From: Levilactobacillus zymae
Lineage (GTDB): Bacteria; Bacillota; Bacilli; Lactobacillales; Lactobacillaceae
Assembly: GCF_032190635.1 (NCBI RefSeq)
Contig: NZ_JAVLAS010000001.1
Coordinates: forward strand, 1,240,001-1,304,000
DNA: 64,000 nt
Direction of reading: 5' to 3'
The notes beneath the pieces are model-generated. The model saw only the letters and a program-made list of their open reading frames with translations, made no database searches and had not been told where the DNA came from. The translations under genes were made by a program, and so were the position numbers. Shown piece after piece: positions 1 through 64,000 of the stretch. The first letter of the stretch is position 1. Every line of letters begins with the position of its first letter.

Positions 1-1
1 A

Positions 2-340
2 AACGTGTTTAACCGCGATAAGTTAAAATTGTATCAGGACCGGTTTGCCGGTCAGCTCAACTTTGTGCGCAATAACCCGCGCGCGTTGGATACCATGGTC
101 ACGGGCGTCAGCAAGCAAACCGGGATTCGAACGTTCCTACAAGCGGCTCACCTGGAAACGGCGCGGACCTATGCCTTCGGGGATGGGTTTAACGACCTGC
201 AGATGTTTGACGAAGTGGATGTGCCAATTGCCATGGAAAACGGGGTGCCGGCGGCCAAGGCCCAAGCGGCTTACGTGACCACTACCAACCAGACGGACGG
301 AATCGTTCGGGGACTCAAGCACTTTAACCTCATTGATTAA
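2..340 (+). CDS. Cof-type HAD-superfamily phosphatase, C-terminal part
   Basis: Partial gene: the reading frame is open to the left edge of the window, so the GTG at 5 is probably not the true start. The visible ~112 residues contain the HAD motif IV signature GDGFNDLQMF followed by AMENG and a C-terminal TDGIVRGL, the standard ending of Cof/YidA-like sugar-phosphate or flavin-phosphate phosphatases (about 270 aa when complete). The missing N-terminal part would hold the nucleophile DxD motif. It is a cytosolic Mg-dependent phosphatase; the substrate cannot be told from this fragment. The gene converges on the pgmB operon and the two share a bidirectional terminator. Confidence 0.85.
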   Translation, partial: NVFNRDKLKLYQDRFAGQLNFVRNNPRALDTMVTGVSKQTGIRTFLQAAHLETARTYAFGDGFNDLQMFDEVDVPIAMENGVPAAKAQAAYVTTTNQTDGIVRGLKHFNLID

Positions 341-458
341 AGATTAAAAGTAATGAGATTCAGCGGGCCTGCATTAAGACTACTGGTTCACCCTCGGTTC
401 TTAACCGGGTTACAATCAGATTTGTAGCCACGGTGCCGAAAATGATACTTTAAGGCCT

Positions 459-500
459 AAAATGGCCCTTACTCCCAGTACAGGAATAAGGGCCATTTTT
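459..500. terminator. bidirectional intrinsic terminator
   Basis: Inverted repeat with arms at 459-471 and 487-499 (core ATGGCCCTTA / TAAGGGCCAT), flanked by an A-run on the left and a T-run on the right. It serves the HAD gene on + and pgmB on -. Confidence 0.8.
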
Positions 501-560
501 GCGTTCATGCTCACCAATTAAGCGGCCATGGGCCTAATTGAACGATGTGCCGTTCAGGGA

Positions 561-1232
561 TTAGGCCAGGTGCTTTTCGATGTTGGCTAAGGTTACCAGT
601 GAGGTGTCGGCGAAGACCATATCGGCAGCTCCCAGTTCGGTTGCATCACCGATTCCTAGTGAGGTCTCACCGGCGGCGTTGATGGCTTGAACCCCAGCGG
701 CGGCGTCTTCCAAGCCCACACATTGTGCGGGATCCAGATTTAGGAGTTGGGCACCCTTGGTGTAGATCTCGGGATCCGGTTTGCCGTGCTTAAGGCTGGC
801 TGGGTCGACGATTTCGGGGAAGTAATCGGTTAATTCCAACTTAGCCAAGACGCGCGGGGCGTTCTTGGAAGCGGAAGCCAGGGACAATAGGTAGCCCTTA
901 GCGCGAATATCGTCGAGGAAGGCCTTCATCCCGGGAAGGATATTCGCGGGCGTCATCTTATCGACCTCGGCCACGTAGTTGGTGTTTTTCTTGGCGGCCA
1001 ATGCCACTTTTTGGTCGGCCGTATAGTCGTTTTCTTTCCCGCCGGCCTTTAAGATCATCTCCAGCGAGTCCATCCGGCTAATTCCCTTCAGTCCGTCCGC
1101 TAGTTCCTTGGACCACGCCACACCTAAATAGTCAGCGAGTTGGTGCCAAGCGGTGCCGTGTAAGACGGACGTGTCGGTGATAACGCCGTCGAGGTCGAAA
1201 ACGAAGCCCTTGATGTCTGCAAATTTGGTCAT
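561..1232 (-). CDS. pgmB: beta-phosphoglucomutase
   Basis: HAD-fold enzyme that interconverts beta-D-glucose 1-phosphate and glucose 6-phosphate through an aspartyl-phosphate. The N-terminus carries the nucleophile motif DLDGVITDT, and the cap region has the GISRMDSLE stretch typical of PgmB. SLASASKNAP is motif II, KHGKPDPE supplies the motif III lysine, and VGLEDAAAGVQAI is the acidic motif. Start: ATG at 1232 (223 aa) with AAGGAG eight bases upstream, preferred over a GTG three codons earlier that lies against the ribosome site. It sits 22 bp downstream of the GH65 phosphorylase on the same strand, the usual pairing because inverting phosphorylases release beta-glucose 1-phosphate. Confidence 0.95.
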   Translation of the reverse strand: MTKFADIKGFVFDLDGVITDTSVLHGTAWHQLADYLGVAWSKELADGLKGISRMDSLEMILKAGGKENDYTADQKVALAAKKNTNYVAEVDKMTPANILPGMKAFLDDIRAKGYLLSLASASKNAPRVLAKLELTDYFPEIVDPASLKHGKPDPEIYTKGAQLLNLDPAQCVGLEDAAAGVQAINAAGETSLGIGDATELGAADMVFADTSLVTLANIEKHLA

Positions 1233-1254
1233 AATGAACACTCCTTAAAAAAAG

Positions 1255-3972
1255 TTAGTAGGTAAGTGTAACGGGTTGATGAGCGGTCAGCGCAACCGGT
1301 TGGTGCTTGAATTCGATGGTACTATCCTGATCTGCGGTAATCTGAATTTGATGGTGATCGATGGTGAGGTCATAGGTGACGTGACGCACGGTCTGGCGGA
1401 AACGTACAGCTTGCCAGGCTTGAGGCAAGTGCGGCGCAATTGTGACGTGGGAAGCCAAGACGTCTACGCCAGCGTAGAAACGCGTCAACATGAACGTTAC
1501 GGCCCCCATTACGCCCAAGTGGACACCTTCGGCCGTGGTACCACCTTGAATGTCGTAGTAGTCGGATAAAAGGGCTTGAGAGAAAAGCTGCCAGGATTGG
1601 TCCTGATGATCGGCCATGGCGGTTAATGCCGCGTATACGATCCGCGATAGGGTGGAACCGTGGGTGGTGCGGTCCAGGTAAAATTGCAGGTTGCGACTTA
1701 AGGCTCCCTTAGGCAACGAGTACCCTAATTGGGTTAGTAGCTCCAACACTTGTGGGGCATCTAAATTATAGAAGGCCATTAACGCGTCGGCCTGCTTAGC
1801 TACCTGGTAGGCGTCGGGCGTTTTACCCTCAGCCTTTAAGATCCGGTCCATCCGGGAGATGTCACCATACTTTTTCTGGTACTTGGCAAAGTCGAGGGTG
1901 GGGAGTTTGAAGTAACCCTCAAACTGACCGATGATGCCCTGATCGTTAATATCGAGCTTAAGGTGATGGCCCACCTGGTCGAGTTGGGTCAACGTCTGGG
2001 CGGTAAAGCCGGTTCGCTGGTCCACAGCCGTGACGGCTGCTTGGGCCAATCGGTGCCGAACCTGGATGATTTGTTGGCACAGCCAGGCCACCATGAGATT
2101 GGTGTAGGCGTTATTCGCCAAGCCCGTTGTGTCGGCGTTCGGGTAGTTTTCGTGAAATTCATCGGGGCCCATGACCTGATCAATGGTGTAACGGCCCGTT
2201 TGTGGATCTAATTGGGCCTTACTGAGCCAGAATTGCACGATTTCCTGGAGCATTTCTAAGCCGTAACGCACCATGAAGTCTTGGTCTCCCGTGACGTGCA
2301 CGTATAGGAGCACGTTGTAGGCAATGGCCAACGACACGTGGCGTTGCAGTGACGAGTAGTCGGGATCCCAGGTGTTGGTTAACGGGTTCAGATGGACAAC
2401 CTGCGATTGCTCGTCGCCCTTAGTACCGGATTGCCAAGGGTACATAGCCCCGGCGTACCCGGCTTGTCGCGCATTTTGTTTGGCCGCGGGAAGTCGCCGA
2501 TAGCGGTAAAGGAGCAGTTGGCGGGCCAGTTGAGGATCGTTTAACGCGTAGATGGGGAGATCGAACATCTCGTCCCAGAAAACGTGACCCCGGTAAGCTT
2601 CGCCGTCCAGCCCCCGGGCGTTAACCGAGGCGTCGATTTTCCCCGAGCTAATCGCCTGAACCGCCGAGAAAAGGTGGTAGAGGTTGACCCGAATCAATTT
2701 CTGAGCGGTGATATCTCCGGTGATTTGGATATCGGCTTGCCCCCAGCGCTTGGTCCAGTAAGCCGTACTGCTGTTCAGGGTGTCGGCGAAGGTGGCGAGT
2801 GGTAATTCGTGGGTGGCCGCGGTCATCAGGTTCGTGGTTGTTTCGCGGTCGGTGAAGAAGACCACGTTTTTCTCAAAGGTGTAGGTCTGATGAGGGGCTA
2901 CCGTGACCGAACGCATCTGCCGCACCCGTTGTTGGGCGTGTGGCTGGGTGTCGGTCGGCGTGGCCTGAGCTTGACCGGGCCCGGTGAGCCGTGACCCGAA
3001 GACAAAGTGCACCTGTGAGGTTCTGGTCTGGCCTTCGAGGTAGATTGTTTCGGGTTGCTGAGTGGTACCGGTGATTTGAAGGTGGTGCTGATCGAAAGCG
3101 GCATACCGGTCTACGTTGCTATTGATAACGCTACCATCAATTTCGGAGTAGAGTTGAAGGCTCCCGGCGAAGTTGAGGGGGGTCACCCGATAACGAATTG
3201 CCAGACGATGCCAATCTTTGAAGTTCGCTAGTTTGGTCGTTTCAATCTGCAGGGCGTGGCCGGTGGACAGTTGGACCAGCATGGTCGTGGTCAGTGCCCC
3301 GGTGTGCAGGTCAAGGCTGCGATAGATGTCCTGAATGTCACTGGCCTTAATCTGAAAGGGCGTCTGGTGATCGACGCCAAAGGTCAGCGCCTGAGCGTTG
3401 GGGAGGTTAACCAGGTCCTCGTTAACCACTTGGCGGCCGTTGAGATTAGTGGTTAGTTGATCGTATAATCCGGCGGCGTACATACCGGGATAGTTATCGG
3501 CATCGGCGTGGGCCTCCACGTAGGCCCCCCGGACCCCAAAGAAGCCGTTTCCCACGGTTAACATGGCTTCTTGGCCGTAGTTACACTTTCCCTGATATTG
3601 GCCGTAATAGTCCAAGTGCCAGGTCAAGTAGTCGCGTTTGGTGGCCAACGCTTGGGTGAGGCCGTGTTGTTGAACGGCCTGTTGGCTCACCACGGGGATG
3701 TTAAGCATGTTGGTGATGGCTAGACCAATATCGATGCGCTGATGATTGATGCCCACCACCGTATCGGAGAAGGGGTAACTTAAGGCATTGTCGACCACGG
3801 CCGCGTCAACGGCCAGGCCCACTAACTTCACCCGAAGATTTTCGAGGTTCTCCCCGATAGTCTGCTCGGCGTTATAGGCAATGGTGAACGACCGTTGCGG
3901 ATGCGTATGGTCCGCTGGGGTGTAGCTGACCTGTAGGGCGTCATCCAAAACGTGAAGTGTGATGATTTTCAA
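1255..3972 (-). CDS. glycoside hydrolase family 65 disaccharide phosphorylase (maltose/kojibiose/trehalose-type)
   Basis: Cytosolic inverting phosphorylase that splits an alpha-linked glucose disaccharide with phosphate to give beta-glucose 1-phosphate and glucose. GH65 signatures: YHLFSAVQ, the substrate-site motif GHVFWDEMFDLP, the phosphate/substrate segment MYPWQSGTKGDEQ, and IDQVMGPDEFHENYPN containing the general-acid Glu. I place the start at TTG 3972 (905 aa), 11 bases after AAAGGAAG; an in-frame ATG at 4050 lacks this support. At ~905 aa it is longer than the ~750-aa maltose phosphorylases; the first ~130 residues are an extension before the GH65 beta-sandwich. Maltose is likely because of pgmB, but kojibiose, nigerose or trehalose cannot be excluded by reading alone. 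Confidence 0.88.
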   Translation of the reverse strand: MKIITLHVLDDALQVSYTPADHTHPQRSFTIAYNAEQTIGENLENLRVKLVGLAVDAAVVDNALSYPFSDTVVGINHQRIDIGLAITNMLNIPVVSQQAVQQHGLTQALATKRDYLTWHLDYYGQYQGKCNYGQEAMLTVGNGFFGVRGAYVEAHADADNYPGMYAAGLYDQLTTNLNGRQVVNEDLVNLPNAQALTFGVDHQTPFQIKASDIQDIYRSLDLHTGALTTTMLVQLSTGHALQIETTKLANFKDWHRLAIRYRVTPLNFAGSLQLYSEIDGSVINSNVDRYAAFDQHHLQITGTTQQPETIYLEGQTRTSQVHFVFGSRLTGPGQAQATPTDTQPHAQQRVRQMRSVTVAPHQTYTFEKNVVFFTDRETTTNLMTAATHELPLATFADTLNSSTAYWTKRWGQADIQITGDITAQKLIRVNLYHLFSAVQAISSGKIDASVNARGLDGEAYRGHVFWDEMFDLPIYALNDPQLARQLLLYRYRRLPAAKQNARQAGYAGAMYPWQSGTKGDEQSQVVHLNPLTNTWDPDYSSLQRHVSLAIAYNVLLYVHVTGDQDFMVRYGLEMLQEIVQFWLSKAQLDPQTGRYTIDQVMGPDEFHENYPNADTTGLANNAYTNLMVAWLCQQIIQVRHRLAQAAVTAVDQRTGFTAQTLTQLDQVGHHLKLDINDQGIIGQFEGYFKLPTLDFAKYQKKYGDISRMDRILKAEGKTPDAYQVAKQADALMAFYNLDAPQVLELLTQLGYSLPKGALSRNLQFYLDRTTHGSTLSRIVYAALTAMADHQDQSWQLFSQALLSDYYDIQGGTTAEGVHLGVMGAVTFMLTRFYAGVDVLASHVTIAPHLPQAWQAVRFRQTVRHVTYDLTIDHHQIQITADQDSTIEFKHQPVALTAHQPVTLTY

Positions 3973-4106
3973 AACTGAATCGGCTTCCTTTCTGTCAATT
4001 TCGTGTGTCGCTTCACATTCAAGCTTAGACGCCACTGACGGAAATGACAATTATTTCCCCAAATCAGCTCCAAAATAATCGTAGCACAAAACCCGCCAGA
4101 GCAAAA

Positions 4107-4122
4107 TTGCAATCGGTTGCAG
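4107..4122 (-). promoter_or_regulatory. catabolite-responsive element (CcpA/LacI-family operator)
   Basis: The 16-mer TTGCAATCGGTTGCAG matches the cre consensus WTGNAANCGNWWNCAW at every defined position except the last. It lies about 135 bp upstream of the GH65 start and within a near-palindrome TGCAA..TTGCA. CcpA or a MalR-like LacI-family regulator would control the phosphorylase-pgmB operon from here. Confidence 0.7.
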
Positions 4123-4322
4123 AAATTGAAGAACGATTCAATTGGGGGAGCCGGCCAACCTGCTGTGGTTCAGGGAGTTAACGACGGGGGGTCACCCGGA
4201 AGATGCCGATTATCTTTATTGTAACCGCTAACAAAAAGAAACGCGTCGCAGAGCCCACTTTGCGAAGAACTTATGGTAGAATTTATCTCAACCGAGTCGT
4301 TCGATAGAAAGGAGCCGTCTCA

Positions 4323-4547
4323 TTGAAAATATTAGCTTCCTTATTAATCATGTTGGTCCCCGCGGCCATCGTGGGCGGGACCATCTGGGCTATTTTAGGC
4401 TGGTCATTGATTGGCTGGGCCAAGTGGGCCGTGGGGTTTGGGGGACTGTTATTGAGCACCCTGGCTAGCTTCCCACTATATTGGTTTTTGTGGCGACGAC
4501 CGCTTGCTGAAGACCTAGATGAGGATGACGAACATTCAACGCATTAA
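4323..4547 (+). CDS. small two-segment membrane protein, unknown function
   Basis: 74-aa protein starting at TTG 4323 with AAAGGAG at 4308-4314. Two hydrophobic stretches (about residues 3-27 and 34-56, each rich in Trp/Gly) are followed by an acidic tail (EDLDEDDEHSTH). No motif I recognise. It stands alone, preceded by its own promoter-sized gap and followed by a hairpin-rich segment. Real because of the good ribosome site and membrane-protein composition; function unknown. Confidence 0.65.
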   Translation: MKILASLLIMLVPAAIVGGTIWAILGWSLIGWAKWAVGFGGLLLSTLASFPLYWFLWRRPLAEDLDEDDEHSTH

Positions 4548-4552
4548 AAAAA

Positions 4553-4576
4553 GCCATTACGATAAGTCGCAATGGC
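4553..4576 (-). terminator. leftward-facing terminator hairpin
   Basis: GCCATTACGA and TCGCAATGGC form a 10-bp stem (one G-T) around TAAG, with the A-run on the left giving U's after the stem only for minus-strand transcripts. No obvious minus-strand gene ends here, so it may protect the neighbouring genes from antisense reading or be part of the hairpin cluster that follows. Confidence 0.45.
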
Positions 4577-4590
4577 CAAAGAGTAAGGTT

Positions 4591-4719
4591 ACAACATAAT
4601 TGGGGGATTATGTTGTAAAAATTTCATCTACTTTGGGGGAGTAAAATGAAATCTGTCTGTTGAATGAGGACAGAATCCTCACGCACAAGTTGGAGGTTGG
4701 TCCAAACTCATCCGCAACT
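4591..4719 (+). other. cluster of four hairpins upstream of the CPBP protease gene
   Basis: Hairpin A: ACAACATAAT / ATTATGTTGT, perfect 10-bp stem, loop TGGGGG (4591-4616). Hairpin B: ATTTCAT-C-TACT / AGTA-AA-ATGAAAT, loop TTGGGGG (4621-4652). Hairpin C: TCTGTC / GACAGA (4652-4674). Hairpin D: AGTTG-GAG.TTG / CAA.CTC..CAACT (4688-4719). Two neighbouring hairpins share a G5 apical loop. They could be a structured 5' leader, a small RNA, or DNA-level operators; the transcription start is not evident. Confidence 0.45.
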
Positions 4720-4765
4720 CTATAGTACCGCATCTTTTTATTTTAAAACAAGGGAGATGGCAATC

Positions 4766-5443
4766 GTGCCGCAACCGCAACAACGGGTTAGTAATCAGAA
4801 TTGGCTATGGCTGATTGGGTTGGTCATTCTAACGGGGGTGATCCAACGCCCCCTATTAGCCTTAACGACGCCTAACGGCTGGCAGCGAGTTCTGTGGAGT
4901 GGGGTTTATCTACTAGGATTTGGGGTTACCGTAGGGTTAGCCGCCTGGGTATACCAGCGGATTTCTCCACGGTGGCAACGGTTGACCCGTGCTGATTGGG
5001 GGATGATGGTCAAAGGCTACGTCTTCATTCTGGTGGTTGAGCAGGGGTTGACGTGGTTGAATCGGGTGTGGTTCCATCAGGTCAGCACGGCGAATAATCA
5101 GGCCATTGCGGCGTTGCTGAAACAGGGACTGTTAGTTCAGGTATTACTTAGTTTCACAGCAATTTGTGTGTCCCCCTTCATCGAAGAGTTCATCTTCCGG
5201 GGGATTTTGATTGACGGTTGTCTAGACGGGCTGTCGTTTTGGCCCCCCGTGGTGATCAGTGGTATCGCGTTTGCGTTGGTTCACGCCAATTCAACGGTTG
5301 CCAGTTGGCTGATTTACGCCGTCATGGGTGGGACCTTCGCCTACATCTACCGTAAGACCGGTAAGTTACAGAGCACCATTATTTTACATGGTCTGAATAA
5401 CTTACTGGCGATGGGCATCCTGTTGTGGGGCCTCTATGTCTGA
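4766..5443 (+). CDS. CPBP (CAAX/Abi-type) intramembrane metalloprotease
   Basis: 225-aa polytopic membrane protein of the CPBP family. The three conserved motifs are visible in order: EEFIFRG (paired Glu plus Arg), FALVHAN (FxxxH) and HGLNNLLA (HxxxN). In bacteria such proteins are linked to bacteriocin self-immunity or membrane-protein processing; the target here is unknown. I choose GTG 4766 because AGGGAG at 4751-4756 sits nine bases upstream; an ATG at 4757 abuts the ribosome site and an upstream in-frame ATG at 4664 lies in the hairpin region. It is followed by a bidirectional terminator. Confidence 0.85.
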   Translation: MPQPQQRVSNQNWLWLIGLVILTGVIQRPLLALTTPNGWQRVLWSGVYLLGFGVTVGLAAWVYQRISPRWQRLTRADWGMMVKGYVFILVVEQGLTWLNRVWFHQVSTANNQAIAALLKQGLLVQVLLSFTAICVSPFIEEFIFRGILIDGCLDGLSFWPPVVISGIAFALVHANSTVASWLIYAVMGGTFAYIYRKTGKLQSTIILHGLNNLLAMGILLWGLYV

Positions 5444-5463
5444 CCGAACAAGTTGAATGAAAC

Positions 5464-5501
5464 GAAAAAAGTGCCAACCAACTAATGGTGGGCACTTTTT
5501 T
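5464..5501. terminator. bidirectional intrinsic terminator
   Basis: AAAAAAGTGCC-A-ACCA / TGGT-G-GGCACTTTTTT between the convergent CPBP and ohrR genes. Confidence 0.85.
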
Positions 5502-5511
5502 GATGTGTAAG

Positions 5512-5991
5512 CTATTTTTGTAGGTTAACCTGTTTATCGATCAGACGTTGGTGACTAACCTGATCTAGTTGGGCTTTGACGGTCACTAAGTCGGTCATTA
5601 ACGTTTCGATTTCTTCGTCCGACATTCCCAAGAGGGTTTGGCATTGGCCGATACGTTGATAAACTTCATCGCGTTTGGCCGTGGCCATTGCCGTTAAATG
5701 AATCAAAACCTGGCGTTCATCGGTGCGACTCCGCACCCGTGTCACCCAACCTTGCTTTTCTAACCGCTTCAGCAGTGGGGTTAACGTCCCACTATCAAGT
5801 TCTAACCGTTGGCCTAACTGGTGGACCGTTAAGGGTGCATCTTCCCAAAGAGCTAACAACGCAATGTATTGCGGGTAGGTTAACTTAAAGGGTGCTAAGG
5901 CACTTTGATAGAAGTGATTGAACTTCTTGCTGGCAGAGTAGAGGGAGAAACAAAGTTGTTCGTCCAGTAATACCGGGGTAACTTCAGACAT
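5512..5991 (-). CDS. ohrR: MarR-family organic-peroxide regulator (OhrR-type)
   Basis: 159-aa winged-helix MarR-family repressor. The opening LDEQLCFSLYSAS matches OhrR, with the single peroxide-sensing Cys at position 14, close to Cys15 of Bacillus subtilis OhrR. LTVHQLGQRLELDSGTLTPL is the recognition helix region and RTDERQVLIHLT the wing. Oxidation of the Cys by organic hydroperoxides would release DNA. A perfect ATTGTATACAAT palindrome 33 bp upstream suggests autoregulation. The usual target gene ohrA is not adjacent, so its regulon must include sites elsewhere. Confidence 0.88.
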   Translation of the reverse strand: MSEVTPVLLDEQLCFSLYSASKKFNHFYQSALAPFKLTYPQYIALLALWEDAPLTVHQLGQRLELDSGTLTPLLKRLEKQGWVTRVRSRTDERQVLIHLTAMATAKRDEVYQRIGQCQTLLGMSDEEIETLMTDLVTVKAQLDQVSHQRLIDKQVNLQK

Positions 5992-6023
5992 GTCCGCGGC
6001 CTCGTTTCTTTATCTCAAATAGT

Positions 6024-6035
6024 ATTGTATACAAT
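6024..6035. promoter_or_regulatory. OhrR/MarR operator
   Basis: Perfect 12-bp palindrome ATTGTATACAAT in the AT-rich promoter region of ohrR, resembling known OhrR boxes (TACAATT/AATTGTA type). A further AATTGT half-site follows at 6037-6042. Confidence 0.6.
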
Positions 6036-6746
6036 TTAATTGTCATTAGCAAGTAGAAAAACTCGCTAGGGTTCACTTGCCAAGACCACATCATGACAAA
6101 ACTGTAACATCATGATAATTATATAGCAGACCCATCGACCAGTTCAATGATAATTAGGTAAATTATCATTTTTCCCCAAAAATCGTCACCCCATTCACTA
6201 ATAGGGAAGATTGATTGGTCAAAGGGGACTTTGGTGGGGAAACTTACTAATTGCGCAAGTTTACCAGAATGGGGTCAAAAAAGAAACACTTATGACGCAA
6301 AAATTCAACCGGTTGTCTTTAAAGTTGCGCTAAGTCCCTCATGGCTGGGGACCTGTGCTCAACGGAACTAACAGTAAACGGTGGTATTTCCCCGTGCTAA
6401 CCATTAATACGTTGATTAACGACCGGGAGAAGTTACCAAATTTCGACAGTAAAGCAAAGTAAAGTGACGAATTGACAGATTTAGCCAGGTTGACCTAGGT
6501 GTGGTTACTCCCAGCGAGGGCGAAGGATGGTTTCTGATTAGCGGGAATGGTGTGATGGGAGACAGAAAGAAGGCTAGTCGTTTAAAGGCTAAACGGATAA
6601 TCTCAAAAAAGTTGTCAAATCTGACCAAATGTTGGGCGGCTGACGTCGTCAAGGTGTTGGGGAGGAAAACACGGAATCAGCGGGAGCGTTGTGTCCGTCA
6701 ATGAATTGGCCTATACTAAACCTCACTTATAAGAGGGGGATTGAGA
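6036..6746. other. non-coding interval with one AT-rich inverted repeat
   Basis: About 700 bases with no convincing gene. It holds a perfect inverted repeat AATGATAATT-AGGTA-AATTATCATT at 6146-6170 followed by a short T-run, and a matching half-site CATGATAATT at 6111-6120, which together look like a metal-regulator-like operator or a weak terminator. Short open frames here (for example around 6501-6704) have no ribosome site and no recognisable protein. The last bases (6732-6739, AGAGGGGG) are the ribosome site for the next gene. Confidence 0.5.
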
Positions 6747-7256
6747 ATGAGTCGATGGGTACCATTTGGTTTGGTCAGCCTAGTCTGGCTGTTAGTCATT
6801 GTGAAGAATTGTCGGCGGCACCACTATCGGCGAGCGCTATGGTGGCTAGGCTGTTGGGGGTTGAGTGCGCTAACCTGGACGCCTGTGGCCTTTTCGTTCG
6901 GCACCAACGGTGAGCTGGCCCAGATCCATACGAGTTGGTGGTCCGGTGGCGTCTGGGTCTTACGACCCTTTGACCCGGCCGATATGGACACGTCGTTTTG
7001 GCTAAACATCGTGATGACCATGCCCCAAGGAATGTTGTTACAGTTAAATTGGCCCCGACTCCGCTGGCCGCAGTGGCTCTTAGCGGGGCTGGGGACCGGG
7101 CTAGCCCTTGAAGGTGGCCAGGCTATCGGTAATGCTTTGGTTAGTCTGGGACGCTGGGTTGATATTAACGACGTCATCACGAATTTTACGGGAGTGGTTC
7201 TGGGAGCATTGCTGATGGCCTGGCTGCTTCGACGAGGGACCATTAAGCTGTCCTGA
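6747..7256 (+). CDS. VanZ-like family membrane protein
   Basis: 169-aa protein with four predicted membrane segments. The VanZ pattern is visible: NIVMTMPQG (conserved N..L..P.G), then EGGQAIG, RWVDINDVITNFTGVVLGALL (the D..D...N..G..G block). VanZ itself confers low teicoplanin resistance; most homologues in lactobacilli are of unknown envelope function. Start ATG 6747 with AGAGGGGG at 6732-6739; an upstream in-frame TTG at 6741 overlaps the spacer. Confidence 0.85.
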   Translation: MSRWVPFGLVSLVWLLVIVKNCRRHHYRRALWWLGCWGLSALTWTPVAFSFGTNGELAQIHTSWWSGGVWVLRPFDPADMDTSFWLNIVMTMPQGMLLQLNWPRLRWPQWLLAGLGTGLALEGGQAIGNALVSLGRWVDINDVITNFTGVVLGALLMAWLLRRGTIKLS

Positions 7257-7336
7257 CCGGATCGGTGATGGTGATTGACAAGCTTTAGCGGATAGGTCAC
7301 TATAGAAGTAATGAGTGTGAAAACGGGGGAATAACC

Positions 7337-7624
7337 ATGTTTATGACGACAGGTGGGCTAAATCGCTCACACGCAATTCAGGGCATCATCACGGCAACGG
7401 CGCACACGATGCTGACGTCGGAAAAACCGGACGAATTTGAGCGCTTCGACCCGTTGTTTGACCAGGTGAAGCAGGATTTGATGCGGCAGGCACAGGAGGC
7501 GGGCGCGGATGGTTTGATCGAAGTGCGCTTCAATACCGAGGTGGTTCAGATGAACGTAGCGCCGAAGTTCCTGGTGGTGCACGGTTATGGCACGGCAATT
7601 ACCTTTCCACAGAAAAAAAGTTAA
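7337..7624 (+). CDS. YbjQ/UPF0145-like small protein
   Basis: 95-aa cytosolic protein related to the YbjQ (heavy-metal-binding domain, UPF0145) family: an N-terminal MTTGGLNRSHAIQGIITATAH resembles the T-T-x-I-x-G opening, and the C-terminal half has AQEAGADGLIEVRFNTEV and HGYGTAITF, the family GADAV-x-V-R-F and YGTAV motifs. Length fits (usual ~105 aa). Biochemical function is not established. GGGGGAA at 7326-7332 gives the start. Ends at a strong hairpin terminator. Confidence 0.75.
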   Translation: MFMTTGGLNRSHAIQGIITATAHTMLTSEKPDEFERFDPLFDQVKQDLMRQAQEAGADGLIEVRFNTEVVQMNVAPKFLVVHGYGTAITFPQKKS

Positions 7625-7646
7625 AAAAGGGGTTCCCTTTTTTAAC
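7620..7646 (+). terminator. intrinsic terminator
   Basis: Perfect 12-bp inverted repeat GTTAAAAAAGGG / CCCTTTTTTAAC around GTT, overlapping the end of the YbjQ-like gene. It works in both directions. Confidence 0.75.
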
Positions 7647-7681
7647 CAGATAGTGTAAGATGTTATTTGTTGTTAAGAAAT

Positions 7682-7765
7682 GCCCCGATGGCGGAACTGG
7701 CAGACGCGCAGCGTTCAGGTCGCTGTTTGGGAAACCAAGTACAGGTTCGAATCCTGCTCGGGGCA
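7682..7765 (+). tRNA. tRNA-Leu (anticodon CAG)
   Basis: 84-nt cloverleaf: acceptor GCCCCGA / TCGGGGC with discriminator A, anticodon arm CAGCG-TTCAGGT-CGCTG (CAG), long class-II variable arm TTGGGAAACCAA, T arm CAGG-TTCGAAT-CCTG. CCA is not encoded. It reads CUG leucine codons. Confidence 0.95.
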
Positions 7766-7778
7766 TTGATATGACGTG

Positions 7779-7810
7779 AAAGGACATCTAGTGATGGATG
7801 TCCTTTTTTA
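7779..7810 (+). terminator. terminator of tRNA-Leu
   Basis: AAGGACATC / GATGTCCTT stem, loop TAGTGATG, followed by T6. Confidence 0.85.
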
Positions 7811-7834
7811 TTCTGTTATGAATTAAGTAGGGTT

Positions 7835-8236
7835 CTAAACCGGGGTCTTTGGAATGGGATAAGCATGTAGAATTTTAAATTGATTGGTGTTGGTCCAATT
7901 CACAGAATATTTTTTGTTTTTAGTCGTATATTTCCCATGTTTTCCACCAGTAACTTGCCATTCAAAGGGACCGGCACCACGAAAATAGGTTCGTACAGTT
8001 TCTCCTTTGTGAATGGTGACGTGGCCAGCGATATAGAATCCACCACGTTTGCGGTACTTAACGATGGCGGCGCGGCGAGTCTTTTTGACCTTTATCTTAT
8101 ATTCCTTTGGATAGTATTTTCTGATTAAATTAGGCGTTAATTTTTTAGCGTTAGTGGTTGTAGCTTGATTGATGCATATAGTTGTGCCACTAAACACTAT
8201 AGTTGCAAGGACAACCATTAAAGACTTTTTAAACAA
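7835..8236 (-). CDS. small secreted basic protein, unknown function
   Basis: 133 aa if started at TTG 8236, which has GGAGGTGG seven bases upstream; an ATG five codons earlier overlaps that ribosome site. Signal peptide: MFKKSLMVVLATIVFSGTTI with cleavage likely after TTTNA. The mature part is Lys/Arg/Tyr-rich (KYYPKEYKIKVKKTRRAAIV) and contains a repeating short beta-strand pattern. No known family. It has the same size and character as the secreted proteins at 12.2-14.1 kb, though without their LRGxW motif. Confidence 0.6.
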   Translation of the reverse strand: MFKKSLMVVLATIVFSGTTICINQATTTNAKKLTPNLIRKYYPKEYKIKVKKTRRAAIVKYRKRGGFYIAGHVTIHKGETVRTYFRGAGPFEWQVTGGKHGKYTTKNKKYSVNWTNTNQFKILHAYPIPKTPV

Positions 8237-8319
8237 TACTTCCACCTCCAAATTCAGCTTTTAAAGACATCCGTATCGGGTCTGTTTTTCGCTACTAAAG
8301 TCGAACTAATGCCTGGTTA

Positions 8320-8363
8320 TCGCGGGGGGATAGTGCAAGCTCCCCGCGAGAGGAGCATTTTTT
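8320..8363 (+). other. two mutually exclusive hairpins with a T-run
   Basis: TCGCGGGG (8320-8327) pairs with CCCCGCGA (8342-8349). The overlapping GCTCC (8339-8343) pairs with GGAGC (8352-8356), followed by ATTTTTT. The arrangement resembles an antiterminator/terminator pair on the + strand, but both neighbouring genes are on the - strand. Confidence 0.35.
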
Positions 8364-8416
8364 CTGTATTTTTTAAAGCTTATTAAGCAGAATTGAATTG
8401 CGGTGGATCTTAAAGA

Positions 8417-8844
8417 CTAACCATTCAGATGCTGAATGGCATATTCGGCCTGAGTAGCAGTGAATTTTTCACCAGCCGATGAGGTTAATTGCTCCCTAAT
8501 GGCATTATCGGACATATCCATATCTTTCTGATAAGATTTGGCCTTCTCCAAGGCATTTTTGTTCCAATCAACACCGGTAAGGTTTTTCATTGCATAGTTT
8601 ACAGCTTTGTCTGGGAAATCTTCGCCGCTAGATGAAGATAATTGATCACGAACGCCTTGCTCCGACATATTCATAGTTGTGGCATAAGATTTTGCTTTAT
8701 CTAAGGCGGCGCCATACTCAGCTGGTACTTCAGAGGACGAACTAGAGGAAGTAGAAGCAAGTTTACTAGTGGTATCTGTTGTGCTGGATGATGACGTGTC
8801 CGCAGAGTCGTCAGAACATGCTGCTAACGATAATCCGGTTAATA
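8417..8844 (-). pseudogene. Ltp-family surface lipoprotein, 5' end removed by IS30-type element
   Basis: The reading frame is open from the IS junction at 8844 to 8417. It begins within the lipoprotein signal peptide (LTGLSLAAC, a clear lipobox with Cys codon at 8818-8816), then a Ser/Thr linker, then Ltp repeats: LDKAKSYATTMNMSEQGVRDQL and LEKAKSYQKDMDMSDNAIREQL, each followed by a SS.GE.F...AVNYAMKNL/AEYAIQHL end. Ltp proteins are host-surface lipoproteins; phage-encoded relatives block DNA injection by other phages. Start codon and the positive signal-peptide end are missing; upstream the frame meets a TGA inside the IS. An internal ATG at 8674 would make only an 85-aa cytosolic remnant. 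Confidence 0.8.
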
Positions 8845-9887
8845 GGTAGATTGCAAATTTAATCCGAATTTTTGGACAAATTGGTCAGCATAACCTGATA
8901 CGGTGTTTGCCAGTCGAGTATTTTAAGCGGTCGCTGGTTAATTTGGAGTAACGTCGTCGTTAAATCTTGAGCACTAATGTGCTCAAAACGAGTCCCCTTA
9001 GGATAAAAATAACGTAAATTCCGATTAAAGCGTTCATTACTACCACGTTCAGCTGGCGTATAAGCATGACAGTAATAGGTCTTAATACCATATTGTGATT
9101 CAAATGATACTAGCCCACTAAACTCAGTACCACGGTCCACAGTAAAACTGTGCACCGGTCCATTAAAAGTTGTTAGGAACTTAGTCAGTGCTTCATTAAC
9201 ACTCGCTGTCGTTCGATCTTTTAACCGGTATGCCCAAAGGAACCGTGATTTTCGATCGATTAAAGTTAATAAAACTGCCTTACTATGCCCACGAGGACCA
9301 ACGACTGTATCTAGTTCAAAATCGCCGATGCGATTACGTTGATTAATCATCATGGGACGCTGTTCAATTGATCGCCCCAAAGATTGATTATATTTGGATC
9401 GTTGGTCAACGTTACGCCGTTGGCGTACGCCATGTTCAGGTAGATCATTCAAGGAGAAATCAATTCTCCCCTGATTTAGCCAATTATAAATAGATTTAGT
9501 AGCTAGTTTAAATTCGTGAGCAATCATTCCTGGTGACCAGCTTAGACGTAAATGGTTGAGAATTTTTTGCTTTAACTCATCGCTCAGCTTAGTTTTCCGA
9601 CCACATCGTGATCGCTTGTATTCGGCATCTGTTTGTGCTAATTCAGCCTGATAAGGTTGACATCGAGATAATTCATAAGAAATTGTTGACGGTGATCGGT
9701 TCAGCCGAACGCCCATTTGGATATTGGACAGCCCTAGTTCACAAAAGGTTTCGATTTTAATTCGTTCGGAATAGGTTATACTAGACAAAAGATCAGCTCC
9801 TAAAAGATGGGTTTGTGGTAAACACCATTTTAAAGGAAGCTGATCTTTTTTGTCCGAACAGCGTTCGGATTAATTTTACAATCTACC
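8845..9887 (-). mobile_element. IS30-family insertion sequence, copy 1
   Basis: 1,043 bp, same length and same transposase as the copy at 55443-56485. Imperfect terminal inverted repeats (GGTAGATTGCAAATTTAATC at 8845, and GGTAGATTGTAAAATTAATC read on the - strand from 9887). Flanks differ (TTAATA on the left, TCTATT on the right), so there is no target-site duplication. The left side is an Ltp lipoprotein gene and the right side an older IS30 relic, which points to deletion or recombination after insertion. Confidence 0.9.
8859..9788 (-). CDS. IS30-family transposase (copy 1)
   Basis: 309 aa, identical to the copy at 55542-56471. Helix-turn-helix for end binding in the first ~60 residues ([20 protein letters not shown]...[10 protein letters not shown]). 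DDE catalytic core: FELDTVVG (first D), [12 protein letters not shown] (second D) and [21 protein letters not shown] (E, the IS30 hallmark). TTG start with AGGAG upstream; that ribosome site is buried in a long hairpin. Intact and presumably active. Confidence 0.93.
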   Translation of the reverse strand: MSSITYSERIKIETFCELGLSNIQMGVRLNRSPSTISYELSRCQPYQAELAQTDAEYKRSRCGRKTKLSDELKQKILNHLRLSWSPGMIAHEFKLATKSIYNWLNQGRIDFSLNDLPEHGVRQRRNVDQRSKYNQSLGRSIEQRPMMINQRNRIGDFELDTVVGPRGHSKAVLLTLIDRKSRFLWAYRLKDRTTASVNEALTKFLTTFNGPVHSFTVDRGTEFSGLVSFESQYGIKTYYCHAYTPAERGSNERFNRNLRYFYPKGTRFEHISAQDLTTTLLQINQRPLKILDWQTPYQVMLTNLSKNSD

Positions 9888-10757
9888 TCTATTAAAATAT
9901 TCATTGGAACCTCGCTCCCATGGTGAATAAGCCCAAAATAAACTTTGATCTGATAATCCTGTTCTAAGGCCTGATAATTGGCAAACTCTTTACCATGATC
10001 AACAGTAATGGATTTTACTTGGGGACCGAAGGCCCCCATAAACTTGCCAAAGGCGGTGTTTAGAGCCTTAGCCGTTCTATTAGGGGCTTTGATGGCCCAT
10101 AGAAGTCGGGTCTTACGTTCTACGAATGTAACCAGACATGATCGTGACTCACTTCGACTAGAAAGCACCGTATCTACTTCCCAATGACCAAAAGCTAACC
10201 GTTGATTAACAGTTGTTGGCCGTTGTTCGACTTGAAGTCCCACTTGTAAATTTCCCACGATTTTCGCTCACTCGGTGCTGGCGGACATTCCGATTGGGTA
10301 GATCAGTCAATTTGAATGGGAGCCAGCCACGATTAAGCCAATTATAAATTGACGCAGTGCTCAAGTTATAAGCGGCCGCAACTGGTTTCTGGTGACCAGG
10401 TTAATCGTAAGTGATTGGTAATTAAAGTCGCTAATGCTGCCGTCAGCATCGAACGACGACCGCAATTCCGCCTTCTGCGATCTGCATCTTGCTGAGCTAA
10501 TTCTGGATCATAAGGTTTAACCCGGTCCAACTCATAGCCCCTAATCGTAGCTTTGGCGACGCCTAAGGCGTCAGCCATTACTTGGTAAGATTTATTCCCT
10601 TCATTGACCAGTTGTGCTAGTGCGCCACGTTGAAAACGTGATAAAGTAGATGTACCCAAAGTAATCACTCCCTATATTGGTTGGAATTAGCTACTACCAT
10701 TGTAAGTGATTGCTTTGGGCTTTTTAATTTCTGTTCGGATTAATTATAGAATTTGCC
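9888..10757 (-). pseudogene. older IS30-family transposase, truncated and frameshifted
   Basis: Different IS30 lineage from its neighbour. The N-terminal part (start ATG 10668, SRFQRGALAQLVNEGNKSYQ...ATIRGYELDRVKPYDPELAQ) goes out of frame at about 10385 (TWSPE). The continuation PVAAAYNLSTASIYNWLNRG is in a second frame, and a third frame from about 10258 carries FGHWEVDTVLSS, TFVERKTRLLWA and SITVDHGKEF. The glutamate-bearing C-terminus is absent, cut at 9888 by IS copy 1. Its own right-hand end TGTTCGGATTAATTATAGAA..TTTGCC lies at about 10732-10757. Confidence 0.8.
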
Positions 10758-10928
10758 TAGACGGTTACGCTGGTTCTTCCCGAAAAAGACCAATTTTAGC
10801 CAAGTAACGACTGATGAGATCCTAGCAGCACTTGAACTAATTAATCAACGACCATTAAAAATACATCATCAACAGACTGCCATTGAAAGATTCCGGGCTT
10901 GTTCGGATTAAACTTGTAATTTGCCTCT
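10758..10928 (+). pseudogene. third IS30-family relic, transposase C-terminus
   Basis: On the opposite strand to the previous relic. It encodes RLRWFFPKKTNFSQVTTDEI...[21 protein letters not shown] and a stop, the standard IS30 transposase ending, followed by an IS end TTCGGATTAAACTTGTAATT..TGCC. The 5' part is missing because the second element inserted into it. Nested insertions at one spot. Confidence 0.75.
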
Positions 10929-11104
10929 TTAAAAACTTTCGGGGAAGTACCGTGAACTTTCCCCTTAGACTGGTGCGGCATGAAATCACGGTCCGGCAAG
11001 TTCAGCTCGACCATCAACGGGGCCTGTCTGTTCACCAGCTAAGTCAGAAGTACGATTTAGCAGAACGGACGGTGCGGCACTACGTTCAGTTAAATTCTAA
11101 GTAA
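10929..11104 (+). pseudogene. Mor-type transcriptional regulator, 3' fragment
   Basis: The frame encodes FKNFRGSTVNFPLRL, then VRQVQLDHQRGLSVHQLSQKYDLAERTVRHYVQLNSK and a stop. It aligns throughout with the C-terminal two thirds of the intact regulator just downstream (EEFRGSQLNLPMKLYDRE... ELSDQYGYSQRWVKQTL). The 5' third was lost to the IS30 element on its left. It is a truncated paralogue, not a functional gene. Confidence 0.7.
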
Positions 11105-11210
11105 TTTAACAGTTACTTTAACGTGTAATGTTTACTGCTGCTCAGGTTTTTATCTGCCATGAAAGTTTGCTAACATAACGTCAGAAAAATAGTTTGAGGT
11201 GGTGGAAGGT

Positions 11211-11474
11211 ATGATGATAGATAAGGATGCGCTCCAACCAACGTATAAACGGTTAGACGAACTCCTCGGCAGTGACCTGCTGTTACAATTTTATGAAGAG
11301 TTTCGGGGCTCACAGCTGAATTTACCCATGAAGCTGTATGACCGTGAGGGGGCCACTCGAGCCATTTTAAAGAATTATCCGACGATGACCATCAAGGAGC
11401 TCTCGGATCAATATGGCTATTCACAGCGGTGGGTCAAGCAAACGTTGAAACAACACGAACCAAAAAATACATAG
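11211..11474 (+). CDS. Mor/C-type small transcriptional regulator
   Basis: 87-aa DNA-binding protein of the Mor transcription-activator type (phage Mu Mor relatives): an N-terminal dimerisation segment (LDELLGSDLLLQFYEEFRGSQLNLPM) and a C-terminal helix-turn-helix (IKELSDQYGYSQRWVKQTLKQH). Start ATG 11211 with GAGGTGG eight bases upstream; a GTG at 11199 lies inside that site. It is 23 bp from the secreted amidase and could govern the secreted-protein cluster that follows. A truncated twin lies 100 bp upstream. Family recognised from sequence pattern only. Confidence 0.7.
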   Translation: MMIDKDALQPTYKRLDELLGSDLLLQFYEEFRGSQLNLPMKLYDREGATRAILKNYPTMTIKELSDQYGYSQRWVKQTLKQHEPKNT

Positions 11475-11497
11475 CATAGAGGAGTCTGGGATTCAGG

Positions 11498-12172
11498 ATG
11501 AAACAATGGCAAAAGTGGATTAGTTTAAGTTTATTATTGCTACCGTTAACGGTTGGTAGTGTGTTCACGACCACGGCACAGGCCAAGGCGACCACGACTA
11601 CAGCTGCAAAGACCGTGAAGCCGAAAGCTAAACACCATTATCTATTGGTAATGGGGCACGGTGCCGGGGATGGCGGTGCGCAAGGCAACGGCACTAATGA
11701 AGCCCGATTTTTACGGCAGCACCTGTTACCGCAATTGAAAAAGTATGCTAAGCAAGTGAAGGGGAGTCGGGTAACCTTTTACAACCCCAAGCACAATATT
11801 GTCCGCGACACATTAGTGTTCCACAAGGGGTCGTATAAGATTAATAAAAAGACGACGGTGATCATGTTTCATTTAGATGCGGCCGGCGGGCATGGTGGTC
11901 ATGTCATTATTCATAAGCGAAAGCCAACTGCTCGGGACAAGCGTCTTGCGAAGGTCATCAAGAAGTATGTGGGACTCAATCCGGGTTACCGGGGTTACAG
12001 CTTCCGAACGAACTTGCGGAATTGTAACGTGTTGCGGCGCCGCGGGATTGACTATAGTCTCATTGAAACGGGCTTTATTACCAATAAGCACGATATGAAA
12101 CATATTCGCAAAAATATTAGTAAAATCGCGAAAGCGGACATTGAAGCGATCACAAACGAAAAGATCAAATAG
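11498..12172 (+). CDS. secreted N-acetylmuramoyl-L-alanine amidase (Amidase_3 type)
   Basis: 224 aa. Signal peptide ISLSLLLLPLTVGSVFTTTAQA, then a single zinc amidase domain that cuts the bond between muramic acid and L-Ala in peptidoglycan. Motifs: VMGHGAGDGGAQGNGTNEA (first zinc His; the family has GHGG.D.GA), MFHLDAAGG (second His, usually H.NA) and LIETGFITN (catalytic Glu). No cell-wall binding domain is visible. AGAGGAG at 11477-11483 is a somewhat distant ribosome site for ATG 11498. First of five consecutive genes for secreted proteins, suggesting common expression. Confidence 0.8.
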   Translation: MKQWQKWISLSLLLLPLTVGSVFTTTAQAKATTTTAAKTVKPKAKHHYLLVMGHGAGDGGAQGNGTNEARFLRQHLLPQLKKYAKQVKGSRVTFYNPKHNIVRDTLVFHKGSYKINKKTTVIMFHLDAAGGHGGHVIIHKRKPTARDKRLAKVIKKYVGLNPGYRGYSFRTNLRNCNVLRRRGIDYSLIETGFITNKHDMKHIRKNISKIAKADIEAITNEKIK

Positions 12173-12208
12173 GTTCGTTAACATCGGTAAAGAATGGGTG
12201 AATAAAAC

Positions 12209-12688
12209 ATGAAAAAACTTAGCTTAGTTAAGGGCTTGGCACTTTTGGGCGTCATGACGGTTACTGGAAGTCTCGGGTTGGCGCCAGTCACGGCCAGTGC
12301 CCAAGCCCGGACTACCCCCAAGGCACTACGGGGCGAATGGTTTCAAACCGCACCTGAGGTTCCGTATTATCTGAAGATCACTAAAAAGACGCTGCGGAGT
12401 ACCGTCGGATTTTACGACAAGGGACGCTGGGGTTATAAACAAGACAAGGTACTACATTTGGGTAAAAAGGTAAAAGTCAATCAGACCTTTACCATTAGCA
12501 AGAAGCCGAATAAAGCTGGGTATTGGACGATTCATTTAAAACAGAAGTCAAGTTGGTCCACGGATAGAATGAAGCTTAAGCCAATCAAAAAGGGACACCA
12601 GGTTTGGTTAAGTGGGGGTTATCAACCCGTGACCAAGAGCTTCATGAAAAAAGCGTTTGGCATTAAGTCGTACCAATCTCAGATGTAA
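12209..12688 (+). CDS. small secreted protein, LRGxW paralogue 1
   Basis: 159 aa. Signal peptide KGLALLGVMTVTGSLGLAP with cleavage near ASAQA. Right after it comes RTTPKALRGEWFQT, the motif shared by all four tandem paralogues. The mature region alternates Lys-rich beta-strand-like segments (YYLKITKKTLRSTVGFYDKG, KQDKVLHLGKKVKV, YWTIHLKQKS), suggestive of a small lipocalin-like or beta-barrel fold, but that is inference. Function unknown. 36 bp after the amidase gene. Confidence 0.7.
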   Translation: MKKLSLVKGLALLGVMTVTGSLGLAPVTASAQARTTPKALRGEWFQTAPEVPYYLKITKKTLRSTVGFYDKGRWGYKQDKVLHLGKKVKVNQTFTISKKPNKAGYWTIHLKQKSSWSTDRMKLKPIKKGHQVWLSGGYQPVTKSFMKKAFGIKSYQSQM

Positions 12689-12730
12689 ACGTCTAAAGGA
12701 AAAGTCATTAGCGAAGGAAGGTTTGCTAGG

Positions 12731-13204
12731 GTGCAACTAAAGAGGATCTTGGTCGCGGTCATGACGGGCTTCCTAATGCTTCCAGCAGGTAATCTGACGA
12801 CCGCACGGGCAGCGAAAAAGGCCTACACGACCCCTAAAGTCTTACGAGGAACCTGGTACTTTCAATTTGAGTACCGGCTAAATCATAAAATCAGATTAGA
12901 TAAGATGGTCATCACGAAGCACAGTATTCGCCATAGTGATCCCGACATGAACTTGGCGTATGGCGCTAAGCGGGTAGCTGTCTCGAAACTTAAGAGCGGC
13001 CACCATACATACTACAGTATTGCCCGTAAAGGAAAAGCTATGGGTAGTTTTAATATTCGCTCAGCGTATAAGCGAATTCAAAATAAAAAGCGCCATATTC
13101 TAATTCTCCCAACTAATGGCGGGTTTCAGGCCTACTATACGCACTTTAAACCCCATTATTCGTTCACGTACAGGGGGAACATCAACCAGGGATTCAGGGA
13201 ATAA
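12731..13204 (+). CDS. small secreted protein, LRGxW paralogue 2
   Basis: 157 aa from GTG 12731, with AAGGAAGG about eight bases upstream. Signal peptide RILVAVMTGFLMLPAGNL, cleavage near ARAA, then TTPKVLRGTWYFQFEY. Further shared features with its neighbours: KMVITKHSIRHSD (compare KITKKTLRST and KVTRRSMTLT) and a C-terminal Tyr/Phe-rich strand pattern. Extracellular, function unknown. Confidence 0.68.
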   Translation: MQLKRILVAVMTGFLMLPAGNLTTARAAKKAYTTPKVLRGTWYFQFEYRLNHKIRLDKMVITKHSIRHSDPDMNLAYGAKRVAVSKLKSGHHTYYSIARKGKAMGSFNIRSAYKRIQNKKRHILILPTNGGFQAYYTHFKPHYSFTYRGNINQGFRE

Positions 13205-13228
13205 TGTGATGAGACAGGAGCGGGGATT

Positions 13229-13663
13229 TTGAAAATAAGAAGCTTAATAGTCGGTAGTCTCGCGTTAGGGTTGTTTGGTGCGCTGGGCTCAACGGAAGCC
13301 CAAGCAAAGGCTAAATGGCATACGGGAATTCCAACCGCGTTACGGGGCAAATGGCGCACCAAGGCAATCTCCTACATGGGAGCGGATGTTCAAAAAATTC
13401 CGGTTAGTCGTCTAAGGGTGACGTTTACCAAAAAGAAAGTACATGTGTTATTGCCGAATGATCATCATTACATTACACGGCCTAAATGGCGTAAGACCGG
13501 ACGTACTTACATCGTTCGTGGCCAAATTAAACATTATGGTAAAACCGGCAATCTGAAGTTTAAGTTGTTGAACGCTAAGCATCTAGCGTTTACCTGGGCA
13601 GGACAGGCCATTGTTGGCCGGGATGCGATGGGAAATCTGGTCCGGTCTTACACGCGCTATTAA
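13229..13663 (+). CDS. small secreted protein, LRGxW paralogue 3
   Basis: 144 aa from TTG 13229 with AGGAG about nine bases upstream. Signal peptide SLIVGSLALGLFGALGS, cleavage near AQAKA, then TGIPTALRGKWRTKAI. Contains RLRVTFTKKKVHVLLP, the counterpart of the KITKKTLRST strand, and KLLNAKHLAFTWAGQAIVGR near the end. 24 bp from the previous gene. Function unknown. Confidence 0.68.
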   Translation: MKIRSLIVGSLALGLFGALGSTEAQAKAKWHTGIPTALRGKWRTKAISYMGADVQKIPVSRLRVTFTKKKVHVLLPNDHHYITRPKWRKTGRTYIVRGQIKHYGKTGNLKFKLLNAKHLAFTWAGQAIVGRDAMGNLVRSYTRY

Positions 13664-13685
13664 AAAATGCTAATGAGGGTGGTTA

Positions 13686-14123
13686 ATGATGAAAAAAGGC
13701 GCTAAGGCTTTATGCCTGATGGGGTTAGCAATGATTATTTGTCTCGCGTTAGCTACGGGGATTCAGGCTAGTGCTAGCGCTAGCTTGCCGAAGTCGATGC
13801 GAGGAACTTGGTATACCTATAACTCGAAAAAGCTCGGCTGGACAAAGATGAAGGTCACACGGCGGTCTATGACGCTGACGGATCGCTCAGGAGCGACTAA
13901 GTATCAGTTGGCTAAGCGGCATGCCGTGAAGTAAGATACCAAAACTAAGTTTTCGATTCTTTGGCGCCAAAATGGCGTTACGCGGACCAGCCGGGATTAT
14001 TTCCAACGAACCACTAAGCGGGTTGCGGGAAAGAAACGTGCGTGCTTGAAGCAGTATTTTAATCAGTATGGCTATCAAGGACTGACGAGCAATTGGTACC
14101 GGGTAAAAGTAGCCCATAAATAG
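13686..14123 (+). pseudogene. LRGxW paralogue 4, interrupted by an in-frame TAA
   Basis: ATG 13686 with GAGGG upstream gives a signal peptide (LMGLAMIICLALATGIQASA) and SLPKSMRGTWYTYNSKKLGW followed by KVTRRSMTLTDRS. A TAA at 13932-13934 stops it at 82 aa, but the same frame stays open for 62 more codons to 14123, with family-like content (TKFSILWRQNGVTR, YQGLTSNWYRVKVAHK). Without the nonsense codon it would be 145 aa, matching the siblings. A single substitution explains the break. Confidence 0.7.
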
Positions 14124-14127
14124 TAAA

Positions 14128-14160
14128 TAGAGCCTGTTCCTGAGTGGGGACGGGCTTTTA
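14128..14160 (+). terminator. terminator of the secreted-protein cluster
   Basis: AGCC.GT.CC / GG.AC.GGCT hairpin with TGAG loop followed by TTTTATT. Confidence 0.65.
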
Positions 14161-14336
14161 TTCAATGTAGATTGTTAAAATCATGCATAGTTTCTCAGCT
14201 AAGACGAGTTCAGCGGTTAGCAGCGTTGCCGCAGCTTTTTACGCTATCAACGATTGGCAGTGTCTTTCCTTGCCCTCTCCCGCACTTAGCGGGAAAATTA
14301 ATCTGTTAAACATTTCGTGACGAAAGGGGAAATGAC

Positions 14337-16853
14337 ATGTCAGCAACACCTAAATTACCCCAAGCCATCAAGGTACGGGGCGCGCGGGTCAACAACTTAA
14401 AGGACCTCGACGTTGACATTCCGCTTCACAAATTTGTCGCCATTACCGGTCGGAGTGGCTCGGGGAAGTCTTCTTTGGCCATGGGCGTGCTTTACGCCGA
14501 GGGCGCGCGGCGCTACCTGAACGCGCTGTCGACCTTTACCCGGCGGCGCATCAACCAGGTCGGTAAGGCCGCAGTGGATTCCGTCGAATACTTGCCTTCG
14601 GCGCTGGCCCTGAAACAACGGCCGGCGGTTCCCGGCGTCCGCTCGACCGTGGGGACCATGTCCGAAAGCCTAAATATCCTCCGGCTGGTCTTCTCCCGGC
14701 TGGGGTCACCGGTCTGTCCCAACGGTCACCGGCTGAAGCCGACGCTCGACGTGGCGGGCAACATGGGTCATCTGACCTGCCCGGTCTGCGGCGTGCACTT
14801 CACGGCACCCGGGGCCGAAGACTTTGCGTTTAATTCCGATGGCGCCTGTCCCACCTGTGGCGGTCTAGGCGAGGTCCGGCAGTTGGACCCCGACCTGATC
14901 ATTGCCGACGAGAACCAGACCTTGCGCGAGGGGGCGGTGGCCTCTTGGCACCTACCGGGACGCAACTTCATGCCGGTGGTGGCCGATGCGATCGGCATTC
15001 CCATCGACGTGCCCTACAAGGATCTTAGCGATGAGATGAAGCAACGGGTCCTGCACGGCAAGAAGGAAACGGTGTCGCTCAACATTCCCAGCAGTAAGGG
15101 TAAAATCTTTCACATGGATAACGCCGTCTACGAAAACGCCTTTGCGGCGGTCGAGGACAGCGTGAAGACCACCAAGAACGAGCGGACGATTGCCAAGCTT
15201 AACAAGTTTTACACCTTCTCAACCTGTCCGACCTGTCACGGCACGCGTTTGAAGCCAGAACTCCTGCAGCAGACCATTAATGACCGCAATATTGCCGAAC
15301 TCTGTGACCTCCCGTTAAGCGACTTAACGCAGTTTGCGGACACCATCGTGGCTGGGTTACCCGCTGCGATGCACGAGATGGGCACTAGTTTGGTCAGCGA
15401 ACTCAAAGATAGCCTACAACCGCTATTTGACCTGGGGCTCGACTATCTGACGTTAAGTCGCCCGGGCGCAACGTTATCGACCGGGGAACTCCAACGGATT
15501 CAGTTGGGGCGGACCCTGCGCAGTGCAACGACCGGCGTGCTTTACGTATTGGACGAACCCTCGGTGGGGCTGCACCCGGCGAACGTGACCGGGTTGATCA
15601 AGACCTTCCGCGGTTTGGTGGCCCAGGGCAATTCCGTGGTAGTCGTGGACCACGACCCACGGATCATCGCCGCGGCCGACGACGTGCTGGAGATTGGTCC
15701 GGGCGCCGGCAAACTGGGCGGCACCGTGGTCGATCACGGGACCGTTGCGCAGGTGGCTCACAGTCCTAAGTCGTTGATTGCGCCGTTTCTAACGGGGCAG
15801 GCGCCCTTACGGCAGCGGCCGCAGGTGCCCGCCGAACAACTCTGGGCCAAGGGGGCCATCGGGCTGGAGGTCCAACACCGCTTTAACATCGACGACGTGA
15901 CGGCCAAGCTGCCTAAGAACCGCCTGACCACGGTCACGGGGATGAGCGGGGCCGGCAAGACCACCTTAGTGTTGGACAGTCTAATTCCGGCCATCAAGGC
16001 TCAGGTGGCCAAGACGCCGTTGCCGAAACACGTTAAGCAGTTGGAACGCAACGGGGTGCGGCACGTGGTCGTGGTCGATTCCGTACCAGTGGGCAAGAAC
16101 GTCCGCTCCACGGTGGCGACCTACACCGATATTTTGACCCATCTCCGGAAACTCTTTGCGGCGACCCCGGCGGCCCAAGCCAAGGGCTACACCGCCAGCC
16201 GGTTTTCCTATAACGTGGCGGCGGGGGCCTGCCCGGTCTGCAACGGGACCGGGCAAATCTCGTTAGACGTCCAGTATTTGCCGGATATCACCCAGGTCTG
16301 CCCACAGTGTCAGGGGAAACGGTATAACCGCGAAACGCTGGCCATCAAGTGGCACGACTACAGCATTGCCGATATCCTGGCGCTCTCCGTCGACGAAGCG
16401 TTACTGGTCTTTGCGACCGAGAAGGGCATCGAACAAACGCTACAGACGCTCCATGATATGGGGCTGGGTTACCTGCTATTGGGTGAAAGTACGCCGTTAC
16501 TCTCCGGTGGGGAGGCCCAACGGTTGAAATTAACTTCACGGTTGGGCAAACGCCAAACCGGTACGTTGTTTGTCTTCGACGAACCCACGGTGGGCTTACA
16601 CCCCTTAGACATTCAACAACTGATCCGAGTCTTCGATCAACTGCTACAACAGGGCGCCACGGTGCTGGCCATCGAGCACGATTTGGAGTTGATTGCTAAC
16701 GCTGATTACGTGATCGACATGGGTCCCGGCGGTGGTCGACTGGGCGGTCAACTGGTCGCCACGGGGACGCCGCAAGCCGTGAGTGCTAACCCGCAGAGTG
16801 TGACCGGACAGTATCTGAAACGGGCCTTTGATCAGGCCGTGTTTCAACCCTAG
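14337..16853 (+). CDS. class-II UvrA-like ABC ATPase (UvrB-binding domain lacking)
   Basis: 838 aa, about 110 shorter than true UvrA. Two ABC modules: Walker A GRSGSGKSS (residues 38-46) and GMSGAGKTT, with signature LSTGELQRIQLGRTL and LLSGGEAQRLKL and Walker B LYVLDEPSVGL and LFVFDEPTVGL. Zinc modules CPTCGGLG, CPTCHGTRL and the paired CPVCNGTGQ / CPQCQGKRY are present. After VGTMSESLNILRLVFSRLGSPVCPNG the sequence goes almost at once to a CxxC zinc module, so the long insert that binds UvrB is missing, as in UvrA2-type proteins tied to drug or DNA-damage tolerance. Stands alone with its own terminator; noticeably GC-rich. Confidence 0.88.
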   Translation: MSATPKLPQAIKVRGARVNNLKDLDVDIPLHKFVAITGRSGSGKSSLAMGVLYAEGARRYLNALSTFTRRRINQVGKAAVDSVEYLPSALALKQRPAVPGVRSTVGTMSESLNILRLVFSRLGSPVCPNGHRLKPTLDVAGNMGHLTCPVCGVHFTAPGAEDFAFNSDGACPTCGGLGEVRQLDPDLIIADENQTLREGAVASWHLPGRNFMPVVADAIGIPIDVPYKDLSDEMKQRVLHGKKETVSLNIPSSKGKIFHMDNAVYENAFAAVEDSVKTTKNERTIAKLNKFYTFSTCPTCHGTRLKPELLQQTINDRNIAELCDLPLSDLTQFADTIVAGLPAAMHEMGTSLVSELKDSLQPLFDLGLDYLTLSRPGATLSTGELQRIQLGRTLRSATTGVLYVLDEPSVGLHPANVTGLIKTFRGLVAQGNSVVVVDHDPRIIAAADDVLEIGPGAGKLGGTVVDHGTVAQVAHSPKSLIAPFLTGQAPLRQRPQVPAEQLWAKGAIGLEVQHRFNIDDVTAKLPKNRLTTVTGMSGAGKTTLVLDSLIPAIKAQVAKTPLPKHVKQLERNGVRHVVVVDSVPVGKNVRSTVATYTDILTHLRKLFAATPAAQAKGYTASRFSYNVAAGACPVCNGTGQISLDVQYLPDITQVCPQCQGKRYNRETLAIKWHDYSIADILALSVDEALLVFATEKGIEQTLQTLHDMGLGYLLLGESTPLLSGGEAQRLKLTSRLGKRQTGTLFVFDEPTVGLHPLDIQQLIRVFDQLLQQGATVLAIEHDLELIANADYVIDMGPGGGRLGGQLVATGTPQAVSANPQSVTGQYLKRAFDQAVFQP

Positions 16854-16871
16854 TTCGGTAAAACTTTAAAA

Positions 16872-16926
16872 AAGACCGCTCAAAACTCCAGCACCAGAAG
16901 TGCTAGAGTTTTGAGCGGCCTTTTTG
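16872..16926 (+). terminator. strong terminator of the UvrA-like gene
   Basis: Long stem GACCGCTCAAAACTC..AGCA / TGCT..GAGTTTTGAGCGGCC followed by T5; it also has an A-run on the left. Confidence 0.9.
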
Positions 16927-16943
16927 GCAGGAACGTTTCAACA

Positions 16944-16976
16944 AAAAAGTGTCGTGGCAATCGCCACGGCACTTTG
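16944..16976 (-). terminator. terminator of the leftward 78-aa gene
   Basis: AAGTG.CGTGGC / GCCACG.CACTT with the A-run on the left, giving a U-run for minus-strand transcripts. Confidence 0.8.
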
Positions 16977-16984
16977 AGTATTCG

Positions 16985-17221
16985 CTAGTTAATTTCCTTA
17001 GACACGGTATACTTCTGGGACGTCTTGATGTTGGCGTCGCTAAGCTTTTGGTCCGCCAAGAAGATGTCGAAGGACGGTTCTCCCTTTTGGCTCTTCACCA
17101 CGAGGACGTGTCCTGAGTCCAGGTGCCGGTCCCGATAGATCTGCGCCGTTTGAATGGCCTCGTTATAATCGTGGAAGTTACCAATAGAATCGCCGGGATT
17201 GAAAAGTACCACTTCATCCAT
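16985..17221 (-). CDS. small cytosolic protein, unknown function
   Basis: 78 aa from ATG 17221, nine bases after AAAGGA; an ATG three codons earlier touches that site. Composition is ordinary and soluble (DEVVLFNPGDSIGNFHDYNE, ...QKGEPSFDIFLADQKL), with no motif I recognise. The N-terminal half looks like a small alpha/beta domain (AIQTAQIYRDRHL helix followed by HVLVVKS strand). Own terminator, no operon partner. Confidence 0.65.
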   Translation of the reverse strand: MDEVVLFNPGDSIGNFHDYNEAIQTAQIYRDRHLDSGHVLVVKSQKGEPSFDIFLADQKLSDANIKTSQKYTVSKEIN

Positions 17222-17290
17222 CACAATCATTCCTTTCAGGATCAGTTACTGGTTTTATTATACCGCAGTTCCCATGAAAACGATATCAAT

Positions 17291-18697
17291 TTACAAATTT
17301 GCGTCCATGGTAAATGATAGCGCGGATTGCTCGGCGTTGGCCTGGACCAACCGCCCAATTTGCGTCTGGAGAGCGGCCATAAAGGCCGTGGCAGTCGCAG
17401 CGTTAAAGGTCCCGAGGTCGTGGGCGGACGGGGAAACCAGTTGGTCCCCCGCGGTGACCCGTTGGAAACCTTGGCTTTGACTGGCTTTCAGAAAATCGTC
17501 CAGTAACGCGCGGTTTTGGTGGTAGTGGGCCTCACTGAGTACCTCTAACAGCTTGGCCTGCCAGCAAGGGTTGGTGGCACTATAGGTGGGGTTAGCCGCC
17601 GCGTAGGCTGGGGCTAGTTGGTCACCGGCCGCAAAGAACGGGACGTAAGGATTGAAGGCCGGGTTACCGAAGGCCTGCCAAATGATCCCGGCCCGTTGGG
17701 GTGTGACGTCGCGCCGAAGCTGGAGAATGTGACTATTTTCGGTGCGGGCCAGGCCCACTGCCCGGAACTTGGTTTTGTCGGCGGGGCTCCCGGTGCCCAA
17801 CGGATCATAAGGGGTGGCGGTGTAGTGGGAGCCTAAAATGGCGGCCACGTCATCCAGTCCAATCTTCCGTTCGGCGTGTTGGATGAAGGGCAGGTCCATG
17901 CTGGTGGGTTCCTCAAAGGCACTGGGGGTCAGCAAATGATGGCCGAACCAGACCCGGGGGGTATTGTAGTGGGCGTCTTGATCGCTGTGAGTCCCGAAGA
18001 TGTGCCGGGAGTTGAAGCGACCACCGTCCGGGTTCAGCCGGTGGCTCTGGACGAATTGCCGCAAATTGGGCGAAGTCAGAAAATTGGGGCTGTCGAAATC
18101 GACGTCTTCGATGGCGAGTTGGTTGGCCACCACCGCGTAGGCGTCGTCGGGAATGCGTTGGGCCACCCAGTGATGCCCACTGAGAATTTCCATGTACCAG
18201 ACGTCGTCGAGGTCACTAAACAAGACCCCGTTGGTTTCCGCGGCCCCCTGTGTGCTGACCAGGTGTCCCAGGCGTTGAATACCGGCCTTGGCGGAGTCGA
18301 CGTAGGGGAGCACCACCGTTAACATGGCGTCTTCGGCGAGACCGTCAGGGACCAGAGGATCGACGCCCAGGACCCGACTGTTGGTGTAGGCACTTTCGGT
18401 GGCGCTCATGGCCACCTGATGGCCGTTGATGCCGCTTTCGCCGTAATCACCCGCACTGGGGTCACTATCGGGAACGGCGGTGTACTGTGCGGCCGCTGCG
18501 GGGAGGGTGGTGGTAAATTGGTTATTTTTAGAGACGAAGTGCAGGTTGCGGGCTTCGTTTTTCGGGTGTACCAGGGTCCGCTTGGGCCAGATGGCCACCG
18601 AGTTATCTTCGTTGCGGGCGATGAGGGTGCTGCCATCGAGGGTGGCGAGCTTCCCGGCTAGAAATGAGGTGCAGGCTTGATGCGTTTGACGGGTCAC
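17291..18697 (-). CDS. pepD: C69-family dipeptidase
   Basis: 468-aa N-terminal-nucleophile peptidase that cleaves a broad range of dipeptides in the cytosol. The family opening is clear: TRQTHQACTSFLAGKLAT with the nucleophile Cys at position 9, then DGSTLIARNEDN. Later conserved stretches are GESGINGHQVAMSATESAYTN, DDVWYMEILSGHHWVAQRIPDD and TENSHILQLR. Start GTG 18697 with AGGAGG seven bases upstream; a longer in-frame ATG lacks this. Divergent from the Crp/Fnr regulator. Confidence 0.92.
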   Translation of the reverse strand: MTRQTHQACTSFLAGKLATLDGSTLIARNEDNSVAIWPKRTLVHPKNEARNLHFVSKNNQFTTTLPAAAAQYTAVPDSDPSAGDYGESGINGHQVAMSATESAYTNSRVLGVDPLVPDGLAEDAMLTVVLPYVDSAKAGIQRLGHLVSTQGAAETNGVLFSDLDDVWYMEILSGHHWVAQRIPDDAYAVVANQLAIEDVDFDSPNFLTSPNLRQFVQSHRLNPDGGRFNSRHIFGTHSDQDAHYNTPRVWFGHHLLTPSAFEEPTSMDLPFIQHAERKIGLDDVAAILGSHYTATPYDPLGTGSPADKTKFRAVGLARTENSHILQLRRDVTPQRAGIIWQAFGNPAFNPYVPFFAAGDQLAPAYAAANPTYSATNPCWQAKLLEVLSEAHYHQNRALLDDFLKASQSQGFQRVTAGDQLVSPSAHDLGTFNAATATAFMAALQTQIGRLVQANAEQSALSFTMDANL

Positions 18698-18883
18698 AAG
18701 AATTCCTCCTGACAAGGGTGGCGGCACTGCCGGTTGACCGGATGATCGCTACTAGCATTAGCAGTGACCGCTGCTTAAAGTTAATCCTAATATAGCACAT
18801 TTTCTAATCGGAACATATTTTCGCAGTTTTAGGGCTAAATTTGCTAAAATAGAGGTTGAATTGACAGAAAGGACGGCAGAATA

Positions 18884-19588
18884 ATGGTAGAACACGTAGC
18901 AGAGCATCAACATTCGCTGGCCCGTGAATTGGAATGCGTTTCTGGGGTGCCAATTTTTCAACAACTGGCTCAGCCGCAGTTGACCTCGGTCGCTGAGGTG
19001 ACCCGGCCGATTCACGCGAAGAAGGGGCAGACCGTTTTCCGGCCCGAAGAGGTGTCCCAGACGTTGTACATCGTCAACACCGGGCAAGTCCGACTGTACC
19101 ACTTGGCTGATGATGGTAAGGAACGGGTCTTACGGGTACTAAACCCGGGCGACTTCATCGGTGAGATTGCCCTATTTACGGATGAAATTCACAGTAACTA
19201 CGCCGAGGCCACCCAGACCACGGAACTCTGCACGATTTCTCGTGACGCCCTGACCGACTTGGTCCGGCGGCTGCCGCCCCTGGCCCTAGCCTTGCTTAGT
19301 GCTCTGGCGGTCCGGCTGAAAAGTGCCGAACACCAGGCGACCTTACTGGCAATTCCCGATGCGTTGCCCCGTTTAGCCGGATACCTGGTGGATCTTAGTC
19401 AGGGTAAGGCCACGACGGTGACGCTGCCGATGAGTAAGCAGGACCTAGCCGCGTATCTGGGGATGACGCCGGAGTCACTCAGTCGTAAGCTCAAGCAGTT
19501 AGTTACGGCCGGCGCCATCATCACCAGTGGCCGGCGCTCGATTCAGGTGGTCGATGCGCCGCAATTACAGGCGGTCGCGCCGCAGTAA
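18884..19588 (+). CDS. Crp/Fnr-family transcriptional regulator (FLP-like)
   Basis: 234 aa: cyclic-nucleotide-binding-like beta-roll (about residues 25-140; KGQTVFRPEEVSQTLYIVNTGQVRLYHL, LNPGDFIGEIALFTDE) and a winged helix at the C-terminus (MSKQDLAAYLGMTPESLSRKLKQL as helix-turn-helix). It resembles the FLP proteins of lactobacilli, whose two cysteines form a redox-sensitive disulfide; here Cys18 (ELECVSG) and the Cys in TTELCTI are the only candidates. There is no N-terminal Fe-S cysteine cluster. GAAAGGA precedes the ATG. Target genes unknown. Confidence 0.85.
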   Translation: MVEHVAEHQHSLARELECVSGVPIFQQLAQPQLTSVAEVTRPIHAKKGQTVFRPEEVSQTLYIVNTGQVRLYHLADDGKERVLRVLNPGDFIGEIALFTDEIHSNYAEATQTTELCTISRDALTDLVRRLPPLALALLSALAVRLKSAEHQATLLAIPDALPRLAGYLVDLSQGKATTVTLPMSKQDLAAYLGMTPESLSRKLKQLVTAGAIITSGRRSIQVVDAPQLQAVAPQ

Positions 19589-19749
19589 ACGGCGCGGCGA
19601 AACTGGTCTGGAACAGTTGTTAACGGTCTGGTAAAGAATCCGTCAGATGATGGTATTCACCAATTAAATTTGCTAAAATGATGAGTGTTGTGTTTCAATA
19701 GAGGCTTAGAGTAACAACAGACAGATTAAAATCAAAAGGGGATACGCAC

Positions 19750-21630
19750 ATGTGTGGATTCGTTGGTTATGTGAACCAAAAGGATGTTCCCGCTAATACC
19801 ATTAACGATATGGCGGATCGCATCAAACACCGGGGGCCCGATGACGAGGCCTACTTCAGCGATGACCAAGCTGTTATGGGGTTCCGGCGGTTGTCAATCA
19901 TTGACTTAGCTCACGGGAAGCAACCGATGTACAACCGGGACCAAACCAAGGTTTTGACCTTTAATGGTGAAATCTATAACTACCAAGAAATTCGGGCCGA
20001 CCTGCAGAAGTTAGGTTACGAATTCAAAACGGATGTGGATTCCGAAGTCTTGATTCACGGGTACGACGCTTGGGGTCCCAAGCTGCTCGACCGGTTACGG
20101 GGGATGTACGCCTTCGTGATTTACGACAAGACCAAAAATGAAGTGTTCGGTGCCCGCGATCACTTCGGGATTAAGCCGTTATACTACTATGATGATGGCG
20201 ATACCTTCCTGTGGGGGTCTGAAATTAAGGCGTTCTTGGAACACCCGAACTTCAAGAAGGAATTCAACGAAGAACTCTTACCGATTCACCTGAGCTTTGA
20301 ATTTATTCCGTCGCGCGATACCATGTTTAAGCACGTCTACAAGGTCTTACCGGGTCAATACTTCTTACACAAGGCCGGTAAGACGGAAACGCACCGGTAC
20401 TTTAAGTTTAGTTATGATCACATCGACAACAGCCAAACGGTCGAAGAAGATGCCAAGAAGATTCGCGGTATCGTGGACGAATCCGTGAAGGCCCACATGA
20501 TTGCCGACGTGGAAGTCGGGAGCTTCTTATCCAGTGGGATCGATTCTTCCTACGTGCTGAACGAAGCGTCCAAGCTAAAGCCAATTCAATCCTTCTCCTT
20601 AGGGTTCAAGAACTCCAAGTACAGTGAATTGAGTTGGTCCACGGAATTTGCCAAGGAAATCAAGCAGAAGAACACGCCACTGTACATGACTGGTGACGAC
20701 TACTTCGATATCCTACCAACCATCATGTACTACATGGACGAACCGTTATCCAACCCGTCGGCCATGCAACTGTATTACCTGTCCAAGGGGACGCGCAAGA
20801 GCGTGAAGGTGGCCTTGTCTGGTGAAGGGGCCGACGAATTCTTCGGTGGCTACAACACCTACCTGGAAGCCATTCCGTTCGAACGTTACCAAAAGTGGGT
20901 CCCAAAGCCGATTCGGAAGGGCTTAGGTGCGATTGCCGAACGCTTGCCACGGTTCCATGGTCGCCGGTTCTTAGTCCGGGGGGCGGAGCCGTTGAGCGAA
21001 CGTTACTACCGGGTTAACTACGTGTTCGATTATCACGATCGAAACAAGATCTTGAAGAACCCGAAGCTCAACCAAGACGCCGGGGCCTACACCCAACACC
21101 TCTTCGATGATGTGAAGGGCTTAGACGAAATGACGCAGATGCAATACTTCGACATCAACACCTGGTTACCTTATGACATCTTGCACAAGGCCGACCGGAT
21201 GAGTATGGCGAACTCGCTGGAAGTCCGGACGCCATTGGTTGATAAGGAAGTCGCTAAGTTTGCGGCCACCATGCCAGTCAAGACACGGATTCACGCGGAC
21301 GAAACCAAGATTTCTCTGCGGACGGCGGCTGAAGCGGAACTACCAGAACGGGTCGCGAAGAAGGAAAAGATGGGCTTCCCATCCCCAATCGCAACCTGGA
21401 TCAAGGAAGAACCTTACAAGTCACGGATCATTGAAGCGTTCAATTCCGACGTGGCGCACAAGTTCTTCAACACGGAAGCCTTGATGGATATCTTGCACGA
21501 ACACATCAACGGTAAGTCCAGTATGCAAAAGATCTTCACCATCTACACGTTTATTCTCTGGTACGAAGTGTACTTCCCAGAAGACACTACGGCCAAGACG
21601 GTGGATCTGGTGCACCGGACCCAAATCTAA
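19750..21630 (+). CDS. asnB: glutamine-dependent asparagine synthetase / peptidoglycan amidotransferase
   Basis: 626 aa. N-terminal class-II glutamine amidotransferase with the nucleophile Cys2 exposed (MCGFVGYVN), HRGPDDE and FNGEIYNYQEIR; C-terminal ATP-pyrophosphatase domain with FLSSGIDSSYV and ALSGEGADEFFGGY. In lactic acid bacteria AsnB/AsnH homologues amidate peptidoglycan (meso-diaminopimelate in Lactiplantibacillus plantarum, the D-Asp cross-bridge in Lactococcus). Here it lies directly upstream of a D-aspartate ligase and an aspartate racemase, favouring the D-Asp cross-bridge as substrate, though free L-Asn synthesis cannot be excluded. Preceded by AAAAGGGG and followed by a strong terminator. 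Confidence 0.9.
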   Translation: MCGFVGYVNQKDVPANTINDMADRIKHRGPDDEAYFSDDQAVMGFRRLSIIDLAHGKQPMYNRDQTKVLTFNGEIYNYQEIRADLQKLGYEFKTDVDSEVLIHGYDAWGPKLLDRLRGMYAFVIYDKTKNEVFGARDHFGIKPLYYYDDGDTFLWGSEIKAFLEHPNFKKEFNEELLPIHLSFEFIPSRDTMFKHVYKVLPGQYFLHKAGKTETHRYFKFSYDHIDNSQTVEEDAKKIRGIVDESVKAHMIADVEVGSFLSSGIDSSYVLNEASKLKPIQSFSLGFKNSKYSELSWSTEFAKEIKQKNTPLYMTGDDYFDILPTIMYYMDEPLSNPSAMQLYYLSKGTRKSVKVALSGEGADEFFGGYNTYLEAIPFERYQKWVPKPIRKGLGAIAERLPRFHGRRFLVRGAEPLSERYYRVNYVFDYHDRNKILKNPKLNQDAGAYTQHLFDDVKGLDEMTQMQYFDINTWLPYDILHKADRMSMANSLEVRTPLVDKEVAKFAATMPVKTRIHADETKISLRTAAEAELPERVAKKEKMGFPSPIATWIKEEPYKSRIIEAFNSDVAHKFFNTEALMDILHEHINGKSSMQKIFTIYTFILWYEVYFPEDTTAKTVDLVHRTQI

Positions 21631-21665
21631 ATAATCGGCGACGACGTAGAGTTGCGCCACTAACG

Positions 21666-21713
21666 ATCAAGGTTGTTATTGGACTCGTCCGCTAACAACC
21701 TTGATTTTTTGAT
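21666..21713 (+). terminator. terminator of asnB
   Basis: ATCAAGGTTGTTA / TAACAACCTTGAT, 13-bp perfect stem, followed by T6. Confidence 0.9.
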
Positions 21714-22045
21714 TGATTCCGCACGGGGCTAACCGGTGAAACGCACTTTGTTTATTAGGAAAAAGTATTTTTTGAGCATAACTATCGATTCTGTTAAAGA
21801 GTTGTGGTAGGTTCGGAGTAGGACGTTCACGGCGGCTAAACCGCTGACGAATTGCCCCACGCGGGTTTCAACCTAAGCGTTGTGCTAATTAACCTAATCC
21901 GGGACTCAGCATTACCGGATCGCTGCCGTCAGTAACGACTGGTAGGCGACCGGGTTTATCCCGATAAGGGACCACGCATCAATATGATAAAAAATCAGCA
22001 ACCGCAAACGTTGCATAAGTAGTTGTGAAGGGACTTTGTTTAGTT
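21714..22045 (+). promoter_or_regulatory. upstream region of the D-Asp ligase operon
   Basis: 332 bases without a gene. A weak promoter is possible: TTGAGC at 21772-21777 and TAAAGA at 21795-21800, spacer 17. This would give a leader of over 200 nt, containing short inverted repeats such as CGGGTTTATCCCG near 21950. AAGGGA at 22028-22033 is the ribosome site of the next gene. Confidence 0.3.
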
Positions 22046-23305
22046 ATGGAAACCAAAAACGGCGTCAAATTTACCCCAGTTTTATTGGGGAGCGACTTTA
22101 ACGTTTACGGGATGGCCCGGTCGTTTTACGATCTGTACCACCAACCCGTGCAGGCCTTCGCCAGCATTCAACTGGCACCGACTCGCTACACCAAAGTCGT
22201 TAACTTGGAATTGATTCCCGGGTTCGATGAGGACCCCGTCTGGATCGAAACCATGCGCAAATTAAAGGAACGCTACGCCAACCATCCCGAACCCGTCATT
22301 TTGATTGGGTGCGGGGATGGGTACGCCGAGCTAATCAGTAAGCATAAGGCCGAGCTCGAAGACGTCTTCATCTGCCCGTACATTGATTACGATCAGTTAC
22401 GCCAGTTGAACAATAAGGAGAACTTTTACAAGGTTTGTGACCAATATGGCTTGCCTTACCCGCACACGCGGATCATTACCCAGGCCGAAGCCACCAGTGG
22501 TCAACCCATCGATCAGCCGTTTGGTTACCCGGTAGCCCTCAAGCCCGCCAACAGTGTTGAATGGCTCGATGTGCATTTCGAGGGACGCAAGAAGGCCTTC
22601 CGGATTCAATCGGAGGCCGAGTTCAAGGATATCGTGGGGAAGATTTACGCTAACGGGTACACTTCGGACCTGATTTTGCAAGACTTCATCCCCGGGGATG
22701 ACAGTAACATGCGGGTGCTTAACGCCTACGTGGATCAAGACCATCACGTTAAGATGATGTGTCTGGGCCACCCGCTATTGGAAGACTGTGCCCCGTCGGC
22801 CATTGGTAACTACGTGGCGATCATTCCGGAATACAACGAAACGATTTACCAGGACATTCAAAAGTTCTTGGAAGCCATCAATTTTACCGGTTACGCTAAC
22901 TTTGATATGAAGTACGACTCGCGTGATCAGTCCTTCAAGTTATTTGAAATCAACTTACGGCAGGGCCGGAGCAGCTTCTTCGTCACGTTGAATGGTTACA
23001 ACCTGGCCGATTGGGTGGTTAAGGACTACGTGAAGCACAGCTTAAAGGACGCCCCGACCGTTTACGGCAACCAAGACGAGACCCAACACGCCTTATGGCT
23101 CGGGGTACCCGTCAAGGTCTTTAAACAATATACCCGAGAGAATGCGGATAAGGAACGCGCCTTGAAGTTGATTGCGGCGGGCCACTACGGGACGACTTAC
23201 CGGTACGATCAGGATATGAATCTGAAGCGGTGGGCCTTGATTAAGTGGATGGAACACAACTACACGGTTAACTTCAAGAAGTACTTTGCGGAAAATAAGG
23301 GGTAA
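22046..23305 (+). CDS. ATP-grasp D-aspartate ligase (Aslfm-like)
   Basis: 419 aa, the size of Enterococcus faecium Aslfm. ATP-grasp enzymes of this type join D-Asp through its beta-carboxyl to the Lys side chain of the peptidoglycan precursor, starting the D-Asx cross-bridge. Visible family features: the opening FTPVLLGSDFNVYGMARSFYD, the ATP-binding stretch YPVALKPANSVEW, LILQDFIPGDDSNMRVLNAY, and the Mg/ATP site FKLFEINLRQGRSS. Start ATG 22046 with AAGGGA 12 bases upstream; a GTG at 22025 lies before that site. Only 5 bp separate it from the racemase gene, so the two are one operon. Confidence 0.87.
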   Translation: METKNGVKFTPVLLGSDFNVYGMARSFYDLYHQPVQAFASIQLAPTRYTKVVNLELIPGFDEDPVWIETMRKLKERYANHPEPVILIGCGDGYAELISKHKAELEDVFICPYIDYDQLRQLNNKENFYKVCDQYGLPYPHTRIITQAEATSGQPIDQPFGYPVALKPANSVEWLDVHFEGRKKAFRIQSEAEFKDIVGKIYANGYTSDLILQDFIPGDDSNMRVLNAYVDQDHHVKMMCLGHPLLEDCAPSAIGNYVAIIPEYNETIYQDIQKFLEAINFTGYANFDMKYDSRDQSFKLFEINLRQGRSSFFVTLNGYNLADWVVKDYVKHSLKDAPTVYGNQDETQHALWLGVPVKVFKQYTRENADKERALKLIAAGHYGTTYRYDQDMNLKRWALIKWMEHNYTVNFKKYFAENKG

Positions 23306-23310
23306 GACTT

Positions 23311-24021
23311 ATGCAAAAATTCTTTACGATTATTGGCGGCATGGGCACCATGGCCACCGAAAGTTACCTGCACCAGTTGAACTTACGGACACCAGCGCAC
23401 GCTGATCAGGAGTATTTGAATTACATCTTGGTAAATCACGCGACGGTACCAGACCGGACCACCTACATTCTGGACCACACCCAGGAGAGCCCGTTGCCCA
23501 GTTTATTGGAGGATATCCGGCAACAGAGCTTGTTGAAACCGGAATTCTTCACCTTGCCGTGCAACACGGCGCACTATTTCTTTGATGACTTACAGGCGGC
23601 GACGGACGTGCCCATCCTGCACATGCCACGTGAAACGGTCAAGGAGATTCAACGCCAATATCCGGCAGCTCAGCGCATCGGGATTACCGGAACGCGGGGA
23701 ACCATCGCCGATAAGATTTACGAAGATGAGTTGAACCGTGCGGGCTTGACGCCGGTCTTGCCCACGGCGGCCATTGAAAAGCAGACCATGGAACTGATTT
23801 ACGACGATATCAAAGAAAATAATACGGTGGATGCGGCCTTATTTCACAATATCGTCCGGCAGATGGTTGAGGATCAACACGCCGATGTGGTGATCCTCGG
23901 CTGTACGGAGTTGTCCTTAGCCAACGAACGAGAACCGGAAACCAAGTATCCGGTGGCCGACGGGCAGTCCATCTTGGTGGACCGAACATTGGAAAAGGCA
24001 CTTGAATTACAGAAAAAATAA
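23311..24021 (+). CDS. racD: aspartate racemase
   Basis: 236 aa, PLP-independent two-cysteine racemase of the Asp/Glu racemase family. Catalytic cysteines sit in LPCNTAHYF and ILGCTELS. The N-terminal IGGMGTMATESYLHQL is the Asp-racemase signature (as opposed to the short MurI form). It supplies D-Asp for the ligase encoded just upstream. GGGGTAAGACTT precedes the ATG. Confidence 0.92.
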   Translation: MQKFFTIIGGMGTMATESYLHQLNLRTPAHADQEYLNYILVNHATVPDRTTYILDHTQESPLPSLLEDIRQQSLLKPEFFTLPCNTAHYFFDDLQAATDVPILHMPRETVKEIQRQYPAAQRIGITGTRGTIADKIYEDELNRAGLTPVLPTAAIEKQTMELIYDDIKENNTVDAALFHNIVRQMVEDQHADVVILGCTELSLANEREPETKYPVADGQSILVDRTLEKALELQKK

Positions 24022-24028
24022 GAATTCA

Positions 24029-24073
24029 AAAAGCGTCGCCAGGGAGGTTGAACTCTCTGACGACGCTTTTGGT
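24029..24073 (+). terminator. terminator of the D-Asp operon
   Basis: AAAAAGCGTCG..CAG.GAG / CTC.CTG.CGACGCTTTT hairpin. Confidence 0.85.
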
Positions 24074-24108
24074 TGTTCTAGGAAACGGGCGGGTCTTCCG
24101 TGACCACG

Positions 24109-24450
24109 TTACTTAAAGGCCAGCGTTAAACCCAGTCCGGCGGTAATCAAGCCAACGACCCCCATGATAAAGTACACCAGATGGGTTTGATCCCGTTCCA
24201 TTTTGCGACCGAAGCTAATTTCAATTAACGCGATGGTCCCGATCCCCAAGGCAAACTTTAGACTCACTAAGAATGGATTGTGGCCAAAAGTGCGAATACT
24301 GAGGACTACGCCACTGATAATCATGATTAAGTAAGCACAGCGCGCCAGTAAGAGAAATTGGGTGACGCGCTTTTCGGCATGTCGCGTTAAGCCGAGCAGT
24401 ACGGACAGCGTCAGCACGACCCAAGTCCAAAAGTGTAGGGCTAACCACAT
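24109..24450 (-). CDS. DUF1516 (YisL-like) membrane protein
   Basis: 113 aa from ATG 24450, seven bases after AAGGAAG. Four membrane segments fill most of the protein: LALHFWTWVVLTLSVLLGL, LARCAYLIMIISGVVLSI, PFLVSLKFALGIGTIALIEI and LVYFIMGVVGLITAGLGLTL, with SFGRKMERD between the last two. This matches the YisL family of Bacillaceae/Lactobacillaceae in size and layout. Function not known. Confidence 0.8.
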   Translation of the reverse strand: MWLALHFWTWVVLTLSVLLGLTRHAEKRVTQFLLLARCAYLIMIISGVVLSIRTFGHNPFLVSLKFALGIGTIALIEISFGRKMERDQTHLVYFIMGVVGLITAGLGLTLAFK

Positions 24451-24471
24451 ACAATCGCTTCCTTCCCCCAA

Positions 24472-24820
24472 ACGTTTAACTTTAGCCTACCATACCTGAG
24501 TCCTACCGCGGCATTAATTTAACCACTGATAACTAAAAATTAAGTTATGCGTGATCATTAGGGCTGTCAATCATCTGGCAGATCAGCGTTGACCAGTAGG
24601 TTAAGTGGCCGAAGACACCCAGGCGAAAATGGGTTTTAAAGATGAACAAAAGAACGGGGGAAGGTCGCAGTGGCGGTGTTGGGCTCATTGGGGGGGCTAC
24701 ACGTTTTGGTCTCTTCAGAACCAAGTGGGGCGGATGATGGCCGCAAGCTGCCTTTGACTAGACATAGAAAAGCGGTCGTGACTTTGGTGAAGTCACAACC
24801 GCTTCGGATGAAACGCTGGT
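24472..24820 (-). other. intergenic interval containing the amidase terminator
   Basis: About 350 bases with no supported gene. The one clear element is a minus-strand terminator at 24767-24804 (AAGCGGT.GTGACTT / AAGTCAC.ACCGCTT, A-run on the left) for the amidase gene. A short + frame from 24670 has no ribosome site and runs into the amidase gene on the other strand. Confidence 0.7.
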
Positions 24821-26092
24821 TTAGAAATTTAGGCTATTTTCGTTGGCCCAGTAAGTTTTACCGGCTAAGGTCACGCGATACCAAGTTGAAGCATCCGTGG
24901 CCTTGTAGCCCTTCTTATTGACCTTGACGGTGGTTCCCGCACTAAAGTCACTAGTGTGGGCCGTAGTCTTGGACAGGTAGGTCGAGTTTAGGACGTGGTT
25001 ATACAGGGGCGCGTTAGTGGTGGTATTCAACGTGGCCTTGCCGCTCGCGTCACTGTAGGTGACCTTCGGGAAGTTCAAGACCTTACTGTAGACCCAGTAC
25101 TTGTACCCGGAGTTCTTCGCAAAGCGAATCCGGTACCAGGTGCCACTCCAACCGCCGCGTTTGACACCACGACTGTCGACGTAAACCTTGGTGCCCCGGT
25201 GATCGCTACTTAAGCGGCCCCAACCGATCTTGTAAGCACCCTTGGTGCCCTTGACGTGGTTGTAGACCGTCCAGTTGGTGTAGTTGTTCGCCAACGTCGC
25301 AGTTTCGTTATTGCCACCGTGGTTGTAGGTCACCGTCTTCTTAGCCGCCGTCACGTGGGGCTTGCTGGTCGTGGTGGAACTAGACGACGAGTCCGTCGTC
25401 GTGTTAGTATCCGGCTGGGTCGTGACGGTGCCGCCCAACTTGGCGTACTGGGTATTCACCAGGGCCATGAAATCGGTCATGGTGTAGGTCGTTCCGAAGT
25501 AGCTCCGGGCGTTACTAGACCAATAACCATCCGGGTCGGTATGGTTGGTGCCCCCCAGTAGGGTCGATACGTTGTGGTGTGAGAGCACGGTTGACTTGTA
25601 CTGGGGCGTTAAACCGTACTGCTTTAAGACGTAGGCCGTGTAGTAGGCGGCGTTGTTCAATTCGCTAGCGAAGGCCGCTTTAGAGTGGACTTCGACCTGT
25701 TCGAACTGCACGTAACGCTGATTACCCTGATAGCCCGATCCCCAGGATAGGTAGTTGGTGTTCGCAATGTTGATGATGTGACTGGCATCGATGAACGTGT
25801 GGACGAACGCATTTTGATAATTGTTCTTCATATACGTGATTTCGTTATAAATCGTCGAGTTGGGGTTGGCGGTTTCGTGGACCACCACGCCCTCGGGCCG
25901 GTTATTGCGATACTTTAGCTTGGGAAAACCGGACCAGATGTTTTGTGTGATGGTCGGTGTTCCGTACCCCTGGTTTGCAATGTAGTCGTTAATGGTGTTA
26001 GCACTGGCAACGGTTGTGGTCCCTAACCACAGCCCTAAACAGCCAGCAACGAGGGCGGTGCCTCGAACCACCCAATGGTGCCAATTCTTCAT
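24821..26092 (-). CDS. secreted Amidase_2 peptidoglycan hydrolase with SH3-like (GW) repeats
   Basis: 423 aa. Signal peptide GTALVAGCLGLWLGTTTVASA. Zinc amidase domain at about residues 35-215: VVVHETANPNST (first His and Glu), FVHTFIDASHIINI, and LSHHNVSTLLGGTNHTDPDG (second His and the Lys/Thr region). A Ser/Thr linker (about 220-250) leads to bacterial SH3/GW-like repeats with GAYKIGWGRL, GTWYRIRFAKNSGYKYWV and STWYRVTLAGKTYWA, which bind wall polymers. It cuts muramoyl-alanine bonds at the cell surface, for separation or turnover. Monocistronic. Confidence 0.88.
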   Translation of the reverse strand: MKNWHHWVVRGTALVAGCLGLWLGTTTVASANTINDYIANQGYGTPTITQNIWSGFPKLKYRNNRPEGVVVHETANPNSTIYNEITYMKNNYQNAFVHTFIDASHIINIANTNYLSWGSGYQGNQRYVQFEQVEVHSKAAFASELNNAAYYTAYVLKQYGLTPQYKSTVLSHHNVSTLLGGTNHTDPDGYWSSNARSYFGTTYTMTDFMALVNTQYAKLGGTVTTQPDTNTTTDSSSSSTTTSKPHVTAAKKTVTYNHGGNNETATLANNYTNWTVYNHVKGTKGAYKIGWGRLSSDHRGTKVYVDSRGVKRGGWSGTWYRIRFAKNSGYKYWVYSKVLNFPKVTYSDASGKATLNTTTNAPLYNHVLNSTYLSKTTAHTSDFSAGTTVKVNKKGYKATDASTWYRVTLAGKTYWANENSLNF

Positions 26093-26431
26093 AATAAGTT
26101 CTCCTCCTATGGTAAGTGGCTCATCCTCAATTTTTTCCGTGCAACAATGGTTCGATTATAACGTATCTTTTCACGATTGGGTATCCGGGAGAACTTGGGA
26201 TGAAGTATTTTGTCGTTCGGGAATCAAACCAGATTGTGTGAACATCGTGACTTGAATCGTGGTAAATATCGGGTTTTGCGGGCCTAATTGGCGAAACCGG
26301 ATACATGGTTCGGCTTTTTCAGATTGTTGCAAACACCTTACAATTCAGTTGCAAACGCCAAACAAGGTGCTTGCGGTCCTTGAAGAACTTGGCTATAATG
26401 GGATATTGCATGATGAAAGGGGCGACCAGTG
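26093..26431 (+). promoter_or_regulatory. promoter region of the DUF2187 gene
   Basis: About 340 bases without a gene. A good promoter is TTGCGG (26371-26376), 17-bp spacer, TATAAT (26394-26399). Just upstream the motif GTTGCAAACRCC occurs twice in direct orientation (about 26327 and 26349), a possible operator. Confidence 0.55.
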
Positions 26432-26683
26432 ATGGCTGATAAGACGGAAAAGACTGAGACACCCGAAAAGGATGCGCTCAAGGTTGGCGATTACATCAAG
26501 GCCAAGAAGTTTGGCCCGCTGGAACACAATTTTACCGGTGAGATCACGAAGGTGTATGATAATTCAGTTCTGGTTGAAATCAGAGATTATGATCCGGCCG
26601 ACAAAACGGCGGTTGGCGATATGAATAACCGTGCCGTGGTTCGGAAGTCAACGGCCAAATTGACCAGTGCTCCCCAGGACTAA
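26432..26683 (+). CDS. DUF2187 family protein
   Basis: 83 aa, soluble. The DUF2187 core is visible: LKVGDYIKAKKFGPLEHNFTGEITKVYDNSVLVEI followed by a conserved NRAVVRKS end; the fold is probably a small KOW/SH3-like beta-barrel. The first ~20 residues are a charged tail. Start ATG 26432 with AAAGGGG about nine bases upstream, preferred over the adjacent ATG at 26429. Function unknown. Confidence 0.82.
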   Translation: MADKTEKTETPEKDALKVGDYIKAKKFGPLEHNFTGEITKVYDNSVLVEIRDYDPADKTAVGDMNNRAVVRKSTAKLTSAPQD

Positions 26684-26726
26684 GTTAGGATAAAAATAGA
26701 AAATTTGAATTTTTTTGCAAAAAGTA

Positions 26727-26755
26727 ATGACAACTCACAAATGGTATGCTATACT
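26727..26755 (+). promoter_or_regulatory. promoter of tRNA-Gly
   Basis: ATGACA (26727-26732), 17-bp spacer, TATACT (26750-26755), 12 bp before the tRNA. Confidence 0.65.
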
Positions 26756-26767
26756 CATTTGTGTTGT

Positions 26768-26838
26768 GCGGGTGTAGTTTAGTGGTAAAATCCAAGCTTC
26801 CCAAGCTTGTGTCGCGGGTCCGATTCCCGTCACCCGCT
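26768..26838 (+). tRNA. tRNA-Gly (anticodon CCC)
   Basis: 71-nt cloverleaf: acceptor GCGGGTG / CACCCGC, discriminator T, D arm with AGTTTAGTGGTAAAA, anticodon arm CAAGC-TTCCCAA-GCTTG (CCC), T arm CGGG-TCCGATT-CCCG. CCA not encoded. A hairpin with T-rich tail follows at about 26845-26878. Confidence 0.93.
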
Positions 26839-26889
26839 TTCGAATGAGGCGGCCAATTTGGGCCGTCTTTCTTATTTTATTCGAAGGTT

Positions 26890-27092
26890 TTAGTATCAGC
26901 GGTTAGATGAGTAGGGTTAAGTCGATTACACAGCGAGTTCGGGTGGGTGATAGCCGGACTAATCGATGACTCGAAACGGACTAGCCGGTCAAAGATGAAT
27001 TAATCATTTAAGTGGACTGTTAAAGTCAATTAGAGTGGTACCGCGGGAAAATCTCGTCTCTTACAGCAAGTGTAAGGGGCGTTTTTTTGTCT
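26890..27092 (+). promoter_or_regulatory. T-box leader of argS
   Basis: The 3' end shows the T-box itself (AGAGTGGTACCGCGG, 27032-27046) and a terminator CGTCTCTTACA / TGTAAGGGGCG followed by T7 (about 27055-27088). The upstream ~150 nt contain the Stem I region (GAGTAGGGTTAAGTC... ...GACTC). Uncharged tRNA-Arg would stabilise the antiterminator. I could not fix the specifier codon with certainty. Confidence 0.85.
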
Positions 27093-27123
27093 CGGGGACC
27101 CGCTTAATCAAGGAGGAATTCGG

Positions 27124-28815
27124 ATGGATTACAAACAAAAAGTGACCGCTGTGTTGGTGCAAGCCCTAGATGGTCAGTTAACGGCTGAAGATGTGCAGGC
27201 TAAGCTGGAACGGCCCAAGACGTCAGATAAAGGGGACCTTGCATTCCCGACATTTACCTTAGCTAAGTTGCTGCACCAAGCACCACAACAAATTGCGCAA
27301 AACCTTGCAGCGAAGCTCGATACCACCGACTTTGAAAAGGTGGAAGTCGTGGGACCTTACCTGAACTTCTTCTTCGATAAGGCGGGGTACAGTGCCGATA
27401 CGTTAAAGACAGTTTTAACGGCCGGGGCTGATTACGGTCAGAACCAGGACGGTGCCAATGGTAACGTGCCGATCGATATGTCGTCGCCGAACATCGCTAA
27501 GCCGATGTCCATGGGCCACTTGCGCTCCACGGTGATTGGGAACTCGATTGCGAATATTTTGACCAAGAACGGTTACCACCCCATTAAGGATAATCACTTA
27601 GGGGACTGGGGCACCCAGTTCGGGAAACTCATCACCGCCTACAAACTGTGGGGGAACGAAGCCGACGTCAAGAAGGACCCCATCAATAAGTTGGTGGAAT
27701 ATTACGTTCGCTTCCACAAGGAAGACGTTGATAAACCCGAACTCGACGACGAAGCGCGCGAATGGTTCCGCAAGCTGGAAGCCGGCGATCCCGAGGCTCA
27801 CAAGTTATGGGAATGGTTCCGGGAAGTTTCCTTACAAGAATTCAACGCCGTTTACAAGGAATTGGGCGTTAAGTTCGACACCTACAACGGGGAAGCCTTC
27901 TACAACGATAAATTAGCCGAAGTGGTGCAACTCTTGAAGGACAAGCACCTGCTGGTAGAATCCGAAGGCGCGCAAGTGGTTGACTTAAGCAAGTACGACC
28001 TGAACCCGGCCTTGATCCTGAAGAGTGATGGGGCTTCGCTGTACATTACGCGAGACATCGCGACGGCCCTGTACCGTGATCGGACCTACAGTCCCGTCAA
28101 GAACCTGTACGTCGTGGGCTCCGAACAGACCTACTACTTCAAGCAATTGAAGGCGGTCTTGGAAGAGATGGGCGTGAAGTCGGCACCGAACTTGCAACAC
28201 GTGCCGTTCGGGCTGATCACCGTTGATGGCAAGAAGCTGTCCACCCGGTCCGGCCGGATTATCTTGTTGGCCAAGGTGCTGGAAGAATCCGTCAAGTTGG
28301 CCCAAGAAGAAATTGCCGAAAAGAACCCCACGTTGGCTAACAAGGATGAAGTAGCCAAGCAGGTTGGGGTGGGGGCCATCGTCTTTGGTGACCTGAAGAA
28401 CGAACGGACTAACAACATTGACTTCGTTCTAGCCGACCAGTTGAAGTTTGAAGGGGAAACGGGGCCGTACGTGCAATACGCCCACGCCCGGGCCGAAAGT
28501 ATCCTGCGGAAGGCGGCCCACGTTGACGTGCAGGCCGAAGCTAATCAGCTGACCGATCCGTTGGCTTGGGATACGATCAAGGCACTGGCCGACTTCCCGC
28601 AAATCGTAAAGATGGCTTGCGACGAATTGGAACCATCCGTAATCGCCAAGTACGCGATTCGGTTAGCCAAGACCTTTAACAAATACTACGCGCACGCCAA
28701 GATTCTGACCGAGGATGCGGAATTATCTGCGCGGTTAGCCTTAGTCAAGGCCGTGTCGACGGTCTTGAAGGAAGCGCTGCGGCTCTTAGGGGTTCAAGCA
28801 CCAGACGAAATGTAA
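27124..28815 (+). CDS. argS: arginyl-tRNA synthetase
   Basis: 563-aa class I synthetase. The N-terminal ~110 residues form the Arg-specific tRNA-D-loop domain. The active-site motif is SSPNIAKPMSMGHLRSTVIG (HIGH-like HLRS), and the second site is KKLSTRSGRI (KMSKS-like). The C-terminal anticodon-binding helical domain contains EGETGPYVQYAHARAESIL and FNKYYAHAKIL. Controlled by the T-box leader upstream; AAGGAGG at 27111-27117. Ends at its own terminator, 170 bp before argR. Confidence 0.96.
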   Translation: MDYKQKVTAVLVQALDGQLTAEDVQAKLERPKTSDKGDLAFPTFTLAKLLHQAPQQIAQNLAAKLDTTDFEKVEVVGPYLNFFFDKAGYSADTLKTVLTAGADYGQNQDGANGNVPIDMSSPNIAKPMSMGHLRSTVIGNSIANILTKNGYHPIKDNHLGDWGTQFGKLITAYKLWGNEADVKKDPINKLVEYYVRFHKEDVDKPELDDEAREWFRKLEAGDPEAHKLWEWFREVSLQEFNAVYKELGVKFDTYNGEAFYNDKLAEVVQLLKDKHLLVESEGAQVVDLSKYDLNPALILKSDGASLYITRDIATALYRDRTYSPVKNLYVVGSEQTYYFKQLKAVLEEMGVKSAPNLQHVPFGLITVDGKKLSTRSGRIILLAKVLEESVKLAQEEIAEKNPTLANKDEVAKQVGVGAIVFGDLKNERTNNIDFVLADQLKFEGETGPYVQYAHARAESILRKAAHVDVQAEANQLTDPLAWDTIKALADFPQIVKMACDELEPSVIAKYAIRLAKTFNKYYAHAKILTEDAELSARLALVKAVSTVLKEALRLLGVQAPDEM

Positions 28816-28834
28816 TCATGGGCATTAGCCAGAA

Positions 28835-28869
28835 GGGCACCATTGCTGAGCGGCAATGGTGCCTTTTTT
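28835..28869 (+). terminator. terminator of argS
   Basis: GGCACCATTGC / GCAATGGTGCC with loop TGAGCG, followed by T7. Confidence 0.9.
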
Positions 28870-28878
28870 TGCGTTGAA

Positions 28879-28918
28879 AACGAATATTTGGTACACTGAG
28901 TTCATAAATATTCAATGA
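28879..28918 (+). promoter_or_regulatory. tandem ARG-box-like sites before argR
   Basis: ACGAATATTTGGTA (28880-28893) and TTCATAAATATTCAATG (28901-28917; reverse complement CATTGAATATTTATG) resemble the ArgR box CATGAATAAAAATKCA. They lie in the argR promoter region, suggesting autoregulation. Confidence 0.5.
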
Positions 28919-28985
28919 TTGGTGGCGAAAACCCCATTCTTGGATTTTACGCAATGCAATTTTATGCGGAGGGGGCTATTTTGTC

Positions 28986-29453
28986 ATGAAGAAGAGCATT
29001 CGCCAAGCACGCATTGAGCAGTTGATTAACCAGTATCCCATCGGCACCCAAGAAGAGCTGATGGAACGGCTTCAAGCCGTAGATATTCAGGCGACCCAGG
29101 CAACCATCTCTCGCGATATTCGCGAGATGCAGATTGTGAAGGCCCAGGATGGGCACGGCCATCTGCGCTATACCATTTTTAAGGCGGGTAATCGGAGTGA
29201 GGAAGAGCACCTCCGTGAAACCATTAACGAGGTGGTTACCGGGCTGACCCGCGTCGAATTCGTTAATATTTTGAAAACGCTGCCGAGCAACGGAAACCTC
29301 TTAGCAGCCATCTTTGACGACCTCAATCTACCCGAGATCGCGGGGACGTTGGCGGGTCACGATACCATCTTTATCATCAGTCCCAGCGCGGCCGTGGCTG
29401 AAAAACTGCACGACCGGATTGCTGCTGAAATGAATCCAGAAATTGTTCACTAG
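28986..29453 (+). CDS. argR: arginine repressor
   Basis: 155 aa. N-terminal winged helix (MKKSIRQARIEQLINQYPIGTQEELME...ATQATISRDIREMQIVKA) and C-terminal oligomerisation/arginine-binding domain (about 80-150; NGNLLAAIFDDLNLPEIAGTLAGHDTIFIIS, with GTLAGHDT forming the arginine pocket). The hexamer represses arginine biosynthesis and activates the deiminase pathway in relatives. Lactobacilli often carry two argR genes; only one is here. GGAGGGG upstream of ATG 28986. Confidence 0.93.
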   Translation: MKKSIRQARIEQLINQYPIGTQEELMERLQAVDIQATQATISRDIREMQIVKAQDGHGHLRYTIFKAGNRSEEEHLRETINEVVTGLTRVEFVNILKTLPSNGNLLAAIFDDLNLPEIAGTLAGHDTIFIISPSAAVAEKLHDRIAAEMNPEIVH

Positions 29454-29886
29454 AACGTGGTCTAAAAACGCAAGGGGTCGCTCGAACGGCCCATTTACTT
29501 GGTCATTAACCGGTCACAAAACGCGCATCGTTGTTGGGAAAGTTGGCCTAAAAGTCTTTTCAAGACTGACTTGCACTGCCGTGGCGCACTAGGACGGTTT
29601 ATCAAGCCCGATCCAGCCCCCGTTTTATCCAGGGACTGGATCGGGTTTTCGTTGGTTTTTAAGGTGGCTTAAAGCTTCATAAAGTTTCCGTGAAAGCCTA
29701 GCATGGGGGCCGGTCTATGCTAAAATAGAGCATATTATGTGGTGGGACTCACCCCGAGGTGGGCCCATCTTTCCACTGACGTGCGGACCGGGTCTCTAGT
29801 TTCCGGCCTCACCGTGGCCGACTTTTTGACCACCGTTGAGTGCAGCTCAGTCCTAGCGTCTATTTTCTATTAGAAGAGGCTATTTC
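29454..29886 (+). other. intergenic region: terminator and GC-rich structured leader of the PBP gene
   Basis: 433 bases without a gene. 29607-29650 is a terminator (CCCGATCCAG / CTGGATCGGG, TTTTCG). 29736-29845 is unusually GC-rich and folded: GGTGGG-ACT-CACC-CCGA-GGTG-GG-CCCATC, then a CCGG...CCGG hairpin and GGCC-TCACCGT-GGCC. It could be a leader controlling the PBP gene or a small RNA of its own; no known family recognised. Confidence 0.4.
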
Positions 29887-31983
29887 ATGGATAACCAACA
29901 ACCAAACCCAACAACCGAACGGGGATTCAAAGCGCGCTTCAAGCGCTTCTGGCGTCGGTTTCAGTTGACGCGGTGGCTGATCGTGATTCTGCTGACCGGC
30001 TTTTTACTGATGAGTGGCTATCTCACCTTTATGGCTAAAACCGCTAACGTCGGCGATTTAAAGGCCGCATTGGATAACCCCACTCAGATTTATGATCGGC
30101 ACAACAAGAAAGCAGGCACGCTGTACTCGCAGAAGGGGACATCCGTACCGTTATCGCAAATTTCGCCAAACATTCAACAGGCGGTCATCTCGACGGAAGA
30201 TCGGAATTTCTATAAGGAACACGGGTTTTCCGTTAAGGGGATCGGTCGGGCCTTTTATTTGTACGCCAAAAATAAGTTATTAGGTCGGGACTACATCAGT
30301 GGTGGGGGGAGTACGTTAACCCAGCAGTTGGTGAAGAACGCCTATTTGACGCAGGAACAGACCTTTACCCGGAAGTTCAAGGAACTCTTCTTATCGATCG
30401 AAGTCGAAAATGTCTACAGTAAAAAGGACATCTTGGCCATGTATCTGACTAACGCTTACTTCGGCAACGGGGTCTGGGGCGTCCAGGATGCGTCTGAACG
30501 TTACTTTGGGACTTCCGCGGCCAACTTAACGGTTCCGCAGGCCGCTGTTTTAGCTGGGATGTTGACCAATCCGAACGGGTACAATCCGATTGATCACCCC
30601 CAGGCCGCTCGGCAACGCCGAAACGTGGTGCTAGGCCTTATGGCGCAGACCGGAGCCATCACGACGGCCCAGGCCAAGCAGTATCAGGCGACCGCCATCA
30701 CGACGAACGACAACTACACCTATAAGAATAGTTATAAGTACCCGTATTTCTTTGATGCCGTGATTAATGAAGCCATCAGTAAATATGGCTTGACCGAATC
30801 CGAAATCATGAATAAAGGGTACAAGATCTATACCACCCTTGACCAAGGGAACCAAACTCAGATGCAGACGCTCTTCAAGAACAACGCCTACTTCCCGGCA
30901 AACGCCAGCGATGGCACCAAGGTCCAGGCGGCTAGCATCGCCATCGATCCGAATACGGGGGGGGTTGAGGCCGTCGTCGGTGGTCGGGGCAAACACGTCT
31001 TCCGGGGGTACAACCGGGCCACGCAAATGCGCCGGCAACCCGGTTCGACCATTAAGCCGTTGGCGGTTTACACTCCCGCGTTGGAGAACGGCTATTACTA
31101 CGATTCTCAGTTGACCGATAAGAAGCAGTCATATGGTAGTAACAAGTACACCCCGCACAACTACGGGGGCGTCTATAGTGGTAAATTACCGATGTATCAG
31201 GCGCTCGCCCAAAGTTCTAATGCGCCGGCTGTTTGGCTCCTCAATAAGATTGGCGTAGACAAGGGGTATGAATCGGTGAAGAAGTTCGGCCTGCCCGTCA
31301 GCAAGTCGGATAAGAACCTAGCCTTAGCGCTGGGCGGCTTGAAGACCGGGGTTTCTCCCCAGCAATTGGCCCAGGCCTATACGGCGTTTGCCAATAGTGG
31401 CACCATGCATTCGGCCCACTATATCCGTAAGATTGTCGACGCTTCGGGTAACGTCGTCGTTGATACTAACGACACGGCGGCCAAGTCGACCAAGGTCATG
31501 TCCAGTAAGACCGCTAAACAGATGACCAGTATGATGATGGGCGTCTTCAATTACGGAACGGGGACAACGGCTAAACCCTACGGTTACACGATTGCCGGGA
31601 AGACCGGGAGTACCGAGGCCGACGGGGACGCCGATGCCACCCGGGATAAGTGGATCGTCGGTTATACGCCTGACGTCGTGGTCACTACCTGGGAAGGGTT
31701 CGATAGCACCAGTAGTAAGCATCACTTGGAAGACGTTAGCGGCACCGGTGAAGGCCCGCTTTTCCAGGCCGAGATGCAGGGGATTTTGCCGAACACCAAG
31801 GGAACTTCGTTTGACACCAAGGATGCGTCGACGCTGGCCAACGCCCAGAATAGTGGGTCGTCCAGTTCGACGGATATCTGGGATTCCGTCCAGAAGGGCA
31901 TTGATAACGCCGGTAAGTCGTTTAATAACGTGGCCGACAAGGTCAAGTCCTGGTGGGAAAAGGCGAAATCAGTGATCGACTAG
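29887..31983 (+). CDS. pbp1A: class A penicillin-binding protein (PBP1A-type)
   Basis: 698-aa bifunctional peptidoglycan synthase anchored by one N-terminal membrane helix (WLIVILLTGFLLMSGYLTFM, about residues 35-55). GT51 glycosyltransferase: ISTEDRNFYKEHGFSVKGIG, GGGSTLTQQLVKNAYL, KDILAMYLTNAYFGNGVWGV. Transpeptidase: QPGSTIKPLA (SxxK), QSSNAPAVW (SxN) and AGKTGSTEAD (KTGT/S). The C-terminal Ser-rich tail ends in an amphipathic stretch (IDNAGKSFNNVADKVKSWWE). It polymerises glycan strands and cross-links stem peptides. Confidence 0.94.
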   Translation: MDNQQPNPTTERGFKARFKRFWRRFQLTRWLIVILLTGFLLMSGYLTFMAKTANVGDLKAALDNPTQIYDRHNKKAGTLYSQKGTSVPLSQISPNIQQAVISTEDRNFYKEHGFSVKGIGRAFYLYAKNKLLGRDYISGGGSTLTQQLVKNAYLTQEQTFTRKFKELFLSIEVENVYSKKDILAMYLTNAYFGNGVWGVQDASERYFGTSAANLTVPQAAVLAGMLTNPNGYNPIDHPQAARQRRNVVLGLMAQTGAITTAQAKQYQATAITTNDNYTYKNSYKYPYFFDAVINEAISKYGLTESEIMNKGYKIYTTLDQGNQTQMQTLFKNNAYFPANASDGTKVQAASIAIDPNTGGVEAVVGGRGKHVFRGYNRATQMRRQPGSTIKPLAVYTPALENGYYYDSQLTDKKQSYGSNKYTPHNYGGVYSGKLPMYQALAQSSNAPAVWLLNKIGVDKGYESVKKFGLPVSKSDKNLALALGGLKTGVSPQQLAQAYTAFANSGTMHSAHYIRKIVDASGNVVVDTNDTAAKSTKVMSSKTAKQMTSMMMGVFNYGTGTTAKPYGYTIAGKTGSTEADGDADATRDKWIVGYTPDVVVTTWEGFDSTSSKHHLEDVSGTGEGPLFQAEMQGILPNTKGTSFDTKDASTLANAQNSGSSSSTDIWDSVQKGIDNAGKSFNNVADKVKSWWEKAKSVID

Positions 31984-32096
31984 GTTACGCGCGAGACGCA
32001 AAAGACCGCATCAATTTACAATCTCTCCTAGGGAGCGGTTGCAAAGCATGGTACAATATTAGATGAACGTTTTAAATTCGAGGAGGAACTCCCAAC

Positions 32097-32441
32097 ATGG
32101 CCGAAAACCTAAAAGACTTGGGCGCCAGTGTCGCTCAAGCATTACAAGCAACGCCGGAATACCAAGCACTCCAAGCTGCCTTTACCACGATGAAGGCGGA
32201 CGCGGATACCTACAAGTTATTCCAAGACTTTCAAATGCTACAGATGAACTTGCAACAAAAGCAAATGTCCGGACAAGACCTGAGTGATGATGAACTCAAG
32301 CACGCTCAGGAATTAGCCACCCAAGTGGGGGCTAAGCCGGCCATTAAGGATTTGATGGCGAAGGAAAAAGACGTCAATCAGATTTTAAACGACTTAAACA
32401 GTACGATTACCAAGCCGATCCAAAATATCTATCGAGGCTAA
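32097..32441 (+). CDS. YheA/YlbF-family (UPF0342) protein
   Basis: 114-aa all-helical protein. Family features: EYQALQAAFTTMKADADTYKLF, FQMLQMNLQQKQMSGQD, and a KPIQNIY ending. In Bacillus, YheA is a relative of the YlbF/YmcA RNase Y-complex proteins and sits near yhaONM, as here. GAGGAGGA nine bases before ATG. Followed by a terminator at 32446-32498. Confidence 0.85.
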   Translation: MAENLKDLGASVAQALQATPEYQALQAAFTTMKADADTYKLFQDFQMLQMNLQQKQMSGQDLSDDELKHAQELATQVGAKPAIKDLMAKEKDVNQILNDLNSTITKPIQNIYRG

Positions 32442-32445
32442 AAAA

Positions 32446-32498
32446 TCAATCGTCGGTGTCTTCCTTCTTTATGAGGGGCGCACCGGCGATTTTTTTGA
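32446..32498 (+). terminator. terminator of the YheA-like gene
   Basis: ATCG.CGGTG / CACCG.CGAT stem with a long loop, followed by T7. Confidence 0.75.
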
Positions 32499-32515
32499 AG
32501 GGACAGTGAGCAACC

Positions 32516-33727
32516 GTGAAATTTATTCATGCCGCCGATTTACATTTAGATAGCCCGTTTCTAGGTCTGACCAGTTTGCCCGCGCAGTTGGCGGCCCGGG
32601 TGCGACGCTCGACCTTCGATGCGGCAACCAAAATTTTCGACCGGGCGCTAGCCGAACACGTCGATTTTGTGTTGTTGGCGGGCGATTTGTTCGATCGGGC
32701 CGAGCAGAGCGTGGCGGCGCAAGCCTACCTGTTTGATCAGTTTACGCGGTTACAAACCGCCCAAATTCCGGTCGTGATTAGCTTTGGCAATCACGACTAT
32801 GCCACCGACCAACACCAGGTGGTGGCTTATCCGGATAACGTGACGGTCTTTGGCCCGCAGGTCACCACGACGACGCTGACGTTAGGGTCGGGTGAGACCG
32901 TGGCCATCAGCGGCTTCAGTTACCCCCAACGGTGGGTTACCGCCGATGTCGCGGCAACCTATCCGGCGCACGCCGCAACGGATTGGCACATTGGAATGCT
33001 GCACGGGGCGGTAACCACGGGCGGGGTCAACGATCACTACGCGCCGTTTACCCTGGCCGAGTTACAGCCAAAGCATTACGATTATTGGGCGTTGGGGCAC
33101 ATTCACCAGCACCAGGTCTTAGCGACCCAACCGCCCATTGTCTACGCGGGAAATCCACAAGGGCGTGCCGTTAACGAGACCGGCGCCAGGGGGGCTTACC
33201 TGGTGACCAGTCGGGGCCGGCAGTTGGTGCCGACGTTCTTTCCCACGGCGGTACTGGCCTGGGAAACGGCGACGTTAACCACCCAGGCCACGACTCTAGT
33301 GGCGTTGGGACGGGCAGTGGTGACCTGGTTAACGGAACATCCCGCCCAGTTGCCGACGCTTACCGCTCTGACCATCAAAACGACCCAACCGTTAAGCGCA
33401 ACTGATCAGGCGCGTTTAGCCGATTGGCCGACGCTGCTACAGCGGACCCAGCGGGCGGCGTTGCAGGCGGCCCAGCGATACTTTGTCCGGCTGACCGTAC
33501 ATGCCACAACCACTCCGCTAGCGGCGCCTCAACTGGACCAAGATTACTGGGCGCGTGGGGCGGCGCAGGTCTTCACACCGGCTAATTTACAGACCGTTTT
33601 TGGTAAGTTGACCCAGGAGCCCAGCCTGGCGGATTGGTTAGAACAGGTGGCACCGCAGGACTTGCAGCAAGCAGCCAGTCAGCGGCTCAATCAATGGTTA
33701 AGGGGGGAGCACACCGATGTATCTTAA
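32516..33727 (+). CDS. yhaO: SbcD-like metallophosphoesterase / DNA repair exonuclease (YhaO)
   Basis: 403 aa. Mn-dependent calcineurin-like nuclease domain at the N-terminus: FIHAADLHLDSPF (D.H), LLAGDLFDR (GD), FGNHDY (GNHD), IGMLHGAV and WALGHIHQHQ (GH.H). The remaining ~150 residues are the accessory domain. The gene overlaps yhaN by 11 bp, the classical SbcD/SbcC-like or Mre11/Rad50-like pair. GTG start. Confidence 0.9.
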   Translation: MKFIHAADLHLDSPFLGLTSLPAQLAARVRRSTFDAATKIFDRALAEHVDFVLLAGDLFDRAEQSVAAQAYLFDQFTRLQTAQIPVVISFGNHDYATDQHQVVAYPDNVTVFGPQVTTTTLTLGSGETVAISGFSYPQRWVTADVAATYPAHAATDWHIGMLHGAVTTGGVNDHYAPFTLAELQPKHYDYWALGHIHQHQVLATQPPIVYAGNPQGRAVNETGARGAYLVTSRGRQLVPTFFPTAVLAWETATLTTQATTLVALGRAVVTWLTEHPAQLPTLTALTIKTTQPLSATDQARLADWPTLLQRTQRAALQAAQRYFVRLTVHATTTPLAAPQLDQDYWARGAAQVFTPANLQTVFGKLTQEPSLADWLEQVAPQDLQQAASQRLNQWLRGEHTDVS

Positions 33728-36350
33728 ACGACTCACGCTATTTGGCTTCGGTCAATTTCACGACCGAACCTTCGAGCTTGCGCCGGGGTTGAACGTCTTA
33801 TTGGGACCCAATGAGGCTGGTAAGTCCACCATTACGCAATTTATCACGGCGATTTTATTTGGGTTCCCTACCAAAAAACACCCCGAGCTGCGTTACGAAC
33901 CACTCGATGGTAGCCGGTTCGGGGGGAGCGTAGAGCTGGTGAAGGACGGCAATACCTATCAGGTCACCCGGGTAGACGGTGCGCGGGGTGGTAAGGTGAC
34001 GTTAAAAAACCTCACCACGGATTTGGCGTTACCCGCGACACAGTTACCGAAATTATTAGCCCCGGTGGACGCGCAACTCTTCGCCAACGTGTACGCCCTC
34101 GACGAACGACGCTTAGGCACCGTATTTCAGGCCTCTAAGCAAGCGGTTGTGGCTCACTTACGGCACGTGGGCGCGGTGGGTAGTGATTTTTGGTTGGCCC
34201 AAGCTCAGCAACTTGATAAGGCGGCTGACGAGCGGTATAAGCCGCAGGGACGTAATCCATTGCTGAACCAACAACTACGTCAGCACCGAGAGCTCACCGA
34301 TCGTCTAGAAAAGGCCAACGCCGCCTATCAAACCTACTGGCAACTCCTGCAGGATCAAGCAACCGCGCATCAGCGACAAGCGGACCTACAGCAGAAATTA
34401 GCGACCGCCCGGCGGCAAGTAGATGAGCTAACGCAGCAGCGGCAGGCCTGGCCGATCTACCAACAGTGGGTCGACTTAGGACAAACGGTTTCGGTTCCAG
34501 ACACGGGCTTTACGGAAGACGACGTGACGGCCTTTGAGCGGGTGACCAGCCAGGTGACCGCAGCGCAAAGCGCCTTAAAAGCCGATCAGCAGCGGTTGCA
34601 GAATTTACAATCACATACTCAGCTGCCAAAACTCTTTCAGGAAGCCTTGAAGGTCACCCCGCAGTTGACCCCGCTGTTAGAACAGCTGCCGACGGTAACG
34701 GAGACCGAACAGGAACGCGCCCGCTTACTAGCCCAACAACGGGATCTGGAGCAACGCACCACAGGAATCGAGCGGCAGTACGCGACGACGGCCGGCCGGA
34801 TGCCCCGCCCGTTTTCGTTAGCAACTACCCAACAATTTAAGCAGTTGCAGGATAACCTGACCTTAGCTAACCAGAAACGCCGGCGGCTTCAACAGGAGCT
34901 TAATCAGGCCAACGAGGATTATCGCCGCCTACAACCGACCCGTCAATCGCGAAATCCCCTGGCGGATAAGCAGGTCGGGTGGTTAGCCGCGGGACTGGTC
35001 ACCTTAATTGGGGCCATGTTTTTGCCCGGGACCGTGTTTAAGCTGGTCGGGGCGGCGCTAGGAATCGTGATTGGCTATTATGGAGTCTTTATCGTGGACA
35101 GTCAGACACCCGCCAGTCGCCAGTTGCAGGAATTGAGCGACGACATCCGGGATTTACAAGCCCAGCTACGTGAAGGTGGGCAACGGATCGATGAGGTGAC
35201 CGACCAGATCGACGCCATCGGGGCCGCGCACGACTTGGGGCGGTTGCCGGCCGAACAGTGGCTAGCCGCGCAGGCCGCTATCGGGGAATGGGAGCGCCTG
35301 ACCCAGCAATTGGACAGCGTGCATCAACGGTTAGCCGCTACGGCAGCGACGCAGCAGGACTTCTACACGGCCGTGACGAGATTATTACCTTCGTTAGCCC
35401 AGCAAGAATTGCGGGAGGTGCTCGCACAATTGGAACGATTGCAAACCACGCAGCAACAACTCGCGACACAAGATGGGGAGTTAGCGGGATTGACCGCACA
35501 ATTAAAACGGGATCAGGTCACCTTGACTACGGCTCAGGCTGCCCAGCGCACCTTTTTACAGACGCGTAACGTCAGCGATGAGACTGAATTTTATCAGCAA
35601 TACCAGACGATTCGTGAACAGGGAAATCGTGCGGCCCAGCGGCAGGCCCTCGCCACTCAGCTGGGGGCCGCGCGGTTAACGCAGCTGCAGCAGACTGATC
35701 TAACGACCCTGACCCAGGCGGCGACGACGGCCCAGACGACGGCCGCCGATTTACAGCACCAATTAGACACGGTGACGACCCAACTCGCCACACTCGCCGG
35801 TCAATTGACCCATTTGACCACTAGTGGGACCCAAGCCACTCTGCGTCAAAAATTAGCCAATTTGGAAACGCAGATGCAAACTACCGCCCGGGAATGGTTA
35901 CTCGACCGGTTGACCAGTCAATGGATAGCAGCGACGCTAGAGGCCGCTTCCGGCGACCGGTTACCACAAATTGTGGCGCAGGCGGGAGATTTTTATGCGC
36001 AGCTCACCGAAAACCGGTATACTAAAATTGAATTAACTGCGGCGACCTTACGGGTACAGCGGGCCGATGGAGCCTGGCGGACCGTGGGACAATTGTCCCG
36101 GGGGACCGCCGAACAGCTTGATCTGGCTGTTAAGTTGGCGTTTGCCGTGGTTATGCAGCCCCAAGCCGCCATGCCGATTGTTATCGACGATGGGCTGGTG
36201 AACTTCGATGCGGACCGGCGTCAAGCGGCCTACCAATTATTAGCGAAGTTGGGCCACCACCTACAAATTATTCTATTGACGGCGGATACCGCGGCGCAGA
36301 ACGTGGTGCAGGGGCCGACTAACCGGGTGCTCAGATTAACCTCAGTTTAG
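33717..36350 (+). CDS. yhaN: YhaN-like SMC/Rad50-type ATPase with internal membrane segments
   Basis: 877 aa. Walker A LLGPNEAGKSTITQF at the N-terminus; C-terminal signature LSRGTAEQLDLAVKLAFAVV and Walker B MPIVIDDGLVNFD. Between them run two long Gln/Leu/Ala-rich coiled coils. Halfway along, where Rad50 has its zinc hook, there are two hydrophobic segments (WLAAGLVTLIGAMFLPG and LVGAALGIVIGYYGVFI, about residues 420-458), so the arms are probably tethered to the membrane. Partner of YhaO in DNA end processing; overlap and synteny with yhaM support this. Confidence 0.9.
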   Translation: MYLKRLTLFGFGQFHDRTFELAPGLNVLLGPNEAGKSTITQFITAILFGFPTKKHPELRYEPLDGSRFGGSVELVKDGNTYQVTRVDGARGGKVTLKNLTTDLALPATQLPKLLAPVDAQLFANVYALDERRLGTVFQASKQAVVAHLRHVGAVGSDFWLAQAQQLDKAADERYKPQGRNPLLNQQLRQHRELTDRLEKANAAYQTYWQLLQDQATAHQRQADLQQKLATARRQVDELTQQRQAWPIYQQWVDLGQTVSVPDTGFTEDDVTAFERVTSQVTAAQSALKADQQRLQNLQSHTQLPKLFQEALKVTPQLTPLLEQLPTVTETEQERARLLAQQRDLEQRTTGIERQYATTAGRMPRPFSLATTQQFKQLQDNLTLANQKRRRLQQELNQANEDYRRLQPTRQSRNPLADKQVGWLAAGLVTLIGAMFLPGTVFKLVGAALGIVIGYYGVFIVDSQTPASRQLQELSDDIRDLQAQLREGGQRIDEVTDQIDAIGAAHDLGRLPAEQWLAAQAAIGEWERLTQQLDSVHQRLAATAATQQDFYTAVTRLLPSLAQQELREVLAQLERLQTTQQQLATQDGELAGLTAQLKRDQVTLTTAQAAQRTFLQTRNVSDETEFYQQYQTIREQGNRAAQRQALATQLGAARLTQLQQTDLTTLTQAATTAQTTAADLQHQLDTVTTQLATLAGQLTHLTTSGTQATLRQKLANLETQMQTTAREWLLDRLTSQWIAATLEAASGDRLPQIVAQAGDFYAQLTENRYTKIELTAATLRVQRADGAWRTVGQLSRGTAEQLDLAVKLAFAVVMQPQAAMPIVIDDGLVNFDADRRQAAYQLLAKLGHHLQIILLTADTAAQNVVQGPTNRVLRLTSV

Positions 36351-36363
36351 GAGGGATTTTCGA

Positions 36364-37341
36364 ATGACGACCAAGAAACAGTTGTTAGACTATGCCGTGG
36401 ACGATGCGGTGGACCTCTATGTGTTGTTGAAGTCCGCTGACGTTCGGACGGCCAAGAACGGGAAACCTTACATTGCCATGGTGTTCGAGGACCGTTCGGG
36501 AGAAATTTCCGGTAAGTATTGGGATGCGTCACCCAGCGATATTGAGAACTTTGTGGCTGGACAAGTGGTCCACCTGCAGGGGCGACGGGAGAAATACCAG
36601 ACTCACCCCCAGATTAAGATTTTTCACCTACAGGTGGCACCAGCGGAGACGGGTTTAACCGCGAATGACTTTATTGAACGGGCCCCGATGTCCCGCGAAG
36701 CGATGGAAGATTATATCAACCAAACGATTTTTGAAATTGAGCAACCCACCTGGCAACGGCTGGTCCGGAAGCTATTAACGCAGTATCGTGATCAATTCTT
36801 CACGTATCCGGCAGCCAAGAGTAACCATCACGCCTTCCAGGGGGGATTGGCGTTTCACACGATCTCAATTCTGAAATTAGCACATCATGTGGTGGCGCAG
36901 TATCCGGACCTCAATTCTTCGTTGCTGTATGCAGGAGCAATTTTGCACGACTTGGGCAAAACCATCGAGTTATCCGGACCTAAAGCCACGACTTACACTT
37001 TGGCCGGTAATCTGGTGGGGCACATCGTCCTGTTAGACGGCGAACTGGTCCGGGCCTGTGACCCCCTGAAGTTAGATCCACAAGCCGAAGACGTGCTCTT
37101 GTTGCGGCACATGGTGCTCAGTCACCACGGCTTACTGGAATACGGCTCGCCGGTGCGCCCCGCGTTGCGTGAAGCCGAGGTCTTGCATCAGCTGGATGAA
37201 CTCGATGCCTCGATTATGATGCTGGACACGGTGGTCGATCACACGGCGCCGGGTGAATTTTCCGAACGGGTCTTTGCCTTGGATGGTCGGCGGTTCTACC
37301 GGCCCAACCAAGCGCCCAATCAGCCGAAACCGGAAAGCTAA
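36364..37341 (+). CDS. yhaM: 3'-5' exoribonuclease YhaM
   Basis: 325 aa. N-terminal OB-fold (DLYVLLKSADVRTAKNGKPY...GEISGKYWDAS) for nucleic acid binding, and a C-terminal HD hydrolase domain with NHHAFQGGLAFHTISILKLA and ILHDLGKT (HD pair) plus MVLSHHG. Mn-dependent trimmer of single-stranded RNA 3' ends. 13 bp after yhaN, so yhaONM is one operon. AGGAGGG upstream. Strong terminator at 37437-37482. Confidence 0.92.
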   Translation: MTTKKQLLDYAVDDAVDLYVLLKSADVRTAKNGKPYIAMVFEDRSGEISGKYWDASPSDIENFVAGQVVHLQGRREKYQTHPQIKIFHLQVAPAETGLTANDFIERAPMSREAMEDYINQTIFEIEQPTWQRLVRKLLTQYRDQFFTYPAAKSNHHAFQGGLAFHTISILKLAHHVVAQYPDLNSSLLYAGAILHDLGKTIELSGPKATTYTLAGNLVGHIVLLDGELVRACDPLKLDPQAEDVLLLRHMVLSHHGLLEYGSPVRPALREAEVLHQLDELDASIMMLDTVVDHTAPGEFSERVFALDGRRFYRPNQAPNQPKPES

Positions 37342-37436
37342 GGCGGGGAAGCGGTACTGGTTACGTGGTGCATGACAGTCGCAACTGTTTTTCCGATTAA
37401 ACGACAATGACTTAGTCATGATAGTGGCAATTCAAA

Positions 37437-37483
37437 CAGGCCCTAGCCCATGCCGATTCGATCGACACGGGCTAGGGCCTATT
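37437..37483 (+). terminator. terminator of yhaONM
   Basis: AGGCCCTAGCCC.TG / CA.GGGCTAGGGCCT stem, then ATTTGATG. Confidence 0.75.
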
Positions 37484-37525
37484 TGATGAATTAACGTCGC
37501 GTGACGGGAGCAAGGTCGGCATAAA

Positions 37526-37564
37526 CAAAAAAACACGCTCGTCAATGGACGAAGCGTGTTTTTA
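37526..37564. terminator. bidirectional terminator between yhaM and prsA
   Basis: AAAAACACGCT.CGTC / GACG.AGCGTGTTTTT. Confidence 0.85.
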
Positions 37565-37579
37565 GAAATTGCGTTGGGA

Positions 37580-38485
37580 TTACTTAGAAGATGACGAGCT
37601 GCTTGAGGACAGGTAGTCGGATAAGATGTTCTTCAAGTCGTTATCTTTGATAGAAACGTTACCCTTCTTCAAGACCTTGGAAACAACGTTGTGTAAGACA
37701 GTGCTGTCGTTCATGTCGTTGTCGATAATTTGTTGCGTCAATTCAGCCTTGTGCTGCTTCAACGTTCCCTTACCAGGGTTGTTCTTCATCAAGATGACGT
37801 GGTAACCGTATTGCGTCTTGACAGGCGTCGTGGTGTATTCGTCAGTCTTTAACTTGAAGGCCGCCTTCTTAAAGGTTGAGTCCAAAGAAGTGTCGGTACT
37901 ATCAAAGGCGGACAAAGCGCCACCCTTGTTCTTCGTTGCCGAATCCGTAGAGTACTTCTTGGCCAACTTAGTGAATTCAGTCGTCAAGTTGCTCTTCTTG
38001 GTGTCCTTTAAGTCGCTGATGATCTTGTTGGCAGTCGACTTCTTAGCAACTAAGATGTGGGCTACCGTGACCTTTGGTTCGTAACTCTTGAACTGTTTCT
38101 TCAATTGCGCGTTGGTTACCGTGACGTTGTCTTTAACGGCTTCCTTCAGCAATAAGTTCGACCGAATTTCGGTCTTTAAACCGGATTGCGTCATGCCGCT
38201 TTGGGACAGTACGCTGTTAAAGGAAGAACCGTATTGAGACTTGTACTTGTTGAATTGCTTGGTAACGGCCGACTTGCTGACCTTGCTACCGTATTGCTTT
38301 TCTAAGACCTTGTTTAAGATCATTTGTTGCAAGACTTGCTTACCGGAAGAAGTTCCCTTCAAGCTACTGTAGTAGGCACTTTCGGTAATTTTGCCACCGT
38401 TAGTTGTGGCAACGGTCTGGCTCCCACAACCGGCAAGCGTTACTGATAACAGCACACCGGCCAGGGCGATAAACCATTTCTTCAT
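37580..38485 (-). CDS. prsA: PrsA foldase lipoprotein (parvulin-type peptidyl-prolyl isomerase)
   Basis: Exported lipoprotein that helps secreted proteins fold at the membrane-wall interface. Signal [20 protein letters not shown] with lipobox Cys at 20. The parvulin (rotamase) domain at about residues 135-235 has [39 protein letters not shown] and [11 protein letters not shown]. The C-terminus is Ser-rich. I use ATG 38485 (301 aa); a start six codons upstream at 38503 is possible, since GAGG stands very close to the inner ATG. GGTGT-AA-ACACC at 38515-38526 upstream may be an operator. Confidence 0.92.
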
Positions 38486-38591
38486 ATTCCTCAACACATC
38501 CATTCATCAAAATTGGTGTAAACACCATACTCAGACATCATAACACAAAAAGTGGCAAACCTAAAAAGGTCCCGGAACTTTTACAAAACCT

Positions 38592-38918
38592 TCAAGATTC
38601 GTGAGCTTCTAGGCGGGCCAAAGTCGCTTCAATTGCGGTCACCCGGGGGGCCACCTTGAATTGGAACTTGTCAATTTGTGTTTGAATGGCGTTCAAAGTT
38701 TGCGTCCCGTCTTCGATCGCGTCGGAAAGCTTGCGCGCGTTGGTCGCGACCCGGGCCTTAGCCTGACGAATGTCGTCGAGTTGCTGGGTCGTTTGCTGAA
38801 CGGAGTGCTGAACCTTCCGGCCCCAAGTACGGGGATCCTGCTGCGTTAACGTTAGATAGGTAGCCAAACCAACGCCAGCCGCTAAGCCCACGCCAGCCAT
38901 AAAACGTCCTAAGCCCAT
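38592..38918 (-). CDS. membrane-anchored coiled-coil protein, unknown function
   Basis: 108 aa. A short N-terminal hydrophobic segment (GLGRFMAGVGLAAGVGLATYL) is followed by a Gln/Ala-rich helical, probably coiled-coil region (VQQTTQQLDDIRQAKARVAT...NAIQTQIDKFQFKV). It resembles YtxH-type small anchored proteins in layout. It starts 3 bp after the hit stop codon, so the two are cotranscribed; an unnamed gene at this spot next to hit is common in lactobacilli. Confidence 0.75.
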   Translation of the reverse strand: MGLGRFMAGVGLAAGVGLATYLTLTQQDPRTWGRKVQHSVQQTTQQLDDIRQAKARVATNARKLSDAIEDGTQTLNAIQTQIDKFQFKVAPRVTAIEATLARLEAHES

Positions 38919-38921
38919 AAG

Positions 38922-39380
38922 TTAGTCCTCCAGTTGCGCCTTGATTTGTTCTTGGATGGCGGTGTATTTGTCCGGGGTGTATTGGTCAGAATTGTCTTTG
39001 AAGATCATCCGGAAGTCGTCATCGTCGCTGTAACGAGGAACCAAGTGGAAGTGGGAGTGGAAGACGGATTGATAGGCCACCGTCCCGTTGTTGTTGACGA
39101 TGTTCATGCCAACGATAGCCGGATTAGCGGCTTTGACGGCGCGAGCAATCTTGGGGATGCGTGCGAAGACCGCGGCAGCTAGGTCGGTGTCGTAGGCGAA
39201 GATATCCTGAACGTGGGTCTTCGGGATCACCAGCGTGTGGCCGGGGGTGCCTTGGGAAATGTCCAGAAAGGCTTTCACGATGTTGTCTTCATAAACGGTA
39301 TAACTCGGGATGTCCCCCTTAAGAATCTTGCAGAAGATGCAATCATCGTCATAGTGGGGGTCAAGGGTCATTGGTTCCAT
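38922..39380 (-). CDS. hit: HIT-family nucleotide hydrolase
   Basis: 152 aa from ATG 39380 with AGAAGGAG five bases upstream; an ATG eleven codons earlier is less well placed. Features: zinc-type pair DCIFCKI, FLDISQGTPGHTLVIPK and the catalytic histidine triad HSHFHLVPRY. Hydrolyses purine nucleoside phosphoramidates or AMP-X compounds. Divergent from ecsAB, as in Bacillus. Confidence 0.93.
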   Translation of the reverse strand: MEPMTLDPHYDDDCIFCKILKGDIPSYTVYEDNIVKAFLDISQGTPGHTLVIPKTHVQDIFAYDTDLAAAVFARIPKIARAVKAANPAIVGMNIVNNNGTVAYQSVFHSHFHLVPRYSDDDDFRMIFKDNSDQYTPDKYTAIQEQIKAQLED

Positions 39381-39466
39381 GGAAACTCCTTCTTTCGTAG
39401 TGATTTCATCCATTATACACCACCAACGGGTCCAGGTTCAGGCGCATTGCTCGTTTGCCCGGGGAG

Positions 39467-39478
39467 CTATGGTATAAT
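39467..39478 (+). promoter_or_regulatory. extended -10 promoter of ecsAB
   Basis: TGGTATAAT (TG-n-TATAAT) with -10 hexamer at 39473-39478 and no convincing -35. It leaves a GC-rich leader of about 140 nt before ecsA. Confidence 0.5.
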
Positions 39479-39625
39479 AAGGCGGTTCGACGTGGACCAA
39501 CGCGGAATGCCGTAAGGGGGATTTGGCGGGGCCCGTCGGTGAAAAGCGTTAACGGTCGGCCGCATTCATGGGCTGAGCTCGGTTGACGATTAATCAGAGA
39601 ATTTCAAACACGAAGGGATGATTAG

Positions 39626-40360
39626 ATGGCATTAACGGTTAGCCATGTCGTGGGAGGATACTCCCAAATTCCCGTCTTAAAAGATATTAGCTTTGACGTG
39701 CGAGACGGTGAACTGGTGGGGTTGATTGGCCTAAACGGGGCTGGTAAGTCGACCACTATCAACCATATTATTGGATTATTAACGCCCCATAAGGGGACCA
39801 TTACCATTAACGGCGTCACGATTGCGCAGGATAGCCAGGCCTATAAGCAACAGATTGCCTATATCCCCGAGACACCGGTGTTGTACCAAGAACTAACGTT
39901 ACGCGAACACTTGGAAATGACCATGATGGCTTATGACCTGGATCAGCAGCAGGCTTGGGACACAGCCCACCAGCTGTTGAAGACCTTCCGGCTGGATAAT
40001 AAGCTGGATTGGTTCCCGGCTAACTTCTCTAAGGGAATGAAACAAAAGGTCATGATCGTCTGCGCCTTTTTAACGCAGGCGAAGTTGTTCATTATTGATG
40101 AACCCTTCTTGGGGTTGGATCCGCTGGCGGTCAACGACCTGTTGAACTTGATTGAACAACGAAAGCAACAGGGCGCTAGCATTCTGATGTCGACGCACGT
40201 CTTGGATACGGCTCAGCGGTATTGTGACCGGTTTGTGTTATTACATGCGGGTCAGGTCGAGACTGAGGGCACGTTAAGTGAATTACAAGCCGCTCTTCCG
40301 GAAGCGGGGGAATCACTGAACGATATTTACCTCTCGATGACCAAGGTCGACCGCGCATGA
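39626..40360 (+). CDS. ecsA: EcsA-type ABC transporter ATP-binding protein
   Basis: 244-aa ABC ATPase: Walker A GLNGAGKST, Q-loop YIPETPVLY, signature NFSKGMKQKVM (variant of LSGGQ), Walker B KLFIIDEPFLGLD and switch His in STHVLDTA. In Bacillus subtilis EcsAB affects secretion, competence and regulated intramembrane proteolysis by RasP; the transported substrate is unsettled. Overlaps ecsB by 4 bp. Confidence 0.93.
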   Translation: MALTVSHVVGGYSQIPVLKDISFDVRDGELVGLIGLNGAGKSTTINHIIGLLTPHKGTITINGVTIAQDSQAYKQQIAYIPETPVLYQELTLREHLEMTMMAYDLDQQQAWDTAHQLLKTFRLDNKLDWFPANFSKGMKQKVMIVCAFLTQAKLFIIDEPFLGLDPLAVNDLLNLIEQRKQQGASILMSTHVLDTAQRYCDRFVLLHAGQVETEGTLSELQAALPEAGESLNDIYLSMTKVDRA

Positions 40361-41583
40361 TCGGTCTCTTTAAAACTCGCCGGCAACGCCATCTCCGGGA
40401 AATGGCCAAGTATCTCCGGCTGGTCTTTAACGACTTTTTTGTCTTTGCGTTGCTCTTTTTCTTGGGTGGTCTGGGATTGGGCTACTCTAACGTGCTGAAA
40501 CAACTGACTAACGGCCTGTGGTGGGCGCCCATCGTGGCCTTGGCGGTGTTGGCAACGACCGCGCAGGTAGGACGGTTGGCCACCCTGATTGAGGACGCCG
40601 ACCGGGTCTTCTTGCTGCCTAAGGAACGCGCCATGCACGCTTACTTGGTCGTATCCCGTCGGTACAGTCTGTGGCTAGCCCAGGCGACTCAGCTGATTTT
40701 ATTGTTTATTCTGACCCCGTTTTTGCGGGTGACGTTGGCCTGGACGTTGGTTCAGGTCGCCGGTTTGGTTGTAGCGCAGGTTCTCTTGAAGGACACGCTC
40801 TTGCGGTTGGATCTGGCGAGTGCTTACCAAGTCACCGGGCAACGGCGGATGAATCACTGGACGGTTAAATGGGGAGTGAGCCTCCTCATCTTGGCGGTAG
40901 CCCTGTGGGTAACGCCGTATTTGGCGGCTGGTCTGAGCTTGGTGGCTGACATTGCGGTCGCCGGGTGGTTTCAACGGCATTGGGAACATCAGCAGATCCG
41001 GTGGCGTGAACAAATCGCCATCGAGGATAACCGCATGTTGGGGATTTACCGTTTCTTTAACCTATTTACCGACGTGCCCATGGTCAGAGGAACGATTCAT
41101 CGGCGGCGGTATCTAGACGGCTTGTTGCGGCGGATTCCGGTGCGACACGACAAGACCTATCTCTATCTCTATAGCCGGGGGATGTTACGGGGAACCGAGT
41201 TTAGCGGGTTAGTGGTACGGTTAACCGTGATTGGGATGCTGCTACTGGCCTTTATTCAGGGACGATGGCTGCCCGTCATCTTAACGGCGTTATTCATCTA
41301 CTTGATCGGGTTTCAGTTGTTGCCGTTCTTTCAGCAGTATGACGACATCGTGTTTACGCACGTCTATCCTCTGAGTTGGGACCAACGACTGGGAAGCTTT
41401 GTCACGTTGGTTACGGGGATTCTAACTACCACCGCCATCCTGCTATGGTTAGTGGTGGTGGCCGTCAACCGCGACCTTTTGACGGCTGGCGTGACCTTTG
41501 TTGTTGCCGCGATTGAGGTGGGCTATCTGGCCCGGATTTATACGCCTCAACGCCTGAAGCGTGCGGCGAAAAATAAAGGTTGA
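40357..41583 (+). CDS. ecsB: EcsB-type ABC transporter permease
   Basis: 408-aa integral membrane protein with about eight hydrophobic segments, e.g. VFALLFFLGGLGLGY, WWAPIVALAVLATTAQV, LLILAVALWVTPYLAAGLSL and LLWLVVVAVNR. Family features include the opening RRQRHLREMAKYLRLVFNDFF and LPKERAMHAYL. Translationally coupled to ecsA by ATGA overlap. Confidence 0.9.
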   Translation: MIGLFKTRRQRHLREMAKYLRLVFNDFFVFALLFFLGGLGLGYSNVLKQLTNGLWWAPIVALAVLATTAQVGRLATLIEDADRVFLLPKERAMHAYLVVSRRYSLWLAQATQLILLFILTPFLRVTLAWTLVQVAGLVVAQVLLKDTLLRLDLASAYQVTGQRRMNHWTVKWGVSLLILAVALWVTPYLAAGLSLVADIAVAGWFQRHWEHQQIRWREQIAIEDNRMLGIYRFFNLFTDVPMVRGTIHRRRYLDGLLRRIPVRHDKTYLYLYSRGMLRGTEFSGLVVRLTVIGMLLLAFIQGRWLPVILTALFIYLIGFQLLPFFQQYDDIVFTHVYPLSWDQRLGSFVTLVTGILTTTAILLWLVVVAVNRDLLTAGVTFVVAAIEVGYLARIYTPQRLKRAAKNKG

Positions 41584-41644
41584 CGCTGTCACCGTTGCCC
41601 CTTAAAATGGATGATAGCTGACAAATTGAGGAAGGGGTGGCACG

Positions 41645-42436
41645 ATGACACCAAATATACGCGATGGCTGGCAATTATACCCATTGGGTGGCAATACCGG
41701 AACGGCGTTTATGGGGACTAAGGCCTCCCAAAAGGTTTTCCTAAAGCAAAATGCGTCACCGTTTTTAGCCGCGCTTTCTATGGAAGGCATCACCCCCCGG
41801 CTGGTCTGGACGCAACGGTTGGCCACCGGCGATGTGATGACCGCCCAAGAATGGCTGAACGGCCGCACCCTTCACCGGATTGAGATGCGCCAACAACGCG
41901 TGGCCCGCTTACTCCACAAGGTGCATCATTCCGAACTACTTCATAACATGTTGACCAAAGTCGGCGGCCGTTCTACGACGCCCGCCCAATTGTTGGACCG
42001 TTTAACGCCGACCATTGCGCCGGAGCTGAGCCAACATCCGTTGATTCAACGCGCTTTACAGGCGTTGAACGCGGAACAGCCACAATTGCCCACGACTGCG
42101 TATGAAGTTTGTCACGGTGACCTGAACCATAAAAATTGGCTGTTATCCGATCGCCAACGATTATATCTGGTCGATTGGGATGCCGCGACGTTTGCGGATC
42201 CGGCCTTCGATCTGGGCTCGTTGTTGTGTGAGTACGTGCCATTGGAAGAATGGCAACGGTGGCTGCGCGACTACGGCGAGCGCGTGACGGATACGTTAAC
42301 GGCGCGAGTGAACTGGTACGCGCGGATGCACTGCATCATTGTGATTGCCGAAAGCTATCAGCAGCAGCGCTTCCAGTTGATGAACCAACACTTGATTTTA
42401 TTAGAGAAACTGACGCGTGAGTCAGTACATGATTAA
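41645..42436 (+). CDS. YtmP-like aminoglycoside/choline phosphotransferase-fold kinase
   Basis: 263 aa, APH/choline-kinase fold. N-lobe PLGGNTGTAFMGTKASQKVFLKQN (glycine loop and Lys), catalytic loop VCHGDLNHKNWLL (HGD...N) and metal-binding LVDWDAATFADPAFDLG. The gene lies in its usual place between ecsB and trmB. The physiological substrate of the YtmP branch is not established; it may phosphorylate a small sugar or choline-like molecule. GAGGAAGGGGTGG upstream. Confidence 0.85.
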   Translation: MTPNIRDGWQLYPLGGNTGTAFMGTKASQKVFLKQNASPFLAALSMEGITPRLVWTQRLATGDVMTAQEWLNGRTLHRIEMRQQRVARLLHKVHHSELLHNMLTKVGGRSTTPAQLLDRLTPTIAPELSQHPLIQRALQALNAEQPQLPTTAYEVCHGDLNHKNWLLSDRQRLYLVDWDAATFADPAFDLGSLLCEYVPLEEWQRWLRDYGERVTDTLTARVNWYARMHCIIVIAESYQQQRFQLMNQHLILLEKLTRESVHD

Positions 42437-42441
42437 CTTTG

Positions 42442-42476
42442 ACGGCGGGGTGGGAGCCAACTTCCATACCCGCCGT
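42442..42476 (+). other. hairpin in the trmB leader
   Basis: ACGGCGGG / CCCGCCGT 8-bp GC stem ending 24 bp before the trmB ATG. It lacks a good T-run; it may be a weak terminator of the kinase gene or an mRNA-stabilising stem. Confidence 0.5.
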
Positions 42477-42499
42477 TCGTCTTAAGGAGGACGTTTTAC

Positions 42500-43147
42500 A
42501 TGCGTGTGCGTAACAAACCCTGGGCCAAAGACTACCTGGCCGAACATGATGAACTGATGGTGACGGCGCCGGAAACCTTGAAGGGTAACTGGGAAAGTCG
42601 TTTCCCGACGGAGCAACCCCTGTACGTTGAGATCGGAACGGGGAAGGGCCAGTTTATTGTCGAGATGGCCCGGCAACATCCGGAACGCAACTTTATCGGG
42701 ATCGAAATTCAGATGTCTGTGATTGCTGTGGCCTTGAAGAAGGTCGTGGCTAGCGAACTGACCAACATTCAAATGGTCCACACGGATGGTGAGGCCGTAA
42801 ATACGCTATTTGCTGCCGGAGAAGTGGCGGGCTTGTACCTAAACTTTTCGGATCCGTGGCCAAAGTCGCGGCACGCTAAGCGGCGGTTAACATCACCCGT
42901 TTTCTTGGCTCACTACCAAGATGTCTTGGCCCCCGCAGGCCAACTGCAATTCAAGACCGATAATCGGGGCCTATTTGAATATTCCCTCCAAAGTCTAAAC
43001 AACTTCGGGATGGTTTTTGACGGGGTGTGGTTGGATTTACACCAAGCCACCGATGACGTCGAAGATATTCAAACCGAATATGAACAAAAATTCTCGGCGA
43101 AGGGGCCCATCTATCAGGTGATTGCCCACTTCCCGAAACAAGCCTAA
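42500..43147 (+). CDS. trmB: tRNA (guanine-N7-)-methyltransferase
   Basis: 215 aa. SAM-dependent enzyme that methylates G46 of tRNA. Motifs: YVEIGTGKGQFIVEMA (SAM loop), NFIGIEIQMSVIAVAL, GLYLNFSDPWPKSRHAKRRL (the TrmB hallmark FSDPWPK..H.KRR) and LQFKTDNRGLFEYSL. AAGGAGG upstream of ATG 42500. A terminator follows at 43159-43196. Confidence 0.95.
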   Translation: MRVRNKPWAKDYLAEHDELMVTAPETLKGNWESRFPTEQPLYVEIGTGKGQFIVEMARQHPERNFIGIEIQMSVIAVALKKVVASELTNIQMVHTDGEAVNTLFAAGEVAGLYLNFSDPWPKSRHAKRRLTSPVFLAHYQDVLAPAGQLQFKTDNRGLFEYSLQSLNNFGMVFDGVWLDLHQATDDVEDIQTEYEQKFSAKGPIYQVIAHFPKQA

Positions 43148-43158
43148 CTGGCAACCTG

Positions 43159-43197
43159 TAACCCTGGTCCATTGTGGATGAGGGTTATTTTTTTTTG
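43159..43197 (+). terminator. terminator of trmB
   Basis: TAACCCT / AGGGTTA stem followed by T8. Confidence 0.8.
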
Positions 43198-43243
43198 ATT
43201 AAATCATCGCTTCTTACGGACCTATCTGTAAGGAGGGGATTGT

Positions 43244-44308
43244 ATGTTACTTGCAGAACTTGCAAACAGCTTAGTTGACGCCCAAAACGCCACGCGCCGC
43301 GAAGATTATCGATGTCCGGCCTGTCACGAACCGGTGCGATTACACCGAGGAGCACAGGTTATCCCGTATTTTGCGCATTTACCCCAGAGTCCCTGCACGA
43401 TTCAAGGAGAAGGTGAGACCACCGAGCATTTAACGGGGAAACGCCAGTTAGCGACTTTTTTTGCGGCTTGGGGAACCACCGAACTGGAACACGTCTTACC
43501 TACGGTGCAGCAACGGGCCGACGTCTGGGTGGCCAGGACGCCCCAACCGGTGGCCGTGGAGTTTCAGTGTAGCCCGTTGGCGCTGGGGCGGGTGAGTGAG
43601 CGAACGGCAGGCTATCACCAGTTAAGTTGTTACCCGTTTTGGCTCTTAGGCCATCGCTACCGACGACAACGATTGAACTGGGCGTTAATTGAGCGGTTTA
43701 TGGGCTGGTTACCCCGTTGGGAACTTTGCCTGCTGTTCTGGGATGTCGAGCACCGGCAGTTACAGTTAACTCACCATCTCTATCAGGATGTGGCGGGGCA
43801 CTACGGGGGGCAGGTGACGCGGGTGACGAATCTGGCGGCGTTGATGGCGGGGCCAGCCCGAGTGGATCCTTATCCGCAGCTCTCGTTAGTCCGGGTACGG
43901 TATCACTGGGCTCAGGAACTCGCCCGGGCGACCCCCCAGTTGCGGCCAATTCAAGAGTTTTTGTATCTGCGTGGTCATCACTTGTTGGGGTTTCCGGCCG
44001 CTTTCGCCGCCACCGACTGTACACCCCCCGTCTTGGGCCAAGGAATATTATTGTGGCGAATCCTATTTGGCACGGCACTCTTTGCGTTGAAAGGCCCGCT
44101 GACCCCGGCGCGGTTGCGACCGATCGCGCAGAACTGTCTGGATTTGGTGGGCGGACACGTCCAGACCGTGCGAGTGAGCTTTCCGCACTTGCTAGCGCGG
44201 TTACAAACACAATTTGTGACCGAACTCGTGCAACGGGGTTATCTCGATGTGGTACCGGGCGGCTGGCGGATTCGCCGGCAACCGCGGTGGCGGTCCGAAC
44301 AACTTTGA
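43244..44308 (+). CDS. coiA: CoiA-like competence protein
   Basis: 354 aa. N-terminal zinc-like module YRCPACHEPVRLHRGAQVIPYFAHLP is the CoiA signature, followed by a nuclease-like domain: TTEHLTGKRQLATFF, ADVWVARTPQPVAVEFQCSPL (restriction-endonuclease-like E.Q core). CoiA is needed for DNA uptake or recombination during competence, at the step near DprA/RecA. Neighbour pepF matches the usual Firmicutes order. AAGGAGGGG upstream. Confidence 0.9.
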   Translation: MLLAELANSLVDAQNATRREDYRCPACHEPVRLHRGAQVIPYFAHLPQSPCTIQGEGETTEHLTGKRQLATFFAAWGTTELEHVLPTVQQRADVWVARTPQPVAVEFQCSPLALGRVSERTAGYHQLSCYPFWLLGHRYRRQRLNWALIERFMGWLPRWELCLLFWDVEHRQLQLTHHLYQDVAGHYGGQVTRVTNLAALMAGPARVDPYPQLSLVRVRYHWAQELARATPQLRPIQEFLYLRGHHLLGFPAAFAATDCTPPVLGQGILLWRILFGTALFALKGPLTPARLRPIAQNCLDLVGGHVQTVRVSFPHLLARLQTQFVTELVQRGYLDVVPGGWRIRRQPRWRSEQL

Positions 44309-44406
44309 TGATTAAAAAATAATGAGAAAAATGAAATTTGGCTGCGAAGGTTAAGTGGTTAAAGTGCTACACTAGGCCTAGAGAACTTTTAAGGAGGCAA
44401 TTAGAT

Positions 44407-46218
44407 ATGCGACAAATTCCAGAACGATCCGCGGTCCCTGAAGCCCTAACCTGGGACCTGACCCCCATTTATGCCGATGATGCGGCGTTTATCCAGGCCG
44501 TAGCCGAGATTAAGCAGCAGGCCCAAACGATCGCCCAGTTAAAGGGGCACTTGGCCCAAAGTGGTACCGAGCTGTACTGGGTCACCACGGCCGTTTTCGC
44601 GTTGAACCGGCAACTTGAGCGGGCTTACGTGTACGCGTCATTGAAAAACGATCGGGATACCGGGAACGCACAATATCAAGATTTCGCTGATCAGACCAGT
44701 GCTCTGGTGGCAACGGTCGCGACGGCCACTGCGTGGTTTGAACCTGAAGTGTTGGCACTTTCCGCTGAACAACTGCAGGCATTGGTGACGGCGGAACCCA
44801 AGTTGGCCGCCTTCCAACACTTCTTTGATGTACTGGGAAGCCAACGCGCGCATACGTTATCGGTTCCGGAAGAACGACTCTTGGCCGGTGCCAGTGACAT
44901 TTTTGCGGCCTCGGAGAAGACCTATGGGGTACTGGATAACGCCGATTTACAGTTTCCCGTGGTACAGGACGAAGATGGCAACGACGTGAAGTTATCGCAA
45001 GGGCTATATGGTGTCTTGCTAGAATCCACCACGCCTAAGGTCCGTGAGCAGGCCTTTAAGGCCCTCTATAGCGTTTACCAGCAGTTCCGGCATACCTTTG
45101 CCGCAACACTTTCCAGCGAGGTTAAAACGCATAATTTCACGGCTCAGGTGCGGCATTACGGTAGTGCTCGGGAAGCTGCCATGAGTGCCAATCATATTCC
45201 TTCGGTGGTCTACGACACCCTGGTTCGTTCCGTGAATGACCATTTAGACCTCTTACACCAATACGTCGCGTTACGCAAAGACCTGCTGGGACTCCCCGAA
45301 TTGCATATGTACGATCTTTATACGCCCATCACCGGGGAACCGAGTCTGAAGTACACCTATGAACAAGCCAAAGCCGAGGCATTAAAGGCCCTGGCCGTGC
45401 TAGGTCCTGATTATGGGGCTAACGTGCAAAAGATGTTTGCTGGCCGGGCAATCGACGTGGTTGAAAATCAGGGGAAGCGTTCTGGGGCATACTCAGGGGG
45501 AATGTACGATACTAAGCCGTACATTTTACTGAACTGGCAGGACAGTCTGGAAAGTCTATTCACGCTGGTCCACGAAATGGGACACAGCATTCACAGTCAC
45601 TACACCCGCAGTAATCAACCTTATCAATACGGAGATTACTCGATCTTTGTGGCCGAAATTGCTTCGACGACCAACGAAAATCTGCTAACCGACTACCTGT
45701 TAAAGACCCAGACGGATCCCAAGGTGCGGGCTTACGTGCTCAACCATTACCTAGACGGGTTCAAGGGGACGGTTTACCGGCAGACGCAATTTGCGGAGTT
45801 TGAAGACTACATTCATCAGCAGGCCGCAGCGGGCAAGTCGTTGACCGCTGACTTCATGAGTGATTTTTATGGGAAGTTGAATCAACGGTACTACGGGGAT
45901 GCGGTCATTTCGGATCCGCAGATTGCTGACGAGTGGGCCCGAATTCCGCACTTCTATTACGATTACTACGTTTACCAATACGCGACCGGTTTCGCGGCAG
46001 CCACCACGTTATCCCAGCGGATTTTGAGTGGCGATCCGGCCAAGCGGGATGCCTACTTAGGTTATCTGAAAGCCGGTAGTTCAGCGCTGCCACTTGATGT
46101 GATGAAGCGTGCCGGAGTAGACATGACCCAGCCAGATTATTTGGAAACGGCCTTTCAGACCTTTGCCGACCGATTAAAGGAATTTGCCACCTTGGCTCAC
46201 CAGCTTAAGCAAAACTAA
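44407..46218 (+). CDS. pepF: oligoendopeptidase F
   Basis: 603-aa M3 zinc metallopeptidase of the cytosol that cleaves oligopeptides of about 7-17 residues. Zinc motif LVHEMGHSIHSHY (HExxH), third ligand in FVAEIASTTNENLL. The N-terminal M3 domain begins LTWDLTPIYADDAAF. Start ATG 44407 follows AAGGAGG by nine bases; an in-frame ATG 23 codons earlier has no support. Terminator follows. Confidence 0.95.
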   Translation: MRQIPERSAVPEALTWDLTPIYADDAAFIQAVAEIKQQAQTIAQLKGHLAQSGTELYWVTTAVFALNRQLERAYVYASLKNDRDTGNAQYQDFADQTSALVATVATATAWFEPEVLALSAEQLQALVTAEPKLAAFQHFFDVLGSQRAHTLSVPEERLLAGASDIFAASEKTYGVLDNADLQFPVVQDEDGNDVKLSQGLYGVLLESTTPKVREQAFKALYSVYQQFRHTFAATLSSEVKTHNFTAQVRHYGSAREAAMSANHIPSVVYDTLVRSVNDHLDLLHQYVALRKDLLGLPELHMYDLYTPITGEPSLKYTYEQAKAEALKALAVLGPDYGANVQKMFAGRAIDVVENQGKRSGAYSGGMYDTKPYILLNWQDSLESLFTLVHEMGHSIHSHYTRSNQPYQYGDYSIFVAEIASTTNENLLTDYLLKTQTDPKVRAYVLNHYLDGFKGTVYRQTQFAEFEDYIHQQAAAGKSLTADFMSDFYGKLNQRYYGDAVISDPQIADEWARIPHFYYDYYVYQYATGFAAATTLSQRILSGDPAKRDAYLGYLKAGSSALPLDVMKRAGVDMTQPDYLETAFQTFADRLKEFATLAHQLKQN

Positions 46219-46226
46219 TTGATACC

Positions 46227-46263
46227 AAAAAAAGCGCGATTCCCGCAGGAGTCGCGCTTTTTA
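46227..46263. terminator. bidirectional terminator between pepF and the DegV gene
   Basis: AAAAAAAGCGCGA / TCGCGCTTTTT. Confidence 0.85.
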
Positions 46264-46271
46264 GCTCTAAA

Positions 46272-47132
46272 TTAAAATTCTTGCCAGTCCTGTTGCCAGA
46301 AGAGCCCCATGGTTTTCTCACCGGTGTGCACGCTAATGGCCGGTCCCAACTGACTTCGATTGAATCGTATCTGGGGAAACTGCGTCACCAAGTGGTCCTG
46401 CCACCGTTGGGCTAGTTCCGGATTGTTGGCGTCGATAATTGTCGCCAGTAAGGGGTAGTCAACCTGGTCAAGATCGGTGGCTAGGTGGGCTTCCATGTAC
46501 TGAAAGGCGCGGCGCATGGTGCGTTCCTTACCAATAGCGACAATCTTACCAGCATCGTCAAAAGTGAGCAGGGGCTTGATGTTTAACAGACTGCCGACCA
46601 TGGCCGAGCGGTTACTCAGTCGGCCGGTTCGGGAGAGATGGCGGAGGCTGTCGACGGCGAAGTAGACCTGCTGGGTGTCGCGTAACGTGAGGAGTGCGTG
46701 GGCGATGGCAGCAGCGTCGTAGCCGGCTTCAATCAGACGACCGGCCAGTAAGCACAGATTGGCTTCACCGGCGCTGGCCATGAGTGAGTCAATGGGGTAG
46801 ACTTCGGCCTTGGTGTAGGTCTGGCAAAAGGCCCGTAAGTTGTCCATAAACGAAGTAATCCCACTGGAGAGGTGAATTGAAATGATTTGTGTCACGCCTT
46901 GACGAACCAGATGATCGTAGGCCGTTTCAATCTGACCTAAGGAAACCTGAGCGGTCGTGGGTAACGGCTGATTGCTTTGGAGGTAGTCGTAAAAGGTCGT
47001 GGCTGATAAATCGGATTCAGGGTACTGGTGTGCGCCCAGGATAACCGTAATGGGGAGGGCCGTGATAGCGTAACGGTTAAGTTGTGCCGGGGTCAGGTAG
47101 GCCGCGGAATCGGTAACGATGGCAATAGACAT
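46272..47132 (-). CDS. DegV-family fatty-acid-binding protein
   Basis: 286 aa. N-terminal SIAIVTDSAAYL is the DegV opening; TTAQVSLGQIETAYDHLVRQG and SIHLSSGITS (fatty-acid carboxylate-binding Ser/Thr) follow; the C-terminal domain includes FAVDSLRHLSRTGRLSNRSA and the IKPLLTFDDAGKIVAIGKERT element. Binds long-chain fatty acids, in some species as the FakB partner of FakA. Standing alone on the - strand between pepF and yjbH. Confidence 0.9.
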   Translation of the reverse strand: MSIAIVTDSAAYLTPAQLNRYAITALPITVILGAHQYPESDLSATTFYDYLQSNQPLPTTAQVSLGQIETAYDHLVRQGVTQIISIHLSSGITSFMDNLRAFCQTYTKAEVYPIDSLMASAGEANLCLLAGRLIEAGYDAAAIAHALLTLRDTQQVYFAVDSLRHLSRTGRLSNRSAMVGSLLNIKPLLTFDDAGKIVAIGKERTMRRAFQYMEAHLATDLDQVDYPLLATIIDANNPELAQRWQDHLVTQFPQIRFNRSQLGPAISVHTGEKTMGLFWQQDWQEF

Positions 47133-47259
47133 AGTGTCGCCCCTTCAGTAAATTAGTGGGTCCATCATATCATAGTGTCTAGGGCGACCGTTAGTTAAAC
47201 AGGACAGAAAAAAAGACCGTCCTTGGGGGAGGTCTTGCGGTAAAACGATTCAGCTACCG

Positions 47260-47904
47260 TTAAAGTACGTGGAGATGAGGCCGATGGGCGTCATTAGCGG
47301 CGGTAGCCGGTTGGGGGTAACCAAGTTCTTGCATGAGGGAAGCCTTGGTGGCGACACCCTGATTTTCACAAACGTCACAGAGGGATTCGTAGGTCACGTC
47401 GTCGAGTAATAAGCCATATTGGGAGACGTCACAGTTGAAGATGACGGCGGATGAGGCTTGTTGAATCTTCATCTCAGCGGCTAACTTTTGATCGGTCTGA
47501 AAGGCCTGCTTAGCCAGATCAGATGCCCAGTCTTCCTGAAACATATCCAAATCTAAGTGCGATGCTTGGGCTAAGGCGAGCGTTAACTCGGTTGAGAAAT
47601 CTTGATGTTGGTTCACGATGGCAGTTTGCATATCCAGTAAGAAGTTCCGCCCCTTACGTTTCCCCTGAAAAAGGGCCGCCTTATAAGCTAAAATGGCTTG
47701 GTAATAGGTCTGAAAACAAGCATTCCGTTCGGCTAACGAAGGATGAACTGAAGCTAAGGCCTGTTCAATAATTTGCTGATTGAGCAACGGCACAAATTGA
47801 AACGAAACCTTGCTATTGAGGTGATCGGCCAACTTCATAATGTTGCGCTCGGATCGCATACACCGTGCGCCCAATGGGTTGACGAATAAATAGACTTCTA
47901 ACAC
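47260..47904 (-). CDS. yjbH: YjbH-like thioredoxin-fold adaptor for Spx degradation
   Basis: 214 aa, DsbA-like/Thioredoxin_5 family. It opens with EVYLFVNPLGARCMRSERN; the usual CxxC site is reduced to a single Cys, as in several YjbH orthologues. Helical insert domain in the middle; DVTYESLCDVCENQG later. YjbH presents Spx to ClpXP in Bacillus and Staphylococcus. Position next to relQ-nadK-rluD fits the conserved yjb block. Cytosolic; no signal peptide. Confidence 0.83.
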   Translation of the reverse strand: MLEVYLFVNPLGARCMRSERNIMKLADHLNSKVSFQFVPLLNQQIIEQALASVHPSLAERNACFQTYYQAILAYKAALFQGKRKGRNFLLDMQTAIVNQHQDFSTELTLALAQASHLDLDMFQEDWASDLAKQAFQTDQKLAAEMKIQQASSAVIFNCDVSQYGLLLDDVTYESLCDVCENQGVATKASLMQELGYPQPATAANDAHRPHLHVL

Positions 47905-48228
47905 ATTGCTTCCTCCTATAATCTGTCCTCAATTGGCGCGTTGAGGCACCAAATTTAAAAGTCACAATATCACTACATTAGCAAAAAATGAAAAAAACGC
48001 AATCAGAACGTTTGTTTGTGGTCGTTAAGGGCCGTTACGTTTTGACGCAACCTAATCATGCAACATTTTTGCATAGAGGTAAAGCTAAACGCCTTATGAA
48101 AGCCATTTCTGGAACTTGAAAAGTAATTCACAAGTTTTCCGGGGAAAGTGGGGAATTAGAGTCGATTTACCCCGAAATATGGTAAAATCGAGAGGTGAAA
48201 TGTGGAATTAAGGTTGGGGGAAGTCGCG
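47905..48228. promoter_or_regulatory. divergent promoter region yjbH / relQ
   Basis: 324 bases without a gene. An inverted repeat ATGCAA-CATTT-TTGCAT is at 48058-48074. Upstream of relQ an extended -10 (ATGGTAAAAT) lies near 48178-48187. GGGGGAAG before 48229 is the ribosome site. Confidence 0.4.
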
Positions 48229-48882
48229 ATGATCGAAAATTGGGATCAATTTTTATTGCCTTATCAACAAGCCGTCAGCGAGTTGAAGGTGAAGTTACGC
48301 GGGATGCGTAAGCAATTTGAAAACCAGAATCAGCGCTCGCCCATCGAATTTGTGACCGGTCGGGTAAAGCCGGTGCCCAGTATTAAGGAAAAAATGACGC
48401 GCCGGCACGTCGCTGAGGAACGGCTGGAACAGGACATGCAAGACATTGCGGGCTTACGAATCATGTGCCAGTTTGTCGAAGATATCTATCAGGTCGTTGA
48501 TTTGTTACGTCAACGAACGGACTTGACGATTTTAGAAGAACGGGACTACATTCATAACGAAAAACCCAGTGGCTACCGCTCTTACCATATCGTGGTGGAG
48601 TATCCGGTACAGTTAGTCACGGGTGAAAAAAAGATTTTGGCGGAGATCCAGGTACGGACGTTGGCGATGAATTTTTGGGCCACCATTGAGCATTCCTTGA
48701 ACTATAAGTACCAGGGGGCTTTTCCCGACGATTTAAGCCAACGATTACAGCGGGCGGCCGAGGCTGCGTTTAAGTTGGATACGGAAATGTCCGAAATTCG
48801 CGAAGAGATTCAAGAAGCGCAGCATTACACGCCGCAGGGTAAGCAGGGGTCGACGACACCAACTCACGATAAGGACGACTAA
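48229..48882 (+). CDS. relQ: small alarmone synthetase (RelQ/YjbM-type GTP pyrophosphokinase)
   Basis: 217 aa. Makes (p)ppGpp from GTP/GDP and ATP without a hydrolase domain. RelA/SpoT synthetase motifs: [53 protein letters not shown] and [21 protein letters not shown]-terminal helical tail as in RelQ tetramers. Start ATG 48229 after GGGGGAAG; the in-frame GTG nine codons upstream lacks a site. First gene of an operon with nadK and rluD. Confidence 0.93.
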
Positions 48883-48887
48883 ATAAG

Positions 48888-49691
48888 ATGAAGGTTTCTA
48901 TTTATAGTAATAACGGCCAATCTTCGCGGAAGGTGGCCACGGCACTACATCGCGGCTTAATCGCGGGGGGTGTCGAAATCGATAGTTTAAATCCCGACAT
49001 TGTGGTGACGGTCGGTGGGGATGGGACGTTATTATCGGCGTTTCACCATTACACCGACCGGTTGGACAAGATTCGTTTCGTGGGGATTCATACCGGCCAC
49101 CTGGGCTTTTACACGGATTGGCGGGACTACGAAGTGAACGACTTGATCCAAAGCTTGGTGCAGGATAACGGCCAAAGTGTGAGTTACCCGTTGCTGACCA
49201 TTCAGGTGGATTATGCGGACGGGACGCACTCCGATCAGGCACTGGCGCTGAACGAATCAACCATCAAGAAGGTATCGGGAACCATGGTCGCCGATGTGTA
49301 CATTAAAGGTGAATTTTTTGAAAGTTTCCGAGGGGATGGCCTGTGTATCTCCACGCCAACCGGGTCGACGGCCTACAATAAATCCGTCGGTGGCGCGGTG
49401 ATTAACCCGCGCTTTAACGCGATTCAAATGGCAGAAATTGCGTCAATCAACAATTTGGTCTTTCGAACGTTAGGGTCACCGTTGATTATCCCCGATGACG
49501 AGTGGATTCGGATCGAACCCACGGAGTCGGCGGGAAACGTCTTGATGTGTGATCAACTCAGCATCGAGGGGCGCCCAGTCAAGGCCATTACTTACCGGAT
49601 TGCCCAGCAACGAATTTCGTTTGCGGAATATCGGCACACGCATTTCTGGCAGCGGGTCGAGACCTCGTTCATCGGCCGGGAGCGCTCATGA
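48888..49691 (+). CDS. nadK: NAD kinase
   Basis: 267 aa. Phosphorylates NAD to NADP. Motifs: [15 protein letters not shown] (GGDG), [21 protein letters not shown] (NE/D) and [20 protein letters not shown]. 5 bp after relQ and overlapping rluD by 4 bp. Confidence 0.95.
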
Positions 49692-50587
49692 CGGCGTTTG
49701 CTTGGACGGTGGGTGGGACTAGTCCCGTGCACGTCCGGACCGTCTTGATGGCCCACGGGGTCACCCGAACCTATCTGAAACGGGTCAAGTTTCACGGGGG
49801 AGTTGTCACGTTGGACGGCCAAGCGGTACGTGTAATCGCCATGGCGCACCCGGGTCAGCAGGTGGGGTTACAGTTACCTCCGGAAGCGTCGAACGATCAC
49901 GTGGCGGTGTCTCACGGGTCGTTAGATATTCTCTACGAAGATGAGCATTTTCTGGTGGTTAACAAGCCGGCTGAGATGGCGTCGGTGCCGTCGCATCTTT
50001 ATCCAGACGATACATTAGCCAATCGGGTCAAGGGACACTTGATAGCGATTGATGCGCCTAGTAACGTTACGCATATTGTTACGCGGTTGGACCGGGAGAC
50101 CAGTGGGGCGGTTTTATTCGCCAAACACCACTTTGCTCACTCTATTTTGGATAAGCAACTTAAATTAGGGCAACTCGACAAACGTTACATTGCAGTTGCC
50201 CGGGGCCGAGTACCGGTGGATCATCGGTTGATCGACCTGCCTATCGGTCGGGCCGGTGACTCGTTTATCAAGCGGCAGGTCCGCCCGGATGGCCGTGCCG
50301 CCACCACAGAATTATGGGTGCGTTCCCGGTCACAAACGGCTACGTTATTGGCCTTGAAGCTGCACACGGGACGGACTCATCAGATCCGGGTGCACTGCCA
50401 GGCGATCGGCCATCCGTTACTGGGAGATTGGTTGTACGGTCAGCCTACGAATCCGTGGATTCACCGCCAGGCCTTACACTGCGCGCGAGTACGGTTCTAC
50501 CAGCCGTTTTTGGAACGATGGATTACCTGCTACGCCCCGCTACCCCCGGATATGGCCCGGGTCATCCGCCAAGAGAAGTTAATTTAG
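49688..50587 (+). CDS. RluD-family pseudouridine synthase
   Basis: 299 aa. N-terminal S4-like region ([20 protein letters not shown]) and catalytic domain with [34 protein letters not shown] (catalytic Asp in RLDRETSG), KRYIAVARG and [14 protein letters not shown]. Modifies uridines in 23S rRNA or tRNA; the exact target of this paralogue (YjbO-like) is not known. ATGA overlap couples it to nadK. Terminator at 50605-50645. Confidence 0.92.
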
Positions 50588-50604
50588 CTTAAAACGATAT
50601 CTTT

Positions 50605-50646
50605 AACGCCCATTTTAGCGAACTGCTAGAATGGGCGTTTTTGAGC
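50605..50646 (+). terminator. terminator of relQ-nadK-rluD
   Basis: AACGCCCATT.TAGC / GCTA.AATGGGCGTT followed by T-run. Confidence 0.85.
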
Positions 50647-51264
50647 GAAAAAGTTGACGTGGCAAGGGTGGTTATCACTAAGGTGACTGGGGGGCGGCCA
50701 AACGTTTGACGCAATTTTGGAATCTATTATTTTATTTTTTGCGCAGAGAATTTTACAAATAAAAATAAATTTTACAAATAAAAAAGCCGTGTTTGCACAA
50801 AATAGTCAATGTGGATAGAAATGAAATGCGCTGATTTTTAATCCTAAGACGCGTACGCCAGCTAATTTTCAAAACTATGATTTTGAAAATTAAGAATGAA
50901 AAAGCGTATTGCAAGTACTTACTTGCAGCATTTTAAAAGCCTATAAATTGTGGGATGTACAAGGATTTAAGATGATGTTTTTGAAAATTAAGACGTCGAT
51001 TAAAAATTTAATTTTCCGGAATAATTCGGCGTAAACCTGACAAACTAAAGATTTAATTTAAACAATTACAGTCAAATAATGTTCTCTGTTTAATGGTATA
51101 CATAGTGTATGTGTGCTAGTATAACTCAATAAATAAGCGATTATCGATTGATTAATTGGTACTAGCAGCAGGTTGTGCTGCTGGCGAATCGCTTATCTAC
51201 TTACTGAAATAATTATTCAGACTTATACCCCAGTGCAGATACAAGCTAAAGGAGGACGTCCTAA
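50647..51264 (+). promoter_or_regulatory. AT-rich, repeat-laden upstream region of the adhesin gene
   Basis: About 620 bases, much more AT-rich than its surroundings, without a gene. Direct repeats AATTTTACAAATAAAAA at 50749-50765 and 50768-50784. Inverted repeats TAATTTTCAAAA / TTTTGAAAATTA (50863-50892) with another TTTTGAAAATTAAG near 50980, and TGCAAGTA-CT-TACTTGCA (50910-50927). Promoter: TATACA (51097-51102), 17-bp spacer, TATAAC (51120-51125), overlapped by ATACA-TAG-TGTAT. Leader hairpin ATAAGCGATT / AATCGCTTAT with inner CAGCAG/CTGCTG (51133-51196). GGAGG at 51251-51255. Confidence 0.6.
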
Positions 51265-54200
51265 GTGAAATCCATGCGGAATAAAGCTGTGAACGGCGAT
51301 CCTAAGTTGAGATATAAGATGTTTAAGGCAGGGAAGGTTTGGGTTTTTACCGCCATCACGTCATTCTCACTTTTAAGCGCCCCACAGTTGACCGGACATG
51401 CGGATACGACCAGTTAGGCAGATGACTCAGCAAGCGTTGATTCGGAGAGTATGAAGCATACTTCTGGGTCGCAAGCATCCCTAACCAGTGGGACCACGAC
51501 AACCGATGCGACGACAACCTCATCGGCTAATTCACAAGCAACGACCACTAGCGAAACAGTTACTAATGAAGCGACAACGACTAATGACACAACGACTAGC
51601 AGTGCCAGCGCCGATAATCAAACGGTGGAAAGTACCACGGCCAGTTCAGCGGCAACTAGTGCTGCCACGACTGAATCGACAGCTAACGCCACGAGTGCCA
51701 CTACGGCTGCCACGACGACCGCAGCCAGTGCGGCGGCCACGGCGGCTAATCAGACCACCGATAACGCGGCGGCCATTCAATCGGCGGCCGCTAGTTTAGC
51801 GGCGCAAACGGTGACGGATGTCACGTTGACCACGAACGTGACCTCGGCGGTTAGTCGCACGGTGACCACCAAGAAGAGTGTCACCACGACAGTCGCGACA
51901 CCAGCGACTATTGATTCGACCAGTTCAGCTGCTACCGATGAGTCGAATTTCGATTCGATCGCTAATACGGTGACCAGCGCTGCGGCGGGGGCTTCATCGT
52001 CCGCGACGGCGGCTAACAGTTACGCCGAACTGGTCAACGTGACGGCCACGCAGACGGCCAATAGTGCAGCGCAGAGTGCTTATGCGGCCACTTCGACGGC
52101 CGCCGATTTGGCGTTGCATTACAATAGTTTGGCGTCCATGTATTTAAATGCGACTTCGGTATCGTCTAGCGCCGCAGACATGGCGACGAAATACGCGACC
52201 GCTTCGTTGGCCGCGGAATCTTACGCGTTAGTCGCCGTAAGTTATGCCAGTGATGCGTCCAGCGCGGCTAGTGCGGCCGAATTAGCGGCTGCGCAAAATA
52301 TCAAGGACCTAATCAGCAGCACCAACAGTGCCACGTTCTCGGCCGCCAGTGCGGCTAACGAAGCCGCTAGCACGGCTTCGGCTGCGGCCAGTGCCGCGTA
52401 CGAAGCCACGCAGTACGACAAGACCAATTCGGCGGCCTTATCGGCGTATTCGCAAGCTAACAGCGCCGCAATGGTGGCGTCCAGTGCGGCTATTACGGCG
52501 AACAGTCTTGCCAGCGCGGCGCAATCCGCTTACAACGCGGCCAATAGTGCGGCAACTAGCGGTGACTATTTAGCCGCTAGTGAGGCGCTGGTCACGGCCC
52601 GTGATTTAGCGAGCCAAGCTACGACCAACTACCAAGTTGCTAGCGACGCGGATAGTACCGCACAATCCGCTGCAAACGCTGCCATTGGAATGGCGGTCGT
52701 CAACGCCGCGAATTTGGCCAGCAGTAGTGCCCAGTTAGCTTCCAGTAGCGCAACGTTAGCTGCTAGTTACGCTAACGATGCCACCCAGTACAGCGGAGAT
52801 CAGTCCGTTCTGTACGCGTCTACTGCGGCCAGTTACGCGGTCGATGCCCAGACGGCATCCACGATGGCTAGTAGTGCGGCCGCTGCGGCGGCAGTGGCAA
52901 CCACCACTAAGGAAGCCAACTCCCTTTACCGGGTAGCATCTTCGGCAGCCAACACGGCCCAGGAAGCCATGCAGCAAGCCTCCAGCGCAGCGGCATTTGC
53001 CCAGTCGTTTGAAACCAACGTAACCAACCAGCAGACGGATACGGATAAAAACGTGACCACGACGTTGGCCATCGCAAACGATACGCTGAACGTGGGGGAA
53101 ACGATTGGGTTGACCACTAGCTTGCAAAATAGTGGGGGGTACTCAACGTCCAAAGTGACCTACACCTGGTACGTGTCTTCGGATGGTCAGAACTGGATCG
53201 CAGTTGACGGGACTAATAGTACTTATACGGCGACGATGAATACCGCCGGAACCTACTATTATCAAGCGGTCGCCAGCGGAAGCAAGACCTTAATCATAGG
53301 GACCTCGTCCTTCTCCTCGGCGTCTAACGTGGTGACGGTAGTGGTCACGGATGCCAAGGGGGATTACACGACCCAGTCGACCAGTTCGGCGAACCTAGCC
53401 GGCGAATACGCCTCGGCGGCAGCGGCAGCGGCCAGTTCCGCGGTCGATAACATGTACGAAATCGCGGACATGAGCGGGATCACGGCGAGTTCTGTGGCCA
53501 ATCAGGCCGTTAGCAGTGCCCAGGAAACCAACTCCTACGCCACGTTAGCCGAATCGGCGGCGACGGCGGCCAGTCAGGCGCAAAGCTTAGCGGCCGAAAA
53601 TGAAGCGAGCCGCAACTATGAAGCAGCCAGCTCCTACGCGGCTATGGCGGCGAGTTCGGCAACGGCAGCCAGTTCCTACAATGTTCTGACCAGTACGGCG
53701 GCAACTAAAACGTTGAGCTTAGTGGACACCGCCCTAGAAAAGGCGGCCCAAGGTGAGGGCCAAGAGGGCACGGCAGACTATCTGGCCTCCAGTTACGCGG
53801 CAGCCGCGTCGGCTTCAGCCAGCGCGGCGGCTAGTGCGGCCGTGGCGGCGGGATCACACGCTAACAATGCCAATAATGCCTACTCGTCGGCACCGGGGAT
53901 GAATTCGGCGGCCCTGGAGTATCTGAATCAGGCCAATTCTGCGGCCAGCACCGCCAGTTCCTTGGCGGCAGCCGCCAGCTCGGCCGCATCGTTAGCCGCG
54001 ACGTTTACGGGGAAAGATTTTGCCTCGGCGTCCAGCGCAGCAGATGATGCAAACACTTACCTGATTTTGACTAAAGATAATCTAAGCGCAGCGTCTAGTG
54101 CAGCGGCAATGACGACCAAAACAGTGGTTGACACGCAGTTCTCCTATGCCGCGTCCATGGCCAGTGCCGCGAGTGTTGCAAATTCGCTTGCCAACTCGAT

Positions 54201-55442
54201 GGGATACTCGGCCGCACAAGTGGCTAACTCTTTAGCAACGGCGAATACGGTGAACACCGCCTTAGGGGCTTCCTACACGGCTTTAACCAGTGCCTACGCG
54301 GAAGACGCGCAATCTGCGGCGACGTTAGGAATTGAAGCGGCTGCGGCAGCCAATAACTATATGACCATGGCATCTTCAGCCGTGGCGGCGGGTAACTTTA
54401 ATGAAGCGAGTTCCTACGTTTCAGCGGCCAATGAGTCGGTCGCAGACGCGAGTTCCTATGCGGTAGAAGCGACGGCCGCTGCCGAATTAGCAAGCTCGGC
54501 GGCCATCGAAGCTCAGGCTTACTCGAACAATCTGGATGGTGGAAAATTCATTCCTAACGGGGATGCCGGCACCTTGTTTGGCTGGGTCATTACCGGGGGA
54601 ATTACGCAACAGCCAACACCGGTTACCTCGACTACTTCGGGGAGCACGTTTACGTTAACGGGTGGTTCCAGAACCGGTTTAATGACAGTGAGCGCAACAA
54701 CTAAATCGTTCTGGTACGTGCAGTATGAAGGCGTTTGGTACGACATGGATACGGCTCAGGAAAAAGGGATTATCGAGTCTTATTCCAAGAAGAGTAACAC
54801 GAGCGTCTTGAACCTGGCGGATCTTTCTAACACGCTGACGGTAACCACCAAGAGCGACTTCACGGGAAGCTTAGTCTTCCAATTCCGAGGTGCTTACAGT
54901 TTGTCCCCTCAGCCACTGCCCGTATGGACGACAAACTTCTACAGTAATTTGGCTCAGGTTAACGTCTATGACAAGGACATCGCCGCAACAGGGATTGAAA
55001 TTTCCGGGGCAGATTACCTGTTAAATTCCTCATTGGGCGTTTACACGGCCACCACTAACCCTGGTAACGCCACGGGAACGGTGACTTGGTCCGTGAGTGA
55101 CGAATCTATCGCGACGGTGAACGAAGATGGGTTGCTGATACCGACCTCCGATACTGCGTTTGGTAAGGTCACGTTGACAGCAACGGTCACCAACGCTGAT
55201 GGGTCAACCTTCTCGGCCACTAAGGATGTGACGGTCGGCAATGGGTTACAAGATCAGACCGTTAATGCGGGTGAGACGGTGACGATGGAGCCGGTTGGAG
55301 GCATTAACGATACGTCAGACTTCACCTACCAATGGTATTATTCCAAGACTAATGCCACTTCCGGTGGGACGGCAATCGCAGGTGCGACTAGCTCAACGTT
55401 AACGTTGGATAGTGCTAAAACCAGTGATAGCGGATACTACTA
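51265..55442 (+). pseudogene. giant serine-rich-repeat adhesin, N-terminal part (amber codon and IS disruption)
   Basis: GTG 51265, nine bases after GGAGG, begins a signal peptide with the KxYKxGKxW-type motif (LRYKMFKAGKVW, residues 15-26; then FTAITSFSLLSA), the kind that sends serine-rich glycoproteins through accessory Sec. Codon 51 (51415-51417) is TAG in the same frame, one change from CAG, right after HADTTS. The frame then stays open for 4.0 kb: Ser/Thr-rich segment, Ala/Ser heptad-like stalk (SAAS.A..A), an Ig-like domain (LNVGETIGL...TYTWYVSSDGQ), second Ala/Ser stalk, a unique domain (GWVITGG...), a Big_2-like domain (TGTVTWSVSDESIATV) and a last Ig domain cut at TSDSGYY by the IS. 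The internal ATG 51451 has no proper ribosome site and no signal peptide. Confidence 0.85.
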
Positions 55443-55463
55443 GGTAGATTGTAAAATTAATCC

Positions 55464-55544
55464 GAACGCTGTTCGGACAAAAAAGATCAGCTTCCTTTAA
55501 AATGGTGTTTACCACAAACCCATCTTTTAGGAGCTGATCTTTTG
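55464..55544 (+). promoter_or_regulatory. hairpins sequestering the transposase start
   Basis: CCGAAC-GCT-GTTCGG is followed by a long stem: AAAAGATCAGC (55481-55491) pairs with GCTGATCTTTT (55533-55543) and CCT with AGG, with an inner ATGG/CCAT. The stem covers the ribosome site AGGAG (55529-55533) and the TTG start. Confidence 0.6.
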
Positions 55545-56471
55545 TCTAGTATAACCTATTCCGAACGAATTAAAATCGAAACCTTTTGTGAACTAGGGCT
55601 GTCCAATATCCAAATGGGCGTTCGGCTGAACCGATCACCGTCAACAATTTCTTATGAATTATCTCGATGTCAACCTTATCAGGCTGAATTAGCACAAACA
55701 GATGCCGAATACAAGCGATCACGATGTGGTCGGAAAACTAAGCTGAGCGATGAGTTAAAGCAAAAAATTCTCAACCATTTACGTCTAAGCTGGTCACCAG
55801 GAATGATTGCTCACGAATTTAAACTAGCTACTAAATCTATTTATAATTGGCTAAATCAGGGGAGAATTGATTTCTCCTTGAATGATCTACCTGAACATGG
55901 CGTACGCCAACGGCGTAACGTTGACCAACGATCCAAATATAATCAATCTTTGGGGCGATCAATTGAACAGCGTCCCATGATGATTAATCAACGTAATCGC
56001 ATCGGCGATTTTGAACTAGATACAGTCGTTGGTCCTCGTGGGCATAGTAAGGCAGTTTTATTAACTTTAATCGATCGAAAATCACGGTTCCTTTGGGCAT
56101 ACCGGTTAAAAGATCGAACGACAGCGAGTGTTAATGAAGCACTGACTAAGTTCCTAACAACTTTTAATGGACCGGTGCACAGTTTTACTGTGGACCGTGG
56201 TACTGAGTTTAGTGGGCTAGTATCATTTGAATCACAATATGGTATTAAGACCTATTACTGTCATGCTTATACGCCAGCTGAACGTGGTAGTAATGAACGC
56301 TTTAATCGGAATTTACGTTATTTTTATCCTAAGGGGACTCGTTTTGAGCACATTAGTGCTCAAGATTTAACGACGACGTTACTCCAAATTAACCAGCGAC
56401 CGCTTAAAATACTCGACTGGCAAACACCGTATCAGGTTATGCTGACCAATTTGTCCAAAAATTCGGATTAA
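55542..56471 (+). CDS. IS30-family transposase (copy 2)
   Basis: 309 aa, residue-for-residue the same as the protein at 8859-9788. End-binding helix-turn-helix at the N-terminus and the DDE core ([32 protein letters not shown]). TTG start, AGGAG upstream within a hairpin. The identity of the two copies says one transposed recently. Confidence 0.93.
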
Positions 56472-56485
56472 ATTTGCAATCTACC

Positions 56486-59400
56486 ACTATTTAGTGGTTA
56501 AATCCGGGACTTCCAGTATCACGTTAGGGGCCGGACAACTGACCGTAAATTCTTCTGCGGGTGAAGCGGCTTCATCTTCCGCTTCATTAGCCGCTTCGGC
56601 AGCCAATGAGGCCGGGGTTTATGCTAGCGTGGCTAGTTCTTACGGAAACGTTGCGAACCAATACGCTGACAAGAACTCAACGGCGAGTTCCTACGCGGAT
56701 CAGGCAGTCTCGGCTGCCGCGGTAGCCAGTTCGGCGGCGGATGCGGCTTCCTCAGCTGCGGCAGCTGCCTCGACCGCTTATGAAACGGCTAGTTCCGCTG
56801 AAGCTGCTGGTGATAACTCTGCGGCGTCTAGCTATGCTAAAGAAGCTTCACAGGCTGCGTCCTCGGCAGCTGAGGCTAAAGACAAAGCCTCAAGTGCCGC
56901 CAACGATGCTCATTCATATGCAGACTTAGCGGTGGCCGCGGAAGATCTATCAGAATCTGATAGTGATGCCGATTCGGATAGTGACTCGGATTCGGATAGC
57001 GACTCTGATGCAGATAGCGATTCCGATTCGGATAGTGACTCGGACACAGATAGTGACTCCGATAGTGATTCTGATGCGGACAGCGATTCTGACTCCGATA
57101 GTGATTCGGATTCAGATAGTGATTCTGACGCGGACAGCGACTCGGATTCGGACAGCGATTCCGACGCGGATAGCGACTCCGATTCTGACAGTGATTCTGA
57201 TACAGATAGCGATTCTGACTCCGATAGTGACTCGGACGCGGATAGCGATTCCGATTCCGACAGTGATTCCGATTCAGATAGTGACTCGGATTCAGACAGC
57301 GACTCTGATGCAGATAGCGATTCCGATTCCGACAGTGATTCCGATTCAGATAGTGACTCGGATTCAGATAGCGACTCTGACGCGGATAGTGATTCGGACT
57401 CCGACAGTGATGCCGATTCTGATAGTGATTCTGACTCGGATAGTGATGCCGATTCCGACAGTGACTCTGATTCGGATAGTGATTCCGACTCAGATAGCGA
57501 CTCCGACTCAGATAGTGACTCTGACGCGGACAGTGATTCCGATTCAGATAGCGACTCTGACGCGGACAGTGATGCCGATTCGGATAGTGATTCTGATTCA
57601 GATAGCGACTCTGACTCTGATAGCGACTCTGACTCTGATAGTGATTCCGATTCGGACAGTGACTCTGATTCCGATAGTGATTCCGACTCTGATAGCGACT
57701 CCGATGCAGATAGTGATTCGGACACGGATAGCGACTCTGATTCCGATAGCGATTCCGACTCTGATAGCGATTCTGATGCGGATAGCGATTCTGACTCCGA
57801 CAGCGATTCCGACTCTGATAGTGATTCGGACTCCGATAGTGATTCAGACTCGGACAGTGACTCCGATTCCGATAGTGATTCAGACTCTGACAGCGACTCG
57901 GACACGGACAGTGATTCCGACTCTGATAGTGATTCGGATTCCGACAGTGATTCCGACAGTGATGCTGATTCCGATAGTGATTCTGATGCGGACAGCGACT
58001 CCGATTCTGACAGTGACTCGGACTCCGATAGTGATTCGGATTCTGACAGTGACTCCGACTCTGACAGCGATTCGGATTCTGACAGTGATTCTGATTCTGA
58101 CAGTGATTCTGATTCCGACAGCGACTCGGATGCAGATAGTGGTTCAGACGCCGATAGTGATTCTGATTCCGACAGCGATTCGGATGCAGATAGTGACTCG
58201 GATTCCGACAGCGATTCGGATGCAGACAGTGACTCCGACTCTGACAGCGATTCGGATTCTGACAGTGATTCTGATTCTGACAGTGATTCTGATTCCGACA
58301 GCGACTCGGATGCAGATAGTGATTCAGACGCCGATAGTGATTCTGATTCCGACAGCGATTCGGATGCAGATAGCGATTCGGACTCTGACAGCGACTCAGA
58401 TACGGATAGCGATTCGGATGCAGACAGTGACTCAGATTCTGACAGTGATTCGGATTCAGATAGCGACTCGGACTCCGATAGTGATGCCGATTCTGACAGT
58501 GATTCGGATGCAGATAGCGACTCGGACTCCGATAGTGATTCCGATTCCGACAGCGACTCAGATTCAGATAGCGACTCAGATTCGGATAGTGATGCCGATT
58601 CCGATAGTGATTCGGATTCGGATAGTGATTCCGACTCTGACAGTGACTCCGATTCGGATAGCGATACCGATTCTGACAGTGATTCGGATGCAGACAGCGA
58701 CTCTGACGCGGATAGTGATTCGGACTCCGACAGTGATTCAGACTCGGATAGCGATTCAGACTCGGATAGTGACTCGGATGCAGACAGCGACTCTGACGCG
58801 GATAGTGATTCGGACTCCGACAGTGATTCAGACTCGGATAGTGATTCAGACTCGGATAGTGATTCGGACTCCGACAGTGATTCAGACTCGGATAGTGATT
58901 CCGATTCCGACAGTGACTCTGATTCAGATAGCGACTCTGACGCGGATAGTGATTCGGACTCCGACAGCGATTCGGACTCTGACAGTGACTCCGACGCGGA
59001 TAGCGACTCTGATTCCGACAGTGATGCTGATTCAGATAGCGACTCCGACGCGGATAGTGATTCAGACTCAGATAGCGACTCCGACGCGGATAGTGATTCC
59101 GACTCAGATAGCGATACCGATTCGGACAGTGATTCGGACACGGATAGTGATGCCGATTCAGATAGCGATTCTGACTCGGATAGCGATTCAGACTCTGACG
59201 GCGATTCAGATTCCGATAGTGACTCCGACACGGACAGTGATTCAGATTCCGATAGTGACTCGGATGCAGATAGTGATTCAGACTCTGATAGCGATTCTGA
59301 TGCGGATAGCGATTCAGACTCCGACAGCGATTCGGACAGTGATTCGGACACGGATAGTGATTCCGACTCTGACAGCGACTCCGACTCTGACAGCGACTCC

Positions 59401-62043
59401 GACACGGACAGCGATTCTGACTCGGATAGTGATTCTGACTCGGATAGTGATTCTGACTCAGATAGCGATTCGGATTCGGACAGTGATTCCGACTCTGATA
59501 GCGATACCGATTCCGATAGCGATTCAGATTCTGACAGTGATTCGGATTCAGATAGCGATTCTGATTCCGACAGCGATTCGGACTCTGACAGTGATTCCGA
59601 CTCTGACAGTGACTCGGACTCCGACAGTGACTCGGATGCAGACAGTGACTCCGATTCCGATAGTGATTCAGACTCCGATAGTGATGCCGACTCTGACAGC
59701 GACTCCAACGCGGATAGCGACTCCGATTCCGACAGCGATTCTGATTCTGACAGTGACTCGGACGCGGATAGCGACTCCGACTCGGACAGTGATTCCGACT
59801 CGGATAGTGATGCCGATTCCGACAGCGACTCTGATTCAGATAGCGACTCCGATTCGGATAGTGATTCGGATTCCGACGCGGACTCCGATAGTGATTCTGA
59901 TTCTGACAGTGACTCAGACTCCGACAGTGATGCCGATTCGGATAGTGATTCAGACTCGGACAGTGACTCCGATTCCGATAGTGATGCCGATTCTGACAGT
60001 GACTCTGACGCGGATAGCGACTCTGACGCGGATAGCGACTCCGATTCTGACAGTGACTCGGACTCCGATAGTGATTCGGATGCAGACAGTGACTCAGACT
60101 CTGACAGCGATTCGGATTCTGACAGTGACTCTGACACAGATAGCGATTCGGATTCTGATAGCGACTCTGACGCGGATAGTGATTCTGATTCCGACAGTGA
60201 TTCAGACGCGGATAGTGATTCTGACTCAGACAGTGACTCCGACTCCGATAGTGATTCGGATTCTGACAGCGACTCAGATACGGATAGCGATACCGATTCC
60301 GATAGCGATTCAGATTCTGACAGTGATTCCGACTCTGATTCCGACAGTGATTCTGATGCGGATAGCGACTCCGATTCAGATAGCGACTCCGACTCTGATA
60401 GCGATACCGATTCCGATAGCGATTCAGATTCTGACGGTGATTCTGATTCAGACAGCGATTCGGACTCTGACAGTGATTCCGACTCTGACAGCGACTCTGA
60501 TGCAGACAGTGATTCAGATTCCGACAGTGATGCCGATTCTGACAGCGACTCAGATTCCGACAGTGATTCTGATTCCGATAGCGACTCCGACACGGATAGT
60601 GATTCTGACGCAGACAGTGATTCGGACTCTGATAGCGACTCTGATGCAGACAGCGATTCAGATTCCGACAGTGATGCCGATTCCGATAGCGACTCAGATT
60701 CCGACAGTGATGCCGATTCGGATAGTGATTCTGATTCCGATAGCGACTCAGATTCTGACAGTGATTCTGACGCAGACAGTGATTCAGACTCTGATAGCGA
60801 CTCTGATTCTGACAGCGATTCAGACTCTGACAGTGACTCAGATTCGGATAGTGATTCCGATGCAGATAGCGATTCAGACTCTGATAGCGATTCAGACTCT
60901 GACGGCGACTCCGATTCAGATAGCGACTCAGACTCCGACAGCGACTCAGACTCCGACAGCGACTCTGATTCCGACAGTGATTCTGATTCAGATAGCGACT
61001 CCGATTCCGACAGTGATTCTGACGCAGACAGTGATTCAGACTCTGATAGCGACTCTGATTCTGACAGCGATTCAGACTCTGACAGTGACTCGGACACGGA
61101 CAGCGACTCTGATTCCGACTCTGACAGTGACTCGGATTCGGATAGTGACTCGGATTCAGATAGCGACTCGGACTCCGACAGTGACTCGGACGCGGATAGC
61201 GATTCCGATTCCGACAGTGATTCTGATTCCGATAGTGACTCAGATTCAGATAGCGACTCAGATTCCGACAGTGACTCGGATTCGGATAGTGACTCGGATT
61301 CGGATAGTGACTCCGACACGGATAGTGACTCAGATTCAGATAGCGACTCGGATTCCGACAGTGATTCCGATTCCGACAGTGACTCCGACACGGACAGCGA
61401 TTCAGACTCTGACAGCGACTCCGATAACAATTCTGGTAGCGGTTCTGGTTCTGGCGGAGATTCTGACAGTGACCTGGATTCCGACAGTGATTCTGATATT
61501 GACTCTGGTGGCGGTGGTGATCTGGGAGTCGATTCCGGAAATGGAACGGGTTCTGGCACTAACACCGGTTCTGGCGCCAACACCAGTGGTGGCACTAACA
61601 ATGGTGGTAACACGACCAGCGCAGCTACGGGCGGTGCTAATGCCACCGTTGCTCCGGTTAGCTACGGAACACCAGCATCTGCTGGTCAAACGATCACAAC
61701 GTCAGCAGTGCCAACTGCATTAGCTGCACCGGCAGGGACGACTGATGCGGCAACGACGGCAGCGCCGGTGGTTGATCTCACAGCAGCGTCAGCAACAGAC
61801 CAGGCTGTGAGTGACTCAACTGATAGTTCAAAGTCGCCAGCAGATAAGCAATCCAAGCAAGCCGCGGCTGGCGCAACGACGAGCGGGACGGCGGATGATG
61901 CCACGAATAGTGCTAACCAGACGGACCCAGCCAAGGAAACGAATCATGCCAAGACCCTTTGGGGCGCACTTGCGGCTCTGATTGCCGCTGGGGGCGGTTC
62001 CTGGTGGTTCTTCGGTAAGCGACGTAAGCAAAATGATAAGTAA
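56486..62043 (+). pseudogene. giant serine-rich-repeat adhesin, C-terminal part
   Basis: Continuation of the gene cut by the IS: the frame resumes [16 protein letters not shown] (end of the Ig domain), a third Ala/Ser stalk ([20 protein letters not shown]...), then a Ser-Asp tract of about 1,490 residues (56955-61425) with occasional Ala, Thr, Gly or Asn in place of Ser. A Gly/Ser/Thr/Asn linker and a Thr/Ala-rich wall-spanning stretch follow. The end has a membrane segment ([19 protein letters not shown]) and a KRRKQNDK tail, but no LPxTG motif in front of it. Rejoined, the gene would encode 3,243 aa. The piece has no ribosome site of its own. Confidence 0.85.
56955..61425 (+). repeat. Ser-Asp repeat tract with 18-bp codon-level period
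   Basis: About 4.47 kb of GAY alternating with Ser codons. Serine codons follow a fixed order, AGY-TCN-TCN, so the unit is 18 bp / six residues. Ala (GCG/GCA) and Thr (ACA/ACG) sit mostly in the slot just before AGY, GCC mostly in the slot just after AGT. Rare Gly (GGC/GGT) and Asn (AAC) are single changes from AGC/AGT or near it. All six frames are almost stop-free, making large shadow frames on both strands. Confidence 0.9.
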
Positions 62044-62102
62044 AACTGAGTCTAATTAGTTTCGATATTCAAATTAGGTTAGTACAATCAAGTTAAATAA
62101 CA

Positions 62103-62132
62103 GATACGTCATAGGTCGAACTATGACGTATC
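62103..62132 (+). other. perfect inverted repeat between adhesin and next gene
   Basis: GATACGTCATAG-GTCGAA-CTATGACGTATC, 12-bp stem and 6-nt loop, no T-run. It could be an mRNA-processing or stabilising hairpin, an operator, or a Rho-independent-like weak terminator. Confidence 0.55.
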
Positions 62133-62172
62133 ATACATAAAATTTTCAAAAAACATTCAGGAGGGTGATCCA

Positions 62173-63826
62173 ATGAAAAAGTCAGCAATCAAAGAATTGA
62201 AAATGCACGTGGTAAATCTCGGAAACGTTCAGGACGTGGCGACGGGAACGGTACGGTTAGCCTTATCCGTTTCCGATAAGCGTCACCGAGCGACCGTGCA
62301 ATTTGTTCAAGGGACCAGCTTTAATCAGGCCTGGGACCAGATTGCTGACGCACTAGCGGCCACTCCATTGACGAGTTGGGTACGGATTGACGTCGTCCAG
62401 TCGATTCAACGGATCACGTTAGTGCAGTTACAGGAGAAATTGAAAGCGATGCCACGCATGAACTATTGGCGGCAAGGCGTCAGTTTTGATGCCGAATTTC
62501 ACACGGCGCTCCTGGAAATGGAAATCAACGGTCACGCCTTCTTTAAGCCCGGTCCACAACATAAGATTGGGAAAAACGCGTCGGCTAGCTGGATCGATTT
62601 CGCGGCCGTTCAACGGTATCTGACTCGGCGGAACGGCCAAACCGTGCCAGAGTTGACGCAGACGCCCTATGTCTGGACCTTTTTAACGGCGGGAATTTTC
62701 TTTGACGGGGACCAGATTTACGAATTAGACCAATCGGCGCCGAGTCGGGGGATTCGCCAACTCACCGACCTCAACGGAACGCTACGAACCACCATTGATG
62801 CGGGGGAACGGTTCCTACAACGACAGATCAAGCCTGATGGTAAGTTCATTTATGGTTACTATCCCGCCCAGCAGCGCATTCTTAGTAGTTACAATACCGT
62901 GCGGCACTTTTCGTCCATTTACGCCTTGTTGGAAGCCATCGCGTTTACGGGGCAGACGGCGGACCTACCGGCAGTCAAGCAGGCGATTCAGTGGGGCATT
63001 GACCAGTTGACCACCATCACGGACGGGGCCCGCTTCGTGGTGGAGCAACGTAAGAACAAGACGCCGGAATTAAAGTTGGGCGCGCAAGCCATGCTGATCT
63101 TAGCGCTCTGCAAGTACCAGGAGGTTGCGCACGATGAGGAGTTTCTTCCCGTTCTTTTGGAAACCTACCACGGCGTGACCCGATTCTTGCAACCGTCGGG
63201 ACGGTTCAATCACGTGTTGAACCCCGACCTGACCGTCAAGGAAGCCTTCCGCATCATCTACTACGAAGGTGAAATCACCTTTGCGTTAGCCCGGTTATAT
63301 CAAATTACCCAGGACGATGCCGTGGCTCACTTGATCCAACAAACACTTGATTTCATGGTGGCCCACAACTACGGCAAGTATCACGATCACTGGTTGTCCT
63401 ACGCCATTAATGAGGCCTTGCAGATCTTTCCGGCCAACCGAGACTATATGCAGATGGGCCTGCAAAACGTTTACGACCATCTAACCTTCATCGAGCAACG
63501 GGACACGGCGTACCCGACGTTACTCGAATTGCTGAACGCGGCGGTCAAGATGACCGACGTGATCAAGCGCACTGGTAATGAGGATTTGTTGGAACCATAC
63601 GATCTCGGTCGGTTGCGGCAGGCATGGCGCTACCGGGCCGGTTACGAACTATTGACCGGCAGCTTCCAGCCGGAGTTAGCGATGTACTTCTACTATCCCG
63701 AAAAGTTTATCGGGGGGGTTCTTTGCCCGCCACGATAATTTCCGGACCAGAATCGACGACTGTGAACACTTCCTTTCCGGGTTGATCAACTACTACGACT
63801 ACGCGAATCAAGGGGGGATTAGATGA
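62173..63826 (+). pseudogene. unknown alpha-helical protein of the adhesin locus, frameshifted at a G7 run
   Basis: ATG 62173 with AGGAGGGTG. The frame as it stands ends at 63738 (521 aa, ending FIGGVLCPPR). With one G fewer in the run at 63712-63718 it reads FIGGFFARHDNFRTRIDDCE...GLINYYDYANQGGIR and stops at 63824-63826, overlapping the next ATG by ATGA, so this is the ancestral end (about 550 aa). The protein is soluble with repeated helix pairs (DLPAVKQAIQWGIDQL, AQAMLILALCKYQEV, GEITFALARLYQITQDDAV) suggesting an alpha/alpha-toroid like those of glycosidases or epimerases; I do not recognise the family. Location suggests a role in making or decorating a surface polymer. Confidence 0.65.
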
Positions 63827-64000
63827 CGATTTTAGCCGCCGCCATTGCCTATAAACGCATCCAATTCTTCATTCGGATGCTACTGTTCGTGATTCTGGGC
63901 GTGCTGGTCCTAGTGATGCGGGCCCGGAACAAAAAAAAGACCCGTAAGCGCATGGATGAACGGACCGCCTATATGATGAAGCACACCAAGCGGGATAAGA
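63823..64000 (+). CDS. small membrane protein, partial (runs off the window)
   Basis: ATG 63823 overlaps the ancestral stop of the previous gene; GGGGGG at 63812-63817 may serve as ribosome site. MTILAAAIAYKRIQFFIRML, a hydrophobic segment (LFVILGVLVLVMRA), then a strongly basic stretch (RNKKKTRKRMDERT) and YMMKHTKRDK at the edge. Single-pass membrane topology with a cytosolic basic tail. Unknown; cotranscribed with the upstream gene. Confidence 0.6.
   Translation, partial: MTILAAAIAYKRIQFFIRMLLFVILGVLVLVMRARNKKKTRKRMDERTAYMMKHTKRDK

Follow-up and report, generated by a model that had tools for sequence, protein, structure and literature searches.

How should a gene be read that begins like that of a giant surface protein, meets a stop at codon 51 and is later split by a mobile element? 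The window, a stretch of 64,000 nucleotides of Levilactobacillus DNA, contains such a gene on its forward strand. Very probably, a gene for a giant adhesin-like surface protein, one that much of the genus conserves, has recently been inactivated here: a TAG codon and, independently, a copy of ISLpl1 have hit it, and the next gene has a frameshift as well. The locus reads as ordinary gene loss, because close relatives keep the gene whole.

Anatomy of the gene and its lesions

The signal-peptide part (51265 to 51414, plus strand, as are all features given below) has a GTG start with AGGAGG upstream, and it matches the Pfam family KxYKxGKxW_sig with 49.7 bits (cut-off 23.6). It is followed directly by the TAG codon (51415 to 51417). 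Beyond this, the N half (51418 to 55442) is composed of a Ser/Ala-rich region and then, at the interrupted end, an Ig-like domain whose match to Ig_3 lies below the cut-off. The C half (56490 to 62043) holds the remaining Ig-like part, a Ser/Ala-rich part, about 1,500 residues of SD repeats (about 56956 to 61497), a linker, a membrane segment and the stop codon, and 1,327 SD/DS dipeptides were counted in this part of the protein. The intact form of the gene is a serine-aspartate-repeat surface protein, and this architecture suggests that the intact protein would act as a giant adhesin. No LPxT occurs in the C part of the protein in this genome, nor does LPxT[GASDN] in the last 120 residues of the six relatives (of eight regions) that could be read to the end. 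The C-terminal end has only a sub-threshold match to Gram_pos_anchor, and in the relatives the protein ends in a membrane segment with a basic tail.

Upstream of the gene is a structured 5' leader (51133 to 51196) formed by a long stem with an inner hairpin. When the upstream regions of this genome and L. zymae were aligned and pieces of 144-145 nt were folded, a similar structure was found in both, with minimum energies of -34.6 kcal/mol here and -31.0 kcal/mol in L. zymae.

The element between the two halves (55443 to 56485; 1,043 bp) is flanked by copies of the target duplication ACTA (55439 to 55442 and 56486 to 56489), and its ends match at 22 of 26 positions. It encodes one 309-aa transposase (55542 to 56471) with rve and HTH_38 domains. 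A single transposase with an rve core, imperfect inverted ends and a short target duplication place it in the IS30 family, and the name ISLpl1 is taken from the annotation of matching plasmid records. For this genome 25 full-length copies are listed, 24 of them at 99.9-100% identity and 21 with a 4-bp direct repeat. Since 1,043 + 4 = 1,047 is divisible by three, the two halves of the adhesin lie in one reading phase, a point settled arithmetically rather than by joining them, and the restored length is (10,779 - 1,047)/3 = 3,244 codons. No in-frame lesion other than the element was seen after the TAG.

An earlier, sequence-only reading of this DNA had described the GTG start at 51265 with its AGGAGG, the signal peptide, TAG at codon 51 and the ACTA-flanked IS30 element, all of which are present in the sequence. 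It had also proposed that removing the element and one ACTA restores a frame of 3,244 codons, with which the arithmetic agrees; the L. zymae DSM 19395 orthologue is a single open frame of 3,362 codons. Its further claim, that either lesion alone would prevent display, holds in part. The nonsense codon would stop translation right after the signal peptide. However, the insertion alone would part the front region from the stalk and anchor, and so would stop anchoring but not necessarily secretion, because the SD stalk and membrane anchor would be lost while the signal peptide is kept. With both lesions in place, surface display has probably been lost.

Intact relatives and the age of the inactivation

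Comparison at the genus level, using one genome per species, indicates that the gene is ordinarily whole. The N half is matched in 30 of 35 Levilactobacillus genomes (own included) with no stop inside the match, and all 35 genus matches with E below 1e-100 (own included) are free of internal stops. A scan of genome contigs gave four loci, from which the weak L049 and L050 (other phyla, E 2e-4 and 5e-4) were left aside. In the relatives whose signal peptide could be read together with the body of the protein, the two are in frame with no stop between them (19/19). Given the intact L. zymae orthologue and these stop-free matches, the open frame of the adhesin is not a product of chance. The sequence-only reading had expected an intact gene in some strains of the species; at the level of relatives, L. 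zymae has one.

That reading had also supposed that the nonsense mutation is recent, if not occasionally suppressed or reverted, and both the intact relatives and the codon evolution of the gene support recency. Between this genome and L. zymae, dS is 0.216 and dN 0.0195 (dN/dS 0.09). There are 66 silent and 22 replacement changes on the own branch against 59 and 25 on the L. zymae branch, with 67 changes unpolarised, and the own branch shows no excess of replacements over the other (Fisher P 0.50). When the fraction of the own branch over which the gene has been dead was modelled, the median was 2.4% and the 95% upper limit 8%. Because codon evolution here resembles that of L. zymae, we conclude that the gene died late, and we take the absence of visible relaxed constraint to mean that the event is too recent to show. 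An old pseudogene was considered and rejected on the same data.

Unrelaxed codon evolution would fit a still-working gene as well. Another suggestion is that the TAG is occasionally suppressed or read through at a low level, such that some product is made. The frame that stays open beyond the TAG, interrupted only by the element, speaks for such readthrough, but recency suffices to explain it. Furthermore, ARAGORN called 62 tRNAs, not one with the anticodon CUA, and a 63rd tRNA hit from Rfam is degenerate and plasmid-borne. TAG is an ordinary stop in this DNA, ending 14 of the 64 mechanically called ORFs with at least 150 codons when the broken locus is excluded (15 of 69 when it is included, five of the 69, one of them counted twice, belonging to the locus). 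Even with readthrough, the element would still separate the stalk and anchor from the front. For want of a CUA tRNA among those called and with TAG in ordinary use, suppression is highly improbable, and we have discarded it as an explanation.

The next gene and rival accounts of the lesions

The gene that follows the adhesin (62173 to 63738), with a product of 550 aa in L. zymae, has a frameshift in a run of G around 63712-63718, a lesion that the sequence-only reading overlooked and that would damage its product. A hairpin with a 12-bp stem between the two genes (62103 to 62132) is present too in L. zymae and L. acidifarinae. By sequence the 550-aa protein has no solved relative (best E 0.14). 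A model of its structure built from two sequences has a mean pLDDT of 45 and no PDB match at E 0.001 or less; its best structural matches at this pLDDT are a GH76 enzyme (E 4.5e-3) and then cellobiose 2-epimerases, a weak lead by which the product is possibly an alpha/alpha-toroid sugar enzyme. Two GT4 glycosyltransferase genes also lie downstream of the adhesin. Their best matches are SdgA/SdgB, with scores of 218.5 and 283.2 that are far under the NCBIfam cut-off of 800, and the SdgA/SdgB/GtfA-like enzymes at this locus are all under curated cut-offs. From their resemblance and position, the two GT4 enzymes probably glycosylate the SD repeats.

The frameshift is the less certain lesion, because the assembly contains indel errors: the chromosome contig has 5,985 bp of overlap between its two ends, in which there are three indel places. 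This, together with the position of the frameshift in a homopolymer, gives some substance to the idea that part of the lesions are sequencing or assembly errors. Indel errors could explain the G-run frameshift, but the same overlap is free of substitutions, such that a change like TAG is harder to explain in this way, and the element has a clean target duplication. Around the locus, moreover, all 14 other genes compared are collinear with L. zymae and in one frame, which leaves the adhesin and the next gene as the sole broken ones (the count covers distinct genes; two overlapping out-of-frame ORFs were not counted, and the comparison required at least 70% identity). We therefore regard this account as quite improbable. 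A reversible on/off switch, with the element or the G run as a contingency device, has even less in its favour. IS elements are mobile, and a run of G is in principle prone to slippage; in addition, the next gene is likewise in two pieces in two other genomes (G004 and G016), and in a congener (G033) the signal peptide of a paralogue is out of frame with its body. However, these cases may be draft-assembly errors, a nonsense substitution is no switch, and no inverting or repeat-based device came to notice in passing, so this possibility can hardly be entertained.

The simplest course would be ordinary loss, in which a first hit inactivated the gene and, with constraint relaxed, others came after it in a genome rich in near-identical ISLpl1 copies.

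Possible selected loss and known systems

The sequence-only reading held that the loss was probably selected, for example through domestication or phage exposure. This does not follow from the two lesions, because a dead gene gathers further hits freely, and once the first is present several in one gene are to be expected. None of our results speaks to domestication or phages. Better support for selection, though still weak, comes from the KxYKxGKxW genes of the genome, of which six were found and three are interrupted: the adhesin gene (C1:1291265) and the gene at C1:709641-719855 by ISLpl1, and that at C1:700351-706194 by a 283-bp MITE-like repeat. Another copy of ISLpl1 lies upstream of the gene at C1:695607, its end 75 bp away. 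The six genes make up 1.9% of the genome, such that 25 copies should produce 0.47 hits by chance; the probability of two or more is 0.08, and that of three or more, with 100 bp upstream included, is 0.013. However, this is a post hoc test that in its first form falls short of significance and takes no account of the immunity of essential genes to hits. Also, a serine-rich protein (SRRP) of about 8,346 codons, larger than the other five, shows no lesion beyond a contig-end artefact; its apparent truncation in C1:260-15940 reflects untrimmed contig overlap. A selective cause is possible, but that this strain has been shedding several KxYKxGKxW proteins under positive selection through mobile-element hits seems unlikely. 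Rather unlikely, too, is the broader proposal that Levilactobacillus has an adhesin system of its own (giant SD-repeat protein with a KxYKxGKxW signal and an LPxTG-free membrane end, dedicated SdgA/SdgB-like enzymes and a 550-aa partner) and that shedding of it, and of KxYKxGKxW proteins generally, is under selection in this strain via ISLpl1 and MITE insertions.

With ordinary loss as the preferred reading, the locus shows the recent loss of an adhesin by a food-type lactobacillus in a clean form, and the near relative L. zymae offers an intact gene to compare it with. The locus also draws attention to a conserved and little-studied SD-repeat adhesin and glycosylation system in Levilactobacillus. 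Our literature search found no paper that joins Levilactobacillus with the serine-aspartate repeat, and no direct precedent.

The gene is a pseudogenised lactobacillus adhesin, an already known kind. Like the serine-rich repeat proteins of the accessory-Sec system, the adhesin has a KxYKxGKxW signal, and the genome encodes a giant SRRP, SecA2, SecY2 and Asp1-3 with scores over curated cut-offs, and a GtfA-like enzyme that scores below its own; an orphaned accessory-Sec system was considered and rejected, since these components are kept. In contrast to those proteins, the adhesin is encoded away from the Sec genes (SecA2 at C1:17527, SecY2 at C1:2628837) and is neighboured by other glycosylation-type genes. 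In passages of two papers, SRRP adhesin genes are described as pseudogenised in lactobacilli such as L. reuteri I5007 (PMC4667477, PMC6973325), and IS30-family elements as prominent in L. reuteri ATCC 53608 (PMC4667477). As far as those passages go, the cases are alike in that very large, repeat-rich surface genes are broken in single strains and whole in relatives, whereas the present gene differs in its Ser-Asp repeats, its place outside the SecA2/SecY2 cluster, its several lesions and an estimate of recency. The other comparison is with the staphylococcal Sdr/Clf proteins and SdgA/SdgB, as portrayed in part of PMC3794999. Relative to that portrayal, the adhesin lacks LPxTG, has a KxYKxGKxW signal and a Ser/Ala-rich front, and its neighbouring glycosyltransferases score far under the cut-offs, but it shares the long SD-repeat stalk and is accompanied by two GT4 enzymes whose best matches are SdgA/SdgB.

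Anatomy of the interrupted putative adhesin gene

All the features read from the sequence alone are present in the gene at window positions 51265..62043, whose product we take to be an adhesin. AGGAGG precedes a GTG start codon at 51265, a KxYKxGKxW-type signal peptide follows, and codon 51 is a TAG (51415-51417). Further downstream, a 1,043-bp copy of the IS30-family element ISLpl1 (55443-56485), flanked on both sides by ACTA, separates an N half (51418..55442) from a C half (56490..62043). The 1,043 bp plus 4 bp make a multiple of three, which puts the two halves in one phase and yields the proposed count of 3,244 codons after deletion of the element and one ACTA. The N half terminates at a TAG (55441-55443) that arises at the junction with the element.

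The gene is present in two named relatives, L. zymae DSM 19395 (L047) and L. acidifarinae DSM 19394 (L048), with which the window shares 86.8% identity across 14.1 kb and 79.5% across 13.7 kb, respectively. These identities make it likely that the host is a Levilactobacillus of a different species from L. zymae; judging by its genus, it would be a food-type organism. The window corresponds to C1:1240001-1304000 of its genome, which comprises 2.89 Mb in eight contigs; on one of these, a 38.8-kb contig that is probably a plasmid, a tRNA-Ile (anticodon TAT) adjoins a degenerate tRNA (C4:21529-21677, L057).

In L. zymae, the orthologue reads as a single open frame of 3,362 codons; its start codon is the one used in the host, and the two signal peptides agree at each of their first 50 residues. 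Across the genus, the N half is matched in 30 of 35 genomes (the host included), and none of the 35 match places with E < 1e-100 contains a stop inside the match. In all 19 relatives read, each at its best locus and drawn from the 29 relatives matching the N half, the signal peptide continues in frame into the body. KxYKxGKxW signals had 361 matches in 35 genomes across the genus. One other Levilactobacillus contains a second adhesin-like gene (L096, G033:C1:176000-177200) in which signal peptide and body lie in different frames, with an open frame of 150 codons; this counts against the uniqueness of the broken gene described here.

Age of the inactivation

The proposal that inactivation is recent is supported by the N half, where dS between the host and L. 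zymae is 0.216 and dN is 0.0195. When changes were polarised with L. acidifarinae, the host branch carried 66 silent and 22 replacement changes, against 59 and 25 on the L. zymae branch; a further 67 were unpolarised. A simple model that uses the N half only and assumes silent sites to be neutral places the median dead time at 2.4% of the host branch (95% upper limit 8%). The accompanying suggestion that the TAG is occasionally suppressed is not supported; selection for loss of the adhesin is possible.

Predicted protein and neighbouring genes

The intact protein starts with the KxYKxGKxW signal and continues with a Ser/Ala-rich region and an Ig-like domain (scoring under the Pfam cut-off); a long Ser-Asp (SD) repeat stalk, ~1,500 residues in the host, leads to a C-terminal membrane segment. 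LPxTG is absent from the C end in the host and in the six relatives readable to the end (eight regions examined). A membrane end of the TLWGA... type without this motif occurs at window 61900-62043 and in six relatives. A structured 5' leader of the mRNA (51133-51196) has a similar fold in L. zymae, and by eye several differences between the two preserve pairs or give G-U pairs.

Downstream lie a 550-aa gene, two GT4 enzymes, a HAD phosphatase, a kinase-like protein, a nucleotidyltransferase, a CapA-like protein and a 623-aa protein of unknown function. The GT4 enzymes are closest to SdgA/SdgB and then GtfA, all under cut-offs, and by analogy with the staphylococcal case (PMC3794999) they probably glycosylate the SD stalk. 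Between the adhesin and the 550-aa gene is a hairpin with a 12-bp stem (62103-62132), present in three species and with no T run directly after it.

The 550-aa gene (62173-63738; length as in L. zymae) is split at a G run in the host: residues 1-518 of the L. zymae protein match at contig positions 1302173-1303726, and residues 508-550 match in another frame at 1303695-1303823. It occupies one frame in L. zymae and L. acidifarinae and is in two pieces in three other genomes (G004 and G016, on a single contig each, and G020, on two contigs). The other 14 genes examined round the locus are all collinear with L. zymae, each in one frame. The 5,985-bp overlap of the chromosome contig ends has three indel places and no substitutions, evidence of indel errors in the assembly that makes the frameshift a less secure lesion than the adhesin TAG. 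The 550-aa gene is found in 25 of 35 genomes and adjoins the adhesin in six of eight relatives' regions; in the other two (L080 and L081) it is missing and other glycosyltransferases lie nearby.

ISLpl1 and the KxYKxGKxW genes of the host

We examined all 25 listed full-length ISLpl1 copies, 24 of which are 99.9-100% identical and one 97.9%. Flanking repeats are 4 bp in 21 copies, 3 bp in one and lacking in three. Six copies sit in a reading frame that stays open for 70 codons or more on each side, and of the six, two interrupt KxYKxGKxW genes (the window adhesin and the gene at C1:709641-719855).

Three of the six KxYKxGKxW genes found in the host are interrupted: the window adhesin; a serine-rich gene at C1:709641-719855 (L053, L095), open on both sides of an ISLpl1 copy with target repeat TTAC; and a serine-rich gene at C1:700351-706194 (L053:5852-11695), which is split by a MITE-like repeat of 283 bp that has inverted ends and whose region yields 36 matches across the genome, counting fragments and the self-match. 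In a fourth of the six, at C1:695607, an ISLpl1 copy ends 75 bp upstream of the start. No lesion was seen in the gene at C1:2482475-2485642 or in a giant serine-rich repeat protein (SRRP) gene of ~25 kb beside the SecA2 and Asp1-3 genes. The latter runs from L054:1-15940 (-) to L087:10287-19001 (-) at the chromosome contig ends; its break is an artefact of their untrimmed overlap, and arithmetic across these ends gives ~8,346 codons. The chance of at least two of the 25 copies falling in the six genes is 0.08, or 0.013 for at least three when 100 bp upstream is counted, and in this post hoc test the excess is suggestive at best.

SRRP pseudogenes are recorded in lactobacilli (PMC6973325, PMC4667477). 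One is that of L. reuteri I5007, and a prominent presence of IS30 elements is noted for L. reuteri ATCC 53608 (both PMC4667477). Adhesin pseudogenisation in lactobacilli is therefore a known phenomenon, of which the present locus is a new instance.
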